64,000 nt of DNA, taken from the NCBI RefSeq assembly GCF_900095135.1, contig NZ_LT605205.1:434001-498000 (forward strand). The letters are read 5' to 3'. Positions 1 through 64,000 of this stretch are shown here, one piece after another (positions within the stretch are counted from its first letter, which is position 1; the number at the start of each line of letters is the position of its first letter). The DNA is from Proteiniphilum saccharofermentans (lineage in GTDB: Bacteria > Bacteroidota > Bacteroidia > Bacteroidales > Dysgonomonadaceae). A program made the translations under genes and the position numbers. The notes under the pieces were generated by a model that was given only the letters and a program-made list of their open reading frames with translations, was not told the DNA's origin and did not search any database.

Positions 1-727
1 TTTTCCCAAATGATAGTACACTCGGAGTTTTTGGATTATTAGACCTGCTGACAATCTGTTGTAGTGTGACGATTATTGTTGATGCTGCCACAACAGGATC
101 ATTATTGTTATGTGGTTCGGCGCCGTGACCTCCTTTTCCTTTTACCTTTATTCTGATTTCATCCATAGAGGCCATGAACCTCCCTTTCCGGATCCCTACT
201 TTCCCACTTTCAATCGAAGGCATTATATGTTGTCCCAGGATTACGTCGACTTTAGGGTTTAGCAGCACCCCCTCTTGTAGAATTTTAATTGCGCCGCCCG
301 GTAATATCTCTTCGGCAGGTTGAAAGACCAACTTTACAGTTCCATTGATCTTCTTCTCTAATCTTTTGAGTATATGTGCTACACCGAGTAAAGATGCAAC
401 ATGCAGATCATGTCCGCAAGCGTGCATCACTCCATGGTTGATCGATTTAAAAGTGAGGTTCGTCTCTTCCTGAATGGGAAGAGCATCCATGTCAGCCCGG
501 AGGGCTATCGTCTTATCTGTTTTATTGCCTTGTAGTGTGGCTATTACTCCCGTGTTAGCAGCCGGCATCCAGGGGATTCCCCATTCATCGAGCGATTTCT
601 TTATAAAGGCTGAAGTATTGAATTCCTTAAAAGAAAGTTCCGGATGTTGATGCAGGTGTCTTCTCTTGGCAAGAATATCATCCCTGATCTCAGAGGCGAT
701 TGCTTTTATCTCATCTTTTAGTGGCAT
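1..727 (-). CDS. M20-family amidohydrolase/peptidase (partial, C-terminus outside window)
   Basis: About 242 N-terminal codons are visible and the gene continues beyond base 1. The protein starts MPLKDEIKAIASEIRDD and carries the M20 metal-site motifs in order: RADMDALP, HACGHD, the glutamate pair in FQPAEE, and a later GQH. A GKGGHGAEPH stretch matches the lid/dimerisation domain of hippurate hydrolase-type and N-acyl-amino-acid amidohydrolases. Such enzymes hydrolyse an N-acyl amide using two metal ions. No signal peptide is seen, so it is probably cytoplasmic. The ATG overlaps the stop of the upstream lyase gene by 10 nt, which implies translational coupling as the last visible gene of a six-gene operon. 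The substrate cannot be read from the sequence; an N-acylated amino acid or amino sugar product of the pathway is an inference. Confidence 0.88.
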   Translation of the reverse strand, partial: MPLKDEIKAIASEIRDDILAKRRHLHQHPELSFKEFNTSAFIKKSLDEWGIPWMPAANTGVIATLQGNKTDKTIALRADMDALPIQEETNLTFKSINHGVMHACGHDLHVASLLGVAHILKRLEKKINGTVKLVFQPAEEILPGGAIKILQEGVLLNPKVDVILGQHIMPSIESGKVGIRKGRFMASMDEIRIKVKGKGGHGAEPHNNNDPVVAASTIIVTLQQIVSRSNNPKTPSVLSFGK

Positions 728-1785
728 CTGTCGTTGGCTATAAATTCCTTCACATAATTGTCGTCTGTCCATTTTTCATATTGGGAGATAACCCTTCCGA
801 TCTCGTCTGCTTGCCCTTCCGATAATTTTTCTTTGGGACTCAAGCACCATATCCCTTTCAATAATCCCTGCCTTCTCAGGACTTCATGGATTCCTGCGAT
901 GGAACCTTTGAAATTGTTGACTACATCAAAAATGGCAGCATTCATATCGGTAACTTCAACGGCTATTTTCAGTATCTCATCATAATCCAGGGTGTTGTTT
1001 TGTAGTCCGTCCTTTATATGGTGAAACAGTTCGACCGATTTCTTTGTCCAGACAGCATAATGTCCCAATAATCCGCCGACAAATCTTTTTTCAACCAACC
1101 GGTCTCCTGTATGGATCCTATAGGGAGTAATTAGATCCAACACGATATTATCATCATTGCCGGTGTAAAGGGAAATCTCTTTGTTCCTTCTGGAATTGCA
1201 GATTGCCCGTACTACCTCCAAAGTGTGATACCTGTTGAAAGGAGCGGTCTTAATAGCGTAGACATTATCTATATCACAAAATTCTTTCCAAAACGAATAG
1301 CTGAATATTCTTCCTCCCACAGAGGGTTGCAGGTAAAACCCGAATACGGGGATCTCTTGCGCGACAGCTTTGGTCCGCTCGATAAGTTCTTTTTCTGAAA
1401 GAGAACTTAACCCACCCATGCTAAGCAGCCCCAGATCGTACCCGAGATTTTTTGCAATACGGGCTTCCTTTACCGCTTGTGGCGTTGGTCCACAAATACC
1501 TGCCACTTTTATAAATGAGGTATCCGGATTTACTTTTTTGATCTCATCGGCTGTAATTTCCAGCACTTTCTCATAATAATCATATTCGGGATCCCTGATC
1601 TCGAACTGGGTAGTATGGACACCAATCGCTATCCCGTCGACACCGCAAGAGATATAATAGCGTGTCAACCTGCGTTGCATCTCTTCATCAATAGTTAAAT
1701 CTTCGTGCAAGGCGAGAGGATGTGCAGGTATGCATCCGCCTCCTCTTAATCGTTCCAGGGCTTTTGGATTTATTGTAACGTTCAT
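718..1785 (-). CDS. DapA/N-acetylneuraminate lyase-family protein
   Basis: This 355-residue protein has the TIM-barrel pattern of the dihydrodipicolinate synthase/N-acetylneuraminate lyase superfamily. The Schiff-base lysine is probably in YAIKTAPFNR. The usual GTTGE substrate-carboxylate motif is replaced by a VHTTQFE-like stretch, and the protein is about 50 residues longer than DapA. It is therefore unlikely to be the biosynthetic DapA and more likely a catabolic aldolase or dehydratase acting on a 2-keto acid. It lies 12 nt downstream of the epimerase gene and overlaps the M20 hydrolase. The substrate is unknown. Confidence 0.8.
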   Translation of the reverse strand: MNVTINPKALERLRGGGCIPAHPLALHEDLTIDEEMQRRLTRYYISCGVDGIAIGVHTTQFEIRDPEYDYYEKVLEITADEIKKVNPDTSFIKVAGICGPTPQAVKEARIAKNLGYDLGLLSMGGLSSLSEKELIERTKAVAQEIPVFGFYLQPSVGGRIFSYSFWKEFCDIDNVYAIKTAPFNRYHTLEVVRAICNSRRNKEISLYTGNDDNIVLDLITPYRIHTGDRLVEKRFVGGLLGHYAVWTKKSVELFHHIKDGLQNNTLDYDEILKIAVEVTDMNAAIFDVVNNFKGSIAGIHEVLRRQGLLKGIWCLSPKEKLSEGQADEIGRVISQYEKWTDDNYVKEFIANDRCH

Positions 1786-1797
1786 CTGATTATCAGT

Positions 1798-2820
1798 TTA
1801 AAATTTTCCTTCTCTTTCTTGAAAATGAGTTGGTTTTTCTTTTATTTTTCCTCCTTCGATAACCCAATGGCTGATCAGTTCGATCATTTGTTTCAAACTG
1901 ATATTGGGATATCCGAAAAGATTGAAACACTCGGCGGCATTGCTTAACAAAGCGTTTGATTCTTCGATGCCGATAAATTTCGGTGTTTTATTGAAAGCTT
2001 TCCCGAATTCTCCGGCAATCCATCTTACCGATATTGTTTCGGGTCCCGTAACGTTTAACATCTTGGCCGGTACAGCACAATGGAGAAGTGACCTGATGGC
2101 AATTTCATTGGCATCTCCCTGCCAGATTACATTGACATTCCCCATCGTTAAATCGATTTCCTTTTCTCCGTAGACCGACCTCGCAATTTCCAACAATACA
2201 CCATATGAAACATCATTGGCATAATTTAGCCTGTATATTAAGATGGGAGTATTGTTTTTCTTTGAAAAATATTGAAAAATCCTTTCCCTTCCCAGGCAGG
2301 ACTGGGCATACTCTCCTATGGGAGAAGCCGGCATATCCTCAGTCATTCCTCCCGATGTGACAGGAGACAGGGGATAGACGTTTCCCGAAGAGAATACCAC
2401 AATATTGGATTGTTTGAATTTTTGGGCCACCATCCCCGGCAGGAATGTGTTCATTGCCCATGTGTAGGATTCATTCCCGGTTGTACCGAACTTATGGCCG
2501 GCCAGATATATTACGTTGGGAGTTTCCGGCAGCTTTTTGAGATCATCTTCATTCAGCAAGTCTGCCTTAATGGTTGTAATGCCGTAATTGTTCAAGTCGT
2601 TCCATACGCCAGGATCAGAAAACCTTGATGCGGCAATGACCTGTTTCTGAATTTTCGTTTCGTTGATAGCATCCTTGGCCAGTTTAGCCAGTGCGGGTCC
2701 CATCTTACCACCAGCCCCCAGAATAAGTATATCACCATCAATTTTAACGATATCGTTCAATAATTGAGAAGATGGGCGCAAATATTTTTGTAATATAGAC
2801 TCTTTGTCAAATGGTTTCAT
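1798..2820 (-). CDS. NAD-dependent epimerase/dehydratase-like protein
   Basis: This is a 340-residue extended short-chain dehydrogenase-type protein. A Rossmann nucleotide-binding turn (GAGGKMG, residues 35-41) follows a beta strand, and a VVFSSGNVYP strand near residue 145 carries the expected serine. The active-site tyrosine appears in GEYAQSC, but the catalytic lysine four residues later is replaced by cysteine (Tyr171, Cys175). Either this is a subfamily that does not need the lysine or the protein has lost normal oxidoreductase chemistry. It lies 6 nt downstream of the transporter gene and 12 nt upstream of the lyase. A role in sugar modification is inferred from context. Confidence 0.75.
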   Translation of the reverse strand: MKPFDKESILQKYLRPSSQLLNDIVKIDGDILILGAGGKMGPALAKLAKDAINETKIQKQVIAASRFSDPGVWNDLNNYGITTIKADLLNEDDLKKLPETPNVIYLAGHKFGTTGNESYTWAMNTFLPGMVAQKFKQSNIVVFSSGNVYPLSPVTSGGMTEDMPASPIGEYAQSCLGRERIFQYFSKKNNTPILIYRLNYANDVSYGVLLEIARSVYGEKEIDLTMGNVNVIWQGDANEIAIRSLLHCAVPAKMLNVTGPETISVRWIAGEFGKAFNKTPKFIGIEESNALLSNAAECFNLFGYPNISLKQMIELISHWVIEGGKIKEKPTHFQEREGKF

Positions 2821-2826
2821 AGTTTT

Positions 2827-4044
2827 CTATTTTAAAAATATGTCGATAAAATTAAATATGGCTAGTACTATTATAATGCATAGGCCAATAAATCCCGATA
2901 TTCTCAGGAAAGTCTCTATCTTATTTTCTTTCATTACTTTCCTGTCGTTTGCAATCAGGAACATGGCAATTCCGATCACGGGGACTATAAAAATGGTGAT
3001 ACTCTGCGCAAAAACGATCAGTTCCAATGGTGCGCTACCAAAAAGAAGTGCAATAATAGCACCAACAATCATCACAAGGGCTATCAGTAATCTGGTTTTA
3101 TTGGAACCGAAACTGCTTCCAAAGGCCAGCGCATCACTCATTAAAGTGCCGCCAATGGTGGCATTGCCGACTATTGAAGAAAATCCTGCGGCAAACAGCC
3201 CAATTAAAAATACGGCAGAAGCGGCTTCTCCAAAGGCGGGACGCAGTGCCAGGGACATATCTGTTGCGGTTTTTACCTCGATCCCCAAGGGTTGGAGAAT
3301 TGCAGCTGCGCAAATCATTAGGATCGTACTCAACACTCCCAGGACAATTATTCCTGTCAGGCTGCTGTTTCTGGATACTTTTTCATCCGATTTTGTATCT
3401 ATTTTCTTTCTTTCCTGTACCAGATAGGATGTATAAAAGGCTCCGACAATTGAAAAACAGGATGCCATGAAAGCGATGATTAATCCCATAGATCCGGTCG
3501 GAACTTTTGGGATAACAAATCCGGAAATGACTTTACTGATATTCGGGCTTACCTCGAATAGGGTAATCAAGAATGCCAGCAACATCATGCCTATCAGAAA
3601 TATCATCACCTTTTCCAAAACTTTATAAAAGTTCCGGAAGAAGAGCAATGCTATGCCGACACAATTGAAGAATATAATCCAGATGTTGTTATTTGTATTG
3701 GTTAATTCCCCTATGGCTATTCCTACACCTACAGAGTTTCCGGTTTGGAATGAAGTACATACTAGAAAAATTCCTATTCCTACTACGGCCGCAAACTTTC
3801 TCCCCCATTTTTCACCTATCACTGTGAGTAAAGACTTATCAGTAGCCAGACCTATACGTTCCGCAATGATAGTATATACTGCCATGAAAAATATGGCAAT
3901 AAGGATGATCCATAGCAAATCGTAACCAAAGTTTGCCCCTATTTTCGAAGTAATGGTCAATTTACTGGGGCCGAATACCAGGGCACCGACAATTAAGCCC
4001 GGACCGATAGTATGTATCCAATTAAAATGCTTTTTCTTAGTCAT
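2827..4044 (-). CDS. Nramp-like LeuT-fold transporter
   Basis: This is an integral membrane protein of about 405 residues with roughly 11 hydrophobic segments, and its opening (HTIGPGLIVGALVFGPSK) resembles the Nramp family. I chose the ATG at 4044 (MTKKKHF) because it falls 5 nt after the upstream stop; a longer start at 4077 would overlap the esterase gene. Canonical Nramp metal transporters carry DPGN in the first helix and a Met-containing motif in helix 6. Here the first is FGPSK, and I do not see the second in its usual form. The cargo may therefore be an organic solute rather than Mn/Fe ions. Its position inside a sugar-catabolic operon supports that inference. Confidence 0.75.
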   Translation of the reverse strand: MTKKKHFNWIHTIGPGLIVGALVFGPSKLTITSKIGANFGYDLLWIILIAIFFMAVYTIIAERIGLATDKSLLTVIGEKWGRKFAAVVGIGIFLVCTSFQTGNSVGVGIAIGELTNTNNNIWIIFFNCVGIALLFFRNFYKVLEKVMIFLIGMMLLAFLITLFEVSPNISKVISGFVIPKVPTGSMGLIIAFMASCFSIVGAFYTSYLVQERKKIDTKSDEKVSRNSSLTGIIVLGVLSTILMICAAAILQPLGIEVKTATDMSLALRPAFGEAASAVFLIGLFAAGFSSIVGNATIGGTLMSDALAFGSSFGSNKTRLLIALVMIVGAIIALLFGSAPLELIVFAQSITIFIVPVIGIAMFLIANDRKVMKENKIETFLRISGFIGLCIIIVLAIFNFIDIFLK

Positions 4045-4049
4045 ATATT

Positions 4050-5342
4050 TTATTTTTGAAAAGAGTCCAATATCCATTGATTGGTTTTTTCTGTTTGTTC
4101 CGGATAGATCCTATGCTGACCTTCTGGTATGATAAAAACATGCTTTGGTGCTTTTATTACATTGTATGCAGAATAAAAGGAAGTCGGAGGGGTTGTTTCA
4201 TCTTTGAATCCCCAGGAATAGAACCCTGGAACAGTTATATTTCTTGCAAAATTGACTACATCATAATAAGGTAGAGTGTTTAGGACATCTTCAGTTTTAT
4301 AGTTTTTGATATTTTCCTGATTAAAAAAATGAGGCCACCCACCAGCACGACCATGTAAATAACCTGTAAAGTCACACATTGCGGGACATAATGCAACAAG
4401 CATATTTATTCTTTTATCAAGGGATGTGGTAATAATGGATAAAGCCCCTCCCTGACTTGATCCCCAGGAGGCTAAGTTTTTCCCGTCGAATTGAGGTAAC
4501 GAAAAGATCACATCGACCGCTTTTACACATCCAGATATTACTCTTTTAAAATAATAACTATCTCGTCCATATGACCCCCAGAATTTGTAATCGATATAAG
4601 GACTGTCTCTCAAGTTGTCATAAAATTCCTTTTTCCATAGTACAGGGAATGGATGGATATATAAGTCGAGAGTAATTATATCTCTGTCTGCAATGGCAAG
4701 ATTACCACCTAATGGGTGTACTCCTGCACCAGGAAAACGAATAATTGCCGGAAACTTCCCATTCTTTTTGGGTATGGTAAGGATCCCATAAGATCTGTTT
4801 TTGTATTCATTGTTTAGATAGCTAACTTGATAAATATTATATGTGTCTGTACATTTATCTTCGATCAGAGTCAATTGAGTGTCTAGCGGTACCTGTCTTA
4901 CTCTGGAAATTGTTTCTTCCCAAAAATCATGAAAATCCTCGGGACATTCTATTGTAGGAGCAATTTCTGTAGGTTGAAAAGCAGCTGTTGCATACTCCGT
5001 CTTTTTGATATTTCCATCTGTAATAGTTACAGTGCACCTTAAGAAACCTGGCATTTCCAACGAGCCGCCATTGATAACGAATTCTTTATTACTAGTATTG
5101 AAAGAACCCCTTTCCCATGCGGACATCTTTTCCAAACCAATTTCATAAGATACAGAAAACGGCTTATGGATATCCCCCAGTACAGATACTTTAAAGATCA
5201 CATTCTCACCGGTATTATAAATCCAATTATCGTGATCAGGAACCACGTTTATTGTTATACTCTCACTATAACAAGTAAGATGAAAGATTGCGAATAAACC
5301 AAAAAGAATAATACGAACAAAACCTCCACGTATATTTTCCAT
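4050..5342 (-). CDS. Secreted acetyl xylan esterase-like hydrolase (AXE1/CE7 type)
   Basis: This 430-residue protein opens with a hydrophobic signal peptide (residues about 8-24). It then has a short beta-rich domain and a C-terminal alpha/beta-hydrolase domain. Features typical of the AXE1/cephalosporin-C deacetylase family are IIRFPGAGVHP, the nucleophile elbow SWGSSQGG, and a late GQHRIYPEQT that supplies the histidine. Such enzymes remove acetyl or similar ester groups from oligosaccharides; export places it in the periplasm or outside. It lies 61 nt after the next hydrolase gene and 5 nt before the transporter, so it is in the same operon. The exact ester is unknown. Confidence 0.82.
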   Translation of the reverse strand: MENIRGGFVRIILFGLFAIFHLTCYSESITINVVPDHDNWIYNTGENVIFKVSVLGDIHKPFSVSYEIGLEKMSAWERGSFNTSNKEFVINGGSLEMPGFLRCTVTITDGNIKKTEYATAAFQPTEIAPTIECPEDFHDFWEETISRVRQVPLDTQLTLIEDKCTDTYNIYQVSYLNNEYKNRSYGILTIPKKNGKFPAIIRFPGAGVHPLGGNLAIADRDIITLDLYIHPFPVLWKKEFYDNLRDSPYIDYKFWGSYGRDSYYFKRVISGCVKAVDVIFSLPQFDGKNLASWGSSQGGALSIITTSLDKRINMLVALCPAMCDFTGYLHGRAGGWPHFFNQENIKNYKTEDVLNTLPYYDVVNFARNITVPGFYSWGFKDETTPPTSFYSAYNVIKAPKHVFIIPEGQHRIYPEQTEKTNQWILDSFQK

Positions 5343-5403
5343 ATCTTATTTAAATAGTCTTATCAAGTCAATAAGGTGTTTTGCCCTTTGGTCTAAAAGT
5401 TTT

Positions 5404-6537
5404 TTATTTTAAATACCATTCAAAAAAAGAGTATACTATTTCGTTAGACTCTTTATTCGGACTATGTTCCGGTCTATTACTCATGGCTACCCTGTGGCTA
5501 TAGTTCAAAAGCTTATTTACAGCAATAGTATGATTCAAAGGAACCCAGCGCTCAATAGGATCAGAAGAACCTCCGGATACGAGAAAGGGCCGGGGAGCCA
5601 TAAGGGCATGCAATTCATGCAAATCATACCCTTCTCTCCGCAACTTCGGGTATAGCCCTTTGGCATTTGTCCCGGTTTTACTCCATGTATTTTCCCATGG
5701 TGGCGGATAATAACCCAAATACCAAGGTTCCCAGTAATTGACTCCTGATCCTTTGGTTTCGTCGAAGACGATACCGGGATCGATCCATACGGCAGTGGCA
5801 AATTTCTCATACAAGCATGATGCAAACATAGCCCATTTACCTCCATAGGAATGTCCTACTATTCCAATCCTATCTGGATCAACCTCTTCCATCTTTGCAA
5901 GTGCTTCCAGAGCATTTGCTGCGGCATAAGCCAATGTTGATAATGGCTGGATAACAGCATTTTCCCTGTCAGGATAATAAATGGAATATGTTTTGTTTTG
6001 GGTCGTTTTCGTAGTGCCTATCGATAAAGTGACAAATCCCCTTTTTACCAGTTGGTAGGCAAAATCCCTATGTGGTTTGCCGCCTATTCCTGCGGCTGTT
6101 TCAGGTTCATAAAAAACTGTAATTACGGCAGGTTTTTTACCTTTTTTATCCGGCACGAGCAAATATCCTTCTGTTTGTTCATTGGGGGTCCAGTAAAATC
6201 TTACACGATGTTGCGTGAAGTCTTCACGCTGTACTGTTTCTACTATTTTGAATTGCTGATCTTCCATGATCGGAGGCCATTCCCCCATCATTTCCATCCA
6301 TCTGCTGCGGATTTCCTCCCTGCGTTTTTGCCAATCCTGTTTTGTTTTTACTGTATTCCCATTATAGAATATAAGCGGTGAGCGATAATCGCCATATCTA
6401 TCCTTAAACTCTTCAGGGGGAATGAAGTAGGATTCAAGTATTTTTCTCTCTTTCTTTCTGCATTCTTGTGATGATTGTGCAGAGACATTTTGAATGAAAA
6501 ATATACAAAGAAGTAAAACAAATGATTTTGAAAACAT
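5404..6537 (-). CDS. Secreted alpha/beta hydrolase
   Basis: I start this gene at 6537 because the protein then begins with a clean signal peptide (MFSKSFVLLLCIFFIQNVSA, cleaved before Q). A start at 6561 would put eight residues in front of it. The mature protein of about 357 residues has the nucleophile elbow GHSYGG, then WIDPGI, and a C-terminal EHSPN that may give the catalytic histidine. The fold resembles dienelactone hydrolases and the glucuronoyl/acetyl esterases common in Bacteroidota polysaccharide loci. It is the first gene of a six-gene minus-strand operon. A perfect inverted repeat (6580-6593) lies just upstream. Confidence 0.75.
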   Translation of the reverse strand: MFSKSFVLLLCIFFIQNVSAQSSQECRKKERKILESYFIPPEEFKDRYGDYRSPLIFYNGNTVKTKQDWQKRREEIRSRWMEMMGEWPPIMEDQQFKIVETVQREDFTQHRVRFYWTPNEQTEGYLLVPDKKGKKPAVITVFYEPETAAGIGGKPHRDFAYQLVKRGFVTLSIGTTKTTQNKTYSIYYPDRENAVIQPLSTLAYAAANALEALAKMEEVDPDRIGIVGHSYGGKWAMFASCLYEKFATAVWIDPGIVFDETKGSGVNYWEPWYLGYYPPPWENTWSKTGTNAKGLYPKLRREGYDLHELHALMAPRPFLVSGGSSDPIERWVPLNHTIAVNKLLNYSHRVAMSNRPEHSPNKESNEIVYSFFEWYLK

Positions 6538-6579
6538 TTTTTGAGGTATTAATAAGTCCAACTTACCCTTGAATGAAGA

Positions 6580-6593
6580 GAAGTGAACACTTC
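6580..6593. promoter_or_regulatory. Inverted repeat upstream of esterase operon (possible operator)
   Basis: The sequence GAAGTGAACACTTC is a perfect 14-bp palindrome 43 nt before the chosen start at 6537. A weak -7-like element (TTTCTTTG on the minus strand, 6602-6609) lies just upstream. A related dyad, GAAGT-3-ACTTC, lies before the MFS transporter gene. Operator function is inferred. Confidence 0.35.
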
Positions 6594-6786
6594 TTCATGT
6601 ACAAAGAAAATTAGAATATAGCTTATAGGAGTTTGTTTTCACGAAATTATTTCCTCAAAAAACGAGAATATTTTTTGAAAGAAGTCAGATTAATGTAGTC
6701 ACTGGATTTATAAACTGATTTAGAAATAGTGTAAACGGTTATTAGTTGTAGTATATTTAAGACTTAAACGGAGAAAAGTTGTGAAT

Positions 6787-7006
6787 ATGAAACAATTAAA
6801 AAGAATTATCCTTGATCCGGATATATGTGGGTGGTAAACTCTGTATTAGAGGTTTACGAGTAACCATTGGTATGATTATTTGGATTGCTGGCATCAGGTT
6901 ATTCTTACGAGACAATCCTCAAAAGTACCCCCAATTGAATGAAGAGGATATACAAGAAGCTTTGTGGCATACCGAAGAATTAGACGCTCCATTTATAACT
7001 GCGTGA
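6787..7006 (+). pseudogene. Decayed DUF433-family antitoxin
   Basis: Reading from the ATG at 6787 gives MKQLKRIILDPDICG and then a stop. Allowing three single-step frame changes restores a continuous DUF433 protein. One falls at GGG (6829-6831), giving GGKLCIRGLRVTIGMII. The next falls at TTT (6879-6881), giving GLLASGYSYETILK. The last falls at AAAA (6921-6924), giving YPQLNEEDIQEALWH. DUF433 proteins are usually the small antitoxin-like partners of PIN-fold DUF5615 toxins, and the start of such a toxin overlaps the stop here by 4 nt. All three breaks are in short homopolymers, so sequencing error must be excluded, but the truncated partner supports real decay. Confidence 0.75.
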
Positions 7007-7032
7007 AAATACTCATTGATATGAATTCATGA
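7003..7032 (+). pseudogene. Remnant of DUF5615 PIN-like toxin start
   Basis: GTG overlaps the antitoxin TGA as GTGA. It opens a frame reading MKILIDMNS and then stops at 7030-7032. MKILIDMN is the usual N-terminus of the DUF5615 PIN-like proteins that follow DUF433 genes. Everything after about residue 8 is gone, and the next bases belong to the convergent membrane-protein gene that ends at 7027. A deletion therefore seems to have removed the toxin body. Confidence 0.6.
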
Positions 7033-7263
7033 TTTCTTTACTAACCTAATTATCCCGACAGAAATAAGCCGGAAAAATGCAACAACCAAATAGAGGACGA
7101 TCGTTATGACAATGACATATCCTATTTGAGTAAACATTTCATGCCACGGTGTTTTATACATAATGATTGCAGCTACGTTAATCAAAAAAGCGGTAGTAAA
7201 GCAACTGGAAATAATAATCATTTCTTTTTTTAGCCGCCCGGACGTTATAATTAAATCTTTCAT
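7027..7263 (-). CDS. Small two-helix membrane protein
   Basis: This 78-residue protein has two hydrophobic helices, roughly residues 14-35 and 46-70, linked by YKTPWHEMFTQIG and ending in RLVKKS. The positive ends suggest that both termini face the cytoplasm. Small proteins of this shape are common in Bacteroidota; I cannot name a function. It lies 38 nt after the Gfo/Idh gene and is probably the last gene of that operon. Its TGA stop abuts the truncated toxin remnant. Confidence 0.65.
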   Translation of the reverse strand: MKDLIITSGRLKKEMIIISSCFTTAFLINVAAIIMYKTPWHEMFTQIGYVIVITIVLYLVVAFFRLISVGIIRLVKKS

Positions 7264-7301
7264 CTGGATACTTCGTTATAATAATTATTGGCAGGACTTC
7301 T

Positions 7302-8636
7302 TTAAGAAAACTTCATATAAGGAATCTTGTACTCTTCCGGGAAAATGATTTGCTTTTGCTCTGCCATCGCCTGATTTCCCAAATGACAAAGCATGGTAGC
7401 CAGATATGCTTCTTCCACGATATTTTTCCCTTTTTCACCGGTAATACAAGCCTGGCAAAATGCAGACAAAATTTCATCGGAACCATCTTTTAGCGCACCG
7501 ATCATGGATAATCCGTCATTCACATGAAACTCGCCTTCAAGAATGCTGTAAGGAATATAATTCCCTTTCGTTTCCGGACGCCAACTCGGGCCGGCTGCCG
7601 GTACGGAGGCATATAATTTATTGCCTATCTGCCCGATCAATTGCTCGATACCTGATTTTCTCCCTCCGGGCTCATCTTCCAAATAGTAAATACCGGTGGC
7701 AAGGTTCATCGTACCTTTGTTGCCCAGTATCTGGTCTTCCATCCCATTGAATTTATTGGAAATAAGGGATTCGTAATTGATTTTGACTCCATTGGAGTAA
7801 TGATATACCAGGTTTACACTGTCATATACTTCCCTGCCGTCTTTCCAATATACAATGTCTCCCATTCCTATAACTGATTCAGGTACCATTTGCATAGCCC
7901 AGCAACATACCTCCAATTGATGAGATGCCAACTCAGTCATCAACCCGCCAGAATAATCCCGGTATAAACGCCAGTTGATCTGGCGTTCCAGTTCAGGTGA
8001 GGGAACAGGTCGTCTCCAGTCGTGATTTCTGAACCAATAACAACGTTCTCCCACGATGTCACCAATTACGCCGGAGTGGATCATCTGCATACCCTTTATA
8101 TACTTCTTGTCGAACATACGCTGCATACAGAAATAAAGGACTTTATCCGTTTTTTGATATGTATCGTAAATTGCTTTGCATTCCTCCATGGTCAATGCCA
8201 TTGCCTTTTCACAATATACATGTTTACCGGCGTCCAGTGCATCCAATGTTATGGGAGCATGCAGATAAAGCGGGGTAGATATAATAACTCCGTCGATGTC
8301 CGGAGATTCCAGTATTTTTTTGTAATCAGTATATGTTTTTGCGTTAGGACAAAGGCCGGAAGCTTCTTTCAGATTCGGCGGATATATATCACATAGGGCT
8401 ACAATTTCGGCATGTGGTAAAGCCATTACGGCATGCATATTATACATCCCCCTGGATCCCGTTCCGATAAACCCTATCCTTGCTTTCTCTTTCTTTATTT
8501 CTTTGGCCTTGTCCGGGGTAAACGACTGCAGCCAGGGTGTAGTTGCCAGGAGTGTGGCTCCTCCTGAAATATAACCTAAGTCTTTGATAAATTGTCGCAG
8601 GCTTATGTCTACCTGTTTAGGTTTTTTTTTCGACAT
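7302..8636 (-). CDS. Gfo/Idh/MocA-family oxidoreductase
   Basis: This 444-residue protein has an N-terminal leader (residues about 1-40) and a Rossmann domain starting ARIGFIGTGSRGM. The Gfo/Idh lysine motif is HVYCEKAM in place of the usual EKP. A long C-terminal domain has many aromatic residues (WRLYRDYSGGLMTE, LASHQLEVCCW). Family members oxidise or reduce sugar hydroxyls with NAD(P), and related Bacteroidota enzymes act in 3-keto-glycoside turnover. The leader has one arginine and a weak hydrophobic core, so export is uncertain. It follows the ApbE gene by 5 nt. Confidence 0.83.
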   Translation of the reverse strand: MSKKKPKQVDISLRQFIKDLGYISGGATLLATTPWLQSFTPDKAKEIKKEKARIGFIGTGSRGMYNMHAVMALPHAEIVALCDIYPPNLKEASGLCPNAKTYTDYKKILESPDIDGVIISTPLYLHAPITLDALDAGKHVYCEKAMALTMEECKAIYDTYQKTDKVLYFCMQRMFDKKYIKGMQMIHSGVIGDIVGERCYWFRNHDWRRPVPSPELERQINWRLYRDYSGGLMTELASHQLEVCCWAMQMVPESVIGMGDIVYWKDGREVYDSVNLVYHYSNGVKINYESLISNKFNGMEDQILGNKGTMNLATGIYYLEDEPGGRKSGIEQLIGQIGNKLYASVPAAGPSWRPETKGNYIPYSILEGEFHVNDGLSMIGALKDGSDEILSAFCQACITGEKGKNIVEEAYLATMLCHLGNQAMAEQKQIIFPEEYKIPYMKFS

Positions 8637-8641
8637 GATAT

Positions 8642-9469
8642 CTATAAATTATATTCTGCTATATATTGTATTTTAAAACTCTCAGAAATTCGTTTTTTTT
8701 CTTCATTGGTGGCAATCATGAAAACTGTACTTAGTACTTCGGCATCTAATGGATTTTCTAACATTACGGCGATCGCCTTATGTTCGTTCACCGGTTTCAT
8801 TGATCCAGGCCGTGCAATATGTCCTGTATACGAAGGCGTATTCCCTGAGATCGAGAGTGCCATATCCTTTAAAGATATTTCATCCAAAACTACACCTTGG
8901 TTATATGGATTTTCAAAACTCACTTTCCATGCATCTCCGTAAGGATGATGTCCAATCCCCATTATGGAGCTATTCCCGAAATCTACAAAGCAATCTTTTA
9001 CACCGGTCTTATGGATTATACCCTTAATTTTCAGCAATGCATATCCCTTGGCATATCCACCAAAATCCAATGAAATATCTTTTTTCAGAAAGAATACCGT
9101 GCACTCTTTTTCATTCAGGAGTACTTTCGAGAAATCGTTTAATGTGATGTCAAACAATCCCATTGTATGTTCATAATACATCTGACAACTTCTTAGGATG
9201 GACCACATTTCCCGATCCGGATAAACCGGTGCGTGAATGGCCTCACGATTGATCTTTGAAGTTTCGCTTGCACTGTCAAAGCGATTAAAGAGCTGATCAA
9301 GTCGTTGAAGTTCGGAATTTATATAGTTCCAGGCTTCTTGGCATTTCAATCTGTCTTGATCTATAATTAGCAAATCAAAGCGTGTTCCCATTATATTTTT
9401 TAATGAGCCATGGAACATCATTGATGAAGCATAATAAATTCCGCCGTTGTCAATTCCTTTCTTTTGCAA
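8642..9469 (-). CDS. apbE: FAD:protein FMN transferase (ApbE family)
   Basis: The 275-residue protein shows ApbE signatures: MGTRFDLL near the start, LFNRFDSASETSKIN, the FAD-binding DFGGYAKGYAL, VDFGNSSIMG, and a C-terminal DAEVLSTVFM, which matches the usual D-A-x-x-T metal site. ApbE moves FMN from FAD onto a threonine or serine of a target flavoprotein. Most bacterial ApbE proteins are lipoproteins, but this one lacks a signal peptide or lipobox, which suggests that it works in the cytoplasm. The start overlaps the upstream Gfo/Idh-like gene by 20 nt. A nearby flavoprotein target is not obvious. Confidence 0.85.
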   Translation of the reverse strand: MQKKGIDNGGIYYASSMMFHGSLKNIMGTRFDLLIIDQDRLKCQEAWNYINSELQRLDQLFNRFDSASETSKINREAIHAPVYPDREMWSILRSCQMYYEHTMGLFDITLNDFSKVLLNEKECTVFFLKKDISLDFGGYAKGYALLKIKGIIHKTGVKDCFVDFGNSSIMGIGHHPYGDAWKVSFENPYNQGVVLDEISLKDMALSISGNTPSYTGHIARPGSMKPVNEHKAIAVMLENPLDAEVLSTVFMIATNEEKKRISESFKIQYIAEYNL

Positions 9470-10859
9470 TTTCTACAGCTTTTGTTGTGATATAATATTT
9501 TGCCAATGTATTGGCTCTTTCCCATTCCGGCATATCCCGGTTTACCAGGAAGTTGAAAAAACTTTCTGCAACCTGTTTGAAATGCGATTCATGCCCCTCT
9601 CTGTTTACCTCAGGGATATTGATAAGATACTCTCCTTTAGTAGATGTGGGTGAAACAGATACGAAAGGATAAGTTGTCTGGATTTTTTTGATCGCTTTTT
9701 TCATGCTGTCGGAAAATTTGTTTTCGTCTAATCCTTCGGGCTTCTGTACGTACAACTGCTTTATAAAATTATGTTCCTTGTCCTGTACCGTTTTCAGAAT
9801 GGCTTTTGTTCCTTGTACAACCGACCTGAAAGTATCACCGCTACCTTCCGGCGCCTGCCAGTTCCAGATAACTTTTAAGCCTATCGCCCGATTTTTCACA
9901 TCAAAATTGACCGTACCGTTGGCATAAACCTTCAATATGGAGTTGTCAAGGTATTTTTGCAGATAATCGGGAAAAGAGGTTTCTCCGGTTGATTTTGTAA
10001 ATTGTGCCAATGTAATTTCGGTGGGCCAGTGGGTGGATGAGATGTTCCCGATATCCCGGATATACTCTATGGATTGATTGGAAAAACATTTCCAGAACAG
10101 CAAGTCGATAAGGTGTGTGGTCACATCAGCAATGCCCTCTCCCTGTTGTTCTACATCGTAGTACCATGCCGGACGGATTAGCGGTGCTCCGGATACTTCT
10201 TTATAGAAATGATGTACGCTTTCCATATATACAGCAGGATCTTCCGGTGTACCTGTTTGGAGCTCTCCAAAGAAATCTTGATTATTGATGAGTTTCTTCT
10301 CTATGATATTCAGCAGATCATAACGCTCGGTCATCATATCATATAATAGCACATTGTGCGCTTCGGCATTGGCATACGCTTCTTGGAGCAAATGGAAATC
10401 TTCCCGCTTAATTGCCATGGGTTTATCAGAAAGCACATTTAAACCGGCATCTACGGCACTGAGAATATATCCTGTCTTCTCTTTGTTGTTACCGGCAAGT
10501 ATAACTACATTCCCTTTCTTGTCAGTCACCATTTTATTCAGGAAATCGCCACCCGTATAGACAATAGTTTGCCAGTTCGTAGGGTCTTTATCTCTTTGGT
10601 TGAACGATTCTATAGCCGAAAGATATTGTTTTAATCCTGCATCTTCTGCAGGTGCATATACAAATACCGAATCGTTTACCTGTGGCATGCTGCTTTTTTG
10701 GAGTAGATTAGCATGAAAATGACCGGGGGCAACCACAATTAATTGTATTTCTCCCATTTCCCCTGTGAATATTGTCTCTTCTTTGGTTGCGTTGTTATTT
10801 TTTTGCACACAAGATAGTAACATCAAACCTATTGCGACAATTTTAAGATATTGTTTCAT
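9450..10859 (-). CDS. Lipoprotein with Gfo/Idh/MocA-like oxidoreductase domain
   Basis: This 469-residue protein begins with a lipoprotein signal (MKQYLKIVAIGLMLLSC, lipobox LLSC at residue 17). An N-terminal Rossmann-like half contains VILAGNNKEKTGYI and VLSDKPMAI, where DKP replaces the EKP motif. The C-terminal part resembles the 'putative oxidoreductase C-terminal' family of Bacteroidota. A lipid anchor would place an NAD-type fold outside the cytoplasm, where a tightly held cofactor would be needed. It lies 9 nt after the third Gfo/Idh gene and overlaps apbE by 20 nt. Confidence 0.78.
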   Translation of the reverse strand: MKQYLKIVAIGLMLLSCVQKNNNATKEETIFTGEMGEIQLIVVAPGHFHANLLQKSSMPQVNDSVFVYAPAEDAGLKQYLSAIESFNQRDKDPTNWQTIVYTGGDFLNKMVTDKKGNVVILAGNNKEKTGYILSAVDAGLNVLSDKPMAIKREDFHLLQEAYANAEAHNVLLYDMMTERYDLLNIIEKKLINNQDFFGELQTGTPEDPAVYMESVHHFYKEVSGAPLIRPAWYYDVEQQGEGIADVTTHLIDLLFWKCFSNQSIEYIRDIGNISSTHWPTEITLAQFTKSTGETSFPDYLQKYLDNSILKVYANGTVNFDVKNRAIGLKVIWNWQAPEGSGDTFRSVVQGTKAILKTVQDKEHNFIKQLYVQKPEGLDENKFSDSMKKAIKKIQTTYPFVSVSPTSTKGEYLINIPEVNREGHESHFKQVAESFFNFLVNRDMPEWERANTLAKYYITTKAVEIAKERN

Positions 10860-10868
10860 TACTGCAAG

Positions 10869-11867
10869 TTATTTTAATTCCTGAAGTAATTGATGGGCTT
10901 CTTTTAAGCCTTTACGATAAGTTTCTTCCATCAGAATAATTTTTCCTCCTTTGCGTTTACTTTCATTAGAAGCTTCCATAAAAGTAAATATCTCCAGAGT
11001 TTCTTTTTCTGTTACAGGAGGAATTTCGGTTTTGAAAAATTTCACTATTTCGTCTAAAAGAACCCCGTAGCCTTCAAATCCTCCGGCAGGAGCTGCCCCG
11101 TTATCGGTAAAAACAGTACCCCCGTAAACATGCTTTCCGGTACGACGACCTCTGAATGTGCCGATACGGCCATCGTTCCATAAACCGACCACCACATCTG
11201 TACCTTCAGCCGACATACGGTTCACCGATACACAACCTGTCCCCAGAATAGTAAATAATCCTTCTATTCCATGAATGCCATACCATCCGAAGTCGGGATG
11301 GGTCAATTCTCTTGTTGCGGGTGAATAGGTGTCTGCTCCAAGTATCTTTCCCAATTCTCCGTTGCGTAGTTTTTGATTTTGAGGGGTAAAGCGAACAGCG
11401 GAGGAAGAGAAAATAGGAACCTTGTATTCTTTGGACAGTTGGTAAATCGCGATGGCTTGAGCGAGTGTGGCCCCAAGGGGTTTATCTATAAACATGGGCT
11501 TCCCGGCCTTGAATACTTCGTAAGCCTGTTCCAGATGGAGATTCCCATCGTTGGTTTCCAGCATTACGCAGTCTACTTTATCCAATAATTCAGCAATGGA
11601 TGAAACAACCTCCACCCCCATTTCCTTTACTTGCTCTATATAGCCGGGGATTCGATCGTAACTCGATTTGATTGTTTTTGATCCATAGGGATAGGCGGCC
11701 ACAATCCTGAAATCTTTATATTGCTCCTTTTTATCATTTCCGTTCAATTCTTTAGTGAATGCGATGGCGTGAGAGGTATCCAATCCGATAATTCCTACCT
11801 TTATCTGTGCCTGGGCTATCAATAAAAGTCCCGACAAAATAGCTGATAAAATAATTTTTAGTCTCAT
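10869..11867 (-). CDS. Secreted Gfo/Idh/MocA-family oxidoreductase
   Basis: I start this gene at 11867 so that the protein begins with the signal peptide MRLKIILSAILSGLLLIAQA; a start at 11897 would add ten residues in front of it. The mature protein opens with the Rossmann strand IKVGIIGLDTSHA and contains FIDKPLGATLAQA at the EKP position. The domain is about 313 residues long, shorter than the other two Gfo/Idh-type proteins here. Being one of three such proteins in a row, it probably acts on a sugar or keto-sugar intermediate; that is inferred from context. Confidence 0.78.
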   Translation of the reverse strand: MRLKIILSAILSGLLLIAQAQIKVGIIGLDTSHAIAFTKELNGNDKKEQYKDFRIVAAYPYGSKTIKSSYDRIPGYIEQVKEMGVEVVSSIAELLDKVDCVMLETNDGNLHLEQAYEVFKAGKPMFIDKPLGATLAQAIAIYQLSKEYKVPIFSSSAVRFTPQNQKLRNGELGKILGADTYSPATRELTHPDFGWYGIHGIEGLFTILGTGCVSVNRMSAEGTDVVVGLWNDGRIGTFRGRRTGKHVYGGTVFTDNGAAPAGGFEGYGVLLDEIVKFFKTEIPPVTEKETLEIFTFMEASNESKRKGGKIILMEETYRKGLKEAHQLLQELK

Positions 11868-11925
11868 AATAATTGAATTTTTAGAATCAAGAATCAAGAT
11901 TCAAGACACAGTATCTATTGTTTTT

Positions 11926-12714
11926 TTAATTTAAAAGTGATGCACTTGCTTTATCCAGGTAGAGAACAGCATCTTCTTTTGTCCTCAAAATAGTAGCCGG
12001 ACATTTCTCGCTGATCTCTTCATTTAATGTACGGTAGACCGCCTCAGCCTTGTTTTTAGCCGGTACCATGCAGAACATATATTTAGCTTTCAACAGGGCA
12101 GGGATGGTAACTGTAATAGCATGGGTAGGTACTATGTCTATGCTGGAAAACAGATTCTCATTTACTTGCTGTTGCCTGCAAGACATATCCAGTTCTACTG
12201 CTTTTACTTGTTTCGGATCATTGAAGTCAGCTACAGGAGGATCGTTGAATGCAATGTGTCCGTTCTCCCCAATCCCGAGACAAACAATATCTACCGGGTA
12301 CTGATTCAGCAACCCTGCATATCTCTCGCATTCAGCGTAAGGATCTTCGGCCCTGCCGTTTATATAATGGATGCTTTTAAACGGGACTTTGTCGAAAATA
12401 CGCTCTTTCAGGAAATTTCCGAATCCTTGCGGCGCATCTTTTTCCAATCCTATGTACTCGTCCATATGAAAAGCATTGATCTTTTCCCAGCGGATTTGCT
12501 TATCGGCAATCAATTCTTTCATAAAATCACTTTGTGATGGTGCGGCCGCAAAGATCATATTGATCTCCTCTTTTTCTCCGAGTAATTGCCGGATGGTCTC
12601 CGATACATTAGCCGCCGCTTCCTTACCCATTTCCTCTCGCGTATGGAAGATTTTTACTTCCAACATTCCTTTAGTGAATGTGATTACATTCGTGTTAATT
12701 TCGGTATATGACAT
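11926..12714 (-). CDS. nagB: Glucosamine-6-phosphate deaminase (NagB family)
   Basis: This protein of about 262 residues retains the NagB landmarks: NAFHMDEYIGL with the general-base aspartate, and CLGIGENGHIAFNDPP with the ring-opening Asp/His. I chose MSYTEINTN at 12714, which overlaps nagA by 20 nt; upstream starts add a stretch lying inside nagA, and an internal Met at 12666 is also possible. NagB converts glucosamine-6-phosphate to fructose-6-phosphate plus ammonia in the cytoplasm. Translational overlap with nagA supports a two-step amino-sugar catabolic module. Sequence detail suggests a Bacteroidota-specific branch rather than classical hexameric NagB. Confidence 0.83.
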   Translation of the reverse strand: MSYTEINTNVITFTKGMLEVKIFHTREEMGKEAAANVSETIRQLLGEKEEINMIFAAAPSQSDFMKELIADKQIRWEKINAFHMDEYIGLEKDAPQGFGNFLKERIFDKVPFKSIHYINGRAEDPYAECERYAGLLNQYPVDIVCLGIGENGHIAFNDPPVADFNDPKQVKAVELDMSCRQQQVNENLFSSIDIVPTHAITVTIPALLKAKYMFCMVPAKNKAEAVYRTLNEEISEKCPATILRTKEDAVLYLDKASASLLN

Positions 12715-13885
12715 TTCCTTCCAAGATTGTGTATGAAACATTAATATTATTATCAAAAATAACAAAATCGGCATCTTTACCCTTCTGAATAGATCCTTTC
12801 TGCTGATCTATCTTCATCATGCGGGCCGGGGTTAAGGTTATCATCTTTACCGCTTCCACCAAAGGGACTTCAGCTATGTTTACCATGGTTCTGACTAACC
12901 GGTCGGTAGTAGCAACACTTCCTGCAAAAGCTGTACGATCTGGCAGTTTGGCCACACCATCTTCAATGATTACCTTTTGCCCTTTGTCGAGGCTACCCAA
13001 TATGGATTCTCCATCGGGCATACCTGCTCCCCTCATTGAGTCGGTAACGAGTGCAGTTTTGTCAGGACCTTTGAATTTATATACGAACTGAAGGAGAGAT
13101 TTGGGCAAATGTACTCCATCGGCAATAATTTCCACATTCATGTTATCGATCAGATAGGCTGCTTCAACAATCCCGGCATACCGGAAAGCATTCCGACGGG
13201 TGACGGTCGACATTGCCGAATAGAGATGGGTGATATGGTTGAATCCGGCATTGTAAGCATCCACTACCTCTTCGTAGATGGCATCGCTATGTGCAATAGA
13301 AGTAAGTATATTCTTTTCTGCGAGCACTTTCCCGAACTCTAATGCACCGGGCAGTTCCGGTGCGAGACTCCATCGAACGATATCGTCCGATGCTTCCAAT
13401 ATCTTATTGTATTCTTCCGGTTCGGGATTTCTGAGATATTTGGGATCCTGTGCCCCCCGTTGGTTATATGCGAAATAAGGACCTTCAAGATGCAGGCCGA
13501 GAAATAGGGCTCCCTTATTGTTCTGTTTTACCGCTTCTTTATAGGTGGCAAAAGTTTTCAGCAGTTCTTCAAACGTACTGGTAAGAGTGGTAGGCAGCAG
13601 TGCTGTTGTTCCATGTTTGGCATGCATTTCTGCCGCTCCAAGGTATGCCTCGACGGTTCCATCCATAAAGTCGTGTCCGCCACCACCGTGGGTGTGGATA
13701 TCGATGAATCCGGACGATACATATTTGTTTTGGGCATCAATGACCATATCTTCGTTACCGAAAACAACTGCTTCCGTGCTTACGATGTCAATTATTTTTC
13801 CGTTCTCACATACAATAGCCAGATTCTCTTCTATCCTATCAGGGAAAATGACCTTTCCGTTTTTTATGATGATTCGATTATTCAT
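12695..13885 (-). CDS. nagA: N-acetylglucosamine-6-phosphate deacetylase
   Basis: This 396-residue amidohydrolase-superfamily protein shows a metal-site strand GFIDIHTHGGGGHDF, the HLEGPYF substrate loop, the metal-binding histidine in SIAHSDA and the HITHLYSAM motif, with VTDSMRGAGMPDG carrying the catalytic aspartate. It removes the acetyl group from GlcNAc-6-phosphate, giving glucosamine-6-phosphate for the NagB encoded directly downstream. It is cytoplasmic. The length and motif order match the family. It lies 97 nt downstream of the MFS transporter gene, separated by a low-complexity A-rich repeat. Confidence 0.93.
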   Translation of the reverse strand: MNNRIIIKNGKVIFPDRIEENLAIVCENGKIIDIVSTEAVVFGNEDMVIDAQNKYVSSGFIDIHTHGGGGHDFMDGTVEAYLGAAEMHAKHGTTALLPTTLTSTFEELLKTFATYKEAVKQNNKGALFLGLHLEGPYFAYNQRGAQDPKYLRNPEPEEYNKILEASDDIVRWSLAPELPGALEFGKVLAEKNILTSIAHSDAIYEEVVDAYNAGFNHITHLYSAMSTVTRRNAFRYAGIVEAAYLIDNMNVEIIADGVHLPKSLLQFVYKFKGPDKTALVTDSMRGAGMPDGESILGSLDKGQKVIIEDGVAKLPDRTAFAGSVATTDRLVRTMVNIAEVPLVEAVKMITLTPARMMKIDQQKGSIQKGKDADFVIFDNNINVSYTILEGNVIYRN

Positions 13886-13887
13886 AG

Positions 13888-13922
13888 AAACTAAAAACTA
13901 AAAGTGAAAAACTAAAAACTAA
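13888..13922. repeat. A-rich tandem repeat (aaactaaa-type) upstream of nagA
   Basis: The spacer between nagA and the MFS gene contains several near-identical copies of an aaaactaaaaact unit. No open frame or hairpin is apparent in it. Confidence 0.6.
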
Positions 13923-13982
13923 AGAATTTGGGATGTTTGATTTGGGATTTGGAAAACCTTTTCACCTTTCTATCATTCCACA

Positions 13983-15329
13983 TTATTTTCTCCATGATTT
14001 GATTTTGTGTCCACTGGCAGCGTACCAAACAATATAGGCAAAGCAGGGAATCAGGATCCAATAAGCCTGTTTCATTGCCTCAAAGGGAGATAAAGATGCA
14101 TTTAATTCTACAAAAGCATTATAAACGATGGGCATGATAGCGCTACCGCTTAAAGCCATTACGAGGAATGCGGAACCCAGATTAGTGTATTTTCCTAATC
14201 CGTTAATTGCCAACGGCCAGATGCCGGCATATAGCAGGGCATTCGGAAGTCCCATCATCACTAAGTACCAAAGGGAGATATCGGAAGTGATCCCAAGAAA
14301 CCGTACCGTTCCCGACGTGGTTATCATCATCACAGATAGCAGTAAATTGATAGAGGCACAAATCAGGAGGGCATTCCGTTGCTTCAGATATTTTGGTATA
14401 AGCACGATTCCTGAAAAATAACCGATAAAAGTCAGCAACATAGTGTAAGAGGGTATGTTTTGGGCAGGCCCCGCAAGGCTCTCACCCATAGTTCCCGCAT
14501 ATTTAATACTGGTTCCTAATGCGATCATCTGGGTTCCTATATGAAAGAACATGGCAACCACTCCTAATATGAGTGCTGGATATTGTAAGATGGATTTACG
14601 TGAATTTTCATCTTGCTCGGATCGCTTATTTACTATTGAGGGATCCAGATCAGGTAAAGGCGAATAACGGACAATTATACCGAAGATAAACAGGGCAATA
14701 GCCAAAATGAGGTAGGGTGTCATTACCCCCTTTATTAGGGTATCTAAAGCCGTTTCTAAAGCTTCCCCGGTGTAATTTCCCGCTTCAATATCCCGCATCA
14801 GTACTTTGTCGGATTCCCTGATAACGACGGCTGCAAATATCAGATTTGCAATCACTCCTGCCAGTTTGTTGCCGGTTCCTACAATGCTCATCCGTTTGGC
14901 GGCGCTTTCTATGGGGCCTACAATAGTTACATAGGGGTTAGCCGCAGACTGGAGAATAGCCAGTCCCACTCCCAACAGGAATAATCCCAACAGGAATATT
15001 TGATAGATACGCCAGTAAGCAGCCGGAACAAAAAGCAAAGCTCCTATCGACATACACCATAATCCAAACATCATCCCTTTTTTGTATCCTACCTTATTTA
15101 ATAAAAAAGAAGAAGGGATTGCCATGATCAAATAGGCAATATAAAAGGCAAATGTCACCAGATAGGACTGGAAATTCGATAATTGAAGAGTTAGCTGGAA
15201 ATAGGGTATTAAGATGGTGTTTACCCATGATACCAATCCGAAAATAAAAAACAGCAGCGCCAGTATTATCATCGATTTGATGGTAGTGCTTCTGTCTTGT
15301 ACATGATTGATTTGAGGATTGTTACTCAT
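13983..15329 (-). CDS. MFS sugar transporter (FucP/NagP-like)
   Basis: The protein of about 448 residues has some 12 hydrophobic helices and the layout of the FucP-like major facilitator branch, including AANPYVTIVGP after helix 4. I use the start at 15329 (MSNNPQIN), because the 19 residues in front of it in the longer frame look like untranslated leader and a good -7 box lies just upstream. Bacteroidota members of this group import GlcNAc, fucose or other hexoses by proton symport across the inner membrane. The next genes being nagA and nagB makes GlcNAc or a related amino sugar the likely cargo. Confidence 0.83.
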   Translation of the reverse strand: MSNNPQINHVQDRSTTIKSMIILALLFFIFGLVSWVNTILIPYFQLTLQLSNFQSYLVTFAFYIAYLIMAIPSSFLLNKVGYKKGMMFGLWCMSIGALLFVPAAYWRIYQIFLLGLFLLGVGLAILQSAANPYVTIVGPIESAAKRMSIVGTGNKLAGVIANLIFAAVVIRESDKVLMRDIEAGNYTGEALETALDTLIKGVMTPYLILAIALFIFGIIVRYSPLPDLDPSIVNKRSEQDENSRKSILQYPALILGVVAMFFHIGTQMIALGTSIKYAGTMGESLAGPAQNIPSYTMLLTFIGYFSGIVLIPKYLKQRNALLICASINLLLSVMMITTSGTVRFLGITSDISLWYLVMMGLPNALLYAGIWPLAINGLGKYTNLGSAFLVMALSGSAIMPIVYNAFVELNASLSPFEAMKQAYWILIPCFAYIVWYAASGHKIKSWRK

Positions 15330-15352
15330 ATTGTTATAAGTTTGAAGAAATA

Positions 15353-15391
15353 GGAAGTAGGACTTCCTCTTGTACTTAAAGCACAAAATTA
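15353..15391 (-). promoter_or_regulatory. -7 box and inverted repeat upstream of MFS gene
   Basis: On the minus strand TAATTTTG (15391-15384) fits the Bacteroidota TAnnTTTG -7 box. A dyad GGAAGT-AGG-ACTTCC (15353-15367) follows, placed where it would lie at or just after the transcript start. The -33 element is weak. The half-site resembles the palindrome at 6580-6593. Confidence 0.4.
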
Positions 15392-15446
15392 TTTTTTTAT
15401 ATGGTATAGAAATGCTTTAAAAACGTAATTGTGTTTTCAAATAACG

Positions 15447-16610
15447 TTATGCGGTGCGGGAATCACTGTATTTCTTACGATATTCGATGGGAGTACAGCC
15501 TTTCATCTTTTTAAATATTCTTGCGATATTCTTACAGTCGTTGAACCCTGACTCCAATGCCATGTCGAATAGGGTTCTTTCAGTGGTAACCAATAAATGT
15601 GCAAAATAATCGATCCTACAACTTAGGATAAACTGATAAATAGAGGTTCCCATTTCATCTTTGAATTTCACTTCCAGGTTGCGTCGGGATAACGGAACCA
15701 GCTCTGTAAGTTCCTCAATATTGATATCGGAGATAAAGTTGTCTTCTATGAAATTTACTATTTGGGAGATGTATTCATTAGTGATATCGTATTTTTCTGT
15801 AGATTTCCGAAGCTCAAATCTAGTCGGCCGGATAATGATATTGAAAGGTTCTATAATTTCGCCTTTACTCATCCTATCAATGAGTCTTCCTGCCTCATAT
15901 CCTCCTTTTTCCACATCTGTAACAATAGAAGAGATAGGCGGGTCGGACAGATTACAAATCAGTTCGTCATTATCTACACCCAATAATGCAATCTCTTCGG
16001 GTATTCGGATATTATTGATTTTACAGATTTGGGATACCCTTAATGCGAAATTATCGTCGCAGGCGAATAGTCCCACAGGTTTGGGCAGTGACAAGAGCCA
16101 TTCGTCGAGTTGTATATGGCTGGTTCCCCATTCCTCTCCGTTCAGATTCTCACTTTCGAAATAGTGATAATTCCCGCCTACTTTTTCTATTTGGGTTCTA
16201 AACCCTTCCGCTCTTTCACGTGACCAAACCACCCCTTTATTTCCATAGAATGCAAAATTACGGTAGCGTCTTTTGATGAAAAACTGTGCCGCCATCTCTC
16301 CCGTACCAAAATAATCTCCGGTCAGATTGGAGAAATAGTTACTCCGTTCTTTGTAATTCTGAAGTAGGATAGGAATGTTCAATGAAGCCAGCAGATTTGT
16401 CCCTTCATGGTCCCATCGTGCCACAATGGCATCGGCTTCCCACTCTTTAGCCCACTCCACAATACCCTCTTTACCATATAGTGTTTTGTAGTAAGAGGGC
16501 AATCGGTAAAAAATCCAAGGCCCATGTTCTTTGGAGTATTGGATCAATCCTCTTAGTAGCCGGCGACTGAATTCGCTGGAATAATCAATGAGAATAAGTA
16601 TCTTTAGCAT
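15447..16610 (-). CDS. XylR-like transcription regulator (LacI-type sensor plus AraC HTH)
   Basis: The protein of about 387 residues begins MLKILILIDYSSEFSRRLLR. It has a periplasmic-binding-protein-like sensor (residues about 1-270; see ALLGVDNDELICNLSDPPISS) followed by an AraC-type double helix-turn-helix (about 285-385; ALESGFNDCKNIARIFKK, then TPIEYRKKY). Regulators of this build sense a sugar and activate or repress its uptake and catabolic genes. I prefer the start at 16610 because the twelve residues before it are unlike the family. It probably controls the adjacent MFS-nag operon; the operator is not proven. Confidence 0.85.
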   Translation of the reverse strand: MLKILILIDYSSEFSRRLLRGLIQYSKEHGPWIFYRLPSYYKTLYGKEGIVEWAKEWEADAIVARWDHEGTNLLASLNIPILLQNYKERSNYFSNLTGDYFGTGEMAAQFFIKRRYRNFAFYGNKGVVWSRERAEGFRTQIEKVGGNYHYFESENLNGEEWGTSHIQLDEWLLSLPKPVGLFACDDNFALRVSQICKINNIRIPEEIALLGVDNDELICNLSDPPISSIVTDVEKGGYEAGRLIDRMSKGEIIEPFNIIIRPTRFELRKSTEKYDITNEYISQIVNFIEDNFISDINIEELTELVPLSRRNLEVKFKDEMGTSIYQFILSCRIDYFAHLLVTTERTLFDMALESGFNDCKNIARIFKKMKGCTPIEYRKKYSDSRTA

Positions 16611-16815
16611 AACGGTCAGATTTATTACAATTAGTCGTTTCCTCATTTAGTGTAGCGAAAACATTCAAATATCGAAAAACTTCGGATTTATTATTCAAAT
16701 ATAGATATTTTTTTATATATCTAACAATATGGAAAAATAAAAGTATTGAAGACGGTATCTTTTTATTGAAATTAAAAACGTGTTATGCTGCTAATTTGAT
16801 TATTTACAAAGAAAT

Positions 16816-16860
16816 CCAAAAGTGTCATTCAGGATAGCAATTAAAAGATGACACTTTTGG
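16816..16860. terminator. Hairpin between FAD oxidoreductase and XylR-like genes
   Basis: The 13-nt arms CCAAAAGTGTCAT (16816-16828) and ATGACACTTTTGG (16848-16860) are perfectly complementary around a 19-nt loop. On either strand the stem ends in an A/T run, which fits a bidirectional terminator. Confidence 0.5.
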
Positions 16861-16892
16861 GTGTGAATGCTTTTTTTCCATTCATACAAGGT

Positions 16893-16926
16893 ATAAACTC
16901 TCCATGTTTAATCATGGAGAGTTTAT
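16893..16926. terminator. Perfect 14-bp hairpin just after FAD oxidoreductase stop
   Basis: ATAAACTCTCCATG (16893-16906) and its exact complement (16913-16926) enclose a 6-nt loop, 33 nt beyond the stop of the minus-strand gene at 16959. No T-run follows directly, so it may be a transcript-stabilising hairpin or a protein-binding dyad rather than a simple terminator. Confidence 0.45.
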
Positions 16927-16958
16927 GCGAATGTTATTTCCTGTTTTTCAGAAAGAAA

Positions 16959-18671
16959 TTAATGAACAGGGAGTGTGATAATTTGTTTGTATTTCAGTAA
17001 TGTTTCTAATAATTTGGGGTAGCTTATATCCTGTATTTTTTTATTCTCATCTATGGCCTGAGAAGCAGCCATGGCTGCTGATTGTCCAAGTATCATAAAC
17101 ACCGGTTCCATGCGAAGTGAACCAAAGGCTATATGTGAAGCACTCAGGCAAACAGGAACCAAAAGGTTTGAACATTCATCCTTTCGGGGTATAATTGAGC
17201 GATAACTTACAGGATAGGGAGGATATCCCCTGGCTTCCACATTCCCTTCATTTTGCACAAAACCGTTCACATCCACATATCTTTGCACATGATGGGAATC
17301 CATCCCATATCCGGCCATGGCAATAGGATCTTCTGCTACTTCAATACCCTCACAGTTTTTCTGTGTCATTACGTAATCACTAACCATACGCCTTGCTTCC
17401 CGGATATACAGCTGGCGTGTCCAGTTGTCCTCATTTTCAGTGTATTCATCTTTGCATACTCCCCATTGAGACACAACATCTCTTACTTTCTGGGGAATGC
17501 GTGGGTGATAGGCAAGTGTCCACATTAACCCTTTCTGATAGTTTAGATGTTCTTCAACGATCTTGTCTCGTTCCTCATAACTTGCTTCAGGATAAGCATG
17601 ATTTTGTCCGATGAAATCTGTTGAAAACCCTTTCTGATTATTTGTATCCGTTTTTCTGTTTGGCATGGGGGTATTGATCCAGGGTACCAAGGGATCACCG
17701 TAGGAGTACATCTCTTCTATAGGTCCTTCAGCCGCTTCATAATTTCGAAAAAGTAGTTCATAATTCAACTCATTATAATTTTCAGGCTTTTTGAAAGGAA
17801 TCCGATTATCAGGATGGTCTGTAAGTGTCATTCTAAAGCAGTAAGCCTGGATTTTATTATCTCCTTCTCCGTCAATACCCGGCGGATCACTAGATATGTA
17901 TGGGAGTAAGCCACTGTCCGGATTTCCTTTAATAACATACGGATCAACCCTGTTAATGAAATTATGGTGTAATGCATTGTGAGATATTCTATTACCTATT
18001 GTCTTGTTGATCTTATCCAATTGTACTCCGTTGAGGGTTTCGCCATACAATTTATTGGATTCTCTTCCTATTATATAACTGACTCCGGCAGAAGCCATGA
18101 GATCGCCTTCATATGAAGCATCTATAAACATCTTTCCTTTATAGACCTCACCTGATTCCATTGTAATTTCTGTTATGAAGGTTCCTCCTTTTTTTACACC
18201 CCCATTGCGAAGTAAACGTTTGTTGTAAACCAGGTCGATTGACTCGTTCTTTATCATTTCTTTATAGACCTGTAATGCTACAGATGGTTCGAAAGTCCAC
18301 ATGGCATCATCATTTTGATCCCTGTTTCTCGATTCTGAATAGTCTGCTTTATCCTGTCGTGTCCAGTTTTCAGGATTGTCGTAATACTTTTTGATATTTT
18401 GATAAAATTCACGAGAAATTCCTCCTATGGCTATTTTACTCCCAATATCAGTAGCTCCCAACCCCCCTGTAGTCAATCCGCCTATTCTGTTTGTTGGTTC
18501 AATGAGCAAAACAGTTTTGTTCATTCGTGAGCATTGAATAGCTGCGGAGATCCCGGACGAAGTTCCTCCATAAATAACTACATCATATTTTTTTTGCTTT
18601 ATATCTCCAAAAGAATTCATTATAATGCAAAAAGTAAAAAAAATCGTTACAATTATTTTTTTTCTATCCAT
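16959..18671 (-). CDS. Secreted FAD-dependent oxidoreductase
   Basis: This 570-residue protein has an N-terminal signal peptide (residues about 6-23). The FAD/NAD dinucleotide-binding motif YGGTSSGISAA follows, then a flavoprotein strand VLLIEPTNRIGGLTTGG and a later MFIDASYEGDLMA. It matches the Bacteroidota 'FAD-dependent oxidoreductase' group often encoded in polysaccharide loci beside SusC/SusD and DUF1080 genes. An exported enzyme of this type could oxidise sugar hydroxyls and create keto-sugars; this is inferred. It lies downstream of susD and a decayed DUF1080 gene. Confidence 0.8.
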   Translation of the reverse strand: MDRKKIIVTIFFTFCIIMNSFGDIKQKKYDVVIYGGTSSGISAAIQCSRMNKTVLLIEPTNRIGGLTTGGLGATDIGSKIAIGGISREFYQNIKKYYDNPENWTRQDKADYSESRNRDQNDDAMWTFEPSVALQVYKEMIKNESIDLVYNKRLLRNGGVKKGGTFITEITMESGEVYKGKMFIDASYEGDLMASAGVSYIIGRESNKLYGETLNGVQLDKINKTIGNRISHNALHHNFINRVDPYVIKGNPDSGLLPYISSDPPGIDGEGDNKIQAYCFRMTLTDHPDNRIPFKKPENYNELNYELLFRNYEAAEGPIEEMYSYGDPLVPWINTPMPNRKTDTNNQKGFSTDFIGQNHAYPEASYEERDKIVEEHLNYQKGLMWTLAYHPRIPQKVRDVVSQWGVCKDEYTENEDNWTRQLYIREARRMVSDYVMTQKNCEGIEVAEDPIAMAGYGMDSHHVQRYVDVNGFVQNEGNVEARGYPPYPVSYRSIIPRKDECSNLLVPVCLSASHIAFGSLRMEPVFMILGQSAAMAASQAIDENKKIQDISYPKLLETLLKYKQIITLPVH

Positions 18672-18706
18672 CTTTATATTTATGATTAGGATCTGTTTAA
18701 TTAAAT

Positions 18707-18858
18707 TTACTTTAACTCTTTAATACGTATGTTTCTGAATTCAATTCCGGGACGTGCCCTAACAAACCGATATGTCCGGTTTTATTCAGCACTCCGGGAT
18801 GATCAAGTTTATTTATTGTTCCGTTTTAGGCACCAGCAGTAAGCATAAATTTTTTCAT
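18707..18858 (-). pseudogene. Remnant of DUF1080 (3-keto-disaccharide hydrolase-like) gene
   Basis: Reading from the ATG at 18858 gives MKKFMLTAGA and then a stop. The same frame continues as LDHPGVLNKTGHIGLLGH, typical of the C-terminal end of DUF1080 proteins. One missing base near GGGCAC/CGTCCC then shifts the frame, after which it reads PGIEFRNIRIKELK and a stop, matching the family terminus. The body of the gene (more than 200 codons) has been deleted between the leader and the tail. It lies 7 nt after susD, the usual place for such a gene. DUF1080 enzymes cleave 3-keto-glycosides, so loss would impair that step. Confidence 0.7.
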
Positions 18859-18865
18859 TTTATTC

Positions 18866-20539
18866 TTAGTAGTTTGGATTCTGCGTCATATTAGGATTTG
18901 CCTGCATTTCGGTTTCAGGTATGGGCCATAAATAGTCACGTGAAGCATTGAAGTGTCTTTCATCTACCAGACGCATTTTATAGTCAACTGATTCTCCGGG
19001 TGAGGCTATGACTGATTGATCGTAATACGAGTTGCCATATTCATCCATATGTGGTATTCCAGGATACGTTTTCTTCATTCTTCCCAGAAGTGGCTCATTT
19101 AATACTTTCTCTGCCATTTTCCATCTTCTTATATCGAATAGCCTCAATCCTTCACCTGCAAATTCAACTTTTCTTTCTCTACAAATTATCTGGAACAGTT
19201 CTTGAGGGTCTGTAGTGGTTACATGAGGCATATTGACTGATTCTCTACTTCTGATTTTATTGATCGCATCCAATACGGACTGATCAATCTGACCAGCTTT
19301 GATCTTTGCTTCAGCGTAAGTGAGTAATACTTCTGCATACCGGATGAGAATAGGATTTGTATCGGAATTATTTGGATCCGCGGCGTCTTCAAGATTACAA
19401 TATTTCCTGAAACACAAGCCAGTCCATGTTCCATACGCATTGGTTACTTCCAGATTGTTTACACGGGTATTGTTCCGGTAATTCCAGATAAGCACACTAT
19501 CACCGTGGGTTTCAAATTGATATCCCAGGAACACTGATCCAGGTACTGCTAGCGTATATTCTAATCTGGGATCCCTGTTTTGATAGGGATTCATTGGGTC
19601 ATATAAGGGAGATTTGTCAATGGGAAGTCCGTCAATACACTCAAAGGCATCCTGCAGTTGATATGCCGGTTTTTTGTTTGTATACCCTCCTGCTGTTCTG
19701 GAGCCCAACTGACGATAGGTGGGGTGTACCATATATGGTTTCAAATATTGCACTGATAAGATAATCTCCTTGGAACTCTCTCCTGCGAGGGTGAATAGTT
19801 TTGAAAAATCCTTTTCAATTATATATTGCTCACCTTCCATGCTTATCACTTTCGATGAAGCATCAATGGCATCGTTCCACTTTTCATTGTATAGTGCAGT
19901 CCTGGCCTTTAATGCTAATGCTGCACCCTTGGCTATTTTTCCTGACAGGGGGTTGTTTTCTTCCGGCAGATATTGGACTATTTCGGTGAGCTCGCTCAAA
20001 ATAAAATCTACCACTTGCGATTTTGGTGTTCTCGCTTCCTGCGATGTGACTGTCAGTACTTTTGTAATCAGTGGCACATCTCCATACAACTCCGTTAAAT
20101 AGGAATAATAGAGTGCCCTTAGAAATCTTGCTTCAGACTTGAGTCTGTTAAAGATCACCGGATCCACATTTGTCTCTCCATTATGCATATTGTTGATGAA
20201 ATAATTACAATAAGCAATTCCATCATAGAATGAAGCCCAGTAGTCCCTTATAATATCCACTGTAGGAGTTGCAGCACCCTGAGGTAACGTGTGAAGTCCG
20301 TAGGCGTTTCTTTCGTAGCCTATATCCGTTGCATAATCAAAAGCAAGGTTAAATGGTAACCCCCAATAGGTAAGCCATAAGGGATTGTAACATGAAATAA
20401 CCCCCATTTCCATTTCTTTCTGGTTCGATAAGAATGTAGCATTTGAAGGGGCATCCATAGGGTATCTGTCGAGAAAGTCTGAACAAGAAACGTGCAGTGT
20501 TATCAACAGAAGAACCAATATATAATTTCTATTTTTCAT
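18866..20539 (-). CDS. SusD/RagB-family glycan-binding lipoprotein
   Basis: This 557-residue lipoprotein has a signal peptide with the lipobox HVSC at residue 19, followed by SDFLDRYP, the classic mature start of SusD proteins. The TPR-rich N-terminal part contains LKSEARFLRALYYSYLTELYGDVPLI. The C-terminal part contains LRLFDIRRW and ends with PNMTQNPNY. SusD caps the SusC barrel at the outer-membrane surface and captures the glycan. It follows susC by 23 nt. Substrate identity cannot be read from the sequence, but the nagAB genes suggest an amino-sugar-containing glycan. Confidence 0.93.
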   Translation of the reverse strand: MKNRNYILVLLLITLHVSCSDFLDRYPMDAPSNATFLSNQKEMEMGVISCYNPLWLTYWGLPFNLAFDYATDIGYERNAYGLHTLPQGAATPTVDIIRDYWASFYDGIAYCNYFINNMHNGETNVDPVIFNRLKSEARFLRALYYSYLTELYGDVPLITKVLTVTSQEARTPKSQVVDFILSELTEIVQYLPEENNPLSGKIAKGAALALKARTALYNEKWNDAIDASSKVISMEGEQYIIEKDFSKLFTLAGESSKEIILSVQYLKPYMVHPTYRQLGSRTAGGYTNKKPAYQLQDAFECIDGLPIDKSPLYDPMNPYQNRDPRLEYTLAVPGSVFLGYQFETHGDSVLIWNYRNNTRVNNLEVTNAYGTWTGLCFRKYCNLEDAADPNNSDTNPILIRYAEVLLTYAEAKIKAGQIDQSVLDAINKIRSRESVNMPHVTTTDPQELFQIICRERKVEFAGEGLRLFDIRRWKMAEKVLNEPLLGRMKKTYPGIPHMDEYGNSYYDQSVIASPGESVDYKMRLVDERHFNASRDYLWPIPETEMQANPNMTQNPNY

Positions 20540-20562
20540 TGTTTTTTAGTTTTAATTCGATT

Positions 20563-23500
20563 TTAAAAAGAAATTTCTACCCCAAAAGTGAAATTTTTCA
20601 CCATTGGATAATAAGCGGCGCTGGTAACATTGTTGGTATTTTCCACATCATACCCATCCCAGAAATTATCGAATGTAAGCAGGTTATCTCCATTCGCGTA
20701 TACTCTGATATTATTTATTGACATTTTCTTTGAAAAATGCTGTGGCAGAGTATATCCGATCTGGAGATTTTTAAGTCTCATGTATGAGGCATCTTTCAGC
20801 CAGAATGAAGAGTATTGCGTATTATTGGTTCCGTTAAAATATAATCTGGGAAAGCTGGCTTCAGTATTCTCTGGTGTCCAGTAATCCTTGTGCATTTCCA
20901 ATGCGGTTCCTCCTACATAGAATGGCTGGATGGCCTGACCGCCGAGATAGCCTTTGAGTTTTCCAATACCCTGGATAAGAAAGCTGAGGTCAAAACCTTT
21001 GTATTCACCGTAAAAATTCAATCCGTAGGTAAAACGTGGTATAGAACTTCCGATGACTACCTTATCTGCATCATTGATGATGCCGTCTCCCGAATCAGGA
21101 ATACCATCTCCATCAGTATCTACGGTGAGTTGATCTTTATATTTTATATCTCCTCTGCCAAATCCGGCAAATTGAGTCGCGTGTTTATATTTGCCTTCAG
21201 TATCATAATCAGAGTCCTGGATATAACCATCAGCCTCAAACCCGTAAAAAGATCTAAATGGATGGCCTTCTCTGTTAGCAATAAGCGAGGTTTGATCCTG
21301 TCCCTTTAAATCGAGAATTTTATTTTGCACGTCTGAAAGGTTGAAACTCATTTTGTAATTAAATGGGCCTGCATTATCCCGATACGTTACAGAGACATCC
21401 CATCCTTTGTTTTCCATTACGCCTGCATTTTGGTAAGGTGCACCGAATCCAATCGTAGGGGGAATATCGAGCCTGAGAAGGATATCATGGGTTTTCCTGT
21501 AATAATAGTCAGCAACTACATCCAATTTATTCCCAAAGCCAAGGTCCACTCCTACACCTGTCATTCTGGTTGTCTCCCAAATTAATTCTTCATTTACAAG
21601 GGTAGAGATTCCTGCGCCGTCAATCACTGTATTATTGCTTACATAGGGAAAATCCATGGAGATCGTCTGATAAGAAGGATAATACCCTCCTACGTTTTGA
21701 TTGCCAAGTTCGCCCCACGATGCTCTCACCTTAAAGTTACTGATGGTTTGAACGAGAGTTTGCCAAAAATCCTCTTCTGAGACCCTCCATCCTGCAGAAA
21801 ATGAAGGGAAGAACCCCCATCGGTTTGCTTTTGCAAAGCGGGAAGTACCATCATATCGCATATTAGCTTCCAACAAGTATTTGCCTGCGTAATCGTAGTT
21901 CAGGCGTCCGAAGTAAGAGCGAAGTGCAATTTCGCTTTCAGATCCGTTTGCTTTCTGAATTTCTTCACTTCCGGCATTCAATACAGTATATTGAGGAAAC
22001 TGAAATCCTTCCCTATAACCGGAATGCCATTTGACTCTGGTACTCTCCTGTTGATAACCCAATAAAAGCTTGAAATTGTTTTGGTGAAAACTTTTCGATG
22101 CTGTTCCGGTTGCAGTAAGAAGATGAGTCAGCCCCATATCGGTTTTTTCTGTCAGTTCGGAGTTGGTTGGTTGAGTAAATGCCTGTGAGCCGTCAGAGTA
22201 AAAAGTAGTTATGGCTTTGTTGAATGCAGATGTAAATAATGCATAGTAATTAGGATTGTAATTACCTTGGAATACCAACCAGTCTGCAGGCTTATAGGTG
22301 AGTCCCAGATTTAGTGTCGCAGATGGATTCTCAGTATGCTTTAATCCTCCATCTATTGCCATTGCCCTGGCATTTAATCCGTTATATGCGTATCCCCAGT
22401 CCCCGTTTGAAAATTGCATTGGAAAAATTGCCGGGGTGCGGAATGAATAATGGACGATGGATCCTACACCCTGATTGGGCTCTTTTCGTTTACCCATGGC
22501 AAGATGTGCGTCGATTTGTGTTGCTATCTTACGTGATACATCCATATCCATATTCACGCGTAATGTATATCGGTTATATTTTGTATTGGGTATAATCCCA
22601 TTTTGATCATAATACCCGATATTGACAATTGTCCTTATGCGATTGGATCCTCCACTGAGGGTCAGAAAATGATTGTGAGAAAATCCTGATTCCGTTAAAA
22701 CCTCATTAAACCAATCCACATTGGGATAGGCATCCGGATCAATGTGCATATTATTCTTGTAGTTTTGGATGTATGCATCATCGAATGTGGGGTTGGTGCC
22801 GGCATTTTTCTGTGCAATTGAAAGCATTTCCATATGATCGATCGCATTTACTTTCTTTGGCAAAGTTGTGGGCTGCTGAAATCCCATATATCCATTATAA
22901 GTAACAATAAATTTGTCTGCCTGTGCCCTTTTAGTGGTGATGAGAATTACACCGTTTGCAGCCCTTGTCCCATAAATGGCGGCCGATGCTGCGTCCTTCA
23001 GTACTGAGATAGATTCAATCATTGCTGGATCAATGTTGTTAATACCCATTTCTACCCCGTCTACCAATATCAGCGGATTGTTTTCTCCCAACGTCGTAAT
23101 CCCCCGGATCCTGAGAGTTCCTCCATCGGCCCCCGGTTGTCCTGAAGATTGTGTGACGGTTAGTCCCGGTACAATTCCTTGTAAGGCCATTGATGTTTGG
23201 CCGACCTTACGTTTAGATATTTCCTGTAGGTCCACACTCACCACAGAACCGGTGAGGTTCGCTTTCTTTTGTGTTCCATAACCAACCACTACCACTTCTT
23301 CCAATCCTTTCAGATCCTCTTGCAGTGTTACGTCAATTTTATTCTTTCCTGAGGTATTTATATTCACCGATAAATAACCGATATATGATATTTGCAGCGA
23401 AGAATTTTCATCAACCTCTAAGGTGAAATTTCCGTCAATATCCGTGACTGTACCATTGGTTGTACCCTTCTCCATGATATTGGCTCCTATTACCGGCTCA

Positions 23501-23937
23501 CCGTTCTCATCCGTCACTTTTCCTGAGACCTGCCTCTTCTGCTGCTGGATCTCTTTCGTGAAATTTTCTTGTTTCGGCGCTTTTGAAATATAAACCTGCC
23601 TGTCGGATACTTTGTAAATGTTATCGGTTCCGGCAAACAATTTATCCAGCACCTCACTAATGGTTTCTTCCTTCACATTGATTGATACTACCCGTTCCGG
23701 ATCCAACGTGTCCCTATTGTACAGGAATATATATTCACTGTGTTTCTCTATCTCTGTAAAAACTTCCCGAACAGTTCTGTTCTTTAGCTTCAGACTGAGG
23801 GTTGTAGCCTGTGAATAGCTATTGCCGGCGTAACTGATACTTATTCCTATGGCAAGGAACAGTGTGATTAACTTCATAATTCTAAAAGTTTTCCGAGTAT
23901 TAGCGTCTTTTATGAGAATACTAACTTTTTTTGTCAT
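20563..23937 (-). CDS. SusC/RagA TonB-dependent transporter with N-terminal signalling domain
   Basis: The 1124-residue protein has a long leader with the signal peptide near residues 21-43. A secretin/TonB short N-terminal (STN) domain spans about 45-115 (LKNRTVREVFTEIEKHSEYIF region). A CarboxypepD_reg-like domain follows (GEPVIGANIMEKGTTNGTVT), then the plug (EEVVVVGYGTQKKANLTGSV) and the 22-strand barrel, ending in FTFGVEISF. The STN domain passes a ligand signal to the FecR/ECF-sigma pair encoded just upstream, so this transporter should self-regulate. I keep the early ATG because an extended leader before MKL is usual in this family. Confidence 0.93.
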   Translation of the reverse strand: MTKKVSILIKDANTRKTFRIMKLITLFLAIGISISYAGNSYSQATTLSLKLKNRTVREVFTEIEKHSEYIFLYNRDTLDPERVVSINVKEETISEVLDKLFAGTDNIYKVSDRQVYISKAPKQENFTKEIQQQKRQVSGKVTDENGEPVIGANIMEKGTTNGTVTDIDGNFTLEVDENSSLQISYIGYLSVNINTSGKNKIDVTLQEDLKGLEEVVVVGYGTQKKANLTGSVVSVDLQEISKRKVGQTSMALQGIVPGLTVTQSSGQPGADGGTLRIRGITTLGENNPLILVDGVEMGINNIDPAMIESISVLKDAASAAIYGTRAANGVILITTKRAQADKFIVTYNGYMGFQQPTTLPKKVNAIDHMEMLSIAQKNAGTNPTFDDAYIQNYKNNMHIDPDAYPNVDWFNEVLTESGFSHNHFLTLSGGSNRIRTIVNIGYYDQNGIIPNTKYNRYTLRVNMDMDVSRKIATQIDAHLAMGKRKEPNQGVGSIVHYSFRTPAIFPMQFSNGDWGYAYNGLNARAMAIDGGLKHTENPSATLNLGLTYKPADWLVFQGNYNPNYYALFTSAFNKAITTFYSDGSQAFTQPTNSELTEKTDMGLTHLLTATGTASKSFHQNNFKLLLGYQQESTRVKWHSGYREGFQFPQYTVLNAGSEEIQKANGSESEIALRSYFGRLNYDYAGKYLLEANMRYDGTSRFAKANRWGFFPSFSAGWRVSEEDFWQTLVQTISNFKVRASWGELGNQNVGGYYPSYQTISMDFPYVSNNTVIDGAGISTLVNEELIWETTRMTGVGVDLGFGNKLDVVADYYYRKTHDILLRLDIPPTIGFGAPYQNAGVMENKGWDVSVTYRDNAGPFNYKMSFNLSDVQNKILDLKGQDQTSLIANREGHPFRSFYGFEADGYIQDSDYDTEGKYKHATQFAGFGRGDIKYKDQLTVDTDGDGIPDSGDGIINDADKVVIGSSIPRFTYGLNFYGEYKGFDLSFLIQGIGKLKGYLGGQAIQPFYVGGTALEMHKDYWTPENTEASFPRLYFNGTNNTQYSSFWLKDASYMRLKNLQIGYTLPQHFSKKMSINNIRVYANGDNLLTFDNFWDGYDVENTNNVTSAAYYPMVKNFTFGVEISF

Positions 23938-23994
23938 ATATTTGTCATGATTTTAAAGGGTTGAACTTTTTGTTTGCTTACTTTTTGAAATCCC

Positions 23995-24028
23995 GGATCG
24001 GATGGTGTTTGGCGATGTCGTCCGATCC
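23995..24028. terminator. Hairpin between FecR and SusC genes
   Basis: GGATCGGA (23995-24002) pairs with TCCGATCC (24021-24028), followed by six T on the plus strand. In the transcribed (minus) direction the T-run precedes the stem. It may limit read-through from fecR into susC or act as a leader structure of susC. Confidence 0.35.
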
Positions 24029-24135
24029 TTTTTTACTGTTATCCTGTATCTTTCATTGTTAAATATTTTTTAAGTTTGTACTAAATAGATTATAAAAACC
24101 AAATTATTATACACCGATTGCCTAACAAGGGTACT

Positions 24136-25314
24136 CTATTTGATTCTTACCTTATATATTCCATTTTCATGCTCAATTTCTATCGGGAAAGAGAAGGTTA
24201 GGCCGTTAAGCACTTCCCCCAGGTCATTCTTCAAATCAACTTTCCCTGAACACCGCTGATTGACAATATTTTCATCGTAAATGATCTCTTCTCCATAGTA
24301 ACGGGATAGCTTGGTCATCAAGATATCAAGCCTCTCGTCTTCAGCGTAAAGAATTCCATGGATCCATGAAATGTATTTCTCCACTTCAATTTTTGTTACC
24401 GATGTTTGTCCGTCTTTATATTGATACATCAGTGAAGGTGTCAGCTCCGTCTTTGACCTGTTTTTGCCGGATGCTATCTGTACCGCTCCCGTAGCGAGTA
24501 CAACCTGTGTCTCATGGTCTTCTTCATAGGCCATCACATTGAATTTTGTACCCAACACCCTGATTTCTATATCATTTGTTTTTACTATAAATGGTCTATC
24601 GGGATCAGTTGCCACATCGAGAAACGCTTCTCCGTTTACGTATATTTCGCGTATATTTCCTGTGAACCGGTTAGGGTAAACGACTTTTGAGCCGGAATTT
24701 ACATGTAATGTTGTCCCGTCGGATAAAGTTAACCGTGATCTTTTTCCTTTGGGAATAATGAGTTGGTTATACTCCGGCGTGTTCACTTCTGCTACTGATT
24801 TTCCCGTTATCTGGATGCTGTCGGGATTGTAAGAAATCGAAGGTTCTTTTTCTTCTATCCTGATTATCTTTTCGGAGGAAACAAAAAGTTGAATGTCCTC
24901 CGAAGATGAGTCTGCTGAAAGCGGATTGGCTTCCACGAATTCCAACAATCCGGATTCCTGTTTCTCAGAATGTTGATAGATTTGGGTAACGGCAAACAAG
25001 AGCAGGAACGAAGCCGCAGCAAAAGAAAGCCATGTATATAGTTTCCGCCGTCTTTTGTGCTGATGTATGCGTTGATAAAAAACGTTGTGATGAGTTTCTA
25101 TTGCCTCGGGTGCAAGGGAATAATGATTCAGCCGGATTTGGGTACTGTATAAAGAGATGGCTTTCTCTATTGAAGAATTTAGTTCCGGATTTTTTTCCAT
25201 CACATTTTTCCAATAGGCATTATCATCCTCTTCTTTGAAGAAATTCCACCTTAGGAAGTCTTCATCTTTAAGAAAGTCGATAGCCCTGTATCCCTGATAT
25301 TTATTCTTCCGCAT
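24136..25314 (-). CDS. FecR-family anti-sigma factor
   Basis: The 392-residue protein has a cytoplasmic N-terminal segment (1-90) and one membrane helix (about 92-112, LYTWLSFAAASFLLLFAV). A periplasmic FecR domain follows (LTLSDGTTLHVNSGSKVVYP, then GEAFLDVATDPDRPFIV), with a C-terminal DUF4974-like domain (LDILMTKLSRYYGEEI). It holds the ECF sigma factor until SusC's signalling domain contacts its periplasmic part. It would normally be encoded directly after the sigma gene, but here a 1.3-kb insertion sequence separates them. Confidence 0.93.
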   Translation of the reverse strand: MRKNKYQGYRAIDFLKDEDFLRWNFFKEEDDNAYWKNVMEKNPELNSSIEKAISLYSTQIRLNHYSLAPEAIETHHNVFYQRIHQHKRRRKLYTWLSFAAASFLLLFAVTQIYQHSEKQESGLLEFVEANPLSADSSSEDIQLFVSSEKIIRIEEKEPSISYNPDSIQITGKSVAEVNTPEYNQLIIPKGKRSRLTLSDGTTLHVNSGSKVVYPNRFTGNIREIYVNGEAFLDVATDPDRPFIVKTNDIEIRVLGTKFNVMAYEEDHETQVVLATGAVQIASGKNRSKTELTPSLMYQYKDGQTSVTKIEVEKYISWIHGILYAEDERLDILMTKLSRYYGEEIIYDENIVNQRCSGKVDLKNDLGEVLNGLTFSFPIEIEHENGIYKVRIK

Positions 25315-25385
25315 TTATTATTCGTCCTATAGCCTGTTTCATTAGATACGAACATCTCTCTTTTTTGTGAGCATTTTTTATAAGA

Positions 25386-25394
25386 AAATCGCTT
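25386..25394. repeat. Left target-site duplication of the insertion sequence
   Basis: AAATCGCTT here is repeated exactly at 26706-26714, directly flanking the insertion sequence. Confidence 0.75.
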
Positions 25395-26705
25395 CATTAG
25401 TGGGCACTTAAATAAAAAAATAGTTCTTTGAAATCTTTTGTAGATCGCAGTTTTGAGAAATTTTAGTTGTGTGACGATTTGAAATGCGATGATTATATTT
25501 TACTTTGCCCAAAAGTAAAAATCATGAATCAAGGCAAATATATTTTCGCACAGCTTACAGAATTTCTACCACGTAGGGTGTTTGACCATATCGTATCCAG
25601 GCACGATGGAAACAAGAAAGTCCGAAGTTTCACCTGCTGGAACCAGATGCTATGCATGATCTTTGGACAATTGACAGCCCGTGACAGTATGCGGGACTTG
25701 ATGTTGAGCTTGGAAGCCCATCAATCCAAATATTACCATTTGGGACTGGGGGCAAGCGTAACCCGGACAAATCTGGGCAAAGCCAATCGTAACCGTAGCT
25801 ATAAAATCTTTGAGGATTTTGCCTATGTGATGATGGACAAGGCCCGTCAAAGTCATTACAGGGAGGACTTTGAAGTCAAGGTGGACGGGAACGTCTATGC
25901 CTTTGACTCCTCCACCATCGACCTGTGCCTGAGTGTCTTCTGGTGGGCGGAGTTCCGCAAGCACAAGGGAGGCATCAAGTTGCATACATTGTATGACCTG
26001 AAGACTTCCATTCCGACTTTCGTGTTGATCACCAGCGCAAAGGTCAATGATATGAACGCGATGGATTATCTTCATTATGAATCCGGGAGCTTTTATATCT
26101 TCGACCGCGGATACGTGGACTTTGACAGGTTGTACCGGGTGAATGAATCCGAAGCCTGGTTTGTCACGCGGGCCAAGAAGAACTTCAAGTTCCGCAGGAT
26201 GTATTCCCGGGAAGTTGACAAGTCGACGGGCGTGCAATGCGACCAGATCGGGAAACTGGAGGGATTCTACCAGCAAAAGGACTATCCCGGCAAACTGCGC
26301 AGAATCAAGTATCACGACGTGGAACTGGGCAGGACTTCGTTTTTATAACCAATAACATGGACTTGACGGCCGTCGAGATAGCGCTACTGTATAAAAAACG
26401 CTGGATGGTTGAGTTGTTCTTCAAATGGATAAAACAACACCTGAAAGTAAAAAGCTTCTGGGGAACGACCATCAACGCCGTTAAAATCCAATTATATTGT
26501 GCTATCATCGCTTACTGTCTGGTAGCCTCGATTGGTTACGAATTGAAAGTTGAGCGTCCAATCTACGAAATTCTGCAAATACTCAGCATCTCCCTACTGG
26601 ACAAAACTCCTATAAGAGAGATACTTACGAATTGCGATTACAAAAATGTCAAAGAGCTCGATTATAAACAATTAAAAATCAACTGGATCTAAGTGTCCAG
26701 TAGTG
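25395..26705 (+). mobile_element. IS4-family-type insertion sequence (1311 bp)
   Basis: Imperfect terminal inverted repeats match at 13 of 16 positions: CATTAGTGGGCACTTA at the left end and TAAGTGTCCAGTAGTG at the right end. They enclose a single transposase gene, and a perfect 9-bp direct repeat flanks the element. The right terminal repeat overlaps the transposase stop codon. The element lies between the ECF sigma and FecR genes in the opposite orientation. Removing it would leave a sigma-fecR spacer of about 94 nt. A preserved target duplication suggests a fairly recent insertion. Confidence 0.85.
25524..26692 (+). pseudogene. IS4-type transposase, split by one frameshift
   Basis: The N-terminal part (MNQGKYIFAQLTEFLPRR through the DDE aspartates in YAFDSSTIDL and YIFDRGYVD) runs to a stop at 26346. 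The C-terminal part with the YREK signature (LYKKRWMVELFFKWIKQH) continues in the -1 frame to 26692. The break is at a run of five T (26340-26344); six T would give one continuous protein of about 390 residues reading RTSFFITNN. A one-base deletion is simplest. Ribosomal slippage at TTTTTA is a less likely alternative. Without the shift the catalytic Asp and Glu residues are on separate polypeptides, so the enzyme is probably inactive. Confidence 0.85.
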
Positions 26706-26714
26706 AAATCGCTT
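26706..26714. repeat. Right target-site duplication of the insertion sequence
   Basis: AAATCGCTT, an exact copy of 25386-25394. Confidence 0.75.
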
Positions 26715-26728
26715 ATTTAAAAGATAAT

Positions 26729-27328
26729 TTAAAATCCTTTGAATAACAATATGATAAATATGATTGAAGGTAAAGTGGCATTTTCTTTTCTGATTTTATT
26801 GATTGCCTGGGATACGAGTTTCCGGATCGAAGTCTCATTCCTCCCCATCATTTCGGAGATTTGGGCATATTCCAGTTCCTGAATATATCGTAAGTACACA
26901 GCTTCTTTCTGCAGAGGAGAGAGGCTGTTCAATAATTTCTCTATTTTCTGTTGTATCACCACCCGGTCTTCATCCTCAATAATTTCATCAAGAATAGTAG
27001 TCTTGATGGAAAAATTAAAAGCATCATGCTGAATATCCGTTGTATTGGAGAAAGGTTTGTATCTGAAAAAATCATATAACTTATTTTTCAGGGATTTCAG
27101 AAGAAAAAACTTAAAATGCGCTACAGAGTTAAATCGTGGTTTGTTAAAAAAAATTTTCAGAAATACATCCTGTATGGCGTCCATTACATAATCGTCTTCT
27201 ACACCCAGACTCTTGCCATAGGCATACATGTCGTTGATAAAGAATTTGTAAAAGAAAGAAAATGCTTCTTCATCTCCCTTTTGTAGTTTTACGAAAATAT
27301 TTGATACTTCTTCGGATGCCACATTCAT
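26729..27328 (-). CDS. ECF-family RNA polymerase sigma factor
   Basis: The 199-residue protein has sigma region 2 (residues about 25-90; DYVMDAIQDVFLKIF) and region 4 with its helix-turn-helix (about 135-185; LSPLQKEAVYLRYIQELEYAQISEMM). Bacteroidota ECF factors of this type are paired with a FecR protein and a SusC-type receptor, all of which follow on the same strand. The C-terminus has a short hydrophobic tail (IIFIILLFKGF), which may place it near the membrane partner. An insertion sequence now separates it from fecR. Confidence 0.92.
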   Translation of the reverse strand: MNVASEEVSNIFVKLQKGDEEAFSFFYKFFINDMYAYGKSLGVEDDYVMDAIQDVFLKIFFNKPRFNSVAHFKFFLLKSLKNKLYDFFRYKPFSNTTDIQHDAFNFSIKTTILDEIIEDEDRVVIQQKIEKLLNSLSPLQKEAVYLRYIQELEYAQISEMMGRNETSIRKLVSQAINKIRKENATLPSIIFIILLFKGF

Positions 27329-27523
27329 AAATAGTATATCCTCTATAGAAATTGATAAAAACGATACAAGAGCAGGGTTATATCCAAATTACAGAAATAT
27401 AGGGAAGTAATCTGTTCATTTCATTAAATCAGAGTGCCTTATAGTTATCTGTGGCTCTCCGGTTTGAACCGTCGACCCTCAATCTGTGCCCCAAATATAG
27501 ATAATTTTTTATATAACCAAAAA

Positions 27524-27618
27524 TTTTAAAAAAAGAGGCCCCCTCGATCGAGAAGGCCTCTTTTGTATCGGTTAACGTGATATCAGCATTAAGGTAAAAA
27601 AGATTGTTTTAGGTTATC
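27524..27618 (-). ncRNA. Candidate small RNA (about 95 nt)
   Basis: A textbook Bacteroidota promoter on the minus strand (27653-27623) is followed by about 95 nt without a reading frame. It ends in a strong terminator whose stem AAAAGAGGCC/GGCCTCTTTT runs into seven T. Near both ends GTATCG (27565-27570) can pair with CGATAC (27618-27623), though part of the second arm may lie upstream of the start. There is no gene whose 3' end this terminator would serve. The exact ends are estimates, and I cannot assign it to a known RNA family. Confidence 0.55.
27531..27564 (-). terminator. Rho-independent terminator of candidate small RNA
   Basis: Perfect 10-bp stem AAAAGAGGCC (27531-27540) with GGCCTCTTTT (27555-27564) and a 14-nt loop. 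It is followed by a T-run on the minus strand. Confidence 0.75.
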
Positions 27619-27622
27619 GATA

Positions 27623-27653
27623 CAAAGATAGAGCGCTATTTTGAATCTGCAAA
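27623..27653 (-). promoter_or_regulatory. Bacteroidota-type promoter for candidate small RNA
   Basis: On the minus strand TTTG (27653-27650), a 19-nt spacer and TATCTTTG (27630-27623) match the -33 TTTG and -7 TAnnTTTG consensus exactly. Confidence 0.65.
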
Positions 27654-27657
27654 ATAA

Positions 27658-27696
27658 AAAAATATGTTATAAGACATATTTCTGTAACATATTTTT
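27658..27696 (-). terminator. AT-rich hairpin upstream of candidate small RNA
   Basis: AAAAATATGTTA (27658-27669) and TAACATATTTTT (27685-27696) pair perfectly around 15 nt. On the minus strand the stem runs into TTTTTTTATTTT. It could be a second terminator that separates rpsO-side transcription from the small RNA promoter. Confidence 0.4.
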
Positions 27697-27830
27697 AAGC
27701 GCTGTCATCTGTCTCCCATAGAGAACATATATGTAAATAATTGTTATCCTATTCGTTATATATTGTTCTCTGGTCGCTTGTATCATTGAGTAGATGTTTA
27801 ATTTTCTTTAATGCAAAAGATCAAGAATAA

Positions 27831-27867
27831 AAAAAGAGGATAAAAAACAATTGTTCCATCCTCTTTT
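27831..27867 (-). terminator. rpsO terminator
   Basis: AAAAGAGGAT (27832-27841) and ATCCTCTTTT (27858-27867) form a perfect stem 19 nt after the rpsO stop. It is followed by T-rich sequence on the minus strand. Confidence 0.75.
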
Positions 27868-27885
27868 CGTCCTTTTTTGAGAAAA

Positions 27886-28155
27886 TTATTTTCTGATCCC
27901 CAGTTCCTTGATAATGGAACGATATCTTTCGATATCTGTGTCGATCAGATAATCGAGTAAACGACGACGTTTACCGACTAAAATTTTCAATGCTCTTTCT
28001 GTGCTATAATCTTTTTTGTTTGACTTGAGATGCTCAGTCAAATGCGAAATACGGTAGGAAAACAATGCTATCTGCGCTTCTGATGAGCCAGTATCAGTGT
28101 TGGACTTCCCGTATTTGGCGAAGATTTCCTTCTTTTTAGCAGAATCTAAATACAT
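27886..28155 (-). CDS. rpsO: 30S ribosomal protein S15
   Basis: The 89-residue product shows the full S15 pattern: TDTGSSEAQIALFSYRI, LTEHLKSNKKDYS and GKRRRLLDYL. Length and ends match the family exactly. S15 binds the central domain of 16S rRNA early in 30S assembly. The gene stands alone with its own promoter (28198-28228) and terminator. Confidence 0.98.
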   Translation of the reverse strand: MYLDSAKKKEIFAKYGKSNTDTGSSEAQIALFSYRISHLTEHLKSNKKDYSTERALKILVGKRRRLLDYLIDTDIERYRSIIKELGIRK

Positions 28156-28197
28156 ACTGATTTGTAGATAATATAATTATATAAAACTTTTGGGTTG

Positions 28198-28228
28198 CAA
28201 AGGTACACCTAAATTTCCTAATTCCAAA
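28198..28228 (-). promoter_or_regulatory. rpsO promoter
   Basis: On the minus strand TTTG (28228-28225), a 19-nt spacer and TACCTTTG (28205-28198) fit the Bacteroidota consensus. The -7 box lies 43 nt before the rpsO start. Confidence 0.7.
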
Positions 28229-28320
28229 CAGTTTTGTAATTTTCTTTATTTTTCCATTCCAAGGTTCGTTGTGTCTTAATTAATCCACTAGACCACTTAG
28301 CTACCCAGGCACTTTCCACA

Positions 28321-29589
28321 TTAATCCGCTCTCCTCCGTAATTTTCCACTCAATCGTTTCACGGCATCCATTATTTCCTGATTCGGTTCAATTACGTTAT
28401 ATTCTCCCCAGAAATCCGGATCGAGGAAGTGTTCTACCTTTTCTGCAATCACATCAGTGGACCTGATCCTCTCGTTACGAGGAAATTTCACTACATTGTT
28501 GTCATATCTGTCGGTAATAGCCATTTCCGAGCTAATTGTATAAGTGGTGGCAAACAGGCCGAAGAATCGGTTTGTCCATCTCACACGGAATGAAACTTCG
28601 GTACTACTATAATTAAAGAACCATTTTCCGTCACTCTCGGTAAAATCCACTACATACTGCGCCTTGTTTACGTCCACCCTCATCTTGGATGGTTTTCGTC
28701 TGATAAAGATATTGGCTGCATCTTTTCGGTCTTCCACATTCATATTGAATTCCATACGGGCAAAAGCCAAAGATGCCGCATCCAAATAAATATTTCCCCT
28801 GAACAGGATCTCTTTTATTCCCGGATGAGGGGCAAATGAAATGACATAGTGCGGTTTGTCGTTAATATTAATGAGTCCTTCGATATGAAATTGATATTCC
28901 GATGCATCTGTCCCGAAAACGATTTCCGGATTTTTGGCAATGTCCAACATCAGTGCGTCGCTAATACCTCCCTGAAACTTTAAGAGCACAGTGTCCCGGG
29001 GGGAAATATCAGTAGCCTTACGTCCAATATATATCTTGGCCTGATCATTACTATATGAACTATAGGTAGCTTTATATATATCCAATACCGTCTCTACCAG
29101 CGAGATATAATTCGATCCCTTCTTAACTGACTCACGATAGAAGGCAACCATCATATGAGGATTATCGGGATAATTCTGCGGAATGCGTTGCAATGCCTCT
29201 TTTATTAACTCTTTACCGTCGCCCGATACCACGACGACCTCACTCAATTCAATGGGAGAAGGCTTTAAAGTGATATGGTTGTTTGGATTATCGATCAGTG
29301 TAATTATCGGGATATTCCGGTTTTCATATCCCAAATATCGGATAAGCAGTTGTGAATTTTTTGTAGAGGCCGGGACACGAATGGAAAAATATCCATCCTG
29401 ATTGGTAACGCTTGATACATTCACCTGTTGAACCGAAACACTTGCATTGACCAGTGGCTCGTTGGTATCTCCCCCAAGCACCCTGCCTCTAATCAGATAG
29501 GTGGAATCCGGCTGTGCTGCATTCCCGGAGAGCAGACTCGAAGTTGATAAGAGGCAGAAAAATAGAATCAGACGGAATAAATTGTTCAT
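28321..29589 (-). CDS. Carboxypeptidase-like regulatory domain protein, exported
   Basis: The 422-residue protein has a signal peptide (residues about 5-25). A CarboxypepD_reg-like beta-sandwich follows (residues about 30-110; NEPLVNASVSVQQVN, then NQDGYFSIRVPAS, LLIRYLGYE), then a linker LSEVVVVSGDG. The C-terminal region of about 290 residues is beta-rich and resembles those of DUF5686-like envelope proteins of Bacteroidota. There is no TonB-dependent barrel. It is probably periplasmic or attached to the outer membrane; the function is unknown. It is divergent from nadB. Confidence 0.65.
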   Translation of the reverse strand: MNNLFRLILFFCLLSTSSLLSGNAAQPDSTYLIRGRVLGGDTNEPLVNASVSVQQVNVSSVTNQDGYFSIRVPASTKNSQLLIRYLGYENRNIPIITLIDNPNNHITLKPSPIELSEVVVVSGDGKELIKEALQRIPQNYPDNPHMMVAFYRESVKKGSNYISLVETVLDIYKATYSSYSNDQAKIYIGRKATDISPRDTVLLKFQGGISDALMLDIAKNPEIVFGTDASEYQFHIEGLININDKPHYVISFAPHPGIKEILFRGNIYLDAASLAFARMEFNMNVEDRKDAANIFIRRKPSKMRVDVNKAQYVVDFTESDGKWFFNYSSTEVSFRVRWTNRFFGLFATTYTISSEMAITDRYDNNVVKFPRNERIRSTDVIAEKVEHFLDPDFWGEYNVIEPNQEIMDAVKRLSGKLRRRAD

Positions 29590-29786
29590 ACCAAAATAAT
29601 TAAGAGTGTGATACAGGTCGTAACTTGATGTTTAACAGTCGATTTATTAAATATACAAAGAAAACAAATTAGGAGGGATTTTTTGGATGTATAACGTTTT
29701 TTAACCTTGCGGATTGCTCTATCGGGAGCTGCGTTGGAAGATTTGGAAATGTTGCGCTAGAGAGGGGAGAGGTATTTGTGGAAATG

Positions 29787-29819
29787 GTTGATGATTCCGG
29801 GAAAAATCTTGTAAATTTG
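29787..29819 (+). promoter_or_regulatory. nadB promoter
   Basis: GTTG (29787-29790), a 21-nt spacer and TAAATTTG (29812-29819) fit the Bacteroidota consensus, 28 nt before the nadB start. Confidence 0.55.
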
Positions 29820-29847
29820 TATCGAAATAATCCTAAAGAAGAGGTAA

Positions 29848-31428
29848 ATGGTTTATAGATATGATTTTCTGGTGATCGGCTCGGGTATTGCCGGAATGAG
29901 TTATGCACTGAAGGTGGCAAAACATGGAAGAGTAGCTATTGCGGCAAAGAATTCCCTTGAAGATGCCAATACATATTATGCCCAAGGGGGAATTGCCTCC
30001 GTAACCAATCCGTGGGATAATTTCGAGAAGCATATAGCCGATACGTTGGATGCCGGAGCAGGTCTTTGCGACGTGGAGGTGGTGGAAAAGGTGGTGCGTG
30101 AAGCCCCCGATCAAATCAGGGAACTGATAAGGTGGGGAGTCGATTTTGATAAAGATGACAAAGGTAATTTTGATCTCCATCGGGAAGGGGGACATTCTGA
30201 ATTTCGTATTTTACATCATAAGGATAATACCGGGGCAGAAATACAGGACAGCCTGATCGAGACCATCCGGAAGCATCCGAATATCGACGTGTTCGATCAC
30301 CATTTTGCCATAGAGGCACTTACGCAGCATCATTTGGGACAGGTTGTTACAAGACACACCTCTGGTATTGAATGTTATGGGGCTTACATCCTCAATCAGG
30401 AAACTAACGAGATTGATACATTTCTTGCCCGGGTTACCATGATGGCTACAGGTGGAATCGGTTGTATTTATCAGACCACCACTAACCCGCTGGTCGCCAC
30501 AGGCGATGGCATTGCGATGGTAGCACGTGCCAAAGGCGAGATCAAGGGGATGGAGTTTGTGCAATTTCATCCTACTGCATTGTATCATCCCGGTGCCCGC
30601 CCTTCATTTCTTATTACTGAAGCGATACGTGGTTACGGAGGTGTATTGAAGACGCTTGATGGTGAGGAGTTTATGCGTAAATATGATAAACGCGGATCAC
30701 TTGCTCCCCGCGATATAGTTGCCCGCGCTATCGATACCGAGATGAAAGAGAAAGGTTTTGAGCACCTTTTTCTGGATGTAACCCATAAAGAGCCTGAAGA
30801 GACCCGGAAACATTTTCCTACCATTTATGAAAAATGTCTTTCCTACGGGATTGACATTACTAAAGATATGATCCCTGTGGCTCCTGCGGCTCACTATTTG
30901 TGTGGAGGGATTAAAGTGAATATGGATGGGGAGACGAGTATCAGTCGCCTTTATGCTAACGGAGAGTGTGCCTGTACAGGACTTCATGGGGCTAACCGGC
31001 TGGCATCTAATTCCCTGATTGAAGCGGTAGTTTTCGCCGATGCTGCGGCAAAACATTCTATTCCGCTCTTCAGGCAGTACCCGTTCCGCGAAGATATTCC
31101 CTCCTGGAATGCCGAAGGGGTGACCTCTCCCGAGGAGATGGTGTTGATTACGCAGAGTTACAGGGAAGTAGGACAGATCATGTCGTCTTATGTAGGCATT
31201 GTTCGTTCAGATTTGCGTTTGCAAAGAGCGCTTAGCCGGTTGAATATCTTGTTCCGGGAAACTGAGGATCTCTTCCAGCGTTCTGTGGTATCGCGTGATA
31301 TTTGTGAATTGAGGAATATCATCAAGGTGGGATATATGGTTATTAAGCAGGCTATGGCACGAAAAGAGAGCAGAGGATTACATTATACCGTTGATTATCC
31401 CGGCCAGAATCCCGATTCGGTACTTTAA
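29848..31428 (+). CDS. nadB: L-aspartate oxidase
   Basis: The 526-residue flavoprotein begins with the FAD-binding motif DFLVIGSGIAGMSYAL, then NTYYAQGGIASV. It contains FVQFHPTALYHPG and ITEAIRGYGGVL, typical of the succinate dehydrogenase/aspartate oxidase family, with the NadB-like C-terminal helical domain. It oxidises L-aspartate to iminoaspartate for NAD synthesis in the cytoplasm; in anaerobes fumarate is the likely electron acceptor. nadA and nadC are not nearby. It is followed by folP after a repeat-rich spacer. Confidence 0.95.
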   Translation: MVYRYDFLVIGSGIAGMSYALKVAKHGRVAIAAKNSLEDANTYYAQGGIASVTNPWDNFEKHIADTLDAGAGLCDVEVVEKVVREAPDQIRELIRWGVDFDKDDKGNFDLHREGGHSEFRILHHKDNTGAEIQDSLIETIRKHPNIDVFDHHFAIEALTQHHLGQVVTRHTSGIECYGAYILNQETNEIDTFLARVTMMATGGIGCIYQTTTNPLVATGDGIAMVARAKGEIKGMEFVQFHPTALYHPGARPSFLITEAIRGYGGVLKTLDGEEFMRKYDKRGSLAPRDIVARAIDTEMKEKGFEHLFLDVTHKEPEETRKHFPTIYEKCLSYGIDITKDMIPVAPAAHYLCGGIKVNMDGETSISRLYANGECACTGLHGANRLASNSLIEAVVFADAAAKHSIPLFRQYPFREDIPSWNAEGVTSPEEMVLITQSYREVGQIMSSYVGIVRSDLRLQRALSRLNILFRETEDLFQRSVVSRDICELRNIIKVGYMVIKQAMARKESRGLHYTVDYPGQNPDSVL

Positions 31429-31478
31429 GATTCAAAATTCAAAATTCAAGATTCAAGATTTAAGATTCAAGATTCAAA
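31428..31478. repeat. Low-complexity ttcaagatt repeats
   Basis: The nadB-folP spacer is made of at least five near-copies of a ttcaagatt/ttcaaaatt unit. Related patterns occur near 11882-11908 and 59557-59632, and weakly near 41355. Confidence 0.6.
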
Positions 31479-31528
31479 CTTCTCAACTTCTTGACTTCTT
31501 AGTTCTCAGTTCTACAATTATTGAAAGA

Positions 31529-32365
31529 ATGAAGACAATTAATATAAACGGTCAACTGCTTGATTTTTCCACACCCCGTGTGATGGGTATTGTGAATGTC
31601 ACTCCCGATTCCTTCTTTTCAGGTAGCAGGACAGAAGCTGCCAACGAGATTATAAAGAGGTGTGCCCAAATACTCAGGGAAGGAGGGACGATGATTGACG
31701 TAGGTGCCCAATCCACTTCACCTGCATCCCGTTTTCTCGATGCAAAGGAGGAAGCCGGACGGCTGATGCCTGCGCTGAAGTTGATCCGTGATGAATTTCC
31801 CGATACGATCCTTTCGGTCGATACATTTTATGCAGATGTGGCGAAAGAGGCTGTAGAAAAGTATGGAGTGAACATCATCAACGATATTTCGGGAGGGCAG
31901 ATAGATGAGCAGATGTTTCCGGTTGTGGCTCAGCTGAATGTCCCTTATATTCTGATGCATATGCGTGGTACACCGCAGACAATGCAACAGTTCATCCACT
32001 ATGATAATTTTATTCAGGATATCCTTTACTATTTCTCTGAACGCAAGGCAAAATTGAATCAGATCGGGGTAAATGATGTGATCATAGATCCCGGTTTCGG
32101 ATTCAGTAAAACGGTATCTCAAAATTACGAATTGATGGCTTATCTGAAATATTTTCATATCTTTGAGGAACCTATACTGGTAGGAATATCGCGAAAATCG
32201 ATGATCTACAAGCTGCTTGGGATCACACCGGAAGAAAGCCTTAACGGCACATCTGTTCTCAATGCGGTGGCATTGCTTTCCGGAGCCGGCATCCTGCGGG
32301 TGCATGATGTGAAAGAGGCTGTAGAGTGTGTGAAAATCATCGAAAACGTTCAATTTTATTCATAA
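31529..32365 (+). CDS. folP: Dihydropteroate synthase
   Basis: I start at 31529 (MKTININGQLLDFS); the longer frame reads through the ttcaagatt repeats and is not credible. The product of about 278 residues carries PRVMGIVNVTPDSFF, the GAQSTSP pterin-site motif, NDISGG, LMHMRGTP and the DPGFGFSKT motif. It condenses pterin pyrophosphate with p-aminobenzoate in folate synthesis and is the target of sulfonamides. It lies 6 nt before cdaA. Confidence 0.95.
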   Translation: MKTININGQLLDFSTPRVMGIVNVTPDSFFSGSRTEAANEIIKRCAQILREGGTMIDVGAQSTSPASRFLDAKEEAGRLMPALKLIRDEFPDTILSVDTFYADVAKEAVEKYGVNIINDISGGQIDEQMFPVVAQLNVPYILMHMRGTPQTMQQFIHYDNFIQDILYYFSERKAKLNQIGVNDVIIDPGFGFSKTVSQNYELMAYLKYFHIFEEPILVGISRKSMIYKLLGITPEESLNGTSVLNAVALLSGAGILRVHDVKEAVECVKIIENVQFYS

Positions 32366-32371
32366 AGAAAT

Positions 32372-33130
32372 ATGTTCATACATTTTGGAATAAAAGATTT
32401 CATTGATGTAGTGCTGGTGGCGCTACTTCTTTATTATCTGTTCCGGTTGGTGAAGATCTCGGGGATGCGTCCCCTTTTTCTCGGAATCCTGGTTTTCATG
32501 GTAATCTGGATTCTGGTCTCACGGATATTTAATATGGTATTGCTCGGATCTATTCTCGACCAATTTGTGAGTGTGGGGCTTTTCCTATTGGTAATTCTTT
32601 TTCAGGATGAGATTCGACGTTTTTTAATGTCACTCGGATCCAAGAAAGGATGGAATTTTATCACAAAACTGTTCTTTCCTGATAAACAGAAGAATGATAA
32701 GTCGTACCTGACACCTATTGTGCTCGCTTGTATGAACATGTCAAAAACAAACACAGGTGCACTGATTGCTATTCAAGGCGATCTTCATTTAGGACTTTAT
32801 GAACAGACCGGTGAGATTGTCAATGCCGATATATCGTCGAGACTTATCGAGAATATATTTTTCAAGAACAGCCCTTTGCATGACGGGGCCATGATCGTTG
32901 TCGGAAAGAAGATTAAAGCTGCGGGATGTATTTTGCCTATCTCCCAGAACCCTAATATACCCACCCACCTTGGATTACGACACCGAGCCGGATTGGGGAT
33001 ATCCCAGGAAACTGACGCCAGAGTGATTATCGTTTCCGAAGAGAGAGGGAAGATATCGTTTGCATCACAGGGACGACTCAAAATGAATATTTCACCGGAG
33101 GACCTGCAACGTTTGTTGTTGGAAGACTAA
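32372..33130 (+). CDS. cdaA: Diadenylate cyclase CdaA type (c-di-AMP synthase)
   Basis: The 252-residue protein has three N-terminal membrane helices (residues about 10-75) and then a DisA_N cyclase domain. The DGA and RHR catalytic motifs are visible in SPLHDGAMIV and GLRHRAGLG. It makes cyclic di-AMP at the inner membrane, a signal for cell-wall and osmolyte control. The folP-cdaA pairing occurs in other Bacteroidota. Usual CdaA length. Confidence 0.95.
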   Translation: MFIHFGIKDFIDVVLVALLLYYLFRLVKISGMRPLFLGILVFMVIWILVSRIFNMVLLGSILDQFVSVGLFLLVILFQDEIRRFLMSLGSKKGWNFITKLFFPDKQKNDKSYLTPIVLACMNMSKTNTGALIAIQGDLHLGLYEQTGEIVNADISSRLIENIFFKNSPLHDGAMIVVGKKIKAAGCILPISQNPNIPTHLGLRHRAGLGISQETDARVIIVSEERGKISFASQGRLKMNISPEDLQRLLLED

Positions 33131-33184
33131 CCTAATGTGTCGTTGTGATTAATTACTAATTTGTAATTGGTAATTTTCAATATT

Positions 33185-34291
33185 ATGATTTTAAAAGAAC
33201 TTTCCCTTATTAATTATAAAAACCTGACTCAGGCAGATCTTACTTTGTCACCCAAGATGAATTGTTTCATCGGAAACAATGGAATGGGGAAGACCAATCT
33301 GCTTGATGCCATTTATTATCTCTCCTTTTGCAGAAGTTACACCAATCCTGTGGATTCGCAGATCATAAGACATGGTGAAGAGGTTTGTTTGTTGCAGGGG
33401 AAGTATGAGTTTGAGGATGATACCAAAGAGGAGGTCTATTGTGCTATCCGTCGCCGGCAAAAGAAACAGTTCAAGCGCAATAAGAAAGAATATGAACGGC
33501 TTTCAGGCCATATCGGGTTAATTCCTCTGGTAATGATATCTCCGGCCGATAATGAACTGATTACAGGTGGAAGCGAGGTGCGCCGCAGATTTATGGATAT
33601 GGCTGTATCCCAGTTTGACAAGGAGTATCTGCGTGCTTTACTAAGGTATAATAAAACATTACAGCAACGCAATGTGTTGTTGAAAAATGAGGAATCGCTT
33701 ATCGATTTCACTTTGTTGGATCTCTGGGAAGAGCAGATGGCCGAAGCCGGAGCCTTCATTTATAATAAAAGGAAAGAATTTATTGAGGAATTTACTCCTA
33801 TCTTCAATCAATTCTATGCGAATATCAGTCAATCGGGAGAACAGGTCTCCTTCAGCTATACTTCTCAATTGGATGATGCTGATTTCCTTGAAAAGTTGAG
33901 ACATAACAGGCAGCGTGATGTCTATCTCGGTCATACTTCGGTGGGTATTCACCGTGATGAACTGGAGATGTTACTTGATGGCTATCCTATCAAAAAGGTG
34001 GGATCACAGGGGCAGAACAAGACCTATTTTGTTTCACTGAAACTGGCTCAGTTTCACTTCCTGTTGAAAACGGGCAGGACAACGCCTATCCTGTTGTTGG
34101 ATGATATTTTCGACCGGCTTGATGCGAAAAGGGTAGAGGAGATTGTAAAATTGGTTTCAGGATCGGAATTTGGACAAATATTCATATCGGACACCAACAG
34201 GGGATCGCTTGATAAGATATTGGCGAGGGTTAATAACAACTCACATATCTATTCTGTAGTGGATGGCGAGATAAACCTGATGAAAGATTAG
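33185..34291 (+). CDS. recF: DNA replication/repair protein RecF
   Basis: The product of about 368 residues is an SMC-like ATPase: Walker A GNNGMGKTNLLDA, the ABC-type signature VGSQGQNKTY, and Walker B PILLLDDIFDRLD. RecF helps load RecA at single-strand gaps. I start at 33185 (MILKELSLINYKN), since the six residues before it in the longer frame are not conserved. A DUF721 gene follows 5 nt downstream. Confidence 0.96.
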   Translation: MILKELSLINYKNLTQADLTLSPKMNCFIGNNGMGKTNLLDAIYYLSFCRSYTNPVDSQIIRHGEEVCLLQGKYEFEDDTKEEVYCAIRRRQKKQFKRNKKEYERLSGHIGLIPLVMISPADNELITGGSEVRRRFMDMAVSQFDKEYLRALLRYNKTLQQRNVLLKNEESLIDFTLLDLWEEQMAEAGAFIYNKRKEFIEEFTPIFNQFYANISQSGEQVSFSYTSQLDDADFLEKLRHNRQRDVYLGHTSVGIHRDELEMLLDGYPIKKVGSQGQNKTYFVSLKLAQFHFLLKTGRTTPILLLDDIFDRLDAKRVEEIVKLVSGSEFGQIFISDTNRGSLDKILARVNNNSHIYSVVDGEINLMKD

Positions 34292-34296
34292 TCTGT

Positions 34297-34590
34297 ATGC
34301 AGAAGAAAAATGCTCAATCGTTGTCAGAAGCACTCTCCGATTTCTTTAGTGAGAATAGTGCACTCAGGGTAAAGATGGCGCAACAGCGTGTTATCAGGGG
34401 TTGGAGTGAATTGTTTGGAGAAGGGATAGCCAAGTACACCGGCAATCTCTATTTCAACCGTGATACCCTTTACGTCCATCTTACTTCAGCTGTGTTACGC
34501 GCTGAGTTGATGATGATCAAAGAGGAACTGATTAAAAAATTGAATGAACATGCGGAGATGACTGTTGTGCATGATATTGTGTTTCGTTGA
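34297..34590 (+). CDS. DUF721 (DciA-like) protein
   Basis: The 97-residue protein matches the DUF721/DciA pattern: an N-terminal helix, then WSELFGEGIAKYTGNLYF, LYVHLTSAVLRAELMM and HDIVFR at the end. DciA loads the replicative helicase in bacteria that lack DnaC or DnaI; that role here is inferred from the family. It is encoded 5 nt after recF and is probably cotranscribed. Confidence 0.85.
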   Translation: MQKKNAQSLSEALSDFFSENSALRVKMAQQRVIRGWSELFGEGIAKYTGNLYFNRDTLYVHLTSAVLRAELMMIKEELIKKLNEHAEMTVVHDIVFR

Positions 34591-34628
34591 CTTTTGGGAA
34601 ATGATCTGCCTAAAGGAAAACCCAGGCT

Positions 34629-35276
34629 TTAGAAAAAAGCGGAAACCCCTAAATAGATCCCTTCCGGATGAGGAGAATTTGTGTGTTGCACTAGGTCGTA
34701 GTTCAGAGTGACATGCGATCTTCCCAGACGGAAACCGGCTCCTACTACCAGTGAAGGTACAAGTCCCCTGTCCATTATGGAATCCTTTGTTGTCTTGGAG
34801 GTAAATTTAGCCCAGATATAATTTAGTTCGGGTTGTGCGAACAGGGTGATGAAGTTTACCGGATAGAAATAACCAAACAGGTTTGCGCCCAGTAAATTAT
34901 TCCTTATTTCATATTCGTTAGTACGAGCTCTGGTATAGTAGTATTTGACCCCTGTACCAGCCATGAAATAATCATTGAATTGGTAGCCTATCTGCGGCCC
35001 AAAACCCAGATTTGTGTAGTTACTGCTTATCGATAGGCCCAGGTTAGCTCCAAAACGGAGTTTGCTTTTGTCGAAAGTGGCAGGCTGGTTCCGGGTTGCA
35101 TGTACATTCTCCCTACGCAAGGGTTCGCTGGTTGCCTTTATATTAGCGTTTGAACGATTATTACGATGAATATTCCTTTCATCATTGGAAGACACCCTGA
35201 TGGTGTCGTATGTGATGATCTGGGCCCCGGCTGACAGGGCTGAGAACAGGAAAAAAAGAAAAAACAATCGTTTCAT
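34629..35276 (-). CDS. Outer-membrane beta-barrel protein
   Basis: The 215-residue protein has a signal peptide (MKRLFFLFFLFSALSAGAQ). A polar linker follows, then alternating hydrophobic strands such as GANLGLSISSNYTNLGFG and MAGTGVKYYYTRA, ending in aromatic GVSAFF. This fits a small 8-stranded OmpA/OprF-like barrel. The function is unknown. It converges with the DUF721 gene, leaving 38 nt between stops. Confidence 0.75.
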   Translation of the reverse strand: MKRLFFLFFLFSALSAGAQIITYDTIRVSSNDERNIHRNNRSNANIKATSEPLRRENVHATRNQPATFDKSKLRFGANLGLSISSNYTNLGFGPQIGYQFNDYFMAGTGVKYYYTRARTNEYEIRNNLLGANLFGYFYPVNFITLFAQPELNYIWAKFTSKTTKDSIMDRGLVPSLVVGAGFRLGRSHVTLNYDLVQHTNSPHPEGIYLGVSAFF

Positions 35277-35317
35277 ACGATCATCGTTCTAAGGTCGTAT
35301 GTCAGGCAAATCATGCC

Positions 35318-35686
35318 TTACTCTCCCTGTGTGCCTTCTTCCGGTTGGGGTTGAGCGGGCATTTGCGACGGAACAGGTATTTCAGGAGTTACATTCGGAG
35401 CCGTAGAAGGATTCAGCGGAGCCGGTTGTTCCACCTCAATCTGAGACTGTGGGGTATGTGAGTGTGAGGTCGTGTATTTGGCCGTCAGGATACTCAAAAC
35501 GATGATCGTTCCTGCCAATGTCCATGTGAACTTCTCCAGAAAATCAGTAGTCTTCCGAACACCCATAATTTGGTTTGAAGATGCGAAACCGCTTGCCAGT
35601 CCTCCCCCTTTGGATTTTTGTACCAATACGGCGAAGATCATCAAGATCGCTGCCAATACAATAAGGATTGTGATGAAAATATACAT
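35318..35686 (-). CDS. secG: Preprotein translocase subunit SecG
   Basis: The 122-residue protein has two membrane helices (residues about 2-22 and 53-70) linked by QKSKGGGLASGFASSNQIMG, the SecG hallmark. A proline/glutamine-rich tail of about 45 residues follows, as in other Bacteroidota. SecG is the accessory part of the SecYEG channel. It is the last gene of the sigma-54 regulator-lptE-TPR-secG set. Confidence 0.93.
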   Translation of the reverse strand: MYIFITILIVLAAILMIFAVLVQKSKGGGLASGFASSNQIMGVRKTTDFLEKFTWTLAGTIIVLSILTAKYTTSHSHTPQSQIEVEQPAPLNPSTAPNVTPEIPVPSQMPAQPQPEEGTQGE

Positions 35687-35728
35687 ATCTTATTTATCTT
35701 TATTTTGTTCAAATAAATTTGACGTTAC

Positions 35729-36487
35729 TCATTTGGCTTGACGAGAACGTTCAATACTAATCAACAATTCGAGAAAACGAATTTGGTGCGCAAAGTAAAC
35801 ACTTTTTTTTGGAAAATTCAAACTTAACCTTTTAATTATTGTGAGAGCCTGTTCATATTTCTTTTGTTTGATGTATATCCTGGCAAGTGTTTCTGTCAGG
35901 AATTCGCTCCCACCCTCTTCTTTTTCCTCTCTTTCCTGTTTCGTTTCGGTTGGGGGTGTATCCTGTGGAACGAATAGTATATCTGATTCCGCTTTTTTGA
36001 TAAACGCATCGATAATATCCTGATGTTGTAATTTTTGCTGTTCGTCAGTTTGATCAGGATTGACCCTTTCCCCGCTAAGAGATTTCAGATATGAAAAATA
36101 GTCTGTCGTAGCCAGATTCAATTCTGCGTTTTCTATAGCAGGTTCAATTATCTCTCTTTCCCCGAGCGAAGAGAGGAATGATTCTAGCAACTGTTCTGTC
36201 CTGTCGGCCCTGTTCAGGTGGATACTCTTATCCTTATTCAATAATTTCCCGTATTCTTCCCGGTAGATAAGATAGAATAGTTTTCTTCTGTCGTTACAGA
36301 GAACGGCTGTTTTGCCTAATTCTTCTTCATAGCCTTGGTTGTCAATCAGGTTTAAATTCTTTGTGTATAGTAGCCTGGCAGTATGAAAATAAGGATACTT
36401 CCCCACAACCGTTTTTAATTCTTCCAACGTGGAAGTGTCCAGCCTTTCCGGATTTTCCATCCAGTTGTATAGATCTTCCTTTTGCAT
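35729..36487 (-). CDS. TPR-like protein of unknown function
   Basis: The 252-residue helical protein has no signal peptide. It contains two TPR-like helix pairs, near residues 14-40 (LEELKTVVGKYPYFHTARLL) and 205-232 (LARIYIKQKKYEQALTIIKR), joined by a charged linker. It lies 4 nt after lptE and upstream of secG, an arrangement seen in other Bacteroidota. It may be a cytoplasmic scaffold; the role is unknown. Confidence 0.7.
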   Translation of the reverse strand: MQKEDLYNWMENPERLDTSTLEELKTVVGKYPYFHTARLLYTKNLNLIDNQGYEEELGKTAVLCNDRRKLFYLIYREEYGKLLNKDKSIHLNRADRTEQLLESFLSSLGEREIIEPAIENAELNLATTDYFSYLKSLSGERVNPDQTDEQQKLQHQDIIDAFIKKAESDILFVPQDTPPTETKQEREEKEEGGSEFLTETLARIYIKQKKYEQALTIIKRLSLNFPKKSVYFAHQIRFLELLISIERSRQAK

Positions 36488-36491
36488 ATAA

Positions 36492-36998
36492 TTACCAGTT
36501 TGACATGGTGGCGTTGAATATCTGATCTACAATTTCGTCGATGAGCTCATTAATAAGTTGGTCCTGTACAGTGTCAAATACTTGATTACTTGAGAAGGTT
36601 CGATTGGCAGAAATTCTTTCTTCAATCTCGGGATCATCTGTTTTATTATTTCGGAATCGCATCCTCACCGTCATAGTCAGTCGTGTCTCAGAAGCAAATG
36701 CATCCTCTTGTACTGCCAGAGGTGTCAGTTCGTATCCTACGATCTCTCCTTCTATCTCCATATCTCCATTTTGATTTACCAACTGTAGGCGTGTGTTGCG
36801 GGTAAACATATCTTTCATCTTCTCATTGAATTGTTGCTCAAGGGGAGGATAAACCAATGGTGCCTGATTGACGAAATGAGCTATTTGAAGTGTTTTTGTG
36901 AGATCATAGTTGATGGAGGTACCCCTGAAGGAGTAGGATATCCGGCATGAACTGACAGAAACCAGTAACAGTAGAAGGATGAAAGTAATTTTCTTCAT
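36492..36998 (-). CDS. lptE: LptE-like LPS-assembly lipoprotein
   Basis: The 168-residue lipoprotein (lipobox VSSC at residue 18) has the Bacteroidota LptE-like pattern ISYSFRGTSINYDLTKTLQI, then FVNQAPLVYPPLEQQFNEK. LptE plugs the LptD barrel that inserts lipopolysaccharide in the outer membrane. It lies 4 nt downstream of the sigma-54-type regulator gene. Confidence 0.85.
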   Translation of the reverse strand: MKKITFILLLLLVSVSSCRISYSFRGTSINYDLTKTLQIAHFVNQAPLVYPPLEQQFNEKMKDMFTRNTRLQLVNQNGDMEIEGEIVGYELTPLAVQEDAFASETRLTMTVRMRFRNNKTDDPEIEERISANRTFSSNQVFDTVQDQLINELIDEIVDQIFNATMSNW

Positions 36999-37002
36999 AA
37001 TC

Positions 37003-38268
37003 TTAACCTAAAAGTGAGTACTCCTTAATTTTACGGTAAAGTGTACGTTCCGAAATGCCCAGATCGCTGGCTGCAAGTTTCCTTTTTCCATTATGCCTTT
37101 CCAGCGCTTTCATGATCATCTCTTTCTCGACATCACTGATTGATAGGGTACTTTCCTCATATTCTGTGGCTTCCTGGATATTGTTCCTTTCAGGTTCATC
37201 CAGGTTAATTTTCTTTGGTACAGCCTCATATTTCACAGGAACGGAAACCCGTGTATTGTCGTTTGTAATGATAGAAGAAGAATGCATTTCTGATGACGTA
37301 GGATTGTATGACGTATGTTGTGCTGAATCCTCCATAATGCTTTTTACTACACGTTTCAGGTCAGTGATATCCTTCTTCATGTCAAATAATACCTGATAAA
37401 GGATCTCCCGTTCGTTGGCGAATGATTTCTGTTCCGACTCATGTATTTGATGAACCGAAACGGGTAGCATTCCTACTTCGTTGTTGGGCAGATACTTCTG
37501 AAGTATATCGGCTGTGATGAGACGTTCCTGCTCAATGACAGAGATCTGCTCCGTGATATTCTTCAGTTGACGCACATTACCGGGCCAGCGGTAACTTTTC
37601 AGTTTCTCTTTTGCATCATCGGTCAATGTGATAGGAGGCATCATATATTTTTCTGCACAATCGCCTGCAAATTTCCTGAACAAAAGAGGTATATCTTCAA
37701 CCCGGTCACGCAACGGTGGAATACGGATAGGTACCGAATTGAGGCGATAATAGAGATCTTCCCTGAATTTTCCTCTTTCCACTGCTTTGATCATATCCAA
37801 GTTGGTAGCAGCCACCACACGTACGTTGGTCTTTTCTACTTTTGAGGATCCCACTTTGATGAACTCACCGCTCTCCAGCACTCGAAGTAGTCGTGCTTGC
37901 GTTGGGAGCGGGAGTTCTCCCACTTCGTCGAGGAAGAGTGTACCTTCGTCGGCCACTTCAAAATAACCTTTTCGGGTACCTGTAGCACCGGTAAACGAGC
38001 CCTTTTCATGTCCAAATAGTTCCGAATCGATGGTGCCTTCAGGTATTGAACCGCAGTTGATGGCAAAATAGGGGCCATGCTTCCGGTTGCTGTATTGATG
38101 CACAATTTGCGGGAAATTCTCTTTTCCGGTACCACTTTCCCCGGTGATAAGCACCGAGAGGTCGGTGGGAGCCACCTGTAAAGCAACGTCGATAGCACGA
38201 TCCAGCTTAGGATCATTGCCAATAATCCCGAAACGTTGCTTCACCTGTTGTAAAGAGTGTTTTGCCAT
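37003..38268 (-). CDS. Sigma-54-dependent activator without receiver domain
   Basis: I start at 38268 (MAKHSLQQVKQRFG); the longer frame adds 17 unlikely residues. The AAA+ domain has Walker A GESGTGKE, the sigma-54 contact loop GSFTGA (serine for the usual alanine) and Walker B GTLFLDEVG. A linker of about 130 residues leads to a Fis-type HTH (KLAASDLGISERTLYRKIKE). There is no N-terminal sensor or phosphorylation domain, so activity is probably set by expression or partners. Targets are unknown; it is encoded with envelope genes lptE and secG. Confidence 0.9.
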   Translation of the reverse strand: MAKHSLQQVKQRFGIIGNDPKLDRAIDVALQVAPTDLSVLITGESGTGKENFPQIVHQYSNRKHGPYFAINCGSIPEGTIDSELFGHEKGSFTGATGTRKGYFEVADEGTLFLDEVGELPLPTQARLLRVLESGEFIKVGSSKVEKTNVRVVAATNLDMIKAVERGKFREDLYYRLNSVPIRIPPLRDRVEDIPLLFRKFAGDCAEKYMMPPITLTDDAKEKLKSYRWPGNVRQLKNITEQISVIEQERLITADILQKYLPNNEVGMLPVSVHQIHESEQKSFANEREILYQVLFDMKKDITDLKRVVKSIMEDSAQHTSYNPTSSEMHSSSIITNDNTRVSVPVKYEAVPKKINLDEPERNNIQEATEYEESTLSISDVEKEMIMKALERHNGKRKLAASDLGISERTLYRKIKEYSLLG

Positions 38269-38392
38269 AAGCGTGCTGTTTTTTGAATATTCAAAGATAG
38301 GAACTATTTCGTTAAGCAAAACGAGCAGAAGAAAATTTATTTGATTTCTGCCGTTGCGAGAAATAGTCTGATGAAATTGAACTTTTTCCTAT

Positions 38393-39223
38393 TTATTTCT
38401 TTCCTAAAGCATAGGTTTCTTTCTTCAGGTATTCACCCAATCCTGATGTATCATCCTTAAACGATGCTATCATATCCGGCATAATGGGATTCCCCAGCGT
38501 GATTACCATTTCTTTTCCCTTTTTGTTATATAATTCATGGCACAGCCTAAGGGTACGCACTTTATAACCAAATATTTTTGAAAGATAAAACGAAAGGCTA
38601 TTATGTCCGGAGATATGCATCGGGATGACCGGTACTTTCGTTTTCTGGATAATCTTGACAACTGCCGGTTGCCACTCCCGGTCTTCAATCACCAGTTTTC
38701 CTTTCTTAAAAATAAGATTCGACACAGCTCCTGCGGCGAAAAAACCCAATGGAAATCCTGCCTTTACATGGGCGATACTCTCTTTGATGCCGGCATAGGT
38801 GATACTGTTTTTCTCAGCATATTTCATAGGGTTTACCGTAATGAAATTCTCTGCCATCGTATCGATCAATCCGAGAATAACATTCACCATCATTTTATAA
38901 TTATGTACCCGGCTGCCCACGGTCTCGATCGCAGCAATTCCGTCGACATGTCCGTAAGGATGATTGGATACTGTGATGAAGGGACGATCCCGGAATTCAT
39001 CGAGTACCTCCGTGTTTCTTACCGTACGGGTGATTTCGAGTTTATCCAGCAGATCTTTACAAAAAGCAGGGCCGGTAAGATGCTTAGATCGGTTGTAAAT
39101 TTCATTTGCAACATTCAATGCAGATATTCTTAAGCCCAAGTCTATCAATTTGTCTCCGTATTTGCCCCTGAATGCAGGGTGCAGACTGCGCAACTCTTCG
39201 CGACTGATCAATGTTTCTTTCAT
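38393..39223 (-). CDS. Lysophospholipid/lipid acyltransferase (PlsC-like)
   Basis: The 276-residue protein has the acyltransferase motif NHPYGHVDG (H-x5-D spacing, as in the ornithine/glycine-lipid and hemolysin-like acyltransferase branch rather than the H-x4-D of PlsC). It also has FPLGFFAAGAVS and VPVIPMHISGHNS. It transfers an acyl chain to a lysolipid at the inner membrane. The spacing suggests an aminolipid substrate, such as the glycine lipids of Bacteroidota; that is inferred. Confidence 0.8.
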   Translation of the reverse strand: MKETLISREELRSLHPAFRGKYGDKLIDLGLRISALNVANEIYNRSKHLTGPAFCKDLLDKLEITRTVRNTEVLDEFRDRPFITVSNHPYGHVDGIAAIETVGSRVHNYKMMVNVILGLIDTMAENFITVNPMKYAEKNSITYAGIKESIAHVKAGFPLGFFAAGAVSNLIFKKGKLVIEDREWQPAVVKIIQKTKVPVIPMHISGHNSLSFYLSKIFGYKVRTLRLCHELYNKKGKEMVITLGNPIMPDMIASFKDDTSGLGEYLKKETYALGKK

Positions 39224-39252
39224 TAATACCGGACTTGTTTAGTTCATTTAAT

Positions 39253-39289
39253 TCAATTGCCACATCATCCGGAATGAGGTGGCAATTGA
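39253..39289 (-). terminator. Terminator-like hairpin after glmM
   Basis: TCAATTGCCAC (39253-39263) and GTGGCAATTGA (39279-39289) pair perfectly around 15 nt, 28 nt beyond the glmM stop. The following T-tract on the minus strand is weak. Confidence 0.5.
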
Positions 39290-39317
39290 GTGGAAAAAAT
39301 AGTGATATTTTTATTTA

Positions 39318-40700
39318 TTATGAGAACTCTTGGATGAGTTTTATAATCTGTTTGCCGATCTCTTCTGCCTCTTGCATGGAATGTGCTTCCGAATAAACAC
39401 GGATGATAGGTTCTGTGTTTGATCTTCTCAGATGTACCCATTTGTCGGGAAAGTCGATTTTCACTCCGTCGATATCGGTTATCTGTTGATCACTGAATTT
39501 CTCTTTTACCTTATCCAGAATTATTTCCGTATCTATGTCCGGGGTAAGCTCTACCTTTTGTTTTGCCATAAAATAGGGTGGATATGATTTTCTCAGTTCA
39601 GAAGGTGTTTTACCTGATTTGGCGAGATAGGTGAGGAACAGGGCAATGCCTGCAAGCGCATCGCGGCCATAATGTAAAGCAGGATAAATAATGCCACCAT
39701 TACCTTCACCCCCGATAACTGCATTTGTCTCTTTCATTTTAGCCACCACATTCACCTCTCCTACAGCTGCAGCATTATATTCTCCACCCCTGGCATGTGT
39801 AATATCCTTTAGTGCACGGCTGGAGCTGAGGTTGGATACCGTATTGCCGGGCGTATGTTGTAAAATATAATCCGATACGGCCACGAGCGTATACTCTTCT
39901 CCAAACGGTTCACCATCTTCGCAATAGATGGCCAATCGGTCTACGTCCGGATCCACGGCAAATCCTACGGTTGCTTTAGAACTTCGGGTAAGCGAAGCCA
40001 GTTCGGCCAGATGTTGTGGAAGAGGTTCGGGATTATGTGAGAAATTACCGTGCGGTGCACAATGCAGTTTAAATATCTCCTTCACTCCCAATGCATATAA
40101 TAATTCAGGAATGGCGATCCCTCCGACAGAGTTTACACAGTCTATTGCCACCCGGAAGTTGGCAGCCTCTATAGCCTTTTTGTCCACTAACTCGAGAGAC
40201 AGCACTTGTTGAATGTGATCGTGAAGATATTGTTTTTGGGTGACTTTCCCCAATTCATCCACAGGTGAAAATACAAAGTCATCCGATTCGGCAATACTGA
40301 GAATTTCTTCTCCTTCCGCTGCATTTAGAAATTCTCCCCTGCTGTTTAATAATTTCAGGGCATTCCACTGTTTTGGATTGTGGCTGGCCGTAATAATGAT
40401 ACCTCCGGAAGCATTTTCTTTTTCAACGGCGATCTCGGTGGTAGGGGTTGTGGCCATCCCGATATCGGTAACATCACATCCCATTCCTATCAATGTGCCG
40501 GTGATGATACGATGCACCATCTCTCCTGAAATACGGGCATCTCTCCCTACAACAATACAGGGTTTTTGCTTTTGTGACTGTTTTTTGATAAATGCGGCAT
40601 AAGCAGCTGTAAATTTTACGATATCGAGCGGAGTCAGGTTTTCTGCAATGATACCACCGATTGTTCCTCTTATCCCGGATATGGATTTGATTAATGTCAT
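39318..40700 (-). CDS. glmM: Phosphoglucosamine mutase
   Basis: The 460-residue phosphohexomutase has SISGIRGTIGG at the start, the phosphoserine loop TASHNP, the metal site DPDVDRLA, the sugar loop GGEGNGGI and the phosphate loop RRSNTEPIIRVY. It interconverts glucosamine-6-phosphate and glucosamine-1-phosphate for cell-wall synthesis. The family also includes phosphomannomutase-type enzymes, so substrate assignment is likely but not certain. Confidence 0.88.
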   Translation of the reverse strand: MTLIKSISGIRGTIGGIIAENLTPLDIVKFTAAYAAFIKKQSQKQKPCIVVGRDARISGEMVHRIITGTLIGMGCDVTDIGMATTPTTEIAVEKENASGGIIITASHNPKQWNALKLLNSRGEFLNAAEGEEILSIAESDDFVFSPVDELGKVTQKQYLHDHIQQVLSLELVDKKAIEAANFRVAIDCVNSVGGIAIPELLYALGVKEIFKLHCAPHGNFSHNPEPLPQHLAELASLTRSSKATVGFAVDPDVDRLAIYCEDGEPFGEEYTLVAVSDYILQHTPGNTVSNLSSSRALKDITHARGGEYNAAAVGEVNVVAKMKETNAVIGGEGNGGIIYPALHYGRDALAGIALFLTYLAKSGKTPSELRKSYPPYFMAKQKVELTPDIDTEIILDKVKEKFSDQQITDIDGVKIDFPDKWVHLRRSNTEPIIRVYSEAHSMQEAEEIGKQIIKLIQEFS

Positions 40701-40770
40701 AAAAGGTAATCTTTATCAATTATATGTTTTGATGTTGATCAAAGATATCAACCGAAAGGTTGCATTAGGG

Positions 40771-41337
40771 TTACCATTGATTTTCAAATCTGTATTCCAC
40801 CTGTTCATAATAAGTGGGTGTAAACTGATCTTTGTCGTATGATGATCCCATTTCGAAAGGAACGATAAGTTTCACTTTTCCTCTATGTCCTACATAAGAT
40901 AACGGAACTGCCCATCCTGCGGTTGAATTTGAATAGGCACTTAACGTGGTTGAATTGACCGGCCCAAAATATTCCAGTTCTTCCGGAAAAGTACTCTGAT
41001 AATTGGAGTATAGGATTGTGTCTCCGGTCGCAAAATAATGTAACCCTTTAAAACGGATATATATTTTTTCCCTCCATTGAGGTTTGATAGCGGAATCACC
41101 GTAATCAATAATATTGAAATAGACACCTGAATTGGGGTCTCTATAGAAATCATTGTCATCGAACTCACCATTTGCCGGAAACTCCCTGAGAACTTCAATA
41201 TTATTCTTCGCAATAAAGAGGTCGATTGCTTTCCTTTCATCTTTTAGACGGTCAGCATATGTTTTCCTGTTATTGCAGGAGGTAGTCAGAATAAATAAAC
41301 TGACAAGGATGAGAACTATGGAATTGAATAGTTTCAT
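40771..41337 (-). CDS. DUF4827 lipoprotein
   Basis: The 188-residue lipoprotein (lipobox TTSC at residue 21) begins mature NNRKTYADRLKDERKAID. It continues with a compact domain containing FYRDPNSGVYFNIID and GHRGKVKLIVPFEMG. This matches DUF4827, a Bacteroidales family distantly similar to FKBP-type prolyl isomerases. An envelope folding role is inferred. It lies between glmM and the DHH phosphoesterase gene. Confidence 0.82.
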   Translation of the reverse strand: MKLFNSIVLILVSLFILTTSCNNRKTYADRLKDERKAIDLFIAKNNIEVLREFPANGEFDDNDFYRDPNSGVYFNIIDYGDSAIKPQWREKIYIRFKGLHYFATGDTILYSNYQSTFPEELEYFGPVNSTTLSAYSNSTAGWAVPLSYVGHRGKVKLIVPFEMGSSYDKDQFTPTYYEQVEYRFENQW

Positions 41338-41441
41338 ATATTTAGGATAAAGAGTAAAGAATCAAGACACAAAAGTACACAATCTGCTTCAAAAAAACAG
41401 AGGTTGTGCTGAAATAAACATTATCTATTCTTAAAAATGGG

Positions 41442-42500
41442 TTAAAGGTTGTTTGCCACATTTTTTAATTTCTCCTCATATGACTTCAAACCCTCCTTGA
41501 AAACATGGATGGCCTCTTCAAAAGAGCCGTAAAATTCACCTCCTGAGGCGTTCAGGTGTCCCCCTCCATTGAAGAAGTCGGCTGCGAACTCATTGCAAGG
41601 GAATGATTTCTGGGAACGAAACGAGAGTTTCACCAGATCTTCATCTTCGCGGATAAAGGTAGAAAAAAATATACCTTTGATACTGAGCGGATAATTAACG
41701 AATCCCTCGGTATCACCCTTGCTGAAACGAAATTGAGCCTGATCTTCCTTGGAGAGGTAAAGAAGGGCCGAATGTAGTTCAGGATACACTTCCATTCGTT
41801 GCGATAAGGTAAATCCAAGCAAGCGGAATCGCTCTTCAGAATAATTATCGAATACCTGTGAATAGATAGCATCTTTATTGATGTTTTTCCGTAATAAAAG
41901 GCTGATGATCTCGAAAACCTCAGGATCGTTTGAATTGTAGGTGAAGCTGCCTGTGTCGGTCATCATGCCACAATAGATGCATTCAGCTTCTGCTTGCGTC
42001 AACTCTTCATATCTTCCCGCCTGATAGAATAACCTGAACAGAAGTTCACTTGTGGATGATATTTCGGGATGTGACACTGTTATATCGAAATTCTCTCCCG
42101 GAAGAAGATGGTGGTCGATCAGGATTTTCCTGGCCGGTGATTTGTCGAGAAAAGGCCCCATGTCACCTACCCGTTTGGAGATGTTATAGTCCAGGGAAAA
42201 GATCAGATCGGCATGCTTGAGTATGTGCTGCGCTGCGGAGGGATTATATTCATATATTTCAACTTCCCGTACTCCCGGCATCCATTTAAGGAAATAGGGA
42301 AACGAGTTGGGTACGATGATCTTTACGGTTTTGTTTCTTCTTTTCAGGAAATGGTAAAGCGCAAGCGAAGATCCTAATGCGTCACCGTCGGGTGAACGGT
42401 GGGTGGTGATGACGATCTTTTCTGCCTTGGCGATGGCATCCATAACCTGCTCTACTTTTTGGGGCTGAATCACATTTGAGATCGATACTGTAGAATTCAT
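41442..42500 (-). CDS. nrnA: DHH-family phosphoesterase (NrnA-like nanoRNase/pAp phosphatase)
   Basis: The 352-residue protein has the DHH domain motifs VITTHRSPDGDALGSSLALY, FSLDYN, ILIDHH and MMTDTGSF. A DHHA1 domain ends in FFNGGGHLNASGG. NrnA-type enzymes degrade 2-5-mer RNA and pAp, and some act on c-di-AMP breakdown products, which would fit the cdaA gene in this window. It is cytoplasmic. It lies 34 nt upstream of the comEC stop on the same strand. Confidence 0.88.
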   Translation of the reverse strand: MNSTVSISNVIQPQKVEQVMDAIAKAEKIVITTHRSPDGDALGSSLALYHFLKRRNKTVKIIVPNSFPYFLKWMPGVREVEIYEYNPSAAQHILKHADLIFSLDYNISKRVGDMGPFLDKSPARKILIDHHLLPGENFDITVSHPEISSTSELLFRLFYQAGRYEELTQAEAECIYCGMMTDTGSFTYNSNDPEVFEIISLLLRKNINKDAIYSQVFDNYSEERFRLLGFTLSQRMEVYPELHSALLYLSKEDQAQFRFSKGDTEGFVNYPLSIKGIFFSTFIREDEDLVKLSFRSQKSFPCNEFAADFFNGGGHLNASGGEFYGSFEEAIHVFKEGLKSYEEKLKNVANNL

Positions 42501-42534
42501 TTTGTCTCTGTCATTTGATAGGGCGACAAAATTA

Positions 42535-44499
42535 CTAAAAATTTAGCGAAAAGGCGCCTTTTTCCGTTACATCGTGTATATCAATATTGAATGCGGCGCA
42601 CACTTGTGTTATCCTGAAGGCCGTATATCGGGGTATCGAACTGTCGAGGACGATCATGGCGGGTCTGAACATTCCAAGTAATTTTTCAATATGTAAGGAT
42701 GTTTGTCGAGACAATATCAGAATATCTAGCGGGAATGGTTCTCCTGTGTAATGAGTGGTGAAATTGGTTTCCGATACCAGCAGGATGCGTTTTTCAGGGT
42801 GGGGGACAAAGCTGTTCTCTGTAATATCGAGATAGTGTCGTTTGTTGTTATGGAATACAGCTATTTCACTCCGGCCCGGACTATTAAATACGGTAAGTTG
42901 TGGTGCCGGGCAGGTGAGATTTTTATATGTGATTGTGAATTGGAAAAAGAGTAAGGCCGACAGTGAAATGATAAGTGGCCGGGGATGTCGTGAAACAAAC
43001 ATCCGGGTAACAGAGTAGATAAATAAGAGGAGTAGTATAAGTTGAAGAAAAGATATTTTCTTGTCGGAGATTTGGGCAAAAGGGATCGATTCGGAGATGT
43101 AAACGATCCTCAATAATAGTTCTATCAGGTTTTTTTCTACCCATTGAAAGAAAGTATACAACACCGTGATGATATCCCATTGCAGGGAACGGAGTAGTCC
43201 GAAAATAATAAGAGGAAAAGCTGCATAAATGATGATGCCGACCAGAGGGACGACCAGCATATTGGTGATGAAAAACCAGGTGGGGAATGTACCGAAATGG
43301 TAAAGTACCAGTGGAAAAACGCCTAACTGTGCTGCTGTGGTGATACAGAACAGATTCCATATATATTTCACAACTTTATTCGGGGGGCGGTAGAGCCGGT
43401 TTAGTATCGGATTAAAAAAGAGGATAGCAAACACGGCAGCGAAACTCATCTGAAATCCCACGTCGAATAGATAAGATGGCTGGAAAATGAGAATAAGAAA
43501 CGCTGCAGCGGCCAGTGAATTATAGGTAAATCCGCTGCGATGATACAGGTTTCCCAAGCTAAACAGGGTAAGCATGATGGCTGCACGGACTATTGATGCC
43601 GACATTCCCACTATGAACACAAATGCCCACAGAGTAGAAATAACCAGCCATTGACGGATAAGGAATCCATTGCCGTTTTTTCCAAAGAACGAGAACAATA
43701 GACTGATAACTGCATAAATGATCCCCACGTGTAGCCCGCTTAATGCCAGGACATGTGCTGTCCCCGATGCCCTGAATGCCTCTTGCAGATCGTTGGAGAG
43801 GTGTACCTTGTAGCCGAGGGTAAGTGCGCAGATAAACGCATATGCGTCGCTTTCCAGATCGAATGAACGATAAAAGTCGAGTGCCTTGGCCCTGAACCGT
43901 TGAGCCATAATAGGGATGCTCTTCGTCTCTCTACCGGTTTTCTGCCAGTCAACCGCAGGAATATAGCCTGACCCTGCGAATCCTTTGTTCTTCATATATC
44001 CGGCATAATCAAAATCATCCGGATTACCAAAATTCCTGAATGGTTCTACTTTGGACAGAAAGACAATTTCATCGCCGGGATTTAATCCCCTGGCTTCGTC
44101 GGTCTGCTCTAAATAAAGAATCACCTTCTTTTCTCCGGGAGAGGCTGTTTTTACATTAACCGCAATACTCCGTGGTTTCACCTCCGGGATGTCGAGCACA
44201 ACGCCGAGGTCATATTGGCCGTAACCCGGAGGAGAGAGTTCTGCGGACTCAATATGTTGCCGGAACTGGTATAGAGACAGGGAAAAAAGGAAGAGGCAGA
44301 CACCCGCTCCGAACAGCCATCTGAACCTGAATTGATCGTCGGGACGGATAAAAAATGATAACAACATAAGTGACAACCCGGCCAGGGCTGTCGGTAACGA
44401 TACGGATAGAATTCCGGGAAAAATCGCTCCTGCAATGATACCGAAAATCAAGGGAAGCAAGAGGCGGAAAAAAGGTGTTTTTCCGATCAATGCATTCAT
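42535..44499 (-). CDS. comEC: ComEC/Rec2-family membrane protein
   Basis: The 654-residue protein has an N-terminal DUF4131-like part (helices 1-3, residues about 10-75, then a beta-rich OB-like region). A Competence domain of several helices follows, with ALSGLHVGIIYAVISL as its hallmark. The C-terminal third is soluble and short. It does not show the full metallo-beta-lactamase nuclease domain seen in some ComEC proteins, as is common in Bacteroidota. It forms the inner-membrane channel for DNA uptake. Confidence 0.88.
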   Translation of the reverse strand: MNALIGKTPFFRLLLPLIFGIIAGAIFPGILSVSLPTALAGLSLMLLSFFIRPDDQFRFRWLFGAGVCLFLFSLSLYQFRQHIESAELSPPGYGQYDLGVVLDIPEVKPRSIAVNVKTASPGEKKVILYLEQTDEARGLNPGDEIVFLSKVEPFRNFGNPDDFDYAGYMKNKGFAGSGYIPAVDWQKTGRETKSIPIMAQRFRAKALDFYRSFDLESDAYAFICALTLGYKVHLSNDLQEAFRASGTAHVLALSGLHVGIIYAVISLLFSFFGKNGNGFLIRQWLVISTLWAFVFIVGMSASIVRAAIMLTLFSLGNLYHRSGFTYNSLAAAAFLILIFQPSYLFDVGFQMSFAAVFAILFFNPILNRLYRPPNKVVKYIWNLFCITTAAQLGVFPLVLYHFGTFPTWFFITNMLVVPLVGIIIYAAFPLIIFGLLRSLQWDIITVLYTFFQWVEKNLIELLLRIVYISESIPFAQISDKKISFLQLILLLLFIYSVTRMFVSRHPRPLIISLSALLFFQFTITYKNLTCPAPQLTVFNSPGRSEIAVFHNNKRHYLDITENSFVPHPEKRILLVSETNFTTHYTGEPFPLDILILSRQTSLHIEKLLGMFRPAMIVLDSSIPRYTAFRITQVCAAFNIDIHDVTEKGAFSLNF

Positions 44500-44617
44500 A
44501 AAGATTAGACTGTTTCGTTAAGCAATAGGACAGAAACATGTCTGCCTGCATTATGCCATGGTAAATGCTCTGTAAAAGAAAAGCCGGATACCTTCTTTTT
44601 CCTGGTAAAAGGCGATT

Positions 44618-45277
44618 TTACAGCATTTTTAATTGGTGGATGGTTTCCTCAGGATGCTCTGAAGAGAATACAAAACTACCGGCAACCAGCACATCGGCAC
44701 CTGCATCTACCAATCTTTTGCCTGTTTCCAGATTTATCCCGCCATCCACTTCAATCAGGGTAGAAGTTTGCTGTCGCAGGATCATCTCTTTGAGCATAGC
44801 TGTTTTCCTGACGGAATGCTCAATAAATTGTTGCCCGCCAAACCCCGGGTTCACTGACATCAAAAGTACCATGTCCAGGTCGGGAAGGATATCTTCGAGT
44901 ACCGACACGGGGGTATGCGGATTCAGGGTGACAACCGGCTTCATCCCTTTTTTCCTTATCTCCTGTACCACCCGGTGCAGGTGTATACAAGCCTCGTAAT
45001 GCACATTCATGTAGGTCGCACCCGTAGCAGCGATTTCATTGATAAACTTTTCAGGTTGTACGATCATCAGATGTACATCCAGCGGTTTTTGGGTTGCTTT
45101 TTTCAAGAGGTCGATCACCGGAAATCCGAAGGATATGTTGGGCACGAAAACTCCATCCATGATATCCAGGTGGATCCAATCGGCCTCGCTGCGATTCAGC
45201 ATTTCGATGTCTCTTTCAAGGTTCAGAAAATTAGCCGCCAACAGCGACGGCGCTACCATTGTGCCCATACGTTTCAA
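44618..45277 (-). CDS. rpe: Ribulose-phosphate 3-epimerase
   Basis: The 219-residue TIM-barrel protein has APSLLAANFLNL, the metal-site HLDIMDGVFVPN, DVHLMIV, MSVNPGFGGQQFIE and the phosphate-binding DGGINLETG and DVLVAGSFVF. It interconverts ribulose-5-phosphate and xylulose-5-phosphate. The start could be three codons later (MGTMVAPS). Confidence 0.96.
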   Translation of the reverse strand: MKRMGTMVAPSLLAANFLNLERDIEMLNRSEADWIHLDIMDGVFVPNISFGFPVIDLLKKATQKPLDVHLMIVQPEKFINEIAATGATYMNVHYEACIHLHRVVQEIRKKGMKPVVTLNPHTPVSVLEDILPDLDMVLLMSVNPGFGGQQFIEHSVRKTAMLKEMILRQQTSTLIEVDGGINLETGKRLVDAGADVLVAGSFVFSSEHPEETIHQLKML

Positions 45278-45381
45278 AGTTTATAGATTCAAAGTTAGTA
45301 AAAAATGATTACAGGGCAAAATCGTCTTTTTCTTCTTCTATTGAAAGGAAAAAATCAAAATCAATTTCAAAGATCTTACTT

Positions 45382-45768
45382 TCACCGGGTCGTAAAGAAG
45401 GAGTAATCGCCTATAACATCCATATTCATATTGGCTATTGCTTCTGCCGCATTGCCTGGAACTGGAGTTCCGGCGACTTCTGTTACTTCGGTACCATTAA
45501 GGCTGACAGGTATTCCCCATCCGTCTGTTGTTTTAGGGCCATAGAGGTTGGATTCAGACGTGTGGAGGTAGAAATCTCCGATATTACCGAGGCTGGCAGG
45601 TGGAGCGAACATACCGCTGAAAATAGTATTTCCGTCGTCACCTTTGACATTTTGGATTCCTTGCATATCCTGTTCGTTTTGCAAACTTTTTCTTTCTCCT
45701 AAAATCATTCCGGTAGTAAGTAATGCACCCAAACCTGCCGCACTCAAAAATAGAATTACTTTTTTCAC
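45382..45768 (-). CDS. Small exported protein with G-x-x-GD-x-Y / YGPK motif
   Basis: The 128-residue protein has a signal-anchor-like start (MKKVILFLSAAGLGALLTTG) and a short GDDGN region. It then has the motif GNIGDFYLHTSESNLYGPKT followed by GWGIPVSLNG. That motif recurs in Bacteroidota surface proteins and phage-fibre-like proteins, often after collagen-like repeats. The gene follows rpe by 104 nt, and its own start is 215 nt from the stop of the hybrid kinase gene. The function is unknown. Confidence 0.6.
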   Translation of the reverse strand: MKKVILFLSAAGLGALLTTGMILGERKSLQNEQDMQGIQNVKGDDGNTIFSGMFAPPASLGNIGDFYLHTSESNLYGPKTTDGWGIPVSLNGTEVTEVAGTPVPGNAAEAIANMNMDVIGDYSFFTTR

Positions 45769-45983
45769 TTCGCTTGATTTTTAATAAAATGTTATTCACC
45801 AAAGAAAGGGCATTCGCAAACATAATAGGTATGGGGGTTGAAATGCTAGGATTTTTCATTCGAAAATTTGTACAAATCACGCATTAACAAAAAATGGTAT
45901 TTGTATTATTTGTGCAGGAAATAGATTTAAATTATTGATATTAAGAGTATAAAAAGTGCAATTTCCCCGGGCGTTGTCTGCGG

Positions 45984-48902
45984 TCATACGGGTGTTGAGC
46001 GTCCTCCGGGTAAACGCCGGTATTGAGAAGGAGTTACATTGGTGTGTTTTTTAAAGATGCGTGAGAAATAAGCGGCATCGTAGAACCCACATTCTGCCGC
46101 TATGTCCGCAATAGATTTATCCTCTGACATTAATTTCTTCTTGGCGTAGTCGACACGTAAATTAGTAATATATATAGATGATGTGTAGCCGGATATGGCA
46201 TTCAGCTTCCGGTTAAGTTGCGACGGGCTTATACACAGTTTTTCTGCAAGTGCTATGGACGAAAAGTCGGGATTATGCATTTCACGGTAAATAATATCTG
46301 TTGTCTTCTGAAGAAATTCCATATTGACATCCTTTACCGGGGGAGTATCTTCTTTGAAGATTGTGCGCATGTATTTTTTCTTGAGCAGGCGCCGGTTTTC
46401 GAGCAACGTTTCAATTTGTACCAGTAATTCATCGGGATGGAACGGTTTTCGTATATATGCATCTGCACCATGCTTCAACCCTTTCAGTTGGTCGTCCATC
46501 CCACTTTTTGCCGTTAGCAGAATTATTGGGATATGATTTAGCAGTTCCGAGTTGCGAATGTCGTTGCAGAATGTCAACCCGTCTTTGTTTGGCATCATGA
46601 TATCCGAAATAATTATATCCGGAACCAGTTCGTTGGACAATTTCAAACCTTCCTCCCCATCCCGGGCCGTTATGGTGTTATATTTGGGCGAAAGCAACGC
46701 TTTTATGTATAGTATCACATCTTCACTATCTTCAATCAGCAGGATCGTCGCGTTCACATCTGTTTTAGGTGATCTTCCCTTTTCGTATGGCCTGACAAAC
46801 CGGCTGTTTCGTTGTGTTATCTTGGTCGCTTCTGTTGGGGAGGGTTGTTGCCTGTCTTCCGGGCTCCATGCCGGCAAAATCCATTCTTCCGATTGTCGTA
46901 ACGGTAATGTTACCGTAAATACGGAACCTTTTTTTTCCTCGCTGTCTACCGTTATTTTTCCGTGCATGATTTCAACCAGTTGACGGGTATAATTTAAACC
47001 GATACCACTTCCTCTTTTTTTATCGGATTGACCGCTCTGATAAAAAAGATCAAAAATCCGCTCTATCTCTTCTTTCGGAATGCCTTTGCCGGTATCGGTA
47101 ACTTTCAGTACGACCTCCTTGTTTTTAACCGTTGAGACCGATACAGAGACCTCATCACCCGGGAGGCTGAATTTCAAAGCATTCGACAATAGATTTTGCA
47201 GGATATCATCGATGTAGTGTGGCACAAAATCCATTTCAATAACCGGTTCGCTACTGGAAAAATATAACCTGATATTGTTGTTTTGCGCGTACAGGCGGAA
47301 CGAATCAACCATCATCTGCACATAAACGGATATATTTCCTCTTTGCCATTCAGGGTTGTCCATACCCGCATTTATTTTTGCCATGTTCAGCAATTGATTT
47401 ACTAATGTAAGCAAGTGTGTGCCCTGTCGGTCTATGGCTTTAAGGTAATAGCTGGACTCGGCGTGAGTGGAATTTTTCTCTTCCTGTAAATGTCTGCTTA
47501 ATCCCAGGATTACGGTGAGTGGCGTGCGGAATTCGTGGGTTATATTTGTGAAAAAATTGGTTCTTAACCGGCTGAGTCTCCGGAGTATCTTGTTGCTTCT
47601 GGTGCGATGTCTGTAAGCATAAAAAAGAGTTGCCGATAAGAGTATGAGGAGGAAGACAATGATAAAAGAAGCCGTGAGGATGATTTTTTTCTGCCGGGTT
47701 TCCATCTCGTTCCGGATGTTCAGTTGGGTAATGTATTGTCTGTTTTTATCACGCTCGTAGTTTACGCGTGTATCGATGATATGATTCAGTTTCTGTGCAT
47801 TACGGACACTGTCTTGATAAGCCTCGCTGAGTTTGTAATTCTTTAGTGCGTCGGCGAAATTGCCCCGCTTTAGGTTATATTGATGCAACAGGTCGTATGT
47901 TTCCGAAAGATGTTGCGGCGATTCGATGTGATTCGCTGCTTCTTTTGCCAGATCAATCTGTTTTTTCGCTGCTGCAAAGTCATTTTTCACCAACCGGATG
48001 CGTGCTATCGCCAGGCAGGCCTCCAGCCAGTGCCATGTGTCAGAAATATTTCCCATGATTTCGTAAGCCTGTTGGTATTCACGTTCCGCTTCATCGTATT
48101 GCTCCTGCAATTCGTGGATATGCCCGAAATGGATATGGCACAACCCGATTCCCAACTGTGATTGGGCAATCTGGTTTTGCTCCATGGAATACTGATAATA
48201 GGTAAAGGCTGAATCATACATCTGTTTTTCCTGGAAAATTACACCGATATTGGCGTAATTCATAGCTTGTCCTACCGGGCTGTTCAACGCTTTTTCTTCT
48301 GCAAGCGCTTCACGGAGCAGCTTTTCGGCTTCATCATAATTGTCGAATGAAAGATAAATGATGCCAATGCCGTTCAACGCCATCACGCGGTTTTTCCTGC
48401 CTTTGTATTCATTTCTTCCGGAATAGGATTCGGCCATTTGCAGTGCCTGGTAATGATACCCGGAGGCTTCCGGGAAGGCACCTATCCGCCGGAAATCAGT
48501 TCCTAAATTATTCAGGGCCTCCGTAATGCCGATGGTGTCTTTTATATTGTAGGCGGCAACCAATCCCTGTTGATGATAAGCGATGGCATTCGAGAAATCG
48601 GACATCTCCCGCATCCGTTTCCCTAATTCCCTGCAGAGGATGGAAATGGCCACTTCGTCCTGAGAAGCAATACTCTGTTCCAGCAATATACGCATAGAGT
48701 CGGTAGGGAAACCCGGTGAGATCTTATCTTCCCATTTTTTCTTGTATTCTTCTGAAAATTGTTGTTTTTTATCGTCTTGTGCGCATGAAAAAGTTAAGAA
48801 CAGGACAAGCAAGATTACACCTGTTTTTAAAAGAGCAGATATCCCGCTGAAAATGCAGACAGCGTATTGACTTGAAAATACTAATTGTAAGCGCATTGCC
48901 AT
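45984..48902 (-). CDS. Hybrid two-component regulator (TPR sensor, kinase, receiver, AraC HTH)
   Basis: The 972-residue protein has an N-terminal lipoprotein-like hydrophobic leader (TFSC near residue 40) and a periplasmic TPR region (about 60-390). One membrane helix (about 404-427) is followed by HisKA with phosphorylated His in TNITHEFRTPL (about 452) and HATPase (GKGIPKEEIERIFDLFYQ). A receiver has its Asp in DIIISDIMMP (about 764), and an AraC-type HTH ends the protein. It joins sensing and DNA binding in one protein. It lies opposite the hmu cluster and may control it, or the small exported protein behind it. Its -7 box is only 12 nt before the ATG, so the message may be almost leaderless. 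Confidence 0.93.
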   Translation of the reverse strand: MAMRLQLVFSSQYAVCIFSGISALLKTGVILLVLFLTFSCAQDDKKQQFSEEYKKKWEDKISPGFPTDSMRILLEQSIASQDEVAISILCRELGKRMREMSDFSNAIAYHQQGLVAAYNIKDTIGITEALNNLGTDFRRIGAFPEASGYHYQALQMAESYSGRNEYKGRKNRVMALNGIGIIYLSFDNYDEAEKLLREALAEEKALNSPVGQAMNYANIGVIFQEKQMYDSAFTYYQYSMEQNQIAQSQLGIGLCHIHFGHIHELQEQYDEAEREYQQAYEIMGNISDTWHWLEACLAIARIRLVKNDFAAAKKQIDLAKEAANHIESPQHLSETYDLLHQYNLKRGNFADALKNYKLSEAYQDSVRNAQKLNHIIDTRVNYERDKNRQYITQLNIRNEMETRQKKIILTASFIIVFLLILLSATLFYAYRHRTRSNKILRRLSRLRTNFFTNITHEFRTPLTVILGLSRHLQEEKNSTHAESSYYLKAIDRQGTHLLTLVNQLLNMAKINAGMDNPEWQRGNISVYVQMMVDSFRLYAQNNNIRLYFSSSEPVIEMDFVPHYIDDILQNLLSNALKFSLPGDEVSVSVSTVKNKEVVLKVTDTGKGIPKEEIERIFDLFYQSGQSDKKRGSGIGLNYTRQLVEIMHGKITVDSEEKKGSVFTVTLPLRQSEEWILPAWSPEDRQQPSPTEATKITQRNSRFVRPYEKGRSPKTDVNATILLIEDSEDVILYIKALLSPKYNTITARDGEEGLKLSNELVPDIIISDIMMPNKDGLTFCNDIRNSELLNHIPIILLTAKSGMDDQLKGLKHGADAYIRKPFHPDELLVQIETLLENRRLLKKKYMRTIFKEDTPPVKDVNMEFLQKTTDIIYREMHNPDFSSIALAEKLCISPSQLNRKLNAISGYTSSIYITNLRVDYAKKKLMSEDKSIADIAAECGFYDAAYFSRIFKKHTNVTPSQYRRLPGGRSTPV

Positions 48903-48913
48903 GATTTATTGCA

Positions 48914-48943
48914 CAAATGTAATCAAAATATCAAATCTGCAAA
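48914..48943 (-). promoter_or_regulatory. Promoter of hybrid two-component gene
   Basis: On the minus strand TTTG (48943-48940), an 18-nt spacer and TACATTTG (48921-48914) fit the Bacteroidota consensus, only 12 nt before the start codon. Confidence 0.5.
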
Positions 48944-49052
48944 CAAGACCTAAAATTTTAACTAATAAGAGGAAAGAAATGAGCAGGGATATAAATGAAA
49001 TCTATTTTTTATTTTATATACCTATAAGTGGGGATAAAACCTCGCGAATTTC

Positions 49053-49070
49053 ATAATTTTTAGGGATTGT
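49053..49070 (+). promoter_or_regulatory. Shared box upstream of first hmu set
   Basis: ATAATTTTTAGGGATTGT differs at one of 18 positions from the box at 52281-52298. Both boxes overlap the -33 region of the promoter before an hmuY-containing unit. A second similar stretch, TATAAGTGGGGATAAAA, lies at 49023-49039. It is a candidate regulator site. Confidence 0.5.
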
Positions 49071-49097
49071 ATGCTTCTTCTATACCCCTTACTTTTG
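49066..49097 (+). promoter_or_regulatory. Promoter of first hmu set
   Basis: ATTG (49066-49069), a 20-nt spacer and TACTTTTG (49090-49097) fit the Bacteroidota consensus. The leader to the first ATG is about 65 nt. Confidence 0.6.
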
Positions 49098-49166
49098 CAA
49101 TCGTAAGTCAAGACTATAATTTGGCTTAGCTGAACAATTCAAATCACCTGTTAAATTTTTAACAAC

Positions 49167-49622
49167 ATGAAACTAAGAACTCAATTGATTATGTTAGTTG
49201 CCATATTGTGTATGGCATCATGCGAAAAGAACGATGAACCTGAAATCAATCTTGCACAGGATATTGCGGGAGTCTATAATGGACAATTAACACTATCGGT
49301 TGGAAGCACTGCCATGGATCCGGTAGAAAACAGTAAAGTAACCATTAAACATCAGGAAAACGGAAAAGCCGAGGTCACCCTGGCAGGATTTGGCGAGGGG
49401 GCCATGAGCTTTCAGGATATTGTGATAAAGGATGTGGTAGTAACAAAAGGTGGCAATGATACTTATTCCTTAGTTGGGGACATAGATGCGATGAGCGGTA
49501 CGACAAACGTAACCGGCAATGTAGAGGGAACCGTAATAAAAGGCGGTAAAGCCAATATCACATTTACCCTGAAACCCGGTGCCATGCCGATGAGCATTAA
49601 TGCTGTTTTCAACGGACAATAA
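49167..49622 (+). CDS. Calycin-like domain lipoprotein
   Basis: The 151-residue lipoprotein (lipobox MASC at residue 19) has a beta-rich domain starting DIAGVYNGQLTLSVGSTAMD and ending MSINAVFNGQ, as in the Bacteroidota calycin-like family. Calycins are small barrels that hold hydrophobic ligands, including heme or porphyrins in some cases. Being the first gene, 6 nt before hmuY, it is probably an extra surface-exposed ligand-binding component of the heme system. That role is inferred. Confidence 0.72.
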   Translation: MKLRTQLIMLVAILCMASCEKNDEPEINLAQDIAGVYNGQLTLSVGSTAMDPVENSKVTIKHQENGKAEVTLAGFGEGAMSFQDIVIKDVVVTKGGNDTYSLVGDIDAMSGTTNVTGNVEGTVIKGGKANITFTLKPGAMPMSINAVFNGQ

Positions 49623-49628
49623 TGAGAG

Positions 49629-50294
49629 ATGAAACCTGTTATTCTTTTCATCAGACTAATTATGCCGGGAATACTCTTTCTGTCATTCCCGGCATGTAAC
49701 GGTATTTTGGGTAATATCTATGACGAACCGTTAGCCGAAGAAAAGAACGAGTTCGGATTTATCGAAACGGATGAGACAAACAATTCCGGTACCGTTTATA
49801 TAGACGCTACAAGCTATACCAAATGGACGTACATAGATTTTCATACACTTACTGTGGACTCACTTGAAATAAGTGAAGAGATGCAGGAACCCGAAAACTG
49901 GGACATCGCTATCCACCGCTACGACGCCAAAACCAACGGAGCTTTCGTCCTCGAAACGGGATTCACAGGGCTTTCGACGCTTAAAGCCTCAGGAGAGATT
50001 CCCAAAGGCGATTATGTCTCCGATGAGTGGACAACAAACAAAATTGTGGTGGATATGTCGGGGATGATGGATGGGAAACTGAAATATGCCGAATCGTACT
50101 ACAATCGGGAGCTTTCCAAATGGCTGTTTGTGGATACGAGCACCATGCCTCCCGGTTATAATCCCTCGAACAAGGTTTATATTATCAGGTTGAAAGACAA
50201 TACCGTTGTCGCCGTCCGGCTTCGGAACTTTATGAACGCCTCGGGTGTAAAAGGCTATATGACCATAGACTATATTTATCCTTTTGAAGTGTAA
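49629..50294 (+). CDS. hmuY: HmuY-family heme-binding lipoprotein (first copy)
   Basis: The 221-residue protein has a lipoprotein-type leader (FPAC at residue 23). It shares the HmuY fold pattern: VYIDATSYTKWTYIDFHTL, WDIAIHRYDAKTNGAF, and a late KLKYAESYYNRELSKWLFVD. HmuY captures heme outside the cell and passes it to HmuR. It is followed by the receptor after 13 nt. It shows only modest similarity to the second copy (52362), so the two may have different ligands. Confidence 0.85.
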   Translation: MKPVILFIRLIMPGILFLSFPACNGILGNIYDEPLAEEKNEFGFIETDETNNSGTVYIDATSYTKWTYIDFHTLTVDSLEISEEMQEPENWDIAIHRYDAKTNGAFVLETGFTGLSTLKASGEIPKGDYVSDEWTTNKIVVDMSGMMDGKLKYAESYYNRELSKWLFVDTSTMPPGYNPSNKVYIIRLKDNTVVAVRLRNFMNASGVKGYMTIDYIYPFEV

Positions 50295-50307
50295 ATAAAA
50301 CGTTATT

Positions 50308-52239
50308 ATGCAAAAAATATTGGTAACAGTATTTTTACTTACAGGATGCTGTTTCCTTATAAATCCTGTTTCTGCACAATCCATCGATACCCGGACTTAT
50401 TCAGATAGTGCTGCATACGACACGATGCTCGACGAAATAGTAGTTACAGGTACACGCAGCCCTAAAATACTGAAAAATTCACCGGTTATCACCAAAGTAT
50501 TTACTGAAAACGAGATACGAAAAGTGGATGTAACGCATATCGGAGAGTTGCTCCAATCGGAACTTCCGGGTATCGAATTTACTTATTCCATGAACCAGCA
50601 GGTATCGCTCAATATGCAGGGCTTCGGCGGAAATTCCGTCCTTTTTCTTGTAGACGGAGAACGGATTGCGGGTGAAACGTTAGAGAACATAGACTACAGC
50701 CGGCTCAACCTTGATAATGTGCAGCGTATCGAGATCATCAAAGGTGCAGCTTCATCGCTCTACGGATCGAATGCCGTGGGAGGCGTGGTGAACATTATCA
50801 GTAAAATACCTGTGGAACCACTACATGTTAATTTTAACACCCGATTGGCAACGAACAACGAGCAACGACACGGTGGAAGCATAAGTATCAATACAGGTCG
50901 GTTGAGCAGTGCAACCAACGTACAATATGTCTCTGCCGGCGATCTTAAAATGAAAAATGAAGGAGTCTATTCCAAAGTATACGGCAACCGCACGCTGAAT
51001 GTTAAAGAACGGCTGCAATACAATTTAGGGGACAACTTCAAACTTACCGGGCGGGGAGGTTACTTCTTCCGTGAACGCGATTCCCAGGTCAGCAGCAAAG
51101 ACCGTTATCGCAGTTTCAACGGAGGAGCAAAAGGGGAATATGCCTTTCATCAAAAAAGTAATCTGGAGCTGGCATACTCGTTTGACCAATACGATAAGAG
51201 CAGTTTCCTGGTTGAAGACCGCCTCGATGTGCGTAATTACAGCAATGTGCAACACAATTTGAAAGGATTGTATAACTATTCTTTTAATAGCAAAAATATG
51301 CTGACGGTAGGTGGCGACTATATGCGCGATTACCTGATGAGTTACCAGTTCAAGGACAATGCCAGTTACCTGCAGCATGTAGCGGATATTTTTGCCCAAT
51401 ACGACTGGACACCCACTGAAAAACTGAATATAATCAGCGGGTTGCGGTATGACTATTTCTCCGATGCGGATATCAGCCATGTTTCGCCTAAAATCGGATT
51501 GATGTTCAAACAGGGACGCTTTAACTTTCGGAGTTCTTATGCCGGAGGTTTTCGTGCTCCCACTCTCAAGGAAATGTATATGAATTTCGACATGGCAAGT
51601 GTTTTTATGATTTATGGAAATCGGGATTTGAAAGCCGAATCGAGCCATAATTTTTCCCTTTCCGGTGAGTACACCAGCCAGTATTATAATTTTTCGCTGA
51701 CGGGGTATCACAATATTGTGGATAACCGCATCACAACCATATGGAACACGGAATTGAAAGGAATGCAGTACATGAATATTGCCAAAATCAATATTACTGG
51801 CATAGATGCAAACGCATCTGTCCGGTTACCATCCGGTATCGGTGCCCGTCTCTCCTATGCTTTCACTCACGAAAAAATAGAAAAAGGACAGCCTCTGCTG
51901 TCGCAAACCCGCCCTCATGCGGCCACAGCCCGCATAGAATACGGTAAGACATGGAGGAAATACGGTTTTAATATAGCGTTGAACGGACGTCTCCTTTCGA
52001 AGCTCACCACTTATGAATATACGTCGCTCACTTCCTATGAAGAGATGGAGGAGGTTACCTATCCCGGATATACGATCTGGAAACTCAGCCTGATGCAAAC
52101 CTTTCGACAGGGGATTAACCTGATTGTTGGTATCGACAACCTGTTCAATTACGTTCCCGACTACTATTACAGTAATTCCCCATATACGACAGGCACTACA
52201 TTTTCTGCCGGAGTCTCGATAGACATCAGCAGATTTTAA
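50308..52239 (+). CDS. hmuR: HmuR-like TonB-dependent heme receptor (first copy)
   Basis: The 643-residue protein has a signal peptide (residues about 1-25) and a plug domain with DEIVVTGTRSPK, ELPGIEFTYS, LFLVDGERIAGE and GAASSLYGSNAVGGVVNII. A 22-strand barrel ends FSAGVSIDISRF. The heme-receptor FRAP/NPDL pair appears as GGFRAPTLKEMY and GNRDLKAE. The histidine that usually sits between them is not visible; the segment has methionines instead (NFDMASVFMIYG). It lacks the N-terminal CarboxypepD_reg-like domain of the second copy. Confidence 0.88.
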   Translation: MQKILVTVFLLTGCCFLINPVSAQSIDTRTYSDSAAYDTMLDEIVVTGTRSPKILKNSPVITKVFTENEIRKVDVTHIGELLQSELPGIEFTYSMNQQVSLNMQGFGGNSVLFLVDGERIAGETLENIDYSRLNLDNVQRIEIIKGAASSLYGSNAVGGVVNIISKIPVEPLHVNFNTRLATNNEQRHGGSISINTGRLSSATNVQYVSAGDLKMKNEGVYSKVYGNRTLNVKERLQYNLGDNFKLTGRGGYFFRERDSQVSSKDRYRSFNGGAKGEYAFHQKSNLELAYSFDQYDKSSFLVEDRLDVRNYSNVQHNLKGLYNYSFNSKNMLTVGGDYMRDYLMSYQFKDNASYLQHVADIFAQYDWTPTEKLNIISGLRYDYFSDADISHVSPKIGLMFKQGRFNFRSSYAGGFRAPTLKEMYMNFDMASVFMIYGNRDLKAESSHNFSLSGEYTSQYYNFSLTGYHNIVDNRITTIWNTELKGMQYMNIAKINITGIDANASVRLPSGIGARLSYAFTHEKIEKGQPLLSQTRPHAATARIEYGKTWRKYGFNIALNGRLLSKLTTYEYTSLTSYEEMEEVTYPGYTIWKLSLMQTFRQGINLIVGIDNLFNYVPDYYYSNSPYTTGTTFSAGVSIDISRF

Positions 52240-52280
52240 ACAGCAATACCCTAATATTATAATATAAGTTGGAAAAAATG

Positions 52281-52298
52281 ATAATTTATAGGGATTGT
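52281..52298 (+). promoter_or_regulatory. Shared box upstream of second hmu set
   Basis: ATAATTTATAGGGATTGT matches 49053-49070 at 17 of 18 positions. A second similar stretch, TATAAGTTGGAAAAAAT, lies at 52263-52279. Confidence 0.5.
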
Positions 52299-52325
52299 GG
52301 TGGTGGTTAATTGCCAATAACTTTG
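52294..52325 (+). promoter_or_regulatory. Promoter of second hmu set
   Basis: ATTG (52294-52297), a 20-nt spacer and TAACTTTG (52318-52325) fit the consensus, with the same spacing as the first hmu promoter. Confidence 0.6.
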
Positions 52326-52361
52326 CGTTTTTATTATTAATAACAATTTTAATATAAGAAA

Positions 52362-52967
52362 ATGAAAAAGTTTGGTTTTTTAATGTTGCTCAGCGTCTTA
52401 TTCTTGGCTGCTTGTGATAAGGATGACAAAGAGCCGGCTCTTCCGGGTGAAGTAAAAGATGTGAAATTTGAAGATGTCAGATCATATACCGATTGGAAAT
52501 ATTTCTCTTTCTCGAAAGGAGAGTTTGTTACCGTTACTGATCATCAGAACGATCTGACGTGGGATATTGCTTTCCATCGGGGTGATGTCCGCCTGAATGG
52601 AGGTGCGTCAGGTAAAGGAAAAGGGGAAGCAATCAATACCCAGCAAACAAATTGGAATGCAGTGACGGAAGCACCTGCGAGTGGTTATATAAAAGACCAG
52701 GTCGGAAAGATAACAACTGCATTTACAGGGGATGGTATAACGGAAGAGGATCAACCTTTTTCTCAGACGGTTACAACGTGGCTGACGGTTGATACAAGTA
52801 ACCCGCCTCCCAAATACACCGTTCATAATTGGATCTATGTTGTGAAAGCCGCAGACGGTAACTATGTAAAACTCTGGTTGTATGACAACAAAGATGAGAA
52901 GAATACTGCGGGCTACGTTAGCTTCAGATATCAGTATAATGCAGGCGGAAGCACCAGGTTCAACTAA
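52362..52967 (+). CDS. hmuY: HmuY-family heme-binding lipoprotein (second copy)
   Basis: The 201-residue lipoprotein (lipobox LAAC at residue 18) has VRSYTDWKYFSFSKGEFVTV, WDIAFHRGDVRLNGGASG, VTTWLTVDTSNPPP and VKLWLYDNKD, all HmuY-family features. It has its own promoter. A terminator hairpin (52992-53035) follows before the receptor gene, which would let the hemophore be made in excess over the receptor. Heme ligands cannot be assigned with certainty from sequence alone. Confidence 0.88.
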   Translation: MKKFGFLMLLSVLFLAACDKDDKEPALPGEVKDVKFEDVRSYTDWKYFSFSKGEFVTVTDHQNDLTWDIAFHRGDVRLNGGASGKGKGEAINTQQTNWNAVTEAPASGYIKDQVGKITTAFTGDGITEEDQPFSQTVTTWLTVDTSNPPPKYTVHNWIYVVKAADGNYVKLWLYDNKDEKNTAGYVSFRYQYNAGGSTRFN

Positions 52968-52991
52968 AAGATCTTGATAAGAGAAAATTGG

Positions 52992-53035
52992 CAAGATTGT
53001 CTGATAGTTTTCACTGTTCAGGCAATCTTGTTTTT
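52992..53035 (+). terminator. Terminator/attenuator between hmuY2 and hmuR2
   Basis: CAAGATTGTCTGA (52992-53004) and TCAGGCAATCTTG (53018-53030) pair with one G-U, and TTTTT follows (53031-53035). It lies 25 nt after the hmuY2 stop and 12 nt before the hmuR2 start, with no promoter of its own seen downstream. Partial read-through is therefore likely. Confidence 0.7.
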
Positions 53036-53046
53036 AGATAATAGGT

Positions 53047-55254
53047 ATGAGGATTATACTGTTGGCAATATTCTTTATCACTGGTATTGGGCTTAACGCA
53101 CAGCACCAGCGAATAGAAGGCCGGATTATTGATTGCAGGTCGCAGGAAGGTATACATCTTGTCAGTGTAGGAATACTCGGCACAACCAAAGGGGCTATTT
53201 CCGACGAATCGGGAAAATTCGTTATTGAAGAAGTGGCGGAAGGTGATTATACCTTTGCCGTTTCATCAATCGGTTATGAGGATAAGCGCATACCGGTTTC
53301 CGTTCCCTCAAAAAATGAAAGTCCGATAATCACCATATCGCTGTGCGAACAGACGATTGATCTGGATCAGGTTGTTGTGACGGCAACCCGTACAGAACGG
53401 TTGCTGAAAAATGTTCCTATACAGACTCAGATGATTTCGTCCAAAGCCATTGAACGCATGCAGATAACCAATTTCAGGGATTTACTGGAATACGAACTGC
53501 CCGGGGTAGAGTTTACCAACAATGGCGGTTATGCCAATATCAATATGCTTGGCTTCGGAGGCAAATATGTGTTGTTTCTGGTGGACGGCGAACGTATGGC
53601 GGGCGAAACGTTCGATAATATAGATTATAACCGGGTGGATATGGACAATGTGCAGCAAATCGAGATTGTGAAAGGAGCAGCATCTTCCCTCTACGGCTCC
53701 AATGCTGTGGGAGGAGTGATTAATATTATCACCCAAAAGCCGCGGAAAACATTTGAAACAGGAGCTAATGTAAGATTCGGGAGTAATAACGAACAGAATT
53801 ACCGCTATACCGTAGGCACACGCAGAAAATGGGGATATGCAAACCTGACGGCATCATTCAAATCGATGGATCCCTACTTGCTGAAAGACCGGGAACCTCT
53901 TACTCAATGGTTTGCCAACGGAGATAAAGTGGAATATCCGTTAAGTGAAACTTATATCGCCGGATATAAGGATTACAGTGTTAATCCCCGGGTAGGGATA
54001 GATGTCTCTGAGAAGTTACATTTAGAGACAAAGGGGGGATATTATTTCAAGGAGAGAAATCCCGGAGGTTTGGACGGAACAAAAGTTACCGACCGCTACT
54101 ATAACTATTCGGGCGGATTAAAAGCGGATTACAAAATATCGGATGCTCAGCATTTACAGATTTCCGGGAATTTCGATCGATATGACAAGTTCAAATACTA
54201 CAAATTGTTGAGCGAAAAAGAAAAAACCTATGAAAATTCCCAACAGCGATTCAATGGGATGTATACCCTTTCTTTCGCTGCGGGACACTCGTTGGTAGCC
54301 GGTGCCGAATATTTTTCCGATAATCTGATGACATTTATGTTTGAGAGCGACGGGAGCAATGCGAAGCGTGACGCGCAGACTTATGCCGTTTATACCCAGC
54401 AGGAATGGCTGTTGGCTGAGAAATTTACACTCGTAACCGGTTTGCGTTACGATTATCATTCACAATTTAAGGGTCATCTTACGCCCCGTCTATCGGCGAT
54501 GTTTAAGTTTACTCCCCGGTTCACCGTCCGGGGTGGATATTCAGGCGGTTTCCGTTCGCCCACTCTCAAAGAATTATATACCGATTGGTTCCATCCCGAT
54601 GGTGGGGGATTTCAGATTATCGGTAACAAAGATATGAAGGCAGAGAAAAGTAATAACTTCAACCTCTCGGCCGAACTGTCTCTCGGGAAAACGGTTATCA
54701 CTGCTATGACGCAATATTCCCTTATCGAAGATATGGTAAGTACATTGTGGGCAAACCAGGATACAGTGCTGTATGCCAATATTGGGGATGCCAATGTATG
54801 GAGTACGGAGTTATCGGTTACCAGCCAGATAACCAATAACCTTTCTTTGAAAGTAGCTTCCTCTGTAGTGACCGATAATCTTGGGAAAAGGTCGATTATA
54901 CGTCCTTTTTCGTCAACCGGGCGGATAGACTATATCATTCCTGTTTTCGGGAAATATAATCCTACAATCAGTTTCAGCGGAAAATATTTCGGAGGGATGG
55001 ATATTTACGGAACCGGAGATATTACGGATACTGATAACGAAACGGGGATTGAGAAGGAAGTTTCCGAAGAATACAAGGTGCATTACGACGGATATGCTAT
55101 TTGCTGCTTGTCGTTTGCACAGGCGCTTCCTTTCAACCTGACGTTGAATGCCGGGATAAATAATCTTTTCGATTATAAGCCTAAATTTTCAAGTTTTTAT
55201 TCGAGTATATCGCCCGGAAGAACATATTATATCGGGTTAAAATGGAAGTTATAA
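53047..55254 (+). CDS. hmuR: HmuR-like TonB-dependent heme receptor (second copy)
   Basis: The 735-residue protein has a signal peptide (ending LNAQ) and an N-terminal CarboxypepD_reg-like domain (residues about 22-105). Its plug (ELPGVEFTNNGGY, GAASSLYGSNAVGGVINII) is closely related to that of the first receptor. The FRAP/NPDL region is GGFRSPTLKELY and GNKDMKAE, with a histidine between them (DWFHPDGGG), as in classical heme receptors. A terminator precedes it. hmuS starts 39 nt later. Confidence 0.9.
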   Translation: MRIILLAIFFITGIGLNAQHQRIEGRIIDCRSQEGIHLVSVGILGTTKGAISDESGKFVIEEVAEGDYTFAVSSIGYEDKRIPVSVPSKNESPIITISLCEQTIDLDQVVVTATRTERLLKNVPIQTQMISSKAIERMQITNFRDLLEYELPGVEFTNNGGYANINMLGFGGKYVLFLVDGERMAGETFDNIDYNRVDMDNVQQIEIVKGAASSLYGSNAVGGVINIITQKPRKTFETGANVRFGSNNEQNYRYTVGTRRKWGYANLTASFKSMDPYLLKDREPLTQWFANGDKVEYPLSETYIAGYKDYSVNPRVGIDVSEKLHLETKGGYYFKERNPGGLDGTKVTDRYYNYSGGLKADYKISDAQHLQISGNFDRYDKFKYYKLLSEKEKTYENSQQRFNGMYTLSFAAGHSLVAGAEYFSDNLMTFMFESDGSNAKRDAQTYAVYTQQEWLLAEKFTLVTGLRYDYHSQFKGHLTPRLSAMFKFTPRFTVRGGYSGGFRSPTLKELYTDWFHPDGGGFQIIGNKDMKAEKSNNFNLSAELSLGKTVITAMTQYSLIEDMVSTLWANQDTVLYANIGDANVWSTELSVTSQITNNLSLKVASSVVTDNLGKRSIIRPFSSTGRIDYIIPVFGKYNPTISFSGKYFGGMDIYGTGDITDTDNETGIEKEVSEEYKVHYDGYAICCLSFAQALPFNLTLNAGINNLFDYKPKFSSFYSSISPGRTYYIGLKWKL

Positions 55255-55293
55255 GGAAGCATCCTCAAAAAACAGTAAATAGTTTATATCTAT

Positions 55294-58200
55294 ATGAAAA
55301 AGAAATATACGCTCATCGCTTTATGCGCCCTGGTCATTATTGCTGCAGGATGGATAGCCTGGCAGAAAATGGCTGCCCCCACCAGAATCGCCTTGTTTAA
55401 TTTCCAGTCTTTTCAGGTATCGAATATCTCGTTATCGAACGCCGATAAATTTATAAAATTCGAAGAGGTTTCGGTGGAAGAGGTCGGTAAATTGAAAAAT
55501 TATGATTTCGTGCTGGGTTTCGGTATGGGGCTGAAAGTATCGGAAGAGCAGCGTGCACAGATCCAATCGGCAGCAGACAAAGGAACGCCGGTTTATATGT
55601 TTGCCGTAACCAATCCGCAAAATAATATCTGCAACCTGGACAGTACGAATTTAGAGCAGATATCCGGTTATCTTAGCAGCGGTAATAAGGCCAATTACCA
55701 GAATATGGCGCGTTATATACGCCGGAATATCGACAAGAAAATCCTGTTTGCCACCGAGGCAGAGCCTGTAGTGGAAAGTGTGTCTGATGCGTTTTTTCAT
55801 ATCGATGAGAATGTGTCTTTCGAAGAGGTGAATGAATATGAGGCATATCTCAAAAAGCAGGCCTTTTACAAGGACGGAGCCGATAAGGTCGCCATTATAG
55901 CCGGCATTCATGATCCGTTCAGTGGTAATAAAGAACATCTGGACAGCCTGATCATGTCGCTGCAGAATTCGGGATTGAATGTCTACCCCATCTCTTCAAT
56001 GACAAAACGCATGGATTTCCTGGAACAGGTGAATCCCGATGCGGTGGTTTATTTTCCACACGGACGTCTTTTGATGGGACAGCCGGATGCAGCCGTGGAA
56101 TGGTTAAAGAGCCGGAATATTCCTGTTTTTACGCCGATTACTATTCTGCAACTCAAGGAAGACTGGATGAAAGACCCGATGGGAATGTTCGGCGGCTTTA
56201 TGGGACAGACCATTGTTATGCCGGAACTTGACGGCGCCATTTATCCCTATTCATTGGTAGCCCAGGAAAAAAACAATGAGGGTCTGTATGTTTTCAGAAC
56301 AATCCCCGACAGGCTTAAAAGTTTCACGGCGATTGTCAATAACATGATCGCCCTCAAACATAAGAAGAATGCGGAAAAAAAAGTCGCTATCTATTATTTT
56401 AAGGGAGCGGGACAGGAAACATTGGCAGCGCAGGGTCTGGAAACCGTGCCTGCCCTCTATAACCTGTTGAAGCGTTTAAAAGCCGAAGGGTACAAGGTGG
56501 ATAACCTCCCGGCAACCGAAAAAGAGTTCGAGAATCTGTTGATGACACAAGGTTCGGTGTTGAGCACCTATGCCGAAGGAGCATTCGACGAATTTTTAAA
56601 AAAAGGTAATCCGCAACTGGTTAAAAAGCAGGATTACGAAACATGGGTAGGTCAAACCTTATCAAAGGAATCCTATAAAGAAGTGACCGATGTGTACGGC
56701 GAAGCACCGGGAGCCTACATGAGCGTTGTTGAGAATGGAGAAGAATACATTGCCGTGGCTCGCATACAATTGGGAAATGTGGTCTTGTTGCCTCAACCCA
56801 TGGCTGCATTGGGCGATGATGATTTTGCTATCGTTCACGGGGCGAAAATGCCCCCGCCGCACACCTATATCGGCTCTTATTTATGGACTCAGTTCGGGTT
56901 TAAAGCTGATGCCTTGATCCATTTCGGAACACACGGCAGCCTTGAGTTCACACCACAAAAACAGGTGGCGCTGAGCAGTAACGACTGGGGCGACCGTTTA
57001 GTCGGTACCATTCCCCACTTTTACTATTACACTATCGGTAATATCGGTGAAAGCATGATGGCAAAACGGCGTTCGTATGCTACCACCATCTCTTATCTTA
57101 CTCCTGCTTTCACGGAGAGCAATACCCGTTCGCAGTTCAAATCGTTACAGGATAAGATACGGGAATATTATAGAACCGGTGAAGCACAGCAACCCACAGC
57201 ATCGGTAGAGGTTAAAAAGATTGCTGTGGCGATGGGTGTCCACCGCGATTTGCGTCTGGACAGCGTAATTTCCCAGCCATATACCATCGAAGAAATAGAG
57301 AGGATAGAGAACTACGCAGAAGAGATTGCCAATGAAAAGATAAACGGTCAACTTTATATTTCGGGTGAACCCTATACACCCGAAAAAATAAAATCTACCG
57401 TGCTGGCTATGAGCGCCGATCCGATTGCTTACAGCCTCTCCTCTCTCGATAAACAAAGAGGAAAAGTAACCGAAAACCAGTTGAAGAGCAAAACATTCTT
57501 CACACAAGCGTACCTTGATCCGGCAAAAAATCTGGTCAATCAGGTCCTGGCCGGAAAAACCGTCGATGATGAACTCGTATGTGCGGTAGCAGGGATTACC
57601 GCTGCAGAGCTGGGAGAGAGTAAAACTATTCTGAATCCACCCAAAAGAGGTATGGCGGCAATGATGGCGTCAGGCAATGATACTCCGAAAGATGACTCGA
57701 AAAAACCGGAAACAGCTATGCCGAAAGACGGCCCTGCTAAAGCTGAGATGCCGAAACGTCCGGAAGTAGGTGCCACTAAAGACTTATCGGTGACAAAAAG
57801 TGAATCACGTCCGGCTGGAGCGGGTATGCCGGGACAATCCCAAGCGCCTGAATATACTAAAGAACAGAAGGAAAAGGCCCGTATGATTGCCGAGATTGAA
57901 CGTACCATCCGCAACATTCTCCATTATAAATCGGCGTTGGAAGAGAGTCCCGAACTCGAGTTTAAAGCAATGATCAATGCGCTCTCCGGAGGATATGTAG
58001 CGCCTTCTTCGGGCGGTGATGCGGTGGCAAACCCCAACGGGGTTCCCACCGGAAGAAACCTCTACTCGGTAAATGCCGAAGCCACTCCGTCGGAAGTGGC
58101 CTGGGACAGAGGAGTGGGGTTGGTAAAAACCACGCTCGAGCAATATCATAAGGAGCATAGCGAGTATCCGCGTAAGGTGAGTTATACCTTCTGGAGCAGT

Positions 58201-59544
58201 GAGTTTATCGAAAGCGAAGGAACCACCATCGCCCAGGTATTGTACATGCTGGGCGTTGAACCGGTGCGTGATACCTACGGTCGCGTTTCCGAACTCCGGC
58301 TTATACCTGCTGAGGAGTTGGGCCGTCCGCGTATCGATGTGGTCGTACAGACGTCAGGGCAGTTCCGCGATCTGGCCGCATCGCGTCTGATGCTTATTTC
58401 GAGAGCTGTAGAAATGGCTGCGGCGGCAAAAGATGAAAAGTATGAAAACCTCGTGTCGAAAAGTACCGTTGAGATAGAACGCCAGTTGGTTGAACAGGGT
58501 ATATCGCCCAAAGATGCCCGCGTCATGTCTACCCGCCGCGTATTCGGAGGGATCAACGGTATGTATGGTACAGGTATTCAGGAAATGATTACCAGCAGCG
58601 ATAAATGGGAATCGGAAAAAGAAATTGCCGATGCCTATATCAATAATATGGGGGCGGATTATGGAAGCGATAAGAATTGGGGCGAATTCCAGGCAGGACT
58701 TCTCCGTACTGTTCTCAGTAATACGGATGTGATTGTCCAACCACGTCAGAATAATACCTGGGGTGCATTAAGCCTCGACCATGTGTACGAATTTATGGGC
58801 GGGATGAATCTTGCTATCCGCAATGTGACCGGTAAAGACCCTGACGCCTATTTTGCCGATTACCGTAACCGTAATAATGCCAAAATGCAGGATCTGAAAG
58901 AGGCCATCGGTGTTGAATCGCGTGCCACCATACTCAATCCCGAATATATCAAGGAGGTAATGAAAGGTGGCGCGTCGAGCGCTACACAGATTACCGAAGT
59001 GGTGACCAATACCTTCGGATGGAACGTTACTAAACCTAATGTCATCGATAATGAATTATGGGATGAACTCTACGATGTATATGTAAAAGATAAATTCGAT
59101 CTGGGTACGGAAGCGTTTTTCAGGGAAAAAAGCCCGGCTGTATTGCAGGAAGTAACTGCCATTATGATGGAAACCGCACGGAAAGGTATGTGGAAAGCCA
59201 CGCCCGAACAGCTTGCTGATATTGCTAAACTGCATACCGATCTGGTAAAAGAGTTCGGTTCGACCGGCTCGGGTTTTGCCGGAGGAAATACCAAATTGCA
59301 GGATTATATTGCTCAGACTGTAGATCCTTCCGATGCCCAGGTTTACAACAGGCAGATCCGCGCGATGAAAACCCCCGGAGCCGACGCGAGCGTAACCCCG
59401 GCAGGAACAGTCCTCAAAAAACAGGAGGTTGGGCAAATTGAGAACGGTGAAAAGAATTCACTCAACGGAATCATTGTTGCCACGGTAGTACTTCTGGTAT
59501 TTGTCATTCTTTTATTAATTTTGCGGAGGAAAAGGAGGAGCTAA
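55294..59544 (+). CDS. hmuS: HmuS: CobN-like chelatase homologue anchored in the membrane
   Basis: The 1416-residue protein has an N-terminal membrane helix (residues about 5-23), a large CobN/BchH-type region and a C-terminal helix followed by RRKRRS (about 1391-1416). The CobN signature is clear in HFGTHGSLEFTPQK, PHFYYYTIGNIGESMMAKRR and RRVFGGINGMYGTGIQEM. A Pro/Lys-rich linker (about 785-870) interrupts the core. Helix positions put the body in the periplasm, unlike cytoplasmic CobN. The partner ATPases CobS/CobT are absent. In Bacteroidota hmu operons HmuS is thought to act on heme iron; iron removal here is inferred. Confidence 0.9.
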   Translation: MKKKYTLIALCALVIIAAGWIAWQKMAAPTRIALFNFQSFQVSNISLSNADKFIKFEEVSVEEVGKLKNYDFVLGFGMGLKVSEEQRAQIQSAADKGTPVYMFAVTNPQNNICNLDSTNLEQISGYLSSGNKANYQNMARYIRRNIDKKILFATEAEPVVESVSDAFFHIDENVSFEEVNEYEAYLKKQAFYKDGADKVAIIAGIHDPFSGNKEHLDSLIMSLQNSGLNVYPISSMTKRMDFLEQVNPDAVVYFPHGRLLMGQPDAAVEWLKSRNIPVFTPITILQLKEDWMKDPMGMFGGFMGQTIVMPELDGAIYPYSLVAQEKNNEGLYVFRTIPDRLKSFTAIVNNMIALKHKKNAEKKVAIYYFKGAGQETLAAQGLETVPALYNLLKRLKAEGYKVDNLPATEKEFENLLMTQGSVLSTYAEGAFDEFLKKGNPQLVKKQDYETWVGQTLSKESYKEVTDVYGEAPGAYMSVVENGEEYIAVARIQLGNVVLLPQPMAALGDDDFAIVHGAKMPPPHTYIGSYLWTQFGFKADALIHFGTHGSLEFTPQKQVALSSNDWGDRLVGTIPHFYYYTIGNIGESMMAKRRSYATTISYLTPAFTESNTRSQFKSLQDKIREYYRTGEAQQPTASVEVKKIAVAMGVHRDLRLDSVISQPYTIEEIERIENYAEEIANEKINGQLYISGEPYTPEKIKSTVLAMSADPIAYSLSSLDKQRGKVTENQLKSKTFFTQAYLDPAKNLVNQVLAGKTVDDELVCAVAGITAAELGESKTILNPPKRGMAAMMASGNDTPKDDSKKPETAMPKDGPAKAEMPKRPEVGATKDLSVTKSESRPAGAGMPGQSQAPEYTKEQKEKARMIAEIERTIRNILHYKSALEESPELEFKAMINALSGGYVAPSSGGDAVANPNGVPTGRNLYSVNAEATPSEVAWDRGVGLVKTTLEQYHKEHSEYPRKVSYTFWSSEFIESEGTTIAQVLYMLGVEPVRDTYGRVSELRLIPAEELGRPRIDVVVQTSGQFRDLAASRLMLISRAVEMAAAAKDEKYENLVSKSTVEIERQLVEQGISPKDARVMSTRRVFGGINGMYGTGIQEMITSSDKWESEKEIADAYINNMGADYGSDKNWGEFQAGLLRTVLSNTDVIVQPRQNNTWGALSLDHVYEFMGGMNLAIRNVTGKDPDAYFADYRNRNNAKMQDLKEAIGVESRATILNPEYIKEVMKGGASSATQITEVVTNTFGWNVTKPNVIDNELWDELYDVYVKDKFDLGTEAFFREKSPAVLQEVTAIMMETARKGMWKATPEQLADIAKLHTDLVKEFGSTGSGFAGGNTKLQDYIAQTVDPSDAQVYNRQIRAMKTPGADASVTPAGTVLKKQEVGQIENGEKNSLNGIIVATVVLLVFVILLLILRRKRRS

Positions 59545-59556
59545 TTGTTAGAATAA

Positions 59557-59632
59557 AGAACCAAGATCCAAGAATCAAGATACATCCAGTAGATTAATAC
59601 AGTCTTGGTTCTTGGCTCTTGAATCTTGTATC
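59557..59632 (+). repeat. Long imperfect inverted repeat after hmuS
   Basis: An AAGAACCAAGATCC-type left arm (59557-59583) and a CTTGGTTCTTGGCTCTTG-type right arm (59600-59632) can form a long imperfect hairpin. It resembles the ttcaagatt repeats elsewhere in the window. It may reduce or stabilise transcription into hmuT. Confidence 0.45.
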
Positions 59633-59642
59633 TCAAAAGAAG

Positions 59643-60326
59643 ATGGAAATCATCATCCAGATATTGATCCTGTTCATCATTATCAACACTATCCTGAAGC
59701 TTAGTTTCTGGAAATGGTGGCAGACGGTAATCTTCGGGGCTATTTGTGCGATTTTTGTGATTTGGGCACAACAATATGCTATTGTCCAGTCCAAAACGCA
59801 GTTGCACGATTATCTCTCGAACCGTCAGGCATTGCAGGATATGGCTGTGCTCATCACGGTAGAGTCGGCCATCTGTTTTGCTTTTTGTTTTGCCGCGTTG
59901 ATGACCATGTTCGGCAAGAAGAAAAAGCATTGGGTACGGTTATTATACTGGTATCCCAGCCTTTTGTTGTTCCCTGTACTGTTTTATATGCTGACACAAG
60001 CTATATTCAGCCTCTCAGGAACCAATTTCAACACCATTGCATACACCATTGCCGGAATTACCTTTGTTGTCATTCCCGCCGCTTCCTGCGGTATGAAACT
60101 TTTTATACCGGAAAAGGAATTGCGGCTGGAGGTACATTTTCTCGTAAGCCTGTTTGTAGCCATATTGGGATTATTGACAACCGTAAATGGGAATGTCACC
60201 TACACAGCGGCAAAAGAGCCGCTAAATATCCGGGCGATACTCTATTCTATTGGCCTGTTTGTGGTATTATTCGCAATAGGATATATCTGGAACAAATATA
60301 AGTGGAAGTTTAAAAAATTCAAATAA
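59643..60326 (+). CDS. hmuT: HmuT-like multi-helix membrane protein
   Basis: I start at 59643 (MEIIIQILILF); the longer frame adds eight residues that come from the repeat. The product of about 227 residues has six or seven hydrophobic helices, with a short cytoplasmic loop KKKKHWV. No named domain is recognised. It is not a periplasmic heme-binding protein despite the name used in the Porphyromonas operon. Its stop overlaps the next start by 1 nt (TAATG), which indicates tight coupling to the ExbB-like gene. Confidence 0.7.
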   Translation: MEIIIQILILFIIINTILKLSFWKWWQTVIFGAICAIFVIWAQQYAIVQSKTQLHDYLSNRQALQDMAVLITVESAICFAFCFAALMTMFGKKKKHWVRLLYWYPSLLLFPVLFYMLTQAIFSLSGTNFNTIAYTIAGITFVVIPAASCGMKLFIPEKELRLEVHFLVSLFVAILGLLTTVNGNVTYTAAKEPLNIRAILYSIGLFVVLFAIGYIWNKYKWKFKKFK

Positions 60327-60922
60327 TGGAAGTTATTTCAAAAACGTTATTCTGGGTAGCCAATAGTCTATTGATACCCGATATTATTATTTTGTTGTTC
60401 CTTTTTGGGCGCTCATTGCTGCTCATCGGCAGTTTTTACGACCAGTTCATGACCAAACGGAAAAATGACAAGGCGATAGGGAATAGAATCAAGGAGTTGT
60501 CGAATTTCAGTATGGATGAATTAAAAGCTGTTATTCCCAAAAACGACAATTCGCTTTTCATTAAGTATCTGCGTGACTTGCTGACCACTCCTCCGAGCGA
60601 GGCATACTCCGATTTCTTGATTTCGAATTTCGAGAACGAGGCTGATAAAGACCTGGCTCTCTCGAAGATGCTTGCCAAAATGGGACCAGTACTCGGACTG
60701 ATCGGGACGCTTATCGCCATGAGCCCGGCGTTGGTGGGACTTTCCACCGGAGATATTTCGGGTATGGCGTATAATATGCAAGTGGTTTTTGCTACTACGG
60801 TCGTCGGACTTGTGGTATCCGCAATCGGACTGGTTACATTACAAACCAAACAACGTTGGTATGCAAAAGATGTGAATAACCTCGATTACGTTTCCCGCAT
60901 TTTAACCGAAAAAAATAATTGA
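60326..60922 (+). CDS. hmuU: HmuU: MotA/TolQ/ExbB-type proton channel protein
   Basis: The 198-residue protein has three membrane helices: about 12-32, a pair near 115-135 and 150-172. The conserved channel segment is GPVLGLIGTLIAMSPALVGLSTGD, the ExbB/TolQ hallmark (threonine and small residues lining the pore), followed by AYNMQVVFATTVVGLVV. Such proteins form a pentamer that conducts protons and drives a partner. The only encoded partner is HmuV. Confidence 0.85.
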   Translation: MEVISKTLFWVANSLLIPDIIILLFLFGRSLLLIGSFYDQFMTKRKNDKAIGNRIKELSNFSMDELKAVIPKNDNSLFIKYLRDLLTTPPSEAYSDFLISNFENEADKDLALSKMLAKMGPVLGLIGTLIAMSPALVGLSTGDISGMAYNMQVVFATTVVGLVVSAIGLVTLQTKQRWYAKDVNNLDYVSRILTEKNN

Positions 60923-60926
60923 TATC

Positions 60927-61259
60927 ATGAGCAGAAAAAGAAGGATCAGCAAATTTTCAGGCGAAGAGGATACCGATCCGCTAAGCGTTATCGTGAACCT
61001 GTTCGACGTAGCGATGGTATTTGCTGTGGCGTTGATGGTTGCCATGGTGATGCATATGAATATGACTGAAATCTTTACGCAGGAAGATTATACAATCGTA
61101 AAGAATCCCGGCAAAGATAACATGGAGATCATCACTAAAGAAGGAAATAAAATCAATAAATATACTCCCTCAGACGATCAGTCATCAGGCTCTAAAGGTC
61201 GTAGGGTAGGGGTGGCTTATGAACTCGAGAACGGTGAAATAATTTATGTGCCTGAATAG
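60927..61259 (+). CDS. hmuV: HmuV: DUF2149 protein, ExbD-like
   Basis: The 110-residue protein has one membrane helix (residues about 24-45). The pattern NLFDVAMVFAVALMVA matches the transmembrane aspartate segment of ExbD/TolR (D-V-x-x-V), with a short periplasmic tail. This is the DUF2149 family, which is known mainly from such operons. It lies 4 nt after the ExbB-like gene. Together the pair probably forms a proton-driven motor for HmuS or the receptors. Confidence 0.8.
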   Translation: MSRKRRISKFSGEEDTDPLSVIVNLFDVAMVFAVALMVAMVMHMNMTEIFTQEDYTIVKNPGKDNMEIITKEGNKINKYTPSDDQSSGSKGRRVGVAYELENGEIIYVPE

Positions 61260-61412
61260 AACGTCTTTATTTATTTAGCTTAACAAAAACGCTTACTCAA
61301 TCAATCTCTGTTGTTACTATAATAGGGTTATTTGCCTATGTTCTACCTGCAAATTCTATCATTTGTGGGTATATATGGTTATTTTCTACCGGAAAAATAC
61401 TCATTTCTTGCA

Positions 61413-61444
61413 ATTGATGCCTTATGTTATTGCCTATATCTTTG
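61413..61444 (+). promoter_or_regulatory. Promoter of third TonB-dependent receptor
   Basis: ATTG (61413-61416), a 20-nt spacer and TATCTTTG (61437-61444) fit the consensus. The receptor starts 36 nt after the -7 box, so the leader is short. Confidence 0.6.
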
Positions 61445-61445
61445 T

Positions 61446-61459
61446 CCTAAAATTTTAGG
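61446..61459. promoter_or_regulatory. Perfect palindrome at third receptor promoter (possible operator)
   Basis: CCTAAAATTTTAGG is a perfect 14-bp palindrome beginning 2 nt after the -7 box, where a bound repressor would block transcription. Its half-site TTTTAGG is shared with the box before the first hmu set. Confidence 0.5.
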
Positions 61460-61479
61460 TAATTCCATTAATATAAAAA

Positions 61480-63882
61480 ATGAATCAATTAAAGAGTCTT
61501 TATGTAAGGCTGACCGGGATAATCGTTTTCATTTTCTTTTTTCATTCTTTATTTGCACAACAAGACCGCCAGGCCGTTATTCGGGGAAGCGTAAAGGATA
61601 GTAAAGGTGATCCGGTAGAGTTTGCTACCGTCTACATAAAAGAAACCCAGCAGGGTACACAATCGGACATTAAGGGAGATTTCCTTTTGCAGGTTGCGCC
61701 GGGGAGTTACACGTTTTGTGTGCAAATGATGGGGTACGAAACACATGAACAACCCATCACCGTGCAACCGGGCGGGAGAATGACGATTTCGGTAGAGTTG
61801 GCTGAGAAGAGATATGCACTCCAGGAGGTGGTGATAGAAGCCAAATCTTCCGTACAACGCATTAATGAGTCGGCATACAATGCCGTAGCGCTGGATGCCA
61901 CGGTACAACATAATTTAACGACTAATCTGTCGGGCATGCTCAATAAGGTGTCTGGTGTCAGGATCCGCGAAACCGGTGGGGTAGGATCTGAAATGCAGGT
62001 TATGATGGACGGCTTCAGTGGGAAACATGTGAAAGTCTTTATCGACGGCGTTCCTCAGGAAGGTGTGGGAGCATCGTTCGGATTGAATAATATCCCTGTA
62101 AACTATGCCGAGCGTATAGAGGTATACAAGGGGGTAGTACCCGTAGAGTTTGGAACCGATGCCATTGGCGGCGTAATCAATATTGTGACCAGGAAAGGTT
62201 TTAATAGGAAATGGCATCTCGATGCCTCCTATTCGTATGGTTCGTTCAATACCCATAAGTCTTACTTCAATTTCGGACAAACATTTGATAACGGACTGAC
62301 TTATGAGGTAAATGCGTTTCAAAACTATTCCGATAATAATTACTATGTGGATACGCCGGTAAAAGAGTTTTTGCCAGACGGAGGTAGTAGTACCGACAGG
62401 TCAAAGATTGAGCATGTAAAACGGTTCCATGATACTTTTCATAATGAAGCGATATCAGGAAAAGTCGGTCTGGTAGATAAACCGTGGGCAGACCGGTTGA
62501 TATTTGGGGTCACTTATTCACAGGTATATAAAGAGTTGCAGACAGGCGTACGCCAGGAGATCGTTTTTGGTGGCAAATACCGCAAGGGCCATTCTGTGAT
62601 GCCGTCGCTCGAATACCGCAAACGGAATATGTTTGTGGATGGGTTGGATGTGACGCTAACGGCCAACTACAATAAAAACAATACGCATAATGTAGATACC
62701 TCCTCTTATGAATTTAACTGGCGGGGAGAAAAACGTCTGCGGACCGGTACGCCCGGGGAGCAGTCATACATGCATCTACGATCAGACAATAATAACTGGA
62801 ATGGAACGGTTTCTGCCCGTTACCGGTTAAAGGATATCCATTCGTTTACATTCAACCATATTATCAACTCCTTCAGGCGTTCCAACAGGTCGCTTCTGAC
62901 ACCCGGATCCGGCCCTGACCCGATACCCAAAGAAACGCAGAAGAATGTCAGCGGTCTCTCTTACCAGCTTATGCCCAACGATAGATGGAATGCATCGCTC
63001 TTCGGTAAATATTACTATCAGTATGTGGCAGGCCCGATAGCTACCTCCTCTTCACTTGATGAAATTGTACGGGCCACTAAAACCATCAGCACTACCGGTT
63101 ATGGTGCGGCCGGGACCTATTTTATCATGGATAATTTACAGGCCAAGATATCTTATGAGAAGGTGTACCGCCTGCCTACCAATAATGAAATGTTTGGCGA
63201 TGAAGACCTGGAAACCGGAGATATAGCGATCAAGCCCGAGAACAGCCATAATATCAACTTCAATGTGAGTCTTGATGAGTCATTTGATAAACATGCCATT
63301 TACCTGGAGGGGGGATTGATTTACCGTGATATAAAGGATTATATCCAGCGTAATATCACGGGACTGGGCGGTGGACGCTATGGTGCTGCCTATGTCAACC
63401 ACGGTAAAGTGCTTACGAAAGGGTATACCCTTACTGCGCGCTACAATTTTTCAAATCTGTTGAGCGTGGGAGGAAACTTCACCGAAATCAATACACGCGA
63501 TAATGTAGCGACAACCATTACCGGCTCACCCAGTAATACTTATAAAGCCCGTATGCCCAATGTCCCTTATCTTTTTGCTAATGCGGATATTACTTTTTAC
63601 CGTCACGACCTGGGTGCGAAAGGGAATGTGCTGACGGTTTCTTACGATAATTTCTATGTAAAGAGTTTTCCCCTCTATTCGGAGGCACTGGGCAGTAGCG
63701 AGAGTAAATCAGTTGTACCTACTCAGTTCTCCCATAATGTGAGTGTCTCCTACTCTCTGAAAGAGGGGCGTTACAATATCTCATTCGAGTGTCAGAATCT
63801 TACTGATGAAAAGTTGTATGATAACTTTAGCTTGCAAAAGGCGGGCAGGGCATTCTACGGTAAACTGAGGGTTTCTCTGTAA
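61480..63882 (+). CDS. TonB-dependent receptor with carboxypeptidase-like N-terminal domain
   Basis: The 800-residue protein has a signal peptide (ending SLFAQ) and a CarboxypepD_reg-like domain (about 30-115; GDPVEFATVYIKETQQGTQ). A plug (VSGVRIRETGGVGSEMQVMM, GVVPVEFGTDAIGGVINIV) is followed by a barrel ending GKLRVSL. It lacks the close plug similarity that the two HmuR proteins share, and its heme motif is not visible. It may take up another iron chelate. It has its own promoter and operator-like palindrome and is followed by a further gene. Confidence 0.88.
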   Translation: MNQLKSLYVRLTGIIVFIFFFHSLFAQQDRQAVIRGSVKDSKGDPVEFATVYIKETQQGTQSDIKGDFLLQVAPGSYTFCVQMMGYETHEQPITVQPGGRMTISVELAEKRYALQEVVIEAKSSVQRINESAYNAVALDATVQHNLTTNLSGMLNKVSGVRIRETGGVGSEMQVMMDGFSGKHVKVFIDGVPQEGVGASFGLNNIPVNYAERIEVYKGVVPVEFGTDAIGGVINIVTRKGFNRKWHLDASYSYGSFNTHKSYFNFGQTFDNGLTYEVNAFQNYSDNNYYVDTPVKEFLPDGGSSTDRSKIEHVKRFHDTFHNEAISGKVGLVDKPWADRLIFGVTYSQVYKELQTGVRQEIVFGGKYRKGHSVMPSLEYRKRNMFVDGLDVTLTANYNKNNTHNVDTSSYEFNWRGEKRLRTGTPGEQSYMHLRSDNNNWNGTVSARYRLKDIHSFTFNHIINSFRRSNRSLLTPGSGPDPIPKETQKNVSGLSYQLMPNDRWNASLFGKYYYQYVAGPIATSSSLDEIVRATKTISTTGYGAAGTYFIMDNLQAKISYEKVYRLPTNNEMFGDEDLETGDIAIKPENSHNINFNVSLDESFDKHAIYLEGGLIYRDIKDYIQRNITGLGGGRYGAAYVNHGKVLTKGYTLTARYNFSNLLSVGGNFTEINTRDNVATTITGSPSNTYKARMPNVPYLFANADITFYRHDLGAKGNVLTVSYDNFYVKSFPLYSEALGSSESKSVVPTQFSHNVSVSYSLKEGRYNISFECQNLTDEKLYDNFSLQKAGRAFYGKLRVSL

Positions 63883-63977
63883 AATAAAATTGTAATGGAT
63901 CGATTGGATCGGTTCCTATGTATACAAACTTCAAATTACTTAAATAATTAAATATTATCAATTAAAACTAAAATAAT

Positions 63978-64000
63978 ATGAAACGAGCATCTGAACTATT
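63978..64000 (+). CDS. Start of next gene (partial)
   Basis: An ATG 95 nt after the receptor stop opens the frame MKRASEL and runs off the window edge. A charged start could lead into a signal peptide; too little is visible to say more. Confidence 0.35.

Follow-up and report, generated by a model that had tools for sequence, protein, structure and literature searches.

A conserved small RNA of Bacteroidales predicted to act as a Cur-activated sponge of the FopS small RNAs

Introduction

Sponge RNAs, which carry the complement of another sRNA's seed, are known from Enterobacteriaceae, where examples are the ChiX decoy in the chb mRNA and RbsZ, which is directed against RybB, and E. coli also has CyaR and Spot 42 as CRP-controlled sRNAs. 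In Bacteroides thetaiotaomicron, the FopS sRNAs, whose seed is GTGTTTTTCATAGTATTAGATTTAAGGTTAACAAA, act with the protein RbpB to repress susC mRNAs (PMC11697453), and repression of mRNAs has been reported for both FopS and GibS (RF04319/RF04182; PMC11697453, PMC7366714). Cur (BT4338), the carbon-limitation regulator, has the consensus site wwwTATGTTnTAnAACATAwww (PMC3878776, PMC6989115), and the sRNA MasB (BTnc201) of the same species is activated by Cur under carbon starvation (PMC10994844). In the published papers searched, we found no account of how the repression of several SusC-type transporters by FopS is lifted and no sponge RNA for the phylum.

Here we analysed a window of 64,000 nucleotides (positions 434001-498000 of a single-contig genome of 4.41 Mb), which contains a noncoding RNA of ~91 nt that, judged from its sequence, is moderately likely to be a Cur-activated sponge (anti-sRNA) of FopS. 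Among named bacteria, Proteiniphilum and further Dysgonomonadaceae are nearest to this genome. FopS and GibS are its predicted partner and not its paralogues, as the RNA complements their seed. It resembles MasB in that control by Cur is predicted for it, whereas MasB is described as narrowly conserved and as having an mRNA target, BT_1675 (PMC10994844). Like the enterobacterial sponges it complements the seed of a second sRNA, but it belongs to another phylum and comes from a dedicated gene that has a regulated promoter to itself, no role of Hfq is assumed, and it is predicted to block a multicopy sRNA family. With CyaR and Spot 42 it would share the role of sRNA arm of a carbon-limitation regulator, although its sequence is unrelated to theirs and its predicted target is another sRNA.

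The sRNA gene and its conservation

The gap between the ECF sigma gene and rpsO holds, in minus-strand order, a palindrome, TTTG, 19 nt, TATCTTTG, an AU-rich core of 54 nt and a terminator with a U-run (Table 1). The first-pass annotation had proposed an orphan small RNA here, with a consensus promoter, no reading frame and a strong terminator, and all of this was confirmed. The promoter is of the canonical sigma-ABfr type (TTTG/TAnnTTTG, 19 nt between the boxes) and was missed by a sigma-70 scan because that scan uses another consensus. FopS genes start 5 nt past their own -7 box, and application of this rule places the predicted start at G27618 and gives the length of ~91 nt. The terminator reads AAAAGAGGCCTTCTC-GATC-GAGGGGGCCTCTTTT followed by the U-run (27564-27528), and the stretch folds much more stably than shuffled sequences do (z = -5.0). 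Among 42 homologues, 13 of the 15 terminator pairs show two-sided changes and 95% of the cells are paired, which none of 500 shuffles equalled. No conserved open reading frame exists among the homologues; the core has a single ATG, followed by a frame of 5 codons in all, and indels of 1-5 nt separate the homologues. Exact copies in this genome are limited to the gene itself.

Table 1 Features of the sRNA locus (positions in the window)
Feature	Sequence or type	Position	Strand	Basis or remark
ECF sigma gene		26729-27328	-	
Small RNA	~91 nt	27528-27618	-	start 27618 predicted from -7 box and FopS analogy
Rho-independent terminator	15-bp stem + U-run	27528-27564	-	covariation in homologues
Pairing block 4	CTGATAT (CTAATAC in many homologues)	27580-27586	-	complements GUAUUAG, FopS R1 seed
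Pairing block 3	ACCTTAA	27589-27595	-	complements UUAAGGU of FopS R1 seed
Pairing block 2	CAATCTT	27600-27606	-	complements AAGAUUG of FopS
Pairing block 1	GATAACC	27612-27618	-	complements GGUUGUC of FopS
-7 element	TATCTTTG (TAnnTTTG)	27623-27630	-	sequence; conserved
-33 element	TTTG	27650-27653	-	sequence; conserved
CRP/Cur-type palindrome	ATATGTCTTATAACATAT	27662-27679	-	centre ~-52 from predicted start; predicted activator site
rpsO		27886-28155	-	

By DNA search, the element is present in 35 of 38 sampled genomes of the same genus and in all 22 other sampled genomes of the family, with weaker matches in further families. Homologues of promoter, core and terminator together are near-universal in genus and family, and the proposal of an sRNA gene, which had been made to depend on conservation of promoter and terminator in relatives, withstood this comparison. 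Of 392 genomes of the order, 66, from 16 families, were matched in the covariance search in related genomes that had been suggested as a check, and the matches span the entire model from the palindrome through the terminator; a phylum-wide draw of genomes gave no matches outside the same order. We are therefore nearly certain that the gene is real. Pairing between the 5' and 3' regions, which had also been noted, did not hold up: the greater part of the pairing of TATCG with CGATA falls before the predicted start (27618), and it is kept in only 61% of cells. As elements of RNA structure, the closing 5'/3' helix and an inner hairpin were both discarded, being poorly kept in the homologues. The sponge-like RNA is present twice in some genomes (G340, G437, G392 and those with the loci L058, G053:C84, and L059, G052:C14), and the terminators of the copies differ.

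The downstream ECF-sigma operon

The same annotation considered that the RNA could act on the ECF-sigma/FecR/SusC operon, and one may also read it as a leader or attenuator of this downstream operon. The RNA indeed shares the strand of the ECF sigma gene and precedes it by ~200 nt, yet the genes downstream of its homologues differ among genomes in identity and strand, while on the upstream side rpsO is retained in most genomes of the family; the leader/attenuator reading is rejected because of this variability. The terminator is strong and conserved. Predicted pairing with the ecf, fecR, susC and susD starts (-12.6, -15.5, -10.5 and -16.5 kcal/mol, respectively, versus -30.8 kcal/mol with FopS) is weak and no better than background, which is also the outcome of the suggested target prediction against the susC and susD leaders. 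An orphan sRNA gene is what stands of the earlier interpretation, and we consider a role as leader of, or effector on, the ECF-sigma operon very improbable. The link of the RNA to SusC-type genes is probably indirect, by way of FopS, the predicted partner.

Two other features were observed nearby. An IS4-family transposase in two overlapping frames (25467-26692 of the window) splits the ECF sigma gene from its FecR gene, and at 27440-27475 on the minus strand GGGTCGACGGTTCAAACCGGAGAGCCACA resembles a tRNA gene of which the 3' half is there and the 5' half is absent. ARAGORN reports no tRNA in this latter stretch and the genome has no second copy of it; it is possibly an old attachment-site scar.

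Relation to the Rfam family BTnc060

A search of Rfam at the curated cut-offs gave no match for the sRNA. When the search was relaxed, RF04184 (BTnc060) was matched at 48.5 bits (E = 7.6e-7), far below its gathering cut-off of 228.9, so that by Rfam score the sRNA does not belong to this family. The alignment nonetheless runs from end to end (model positions 1-213): the palindrome region is aligned, and the core blocks, CCUGAAAACAAUCUUUUUACCUUAA...CUAAUACC, and the terminator are common to both. Loci of other families, with scores of 46-111 bits, bridge the gap to BTnc060. We conclude from the sequence comparison that the sRNA is a distant homologue of BTnc060, a Bacteroides sRNA, and not a member by the rule of Rfam. 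One difference is that the BTnc060 model begins ~100 nt before the promoter box and start used here, and for this reason the transcript may be longer in Bacteroides. The name BTnc060 is not mentioned in the literature texts searched, and an identification of BTnc060 with BatR was dropped, BatR having been published as BTnc167. The weaker relaxed matches to BTnc231, Phe_leader and STnc40 rest on terminator-like hairpins.

Complementarity to FopS

This genome has two FopS genes according to RF04319, at 77.6 and 79.4 bits (loci L166 and L167; cut-off 56), and a third, GibS-like gene (L168) just under the cut-off at 50.2 bits. The conserved blocks of the sRNA (GATAACC, CAATCTT, ACCTTAA and CT(A/G)ATAY) are the reverse complement of FopS in the same order, and in distant families CCTATTGAAAAC additionally stands opposite GUUUUUCAUGG. 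The match was noticed post hoc, once the FopS seed was known from the published work (PMC11697453). The duplex of the sRNA with FopS of its own genome is predicted at -34.0 kcal/mol, and 0-2 of 1000 shuffles were as good; for the GibS-like gene of this genome the duplex was not significant against shuffles. Own-genome duplexes in the 32 genomes tested lay between -26 and -40 kcal/mol, a value equalled by 0-7 of 150 shuffles. At the 28 paired columns 96% of the cells pair, and across the homologues the blocks are kept while the linkers between them vary in length. A search for 29-mer antisense matches in the genome returned the sRNA gene itself only; pairing is therefore in blocks and not by perfect antisense. 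As a sponge does, the RNA complements, over an extended stretch, the seed of a different sRNA in the same cell.

Duplex energy alone would not single out FopS, as an energy of this size is reached by 7 of 12,764 overlapping 60-nt segments of the region. Kept substitutions at the paired columns are slightly above chance (11 of 31 types, where 8 are expected), a signal that stays so small because FopS hardly varies. An alternative is an ordinary trans-acting sRNA, with repression of mRNAs through its conserved 5' seed and a complementarity to FopS that is secondary. Such a function would suit the single-stranded 5' half, which is conserved beyond the needs of pairing (the segment TAAAAC is conserved yet unpaired with FopS), and similar duplex energies are computed for several of the GC-richer mRNA stretches in the window. 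Against it, four blocks match one partner in order in many families, the RNA is never found without a FopS partner, and the best of 50 gene starts in the window reaches only -25.9 kcal/mol, so that none pairs as well as FopS. On balance we find the ordinary-sRNA explanation unlikely and consider it rather likely that the RNA is a sponge of FopS.

Co-occurrence with FopS and a compensatory change

In the 392 genomes, the RNA occurs together with the exact R1 seed in 62, without it in 4, and the R1 seed occurs without the RNA in 13, the remaining 313 having neither; these are raw genome counts that ignore phylogeny. The four exceptions carry the R1 seed with 1-2 mismatches, and since they do, the RNA is not found without a FopS-type seed, its predicted target being present in 66 of 66 genomes with the RNA (4 with seed variants). 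No convincing sRNA was found in the 13 genomes with R1 only.

One of these variants offers a compensatory change, the one clear case, in a single genome (G299). Its FopS seed UAUUAGAUUUUAGG (UUAGGU) has 2 mismatches, and block 3 of its sRNA reads ACCTAA instead of ACCTTAA; the cognate pair is predicted at -31.6 kcal/mol, and the crossed pairs at -22.8 and -27.3 kcal/mol. A separate FopS-like RNA (L266, G265:C41) has the changed seed TATTAGATTGTAAAG and a weak match to the sponge model, and may be a diverged FopS.

Pairing is symmetric, and FopS is multicopy while the sRNA is usually single-copy, which would also suit the reverse direction, in which FopS controls the sRNA or both decay together and the sRNA has its function elsewhere. 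We judge this improbable: the carriers of the sRNA are strictly a subset of the carriers of FopS, and pairing uses all conserved blocks but one short stretch, which leaves little sequence for another function.

The Cur-type palindrome and its regulator

The palindrome ATATGTCTTATAACATAT has one mismatch to the Cur/BT4338 consensus. In 81 of 82 homologous sRNA loci the best site has its first base at an offset of 49-50 nt ahead of the -7 box, and 77 of the 82 homologues have 0-3 mismatches to the consensus, where the null is ~5-6. In this genome there are 15 sites with at most one mismatch, and 7 of them, that of the sRNA included, have a TAnnTTTG box at the offset of 49-50 (P ~5e-11). Neighbours of the other sites include EF-G2 (by NCBIfam) and, by eye, sugar-type regulators, an isomerase and an epimerase. 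EF-G2 is the best-known target of Cur; the EF-G2 site is without a strict -7 box at this offset. This site (L091, G000:C1:1220428) is a perfect Cur-type palindrome between the gene for EF-G2 and a divergently oriented one for a P-type ATPase-like protein, and a similar arrangement exists upstream of fusA2 in Bacteroides.

From the site and its geometry, activation of the sRNA by a Cur-type protein seems quite probable. Since the genome has five CRP-family genes and similar palindromes are bound by relatives, the palindrome might instead serve another CRP/FNR-family regulator, and the inducing signal would then not be carbon limitation; we hold this to be fairly unlikely, as the site fits the Cur consensus, the spacing is equal at sites adjoining sugar-type genes, and a perfect site lies beside EF-G2. 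A candidate for the Cur orthologue itself among the five CRP-family genes is C1:1721462-1722163; a site with 2 mismatches immediately precedes its start, and 2gau is a close relative of solved structure.

Proposed mechanism and the palindrome in FopS promoters

We propose that, under carbon limitation, a Cur-type CRP-family protein would bind the palindrome at ~-52 and activate the sRNA, as site and geometry suggest. The exposed 5' half of the RNA would then pair through the four blocks with FopS and cover the R1 seed, a step for which the complementarity was computed. FopS would thereby be sequestered and its targets, mainly the mRNAs of SusC-type transporters if FopS functions as in B. thetaiotaomicron, would be released. 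If true, the sRNA would be an off-switch of FopS and a missing link in the food-source switching of Bacteroidales, tied to Cur, which controls gut colonisation and carbohydrate use, and BTnc060, an Rfam entry without a function, would gain one. The pairing prediction is precise to the base.

A second branch may act on FopS synthesis. A Cur-type palindrome stands 24-28 nt before the -7 box in 30 of 106 FopS-type promoters (shuffle null 0.03), including those of L166 of this genome and of L138, L148, L149, L150, L165, L173 and L246, and it covers the -33 region; no GibS-type copy has the palindrome across this region. The position of the site suggests that a protein bound there would block these promoters, activation being the alternative. 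If it does block them, one regulator would lower FopS synthesis and make the sponge: the FopS genes that carry the palindrome across -33 would be turned off by the protein under the condition that induces the sponge. The two branches would then add up to a coherent switch for the release of polysaccharide-utilisation genes. We put forward this full two-branch switch, with an order-wide Bacteroidales sponge activated by Cur and with Cur also repressing FopS, as a tentative possibility. Two FopS copies were also seen head to head at a contig end in one genome (L209, G049:C26:1-300).

Follow-up and report, generated by a model that had tools for sequence, protein, structure and literature searches.

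The hmu locus and its two promoters

The window analyzed here (the whole 64-kb stretch of Proteiniphilum saccharofermentans DNA) contains two hmuY-TonB receptor gene sets, each behind its own promoter (P1 and P2), with a regulator gene reading away from P1:

45984 to 48902, minus strand: divergent hybrid two-component regulator (TPR, HisKA, REC, AraC HTH)
49066 to 49097, plus strand: P1 core promoter, -33 ATTG (49066-49069) and -7 element TACTTTTG (49090-49097)
49167 to 49622, plus strand: Calycin_like lipoprotein gene, first behind P1 (PF13944)
49629 to 50294, plus strand: hmuY1 (PF14064)
50308 to 52239, plus strand: hmuR1, TonB-dependent receptor (PF00593, PF07715)
52294 to 52325, plus strand: P2 core promoter, -33 ATTG (52294-52297) and -7 element TAACTTTG (52318-52325)
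52362 to 52967, plus strand: hmuY2, first gene behind P2 (PF14064)
53047 to 55254, plus strand: hmuR2, TonB-dependent receptor
55294 to 59544, plus strand: CobN/Mg-chelatase-like gene, hmuS type (PF02514)
61480 to 63882, plus strand: TonB-dependent receptor gene behind P3 (see below)

A sequence-only reading of this region had proposed a box shared by the two promoters and overlapping the -33 element of each, and this was verified. The copies, ATAATTTTTAGGGATTGT (49053-49070) and ATAATTTATAGGGATTGT (52281-52298), are identical at 17 of 18 bases; each ends in the -33 ATTG of its promoter, followed after 20 bp by TAnnTTTG. These cores are promoters of the Bacteroides type (TTG / TAnnTTTG). The same reading had each promoter driving an hmuY gene, which holds for P2; the first gene behind P1 codes for the Calycin_like lipoprotein, with hmuY1 second.

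Within the window, these two copies were the only box matches at up to 3 mismatches. In 100 shuffles of the window the mean was 0.31 matches and 6 shuffles reached two or more, so the box by itself is just mildly unusual. The 4.41-Mb genome yielded 23 matches at up to 3 mismatches (2 with none, 0 with one, 2 with two and 19 with three) versus 5 for a reversed control pattern, and, across 6 genomes with up to 2 mismatches allowed, the box pattern with its 20-bp spacer gave 66 matches, its reversed counterpart 14. When 101 genomes were searched with the bipartite pattern, 11 matches were found and none with the reversed control; nine of the 11 were hmu promoters and the other two lay inside ORFs or at an ORF start. 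Because this pattern was derived from the same promoters that it recovered, it attests to specificity and not to discovery.

Architecture and conservation of a two-dyad element

The box proved to be part of a larger element, in which two 18-bp dyads are followed by 20 bp and then by TAnnTTTG. The ideal dyad is ATCCCTATAAATAGGGAT, near TMCCTAT-NN-ATAGGKA, and the centre-to-centre distance is 32 bp. The copies in the window are as follows:

49018 to 49035, plus strand: P1 upper dyad ATACCTATAAGTGGGGAT, centre 49026.5, kept in orthologous promoters
49050 to 49067, plus strand: P1 lower dyad TTCATAATTTTTAGGGAT, holding most of the box at 49053-49070
52246 to 52263, plus strand: P2 upper dyad ATACCCTAATATTATAAT, with a degenerate right arm
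52278 to 52295, plus strand: P2 lower dyad ATGATAATTTATAGGGAT, holding most of the box at 52281-52298
61362 to 61446, plus strand: P3, a weaker copy of the element and the third in the window, preceding the TonB-receptor gene at 61480

A reading of the box as a direct repeat (GGGAT recurring with a 32- or 21-bp period) was replaced by the two-dyad reading because aligned orthologues show two dyads. The upstream partner motif had earlier been placed at differing spacing in the two promoters; this was incorrect, as the upper dyads (starting at 49018 and 52246) lie exactly 32 bp upstream in both. Twelve hmu promoters from 7 genomes could be aligned without a gap over 85 columns, and the 32-bp spacing was constant in all 12. 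Column identity in this alignment was 0.66 and 0.85 for the dyads and 0.83 for the -7 element, versus 0.42 and 0.38 for the spacers. Dyad symmetry was scored on 20 held-out order-wide sites (indel-free loci, near-duplicates removed, from 28) and amounted to 4.9 and 4.65 of 9 pairs versus 2.5 expected. The dyad, two heptamers 2 bp apart, resembles the 7-2-7 site of NarL or NarL/LuxR half-sites. By eye it is unlike a Fur box, and no Fur box was seen in these promoters.

Promoter duplication alone could also make the boxes alike and leave them without a regulatory role; a third promoter copy in P. acetatigenes (L099:14714-14798) is plainly a duplicate of P2. However, the spacers of P1 and P2 differ while both dyads and all distances are kept, and the element was also found before unrelated genes in distant families, which makes this explanation very improbable.

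The divergent hybrid two-component regulator adjoins P1 here and in genome G021, and could be imagined to bind the boxes through its AraC HTH. In G007 and G012, however, it is absent from the hmu locus and both boxes are retained. Its best homologue in G012 reaches 44% identity in the C-terminal part, and G012 thus refutes this regulator as a general explanation. In G010 it occupies the same place (93%) without hmu, and no more than a faint remnant resembling the element was scored there (E=0.02). Overall, binding of the boxes by this protein is scarcely credible. A broken homologue (60-66%) is present elsewhere in the G007 genome. The ribulose-phosphate epimerase gene beside hmu in G007 and G012 was also discarded as metabolic, with no regulator encoded.

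Further sites and content of the proposed regulon

A model trained on hmu promoters alone (R1) identified sites outside its training set before flavodoxin, PepSY protein, TonB-receptor and ABC exporter genes, and an HmuY gene in G049, likewise outside the training set, had a site ahead of it (E=7.5e-6). From 82 rows, 42 R1 matches were tabulated, picked by orientation and with overlapping loci removed; 8 of them were dropped as shifted in register, partial or poor (L312, L315, L227, L308, L232, L231, L224 and L309), and of the 34 left, L216:4556-4640 did not pass a test of register. The A2 set comprises 40 rows and omits L216:8476, L305:11705, window:61362 and two G021 hmu copies.

For P3, the R1 model gave E=0.18 per genome, and orthologous places gave E=0.004 (G021) and E=0.03 (G007). 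With the R2 model, whose training set excluded P3, the value was E=5.1e-7 per genome. The -33 TTG and the -7 TAnnTTTG of the Bacteroides consensus are present in P1, P2 and P3 alike.

In an order-wide search, sites were detected in at least 178 of 393 genomes; these counts are lower bounds, as stricter filters applied in searches of more than 40 genomes. A DtxR-type gene near the ABC-exporter target was considered and rejected: the intergenic dyad there, TTTAGACTAATCTAA, located in L216:15905-16008 between the FeoA/DtxR-like gene of a feoB pair and a soluble DtxR-type gene, is a different sequence, and an R1 scan of that region gave no match.

The gene classes found with R1 are the same as those raised under low iron in three Bacteroidetes, as far as the available text of PMC10434189 goes, and the element therefore appears to mark an iron-starvation regulon. 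The sequence-only reading had suggested a shared regulator for heme or iron status. That idea gains from the conservation of the element, the further iron-starvation targets, and the association of the sites with a single regulator system, through both co-occurrence and linkage, described below; the variable partner spacing that went with it did not hold. Judged from the genomic comparisons, there is good support for a heme- and iron-related regulator common to both promoters, and a response of the promoters to heme or iron would be expected by analogy with the published expression of the same gene classes in relatives.

Hemerythrin-LuxR proteins as candidate regulators

A hemerythrin-like module was detected in 165 of the 178 site-bearing genomes versus 99 of 215 site-free genomes (Fisher p=6e-25, with shared ancestry and completeness ignored), and in 54 of 54 genomes with at least 3 sites. 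The 13 site-bearing genomes in which it was not detected had at most 2 sites each. At the genus level, where automated tallies were combined with a hand check of these 13 genomes, the module was present in 106 of 111 genera with sites versus 44 of 96 without. In all of the top 30 loci the module was joined with a LuxR-type gene, fused to it in 7 and followed by it downstream in 23, and an element site adjoined the hemerythrin-LuxR genes in 9 of these 30 and additionally in G220. Thus, the co-travelling hemerythrin-LuxR gene pair is probably the regulator of the element.

In this genome the candidate is a single fused protein of 290 aa (G000:C1:1684551-1685423), about 1.2 Mb from the hmu locus, and most of the other loci inspected have two adjacent genes rather than a fusion; no site was found near this genome's own hemerythrin-LuxR gene. 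The protein matches GerE (E=3.9e-16), and alignments relate its C-terminal HTH to LiaR, VraR and NarL. It differs from these response regulators in having a hemerythrin-like module where the receiver domain would be. This N-terminal module resembles YtfE/ScdA (RIC) proteins both in sequence (ScdA over residues 4-148, E=2e-4) and in the fold of the predicted structure (Z ~11), but here a DNA-binding protein accompanies it, as fusion partner or as second member of a pair, and iron ligands are partly lost in many members. A Foldseek search with the whole predicted model gave no match at E<=0.001. The model used was built from 33 sequences (mean pLDDT 84.4) and replaced a poor 5-sequence version (64.8). 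Among candidate diiron ligands in the 30 loci, H185 was present in 28, H158 in 18 and H100 in 19, others being variable; the metal ligand set is incomplete in many members.

A different LuxR-type protein, such as the PAS-LuxR paralogues, or several of them might read the operator, and in G156 a site (L297) lies between a TonB receptor gene and a PAS-LuxR gene oriented divergently from it. We regard this as quite unlikely, given that in several families it is the hemerythrin-LuxR type, fused or paired, that is found repeatedly next to sites, and that a GerE protein of ~289-310 aa is listed for each of 16 genomes.

It is likewise rather improbable that a Fur-family protein (Har/PgFur) or another global iron regulator reads the operator, with the hemerythrin-LuxR genes merely its targets. 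In the 393 genomes the presence of sites follows that of the hemerythrin module, and the dyad, unlike a Fur box by eye, has a 7-2-7 form resembling NarL/LuxR half-sites. In favor of Fur, the regulon content is like that of a classical iron regulon, hemerythrin-LuxR operons bear sites as expected of targets, and hmuY expression was altered in a P. gingivalis har mutant, as stated in the accessible part of PMC4222909.

On the strength of co-occurrence and linkage, attribution to hemerythrin-LuxR proteins matches CdhR, which is described in the portions of PMC9666725 and PMC10101095 available as an activator of P. gingivalis hmuYR. CdhR-type systems consist of a hemerythrin-domain protein and a LuxR-type regulator, encoded by neighboring genes or, as in P. 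intermedia, by a fusion. The arrangement of CdhR (PG1237) with its hemerythrin partner PG1236, and of BT0519-0520 in B. thetaiotaomicron, is that seen in 30/30 loci here; likeness to PG1237 and BT0520 is one of gene arrangement. The hemerythrin and LuxR pair is also counted among iron-regulated loci in excerpts of PMC10434189, PMC9666725 and PMC10101095, and the first of these, on the iron stimulon of three Bacteroidetes, describes regulatory knowledge as scarce and the CdhR mechanism as unclear. We did not find an operator sequence or an order-wide regulon in the available parts of published CdhR accounts. HaeSR and Har/PgFur are other reported P. gingivalis regulators of hmu or heme-related genes (partial texts of PMC3764172 and PMC4222909), for which the portions at hand place HaeR by ChIP-seq upstream of hmuS and not hmuY, and in which we did not find the two-dyad element.

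Considering the computed architecture, conservation, target gene classes, co-occurrence and physical linkage with hemerythrin-LuxR genes, we estimate a probability of about 0.7 that the box forms the lower half of an operator with two dyads, which marks a Bacteroidales iron-starvation regulon, with a hemerythrin-LuxR (CdhR family) protein as the most likely regulator. We infer that such a protein binds the element and activates rather than represses. Two dimers of a LuxR/NarL-type (GerE) protein would occupy the dyads, whose centres, 32 bp or three helical turns apart, would lie at about -43 and -75 as estimated from the position of the -7 motif. The lower dimer would contact the -33 region and activate a housekeeping-type promoter, and the hemerythrin-like module may sense iron (or NO or oxygen). 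A repressor that blocks the promoter over -33 when iron is plentiful is an unlikely alternative reading of the same geometry: the lower dyad does overlap the -33 ATTG, and PMC4082711 describes CdhR as a repressor of mfa1 and luxS, but the two dyads are placed ahead of the core promoter at a fixed 32-bp spacing, as with tandem activators, and on hmuYR itself CdhR is reported, in the same limited accounts as above (PMC9666725, PMC10101095), as an activator.

With activation by hemerythrin-LuxR proteins as the preferred reading, we lean slightly toward a broader proposal, in which a Bacteroidales master activator, combining a hemerythrin-like sensor with a LuxR HTH on a rigid operator (32 bp, abutting -33), controls heme uptake, flavodoxin, PepSY, export and often its own operon; the main iron-starvation response would thus not operate via a Fur repressor. 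A precise operator, fixed geometry, target classes and one candidate regulator make an open question of iron regulation directly testable. Bacteroides is a dominant gut genus, and its iron response matters in inflammation.

The two-dyad element of the hmu promoters

The following features of the window are needed here.

45984-48902: hybrid regulator gene (TPR-HisKA-REC-AraC), divergent
49053-49070: box in the first promoter (P1) of the heme-uptake (hmu) genes
52281-52298: box in the second hmu promoter (P2)
61362-61446: weaker third copy of the element (P3)

The two boxes were confirmed at these coordinates, with 17 of 18 bases identical and the ATTG of the -33 element at the box end; TAnnTTTG follows this ATTG by 20 bp in both cases. 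They were the only matches in the window at up to three mismatches. Since at least two matches also occurred in 6 of 100 shuffled windows, the box alone is weak evidence. Genome-wide, only these two were found at fewer than two mismatches, and 23 matches occurred at up to three (reversed control, 5).

An alignment of twelve hmu promoters, drawn from seven genomes and including a duplicated copy in Proteiniphilum acetatigenes (G021), spanned 85 columns without gaps. Conservation was confined to columns 4-21, columns 36-55 and the -7 element (pairwise identity 0.66, 0.85 and 0.83, respectively; 0.42 and 0.38 in the spacers). Each of the two column blocks is an 18-bp dyad with the ideal form ATCCCTATAAATAGGGAT. 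Among 20 order-wide sites, means of 4.9 and 4.65 of 9 complementary pairs were kept in the two blocks, compared with 2.5 in composition-matched random sequence and 1.5-3.2 after shifting the frame by 1-3 bases. Individual promoters kept 5 + 3 (P1), 3 + 4 (P2) and 4 + 3 (P3) pairs, and in all three the dyad centers are 32 bp apart. The sequence-only reading had placed an upstream partner motif at different spacing in P1 and P2; given this constant distance, the partner is equidistant in both, and the reported box is essentially the lower dyad of a larger element. A bipartite pattern derived from the same promoters matched 11 times in 101 genomes, 9 of which were hmu promoters, with no match in the control.

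In P. acetatigenes, a near relative of the window's species, an insertion between hmuR1 and hmuY2 brings the duplicated P2 promoter (L099:14714-14798), which precedes a gene resembling, on visual inspection, one for cation-diffusion efflux.

Genes behind the element

A sequence model trained solely on the 12 hmu promoters (R1) was run on 10 genomes. Outside its training set, it matched in G049 (E=7.5e-6), with the site window ending 43 bp upstream of a confirmed HmuY gene. Non-hmu sites of the P. saccharofermentans genome are listed below.

Table. R1 sites in the P. saccharofermentans genome (contig position; E value; downstream gene)
1878782; 3.7e-7; protein with Hemerythrin, PAS and DUF1858 domains (L299:3910-5607)
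2463475; 2.7e-4; LCM-type methyltransferase
2459556; 8e-4; gene without Pfam match
2475249; 9e-4; ABC exporter operon
3242301; 0.0015; ORF with TonB-receptor plug domain
2249060; 0.004; small ORF
1446873; 0.022; flavodoxin
495373 (window 61373-61445, P3); 0.18; TonB receptor at 61480

Places orthologous to P3 scored E=0.004 and 0.03. In other genomes, sites preceded flavodoxin, PepSY_TM, TonB-receptor and ferric-reductase-like genes. According to PMC10434189, loci raised by iron deficiency in P. gingivalis, P. intermedia or B. thetaiotaomicron include those for hmu, flavodoxin, PepSY-like proteins and ABC transporters.

The protein behind the strongest non-hmu site (C1:1878782 of G000, this genome) is a possible sensor itself. 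Elsewhere in this genome (C1, ~2.467-2.472 Mb; L216:12622-16719), feoB adjoins a 350-aa ORF with an N-terminal membrane-like segment and DtxR-type metal-binding and FeoA domains; this ORF is divergent from a soluble DtxR-FeoA protein, with a TTTAGACTAATCTAA dyad in between.

An order-wide model built from 40 sites (R2) detected at least one site (E<=1e-3) in 178 of 393 genomes and 111 of 207 genera. We fetched 28 loci from this search, all outside the training genomes and 25 from other families. A same-orientation ORF started within 300 bp downstream of the site in 26 of them, one (L333) being doubtful. First genes encoded, among others, flavodoxin in four loci (L317, L324, L325, L336), PepSY_TM in three, all within the own family, and HmuY in one (L340), as well as a TonB receptor, OprB porin and MMPL transporter. 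On the opposite strand of L332, a second site lies in front of a gene pair encoding first a Hemerythrin-domain protein and then a LuxR-type protein. In addition, the element precedes DUF6686 genes in two distant families (L220:7343-7684, L336:116-451), which suggests a role for these genes in iron starvation.

Candidate regulators

The neighboring hybrid regulator was rejected as the box regulator: G007 and G012 lack it at the hmu locus, which keeps both boxes and adjoins an epimerase/comEC/recJ cluster. In G010, a 93% identical hybrid regulator occupies the same place without hmu, and the element is a weak trace (R1 E=0.02). The hybrid two-component gene and hmu occur independently at this site, the former alone in G010 and the latter alone in G007 and G012.

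Among proteins with the GerE (LuxR-type) DNA-binding domain, listed across 16 genomes, the candidate in this genome comprises 290 aa, with a hemerythrin-like module fused to a LuxR HTH (L296:4552-5424). ScdA matches its residues 4-148 by sequence. In an AlphaFold model (33 sequences, mean pLDDT 84.4), YtfE and ScdA align to the helical bundle with Z ~11, although bundles tend to score high, and LiaR, VraR and NarL align to the HTH. Metal ligands of the module are incomplete in many members. Directly 5' of the fusion gene lies a YgbA_NO ('nitrous oxide-stimulated promoter') gene (L296:4211-4552), hinting at a link to NO.

The module was present in 264 of the 393 genomes: 165/178 with sites versus 99/215 without (Fisher p=6e-25) and, by genus, 106/111 versus 44/96 (p=1e-16), with shared ancestry and completeness contributing to both values. 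All 54 genomes with at least three sites had it. In the 30 best-scoring module loci, LuxR was fused in 7 and followed the module in 23. A site adjoined the hemerythrin-LuxR genes in nine of these 30, just upstream in the same orientation in seven (E 3e-5 to 0.018 in 109 kb) and just past the LuxR gene in three, one locus having both. G220, outside the best 30, also has an upstream site; no adjoining site was found at this genome's own copy.

In G156, a two-dyad site separates the gene of a PAS-LuxR protein (L297:3387-4327) from a divergent TonB-receptor gene; PAS-LuxR paralogues may share the operator.

Probable mode of action and novelty

Later papers (PMC9666725, PMC10101095) describe CdhR of P. 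gingivalis, a LuxR-type protein paired with a hemerythrin protein, as an activator of hmuYR; together with PMC10434189, they place the pair among iron-regulated loci. With dyad centers at about -43 and -75, as estimated from the -7 element, the simplest mechanism would be two dimers on the same helix face, the lower contacting RNA polymerase. Repression at these promoters remains a rival, because CdhR is reported in PMC4082711 to repress other genes.

We found no earlier description of the operator or regulon in the literature covered (titles and the beginnings of abstracts, with subscription papers mostly outside its scope). LuxR-type activation and CdhR are both already known; what appears to be new is the operator, together with the regulon it marks across the order and its connection to the hemerythrin-LuxR genes.
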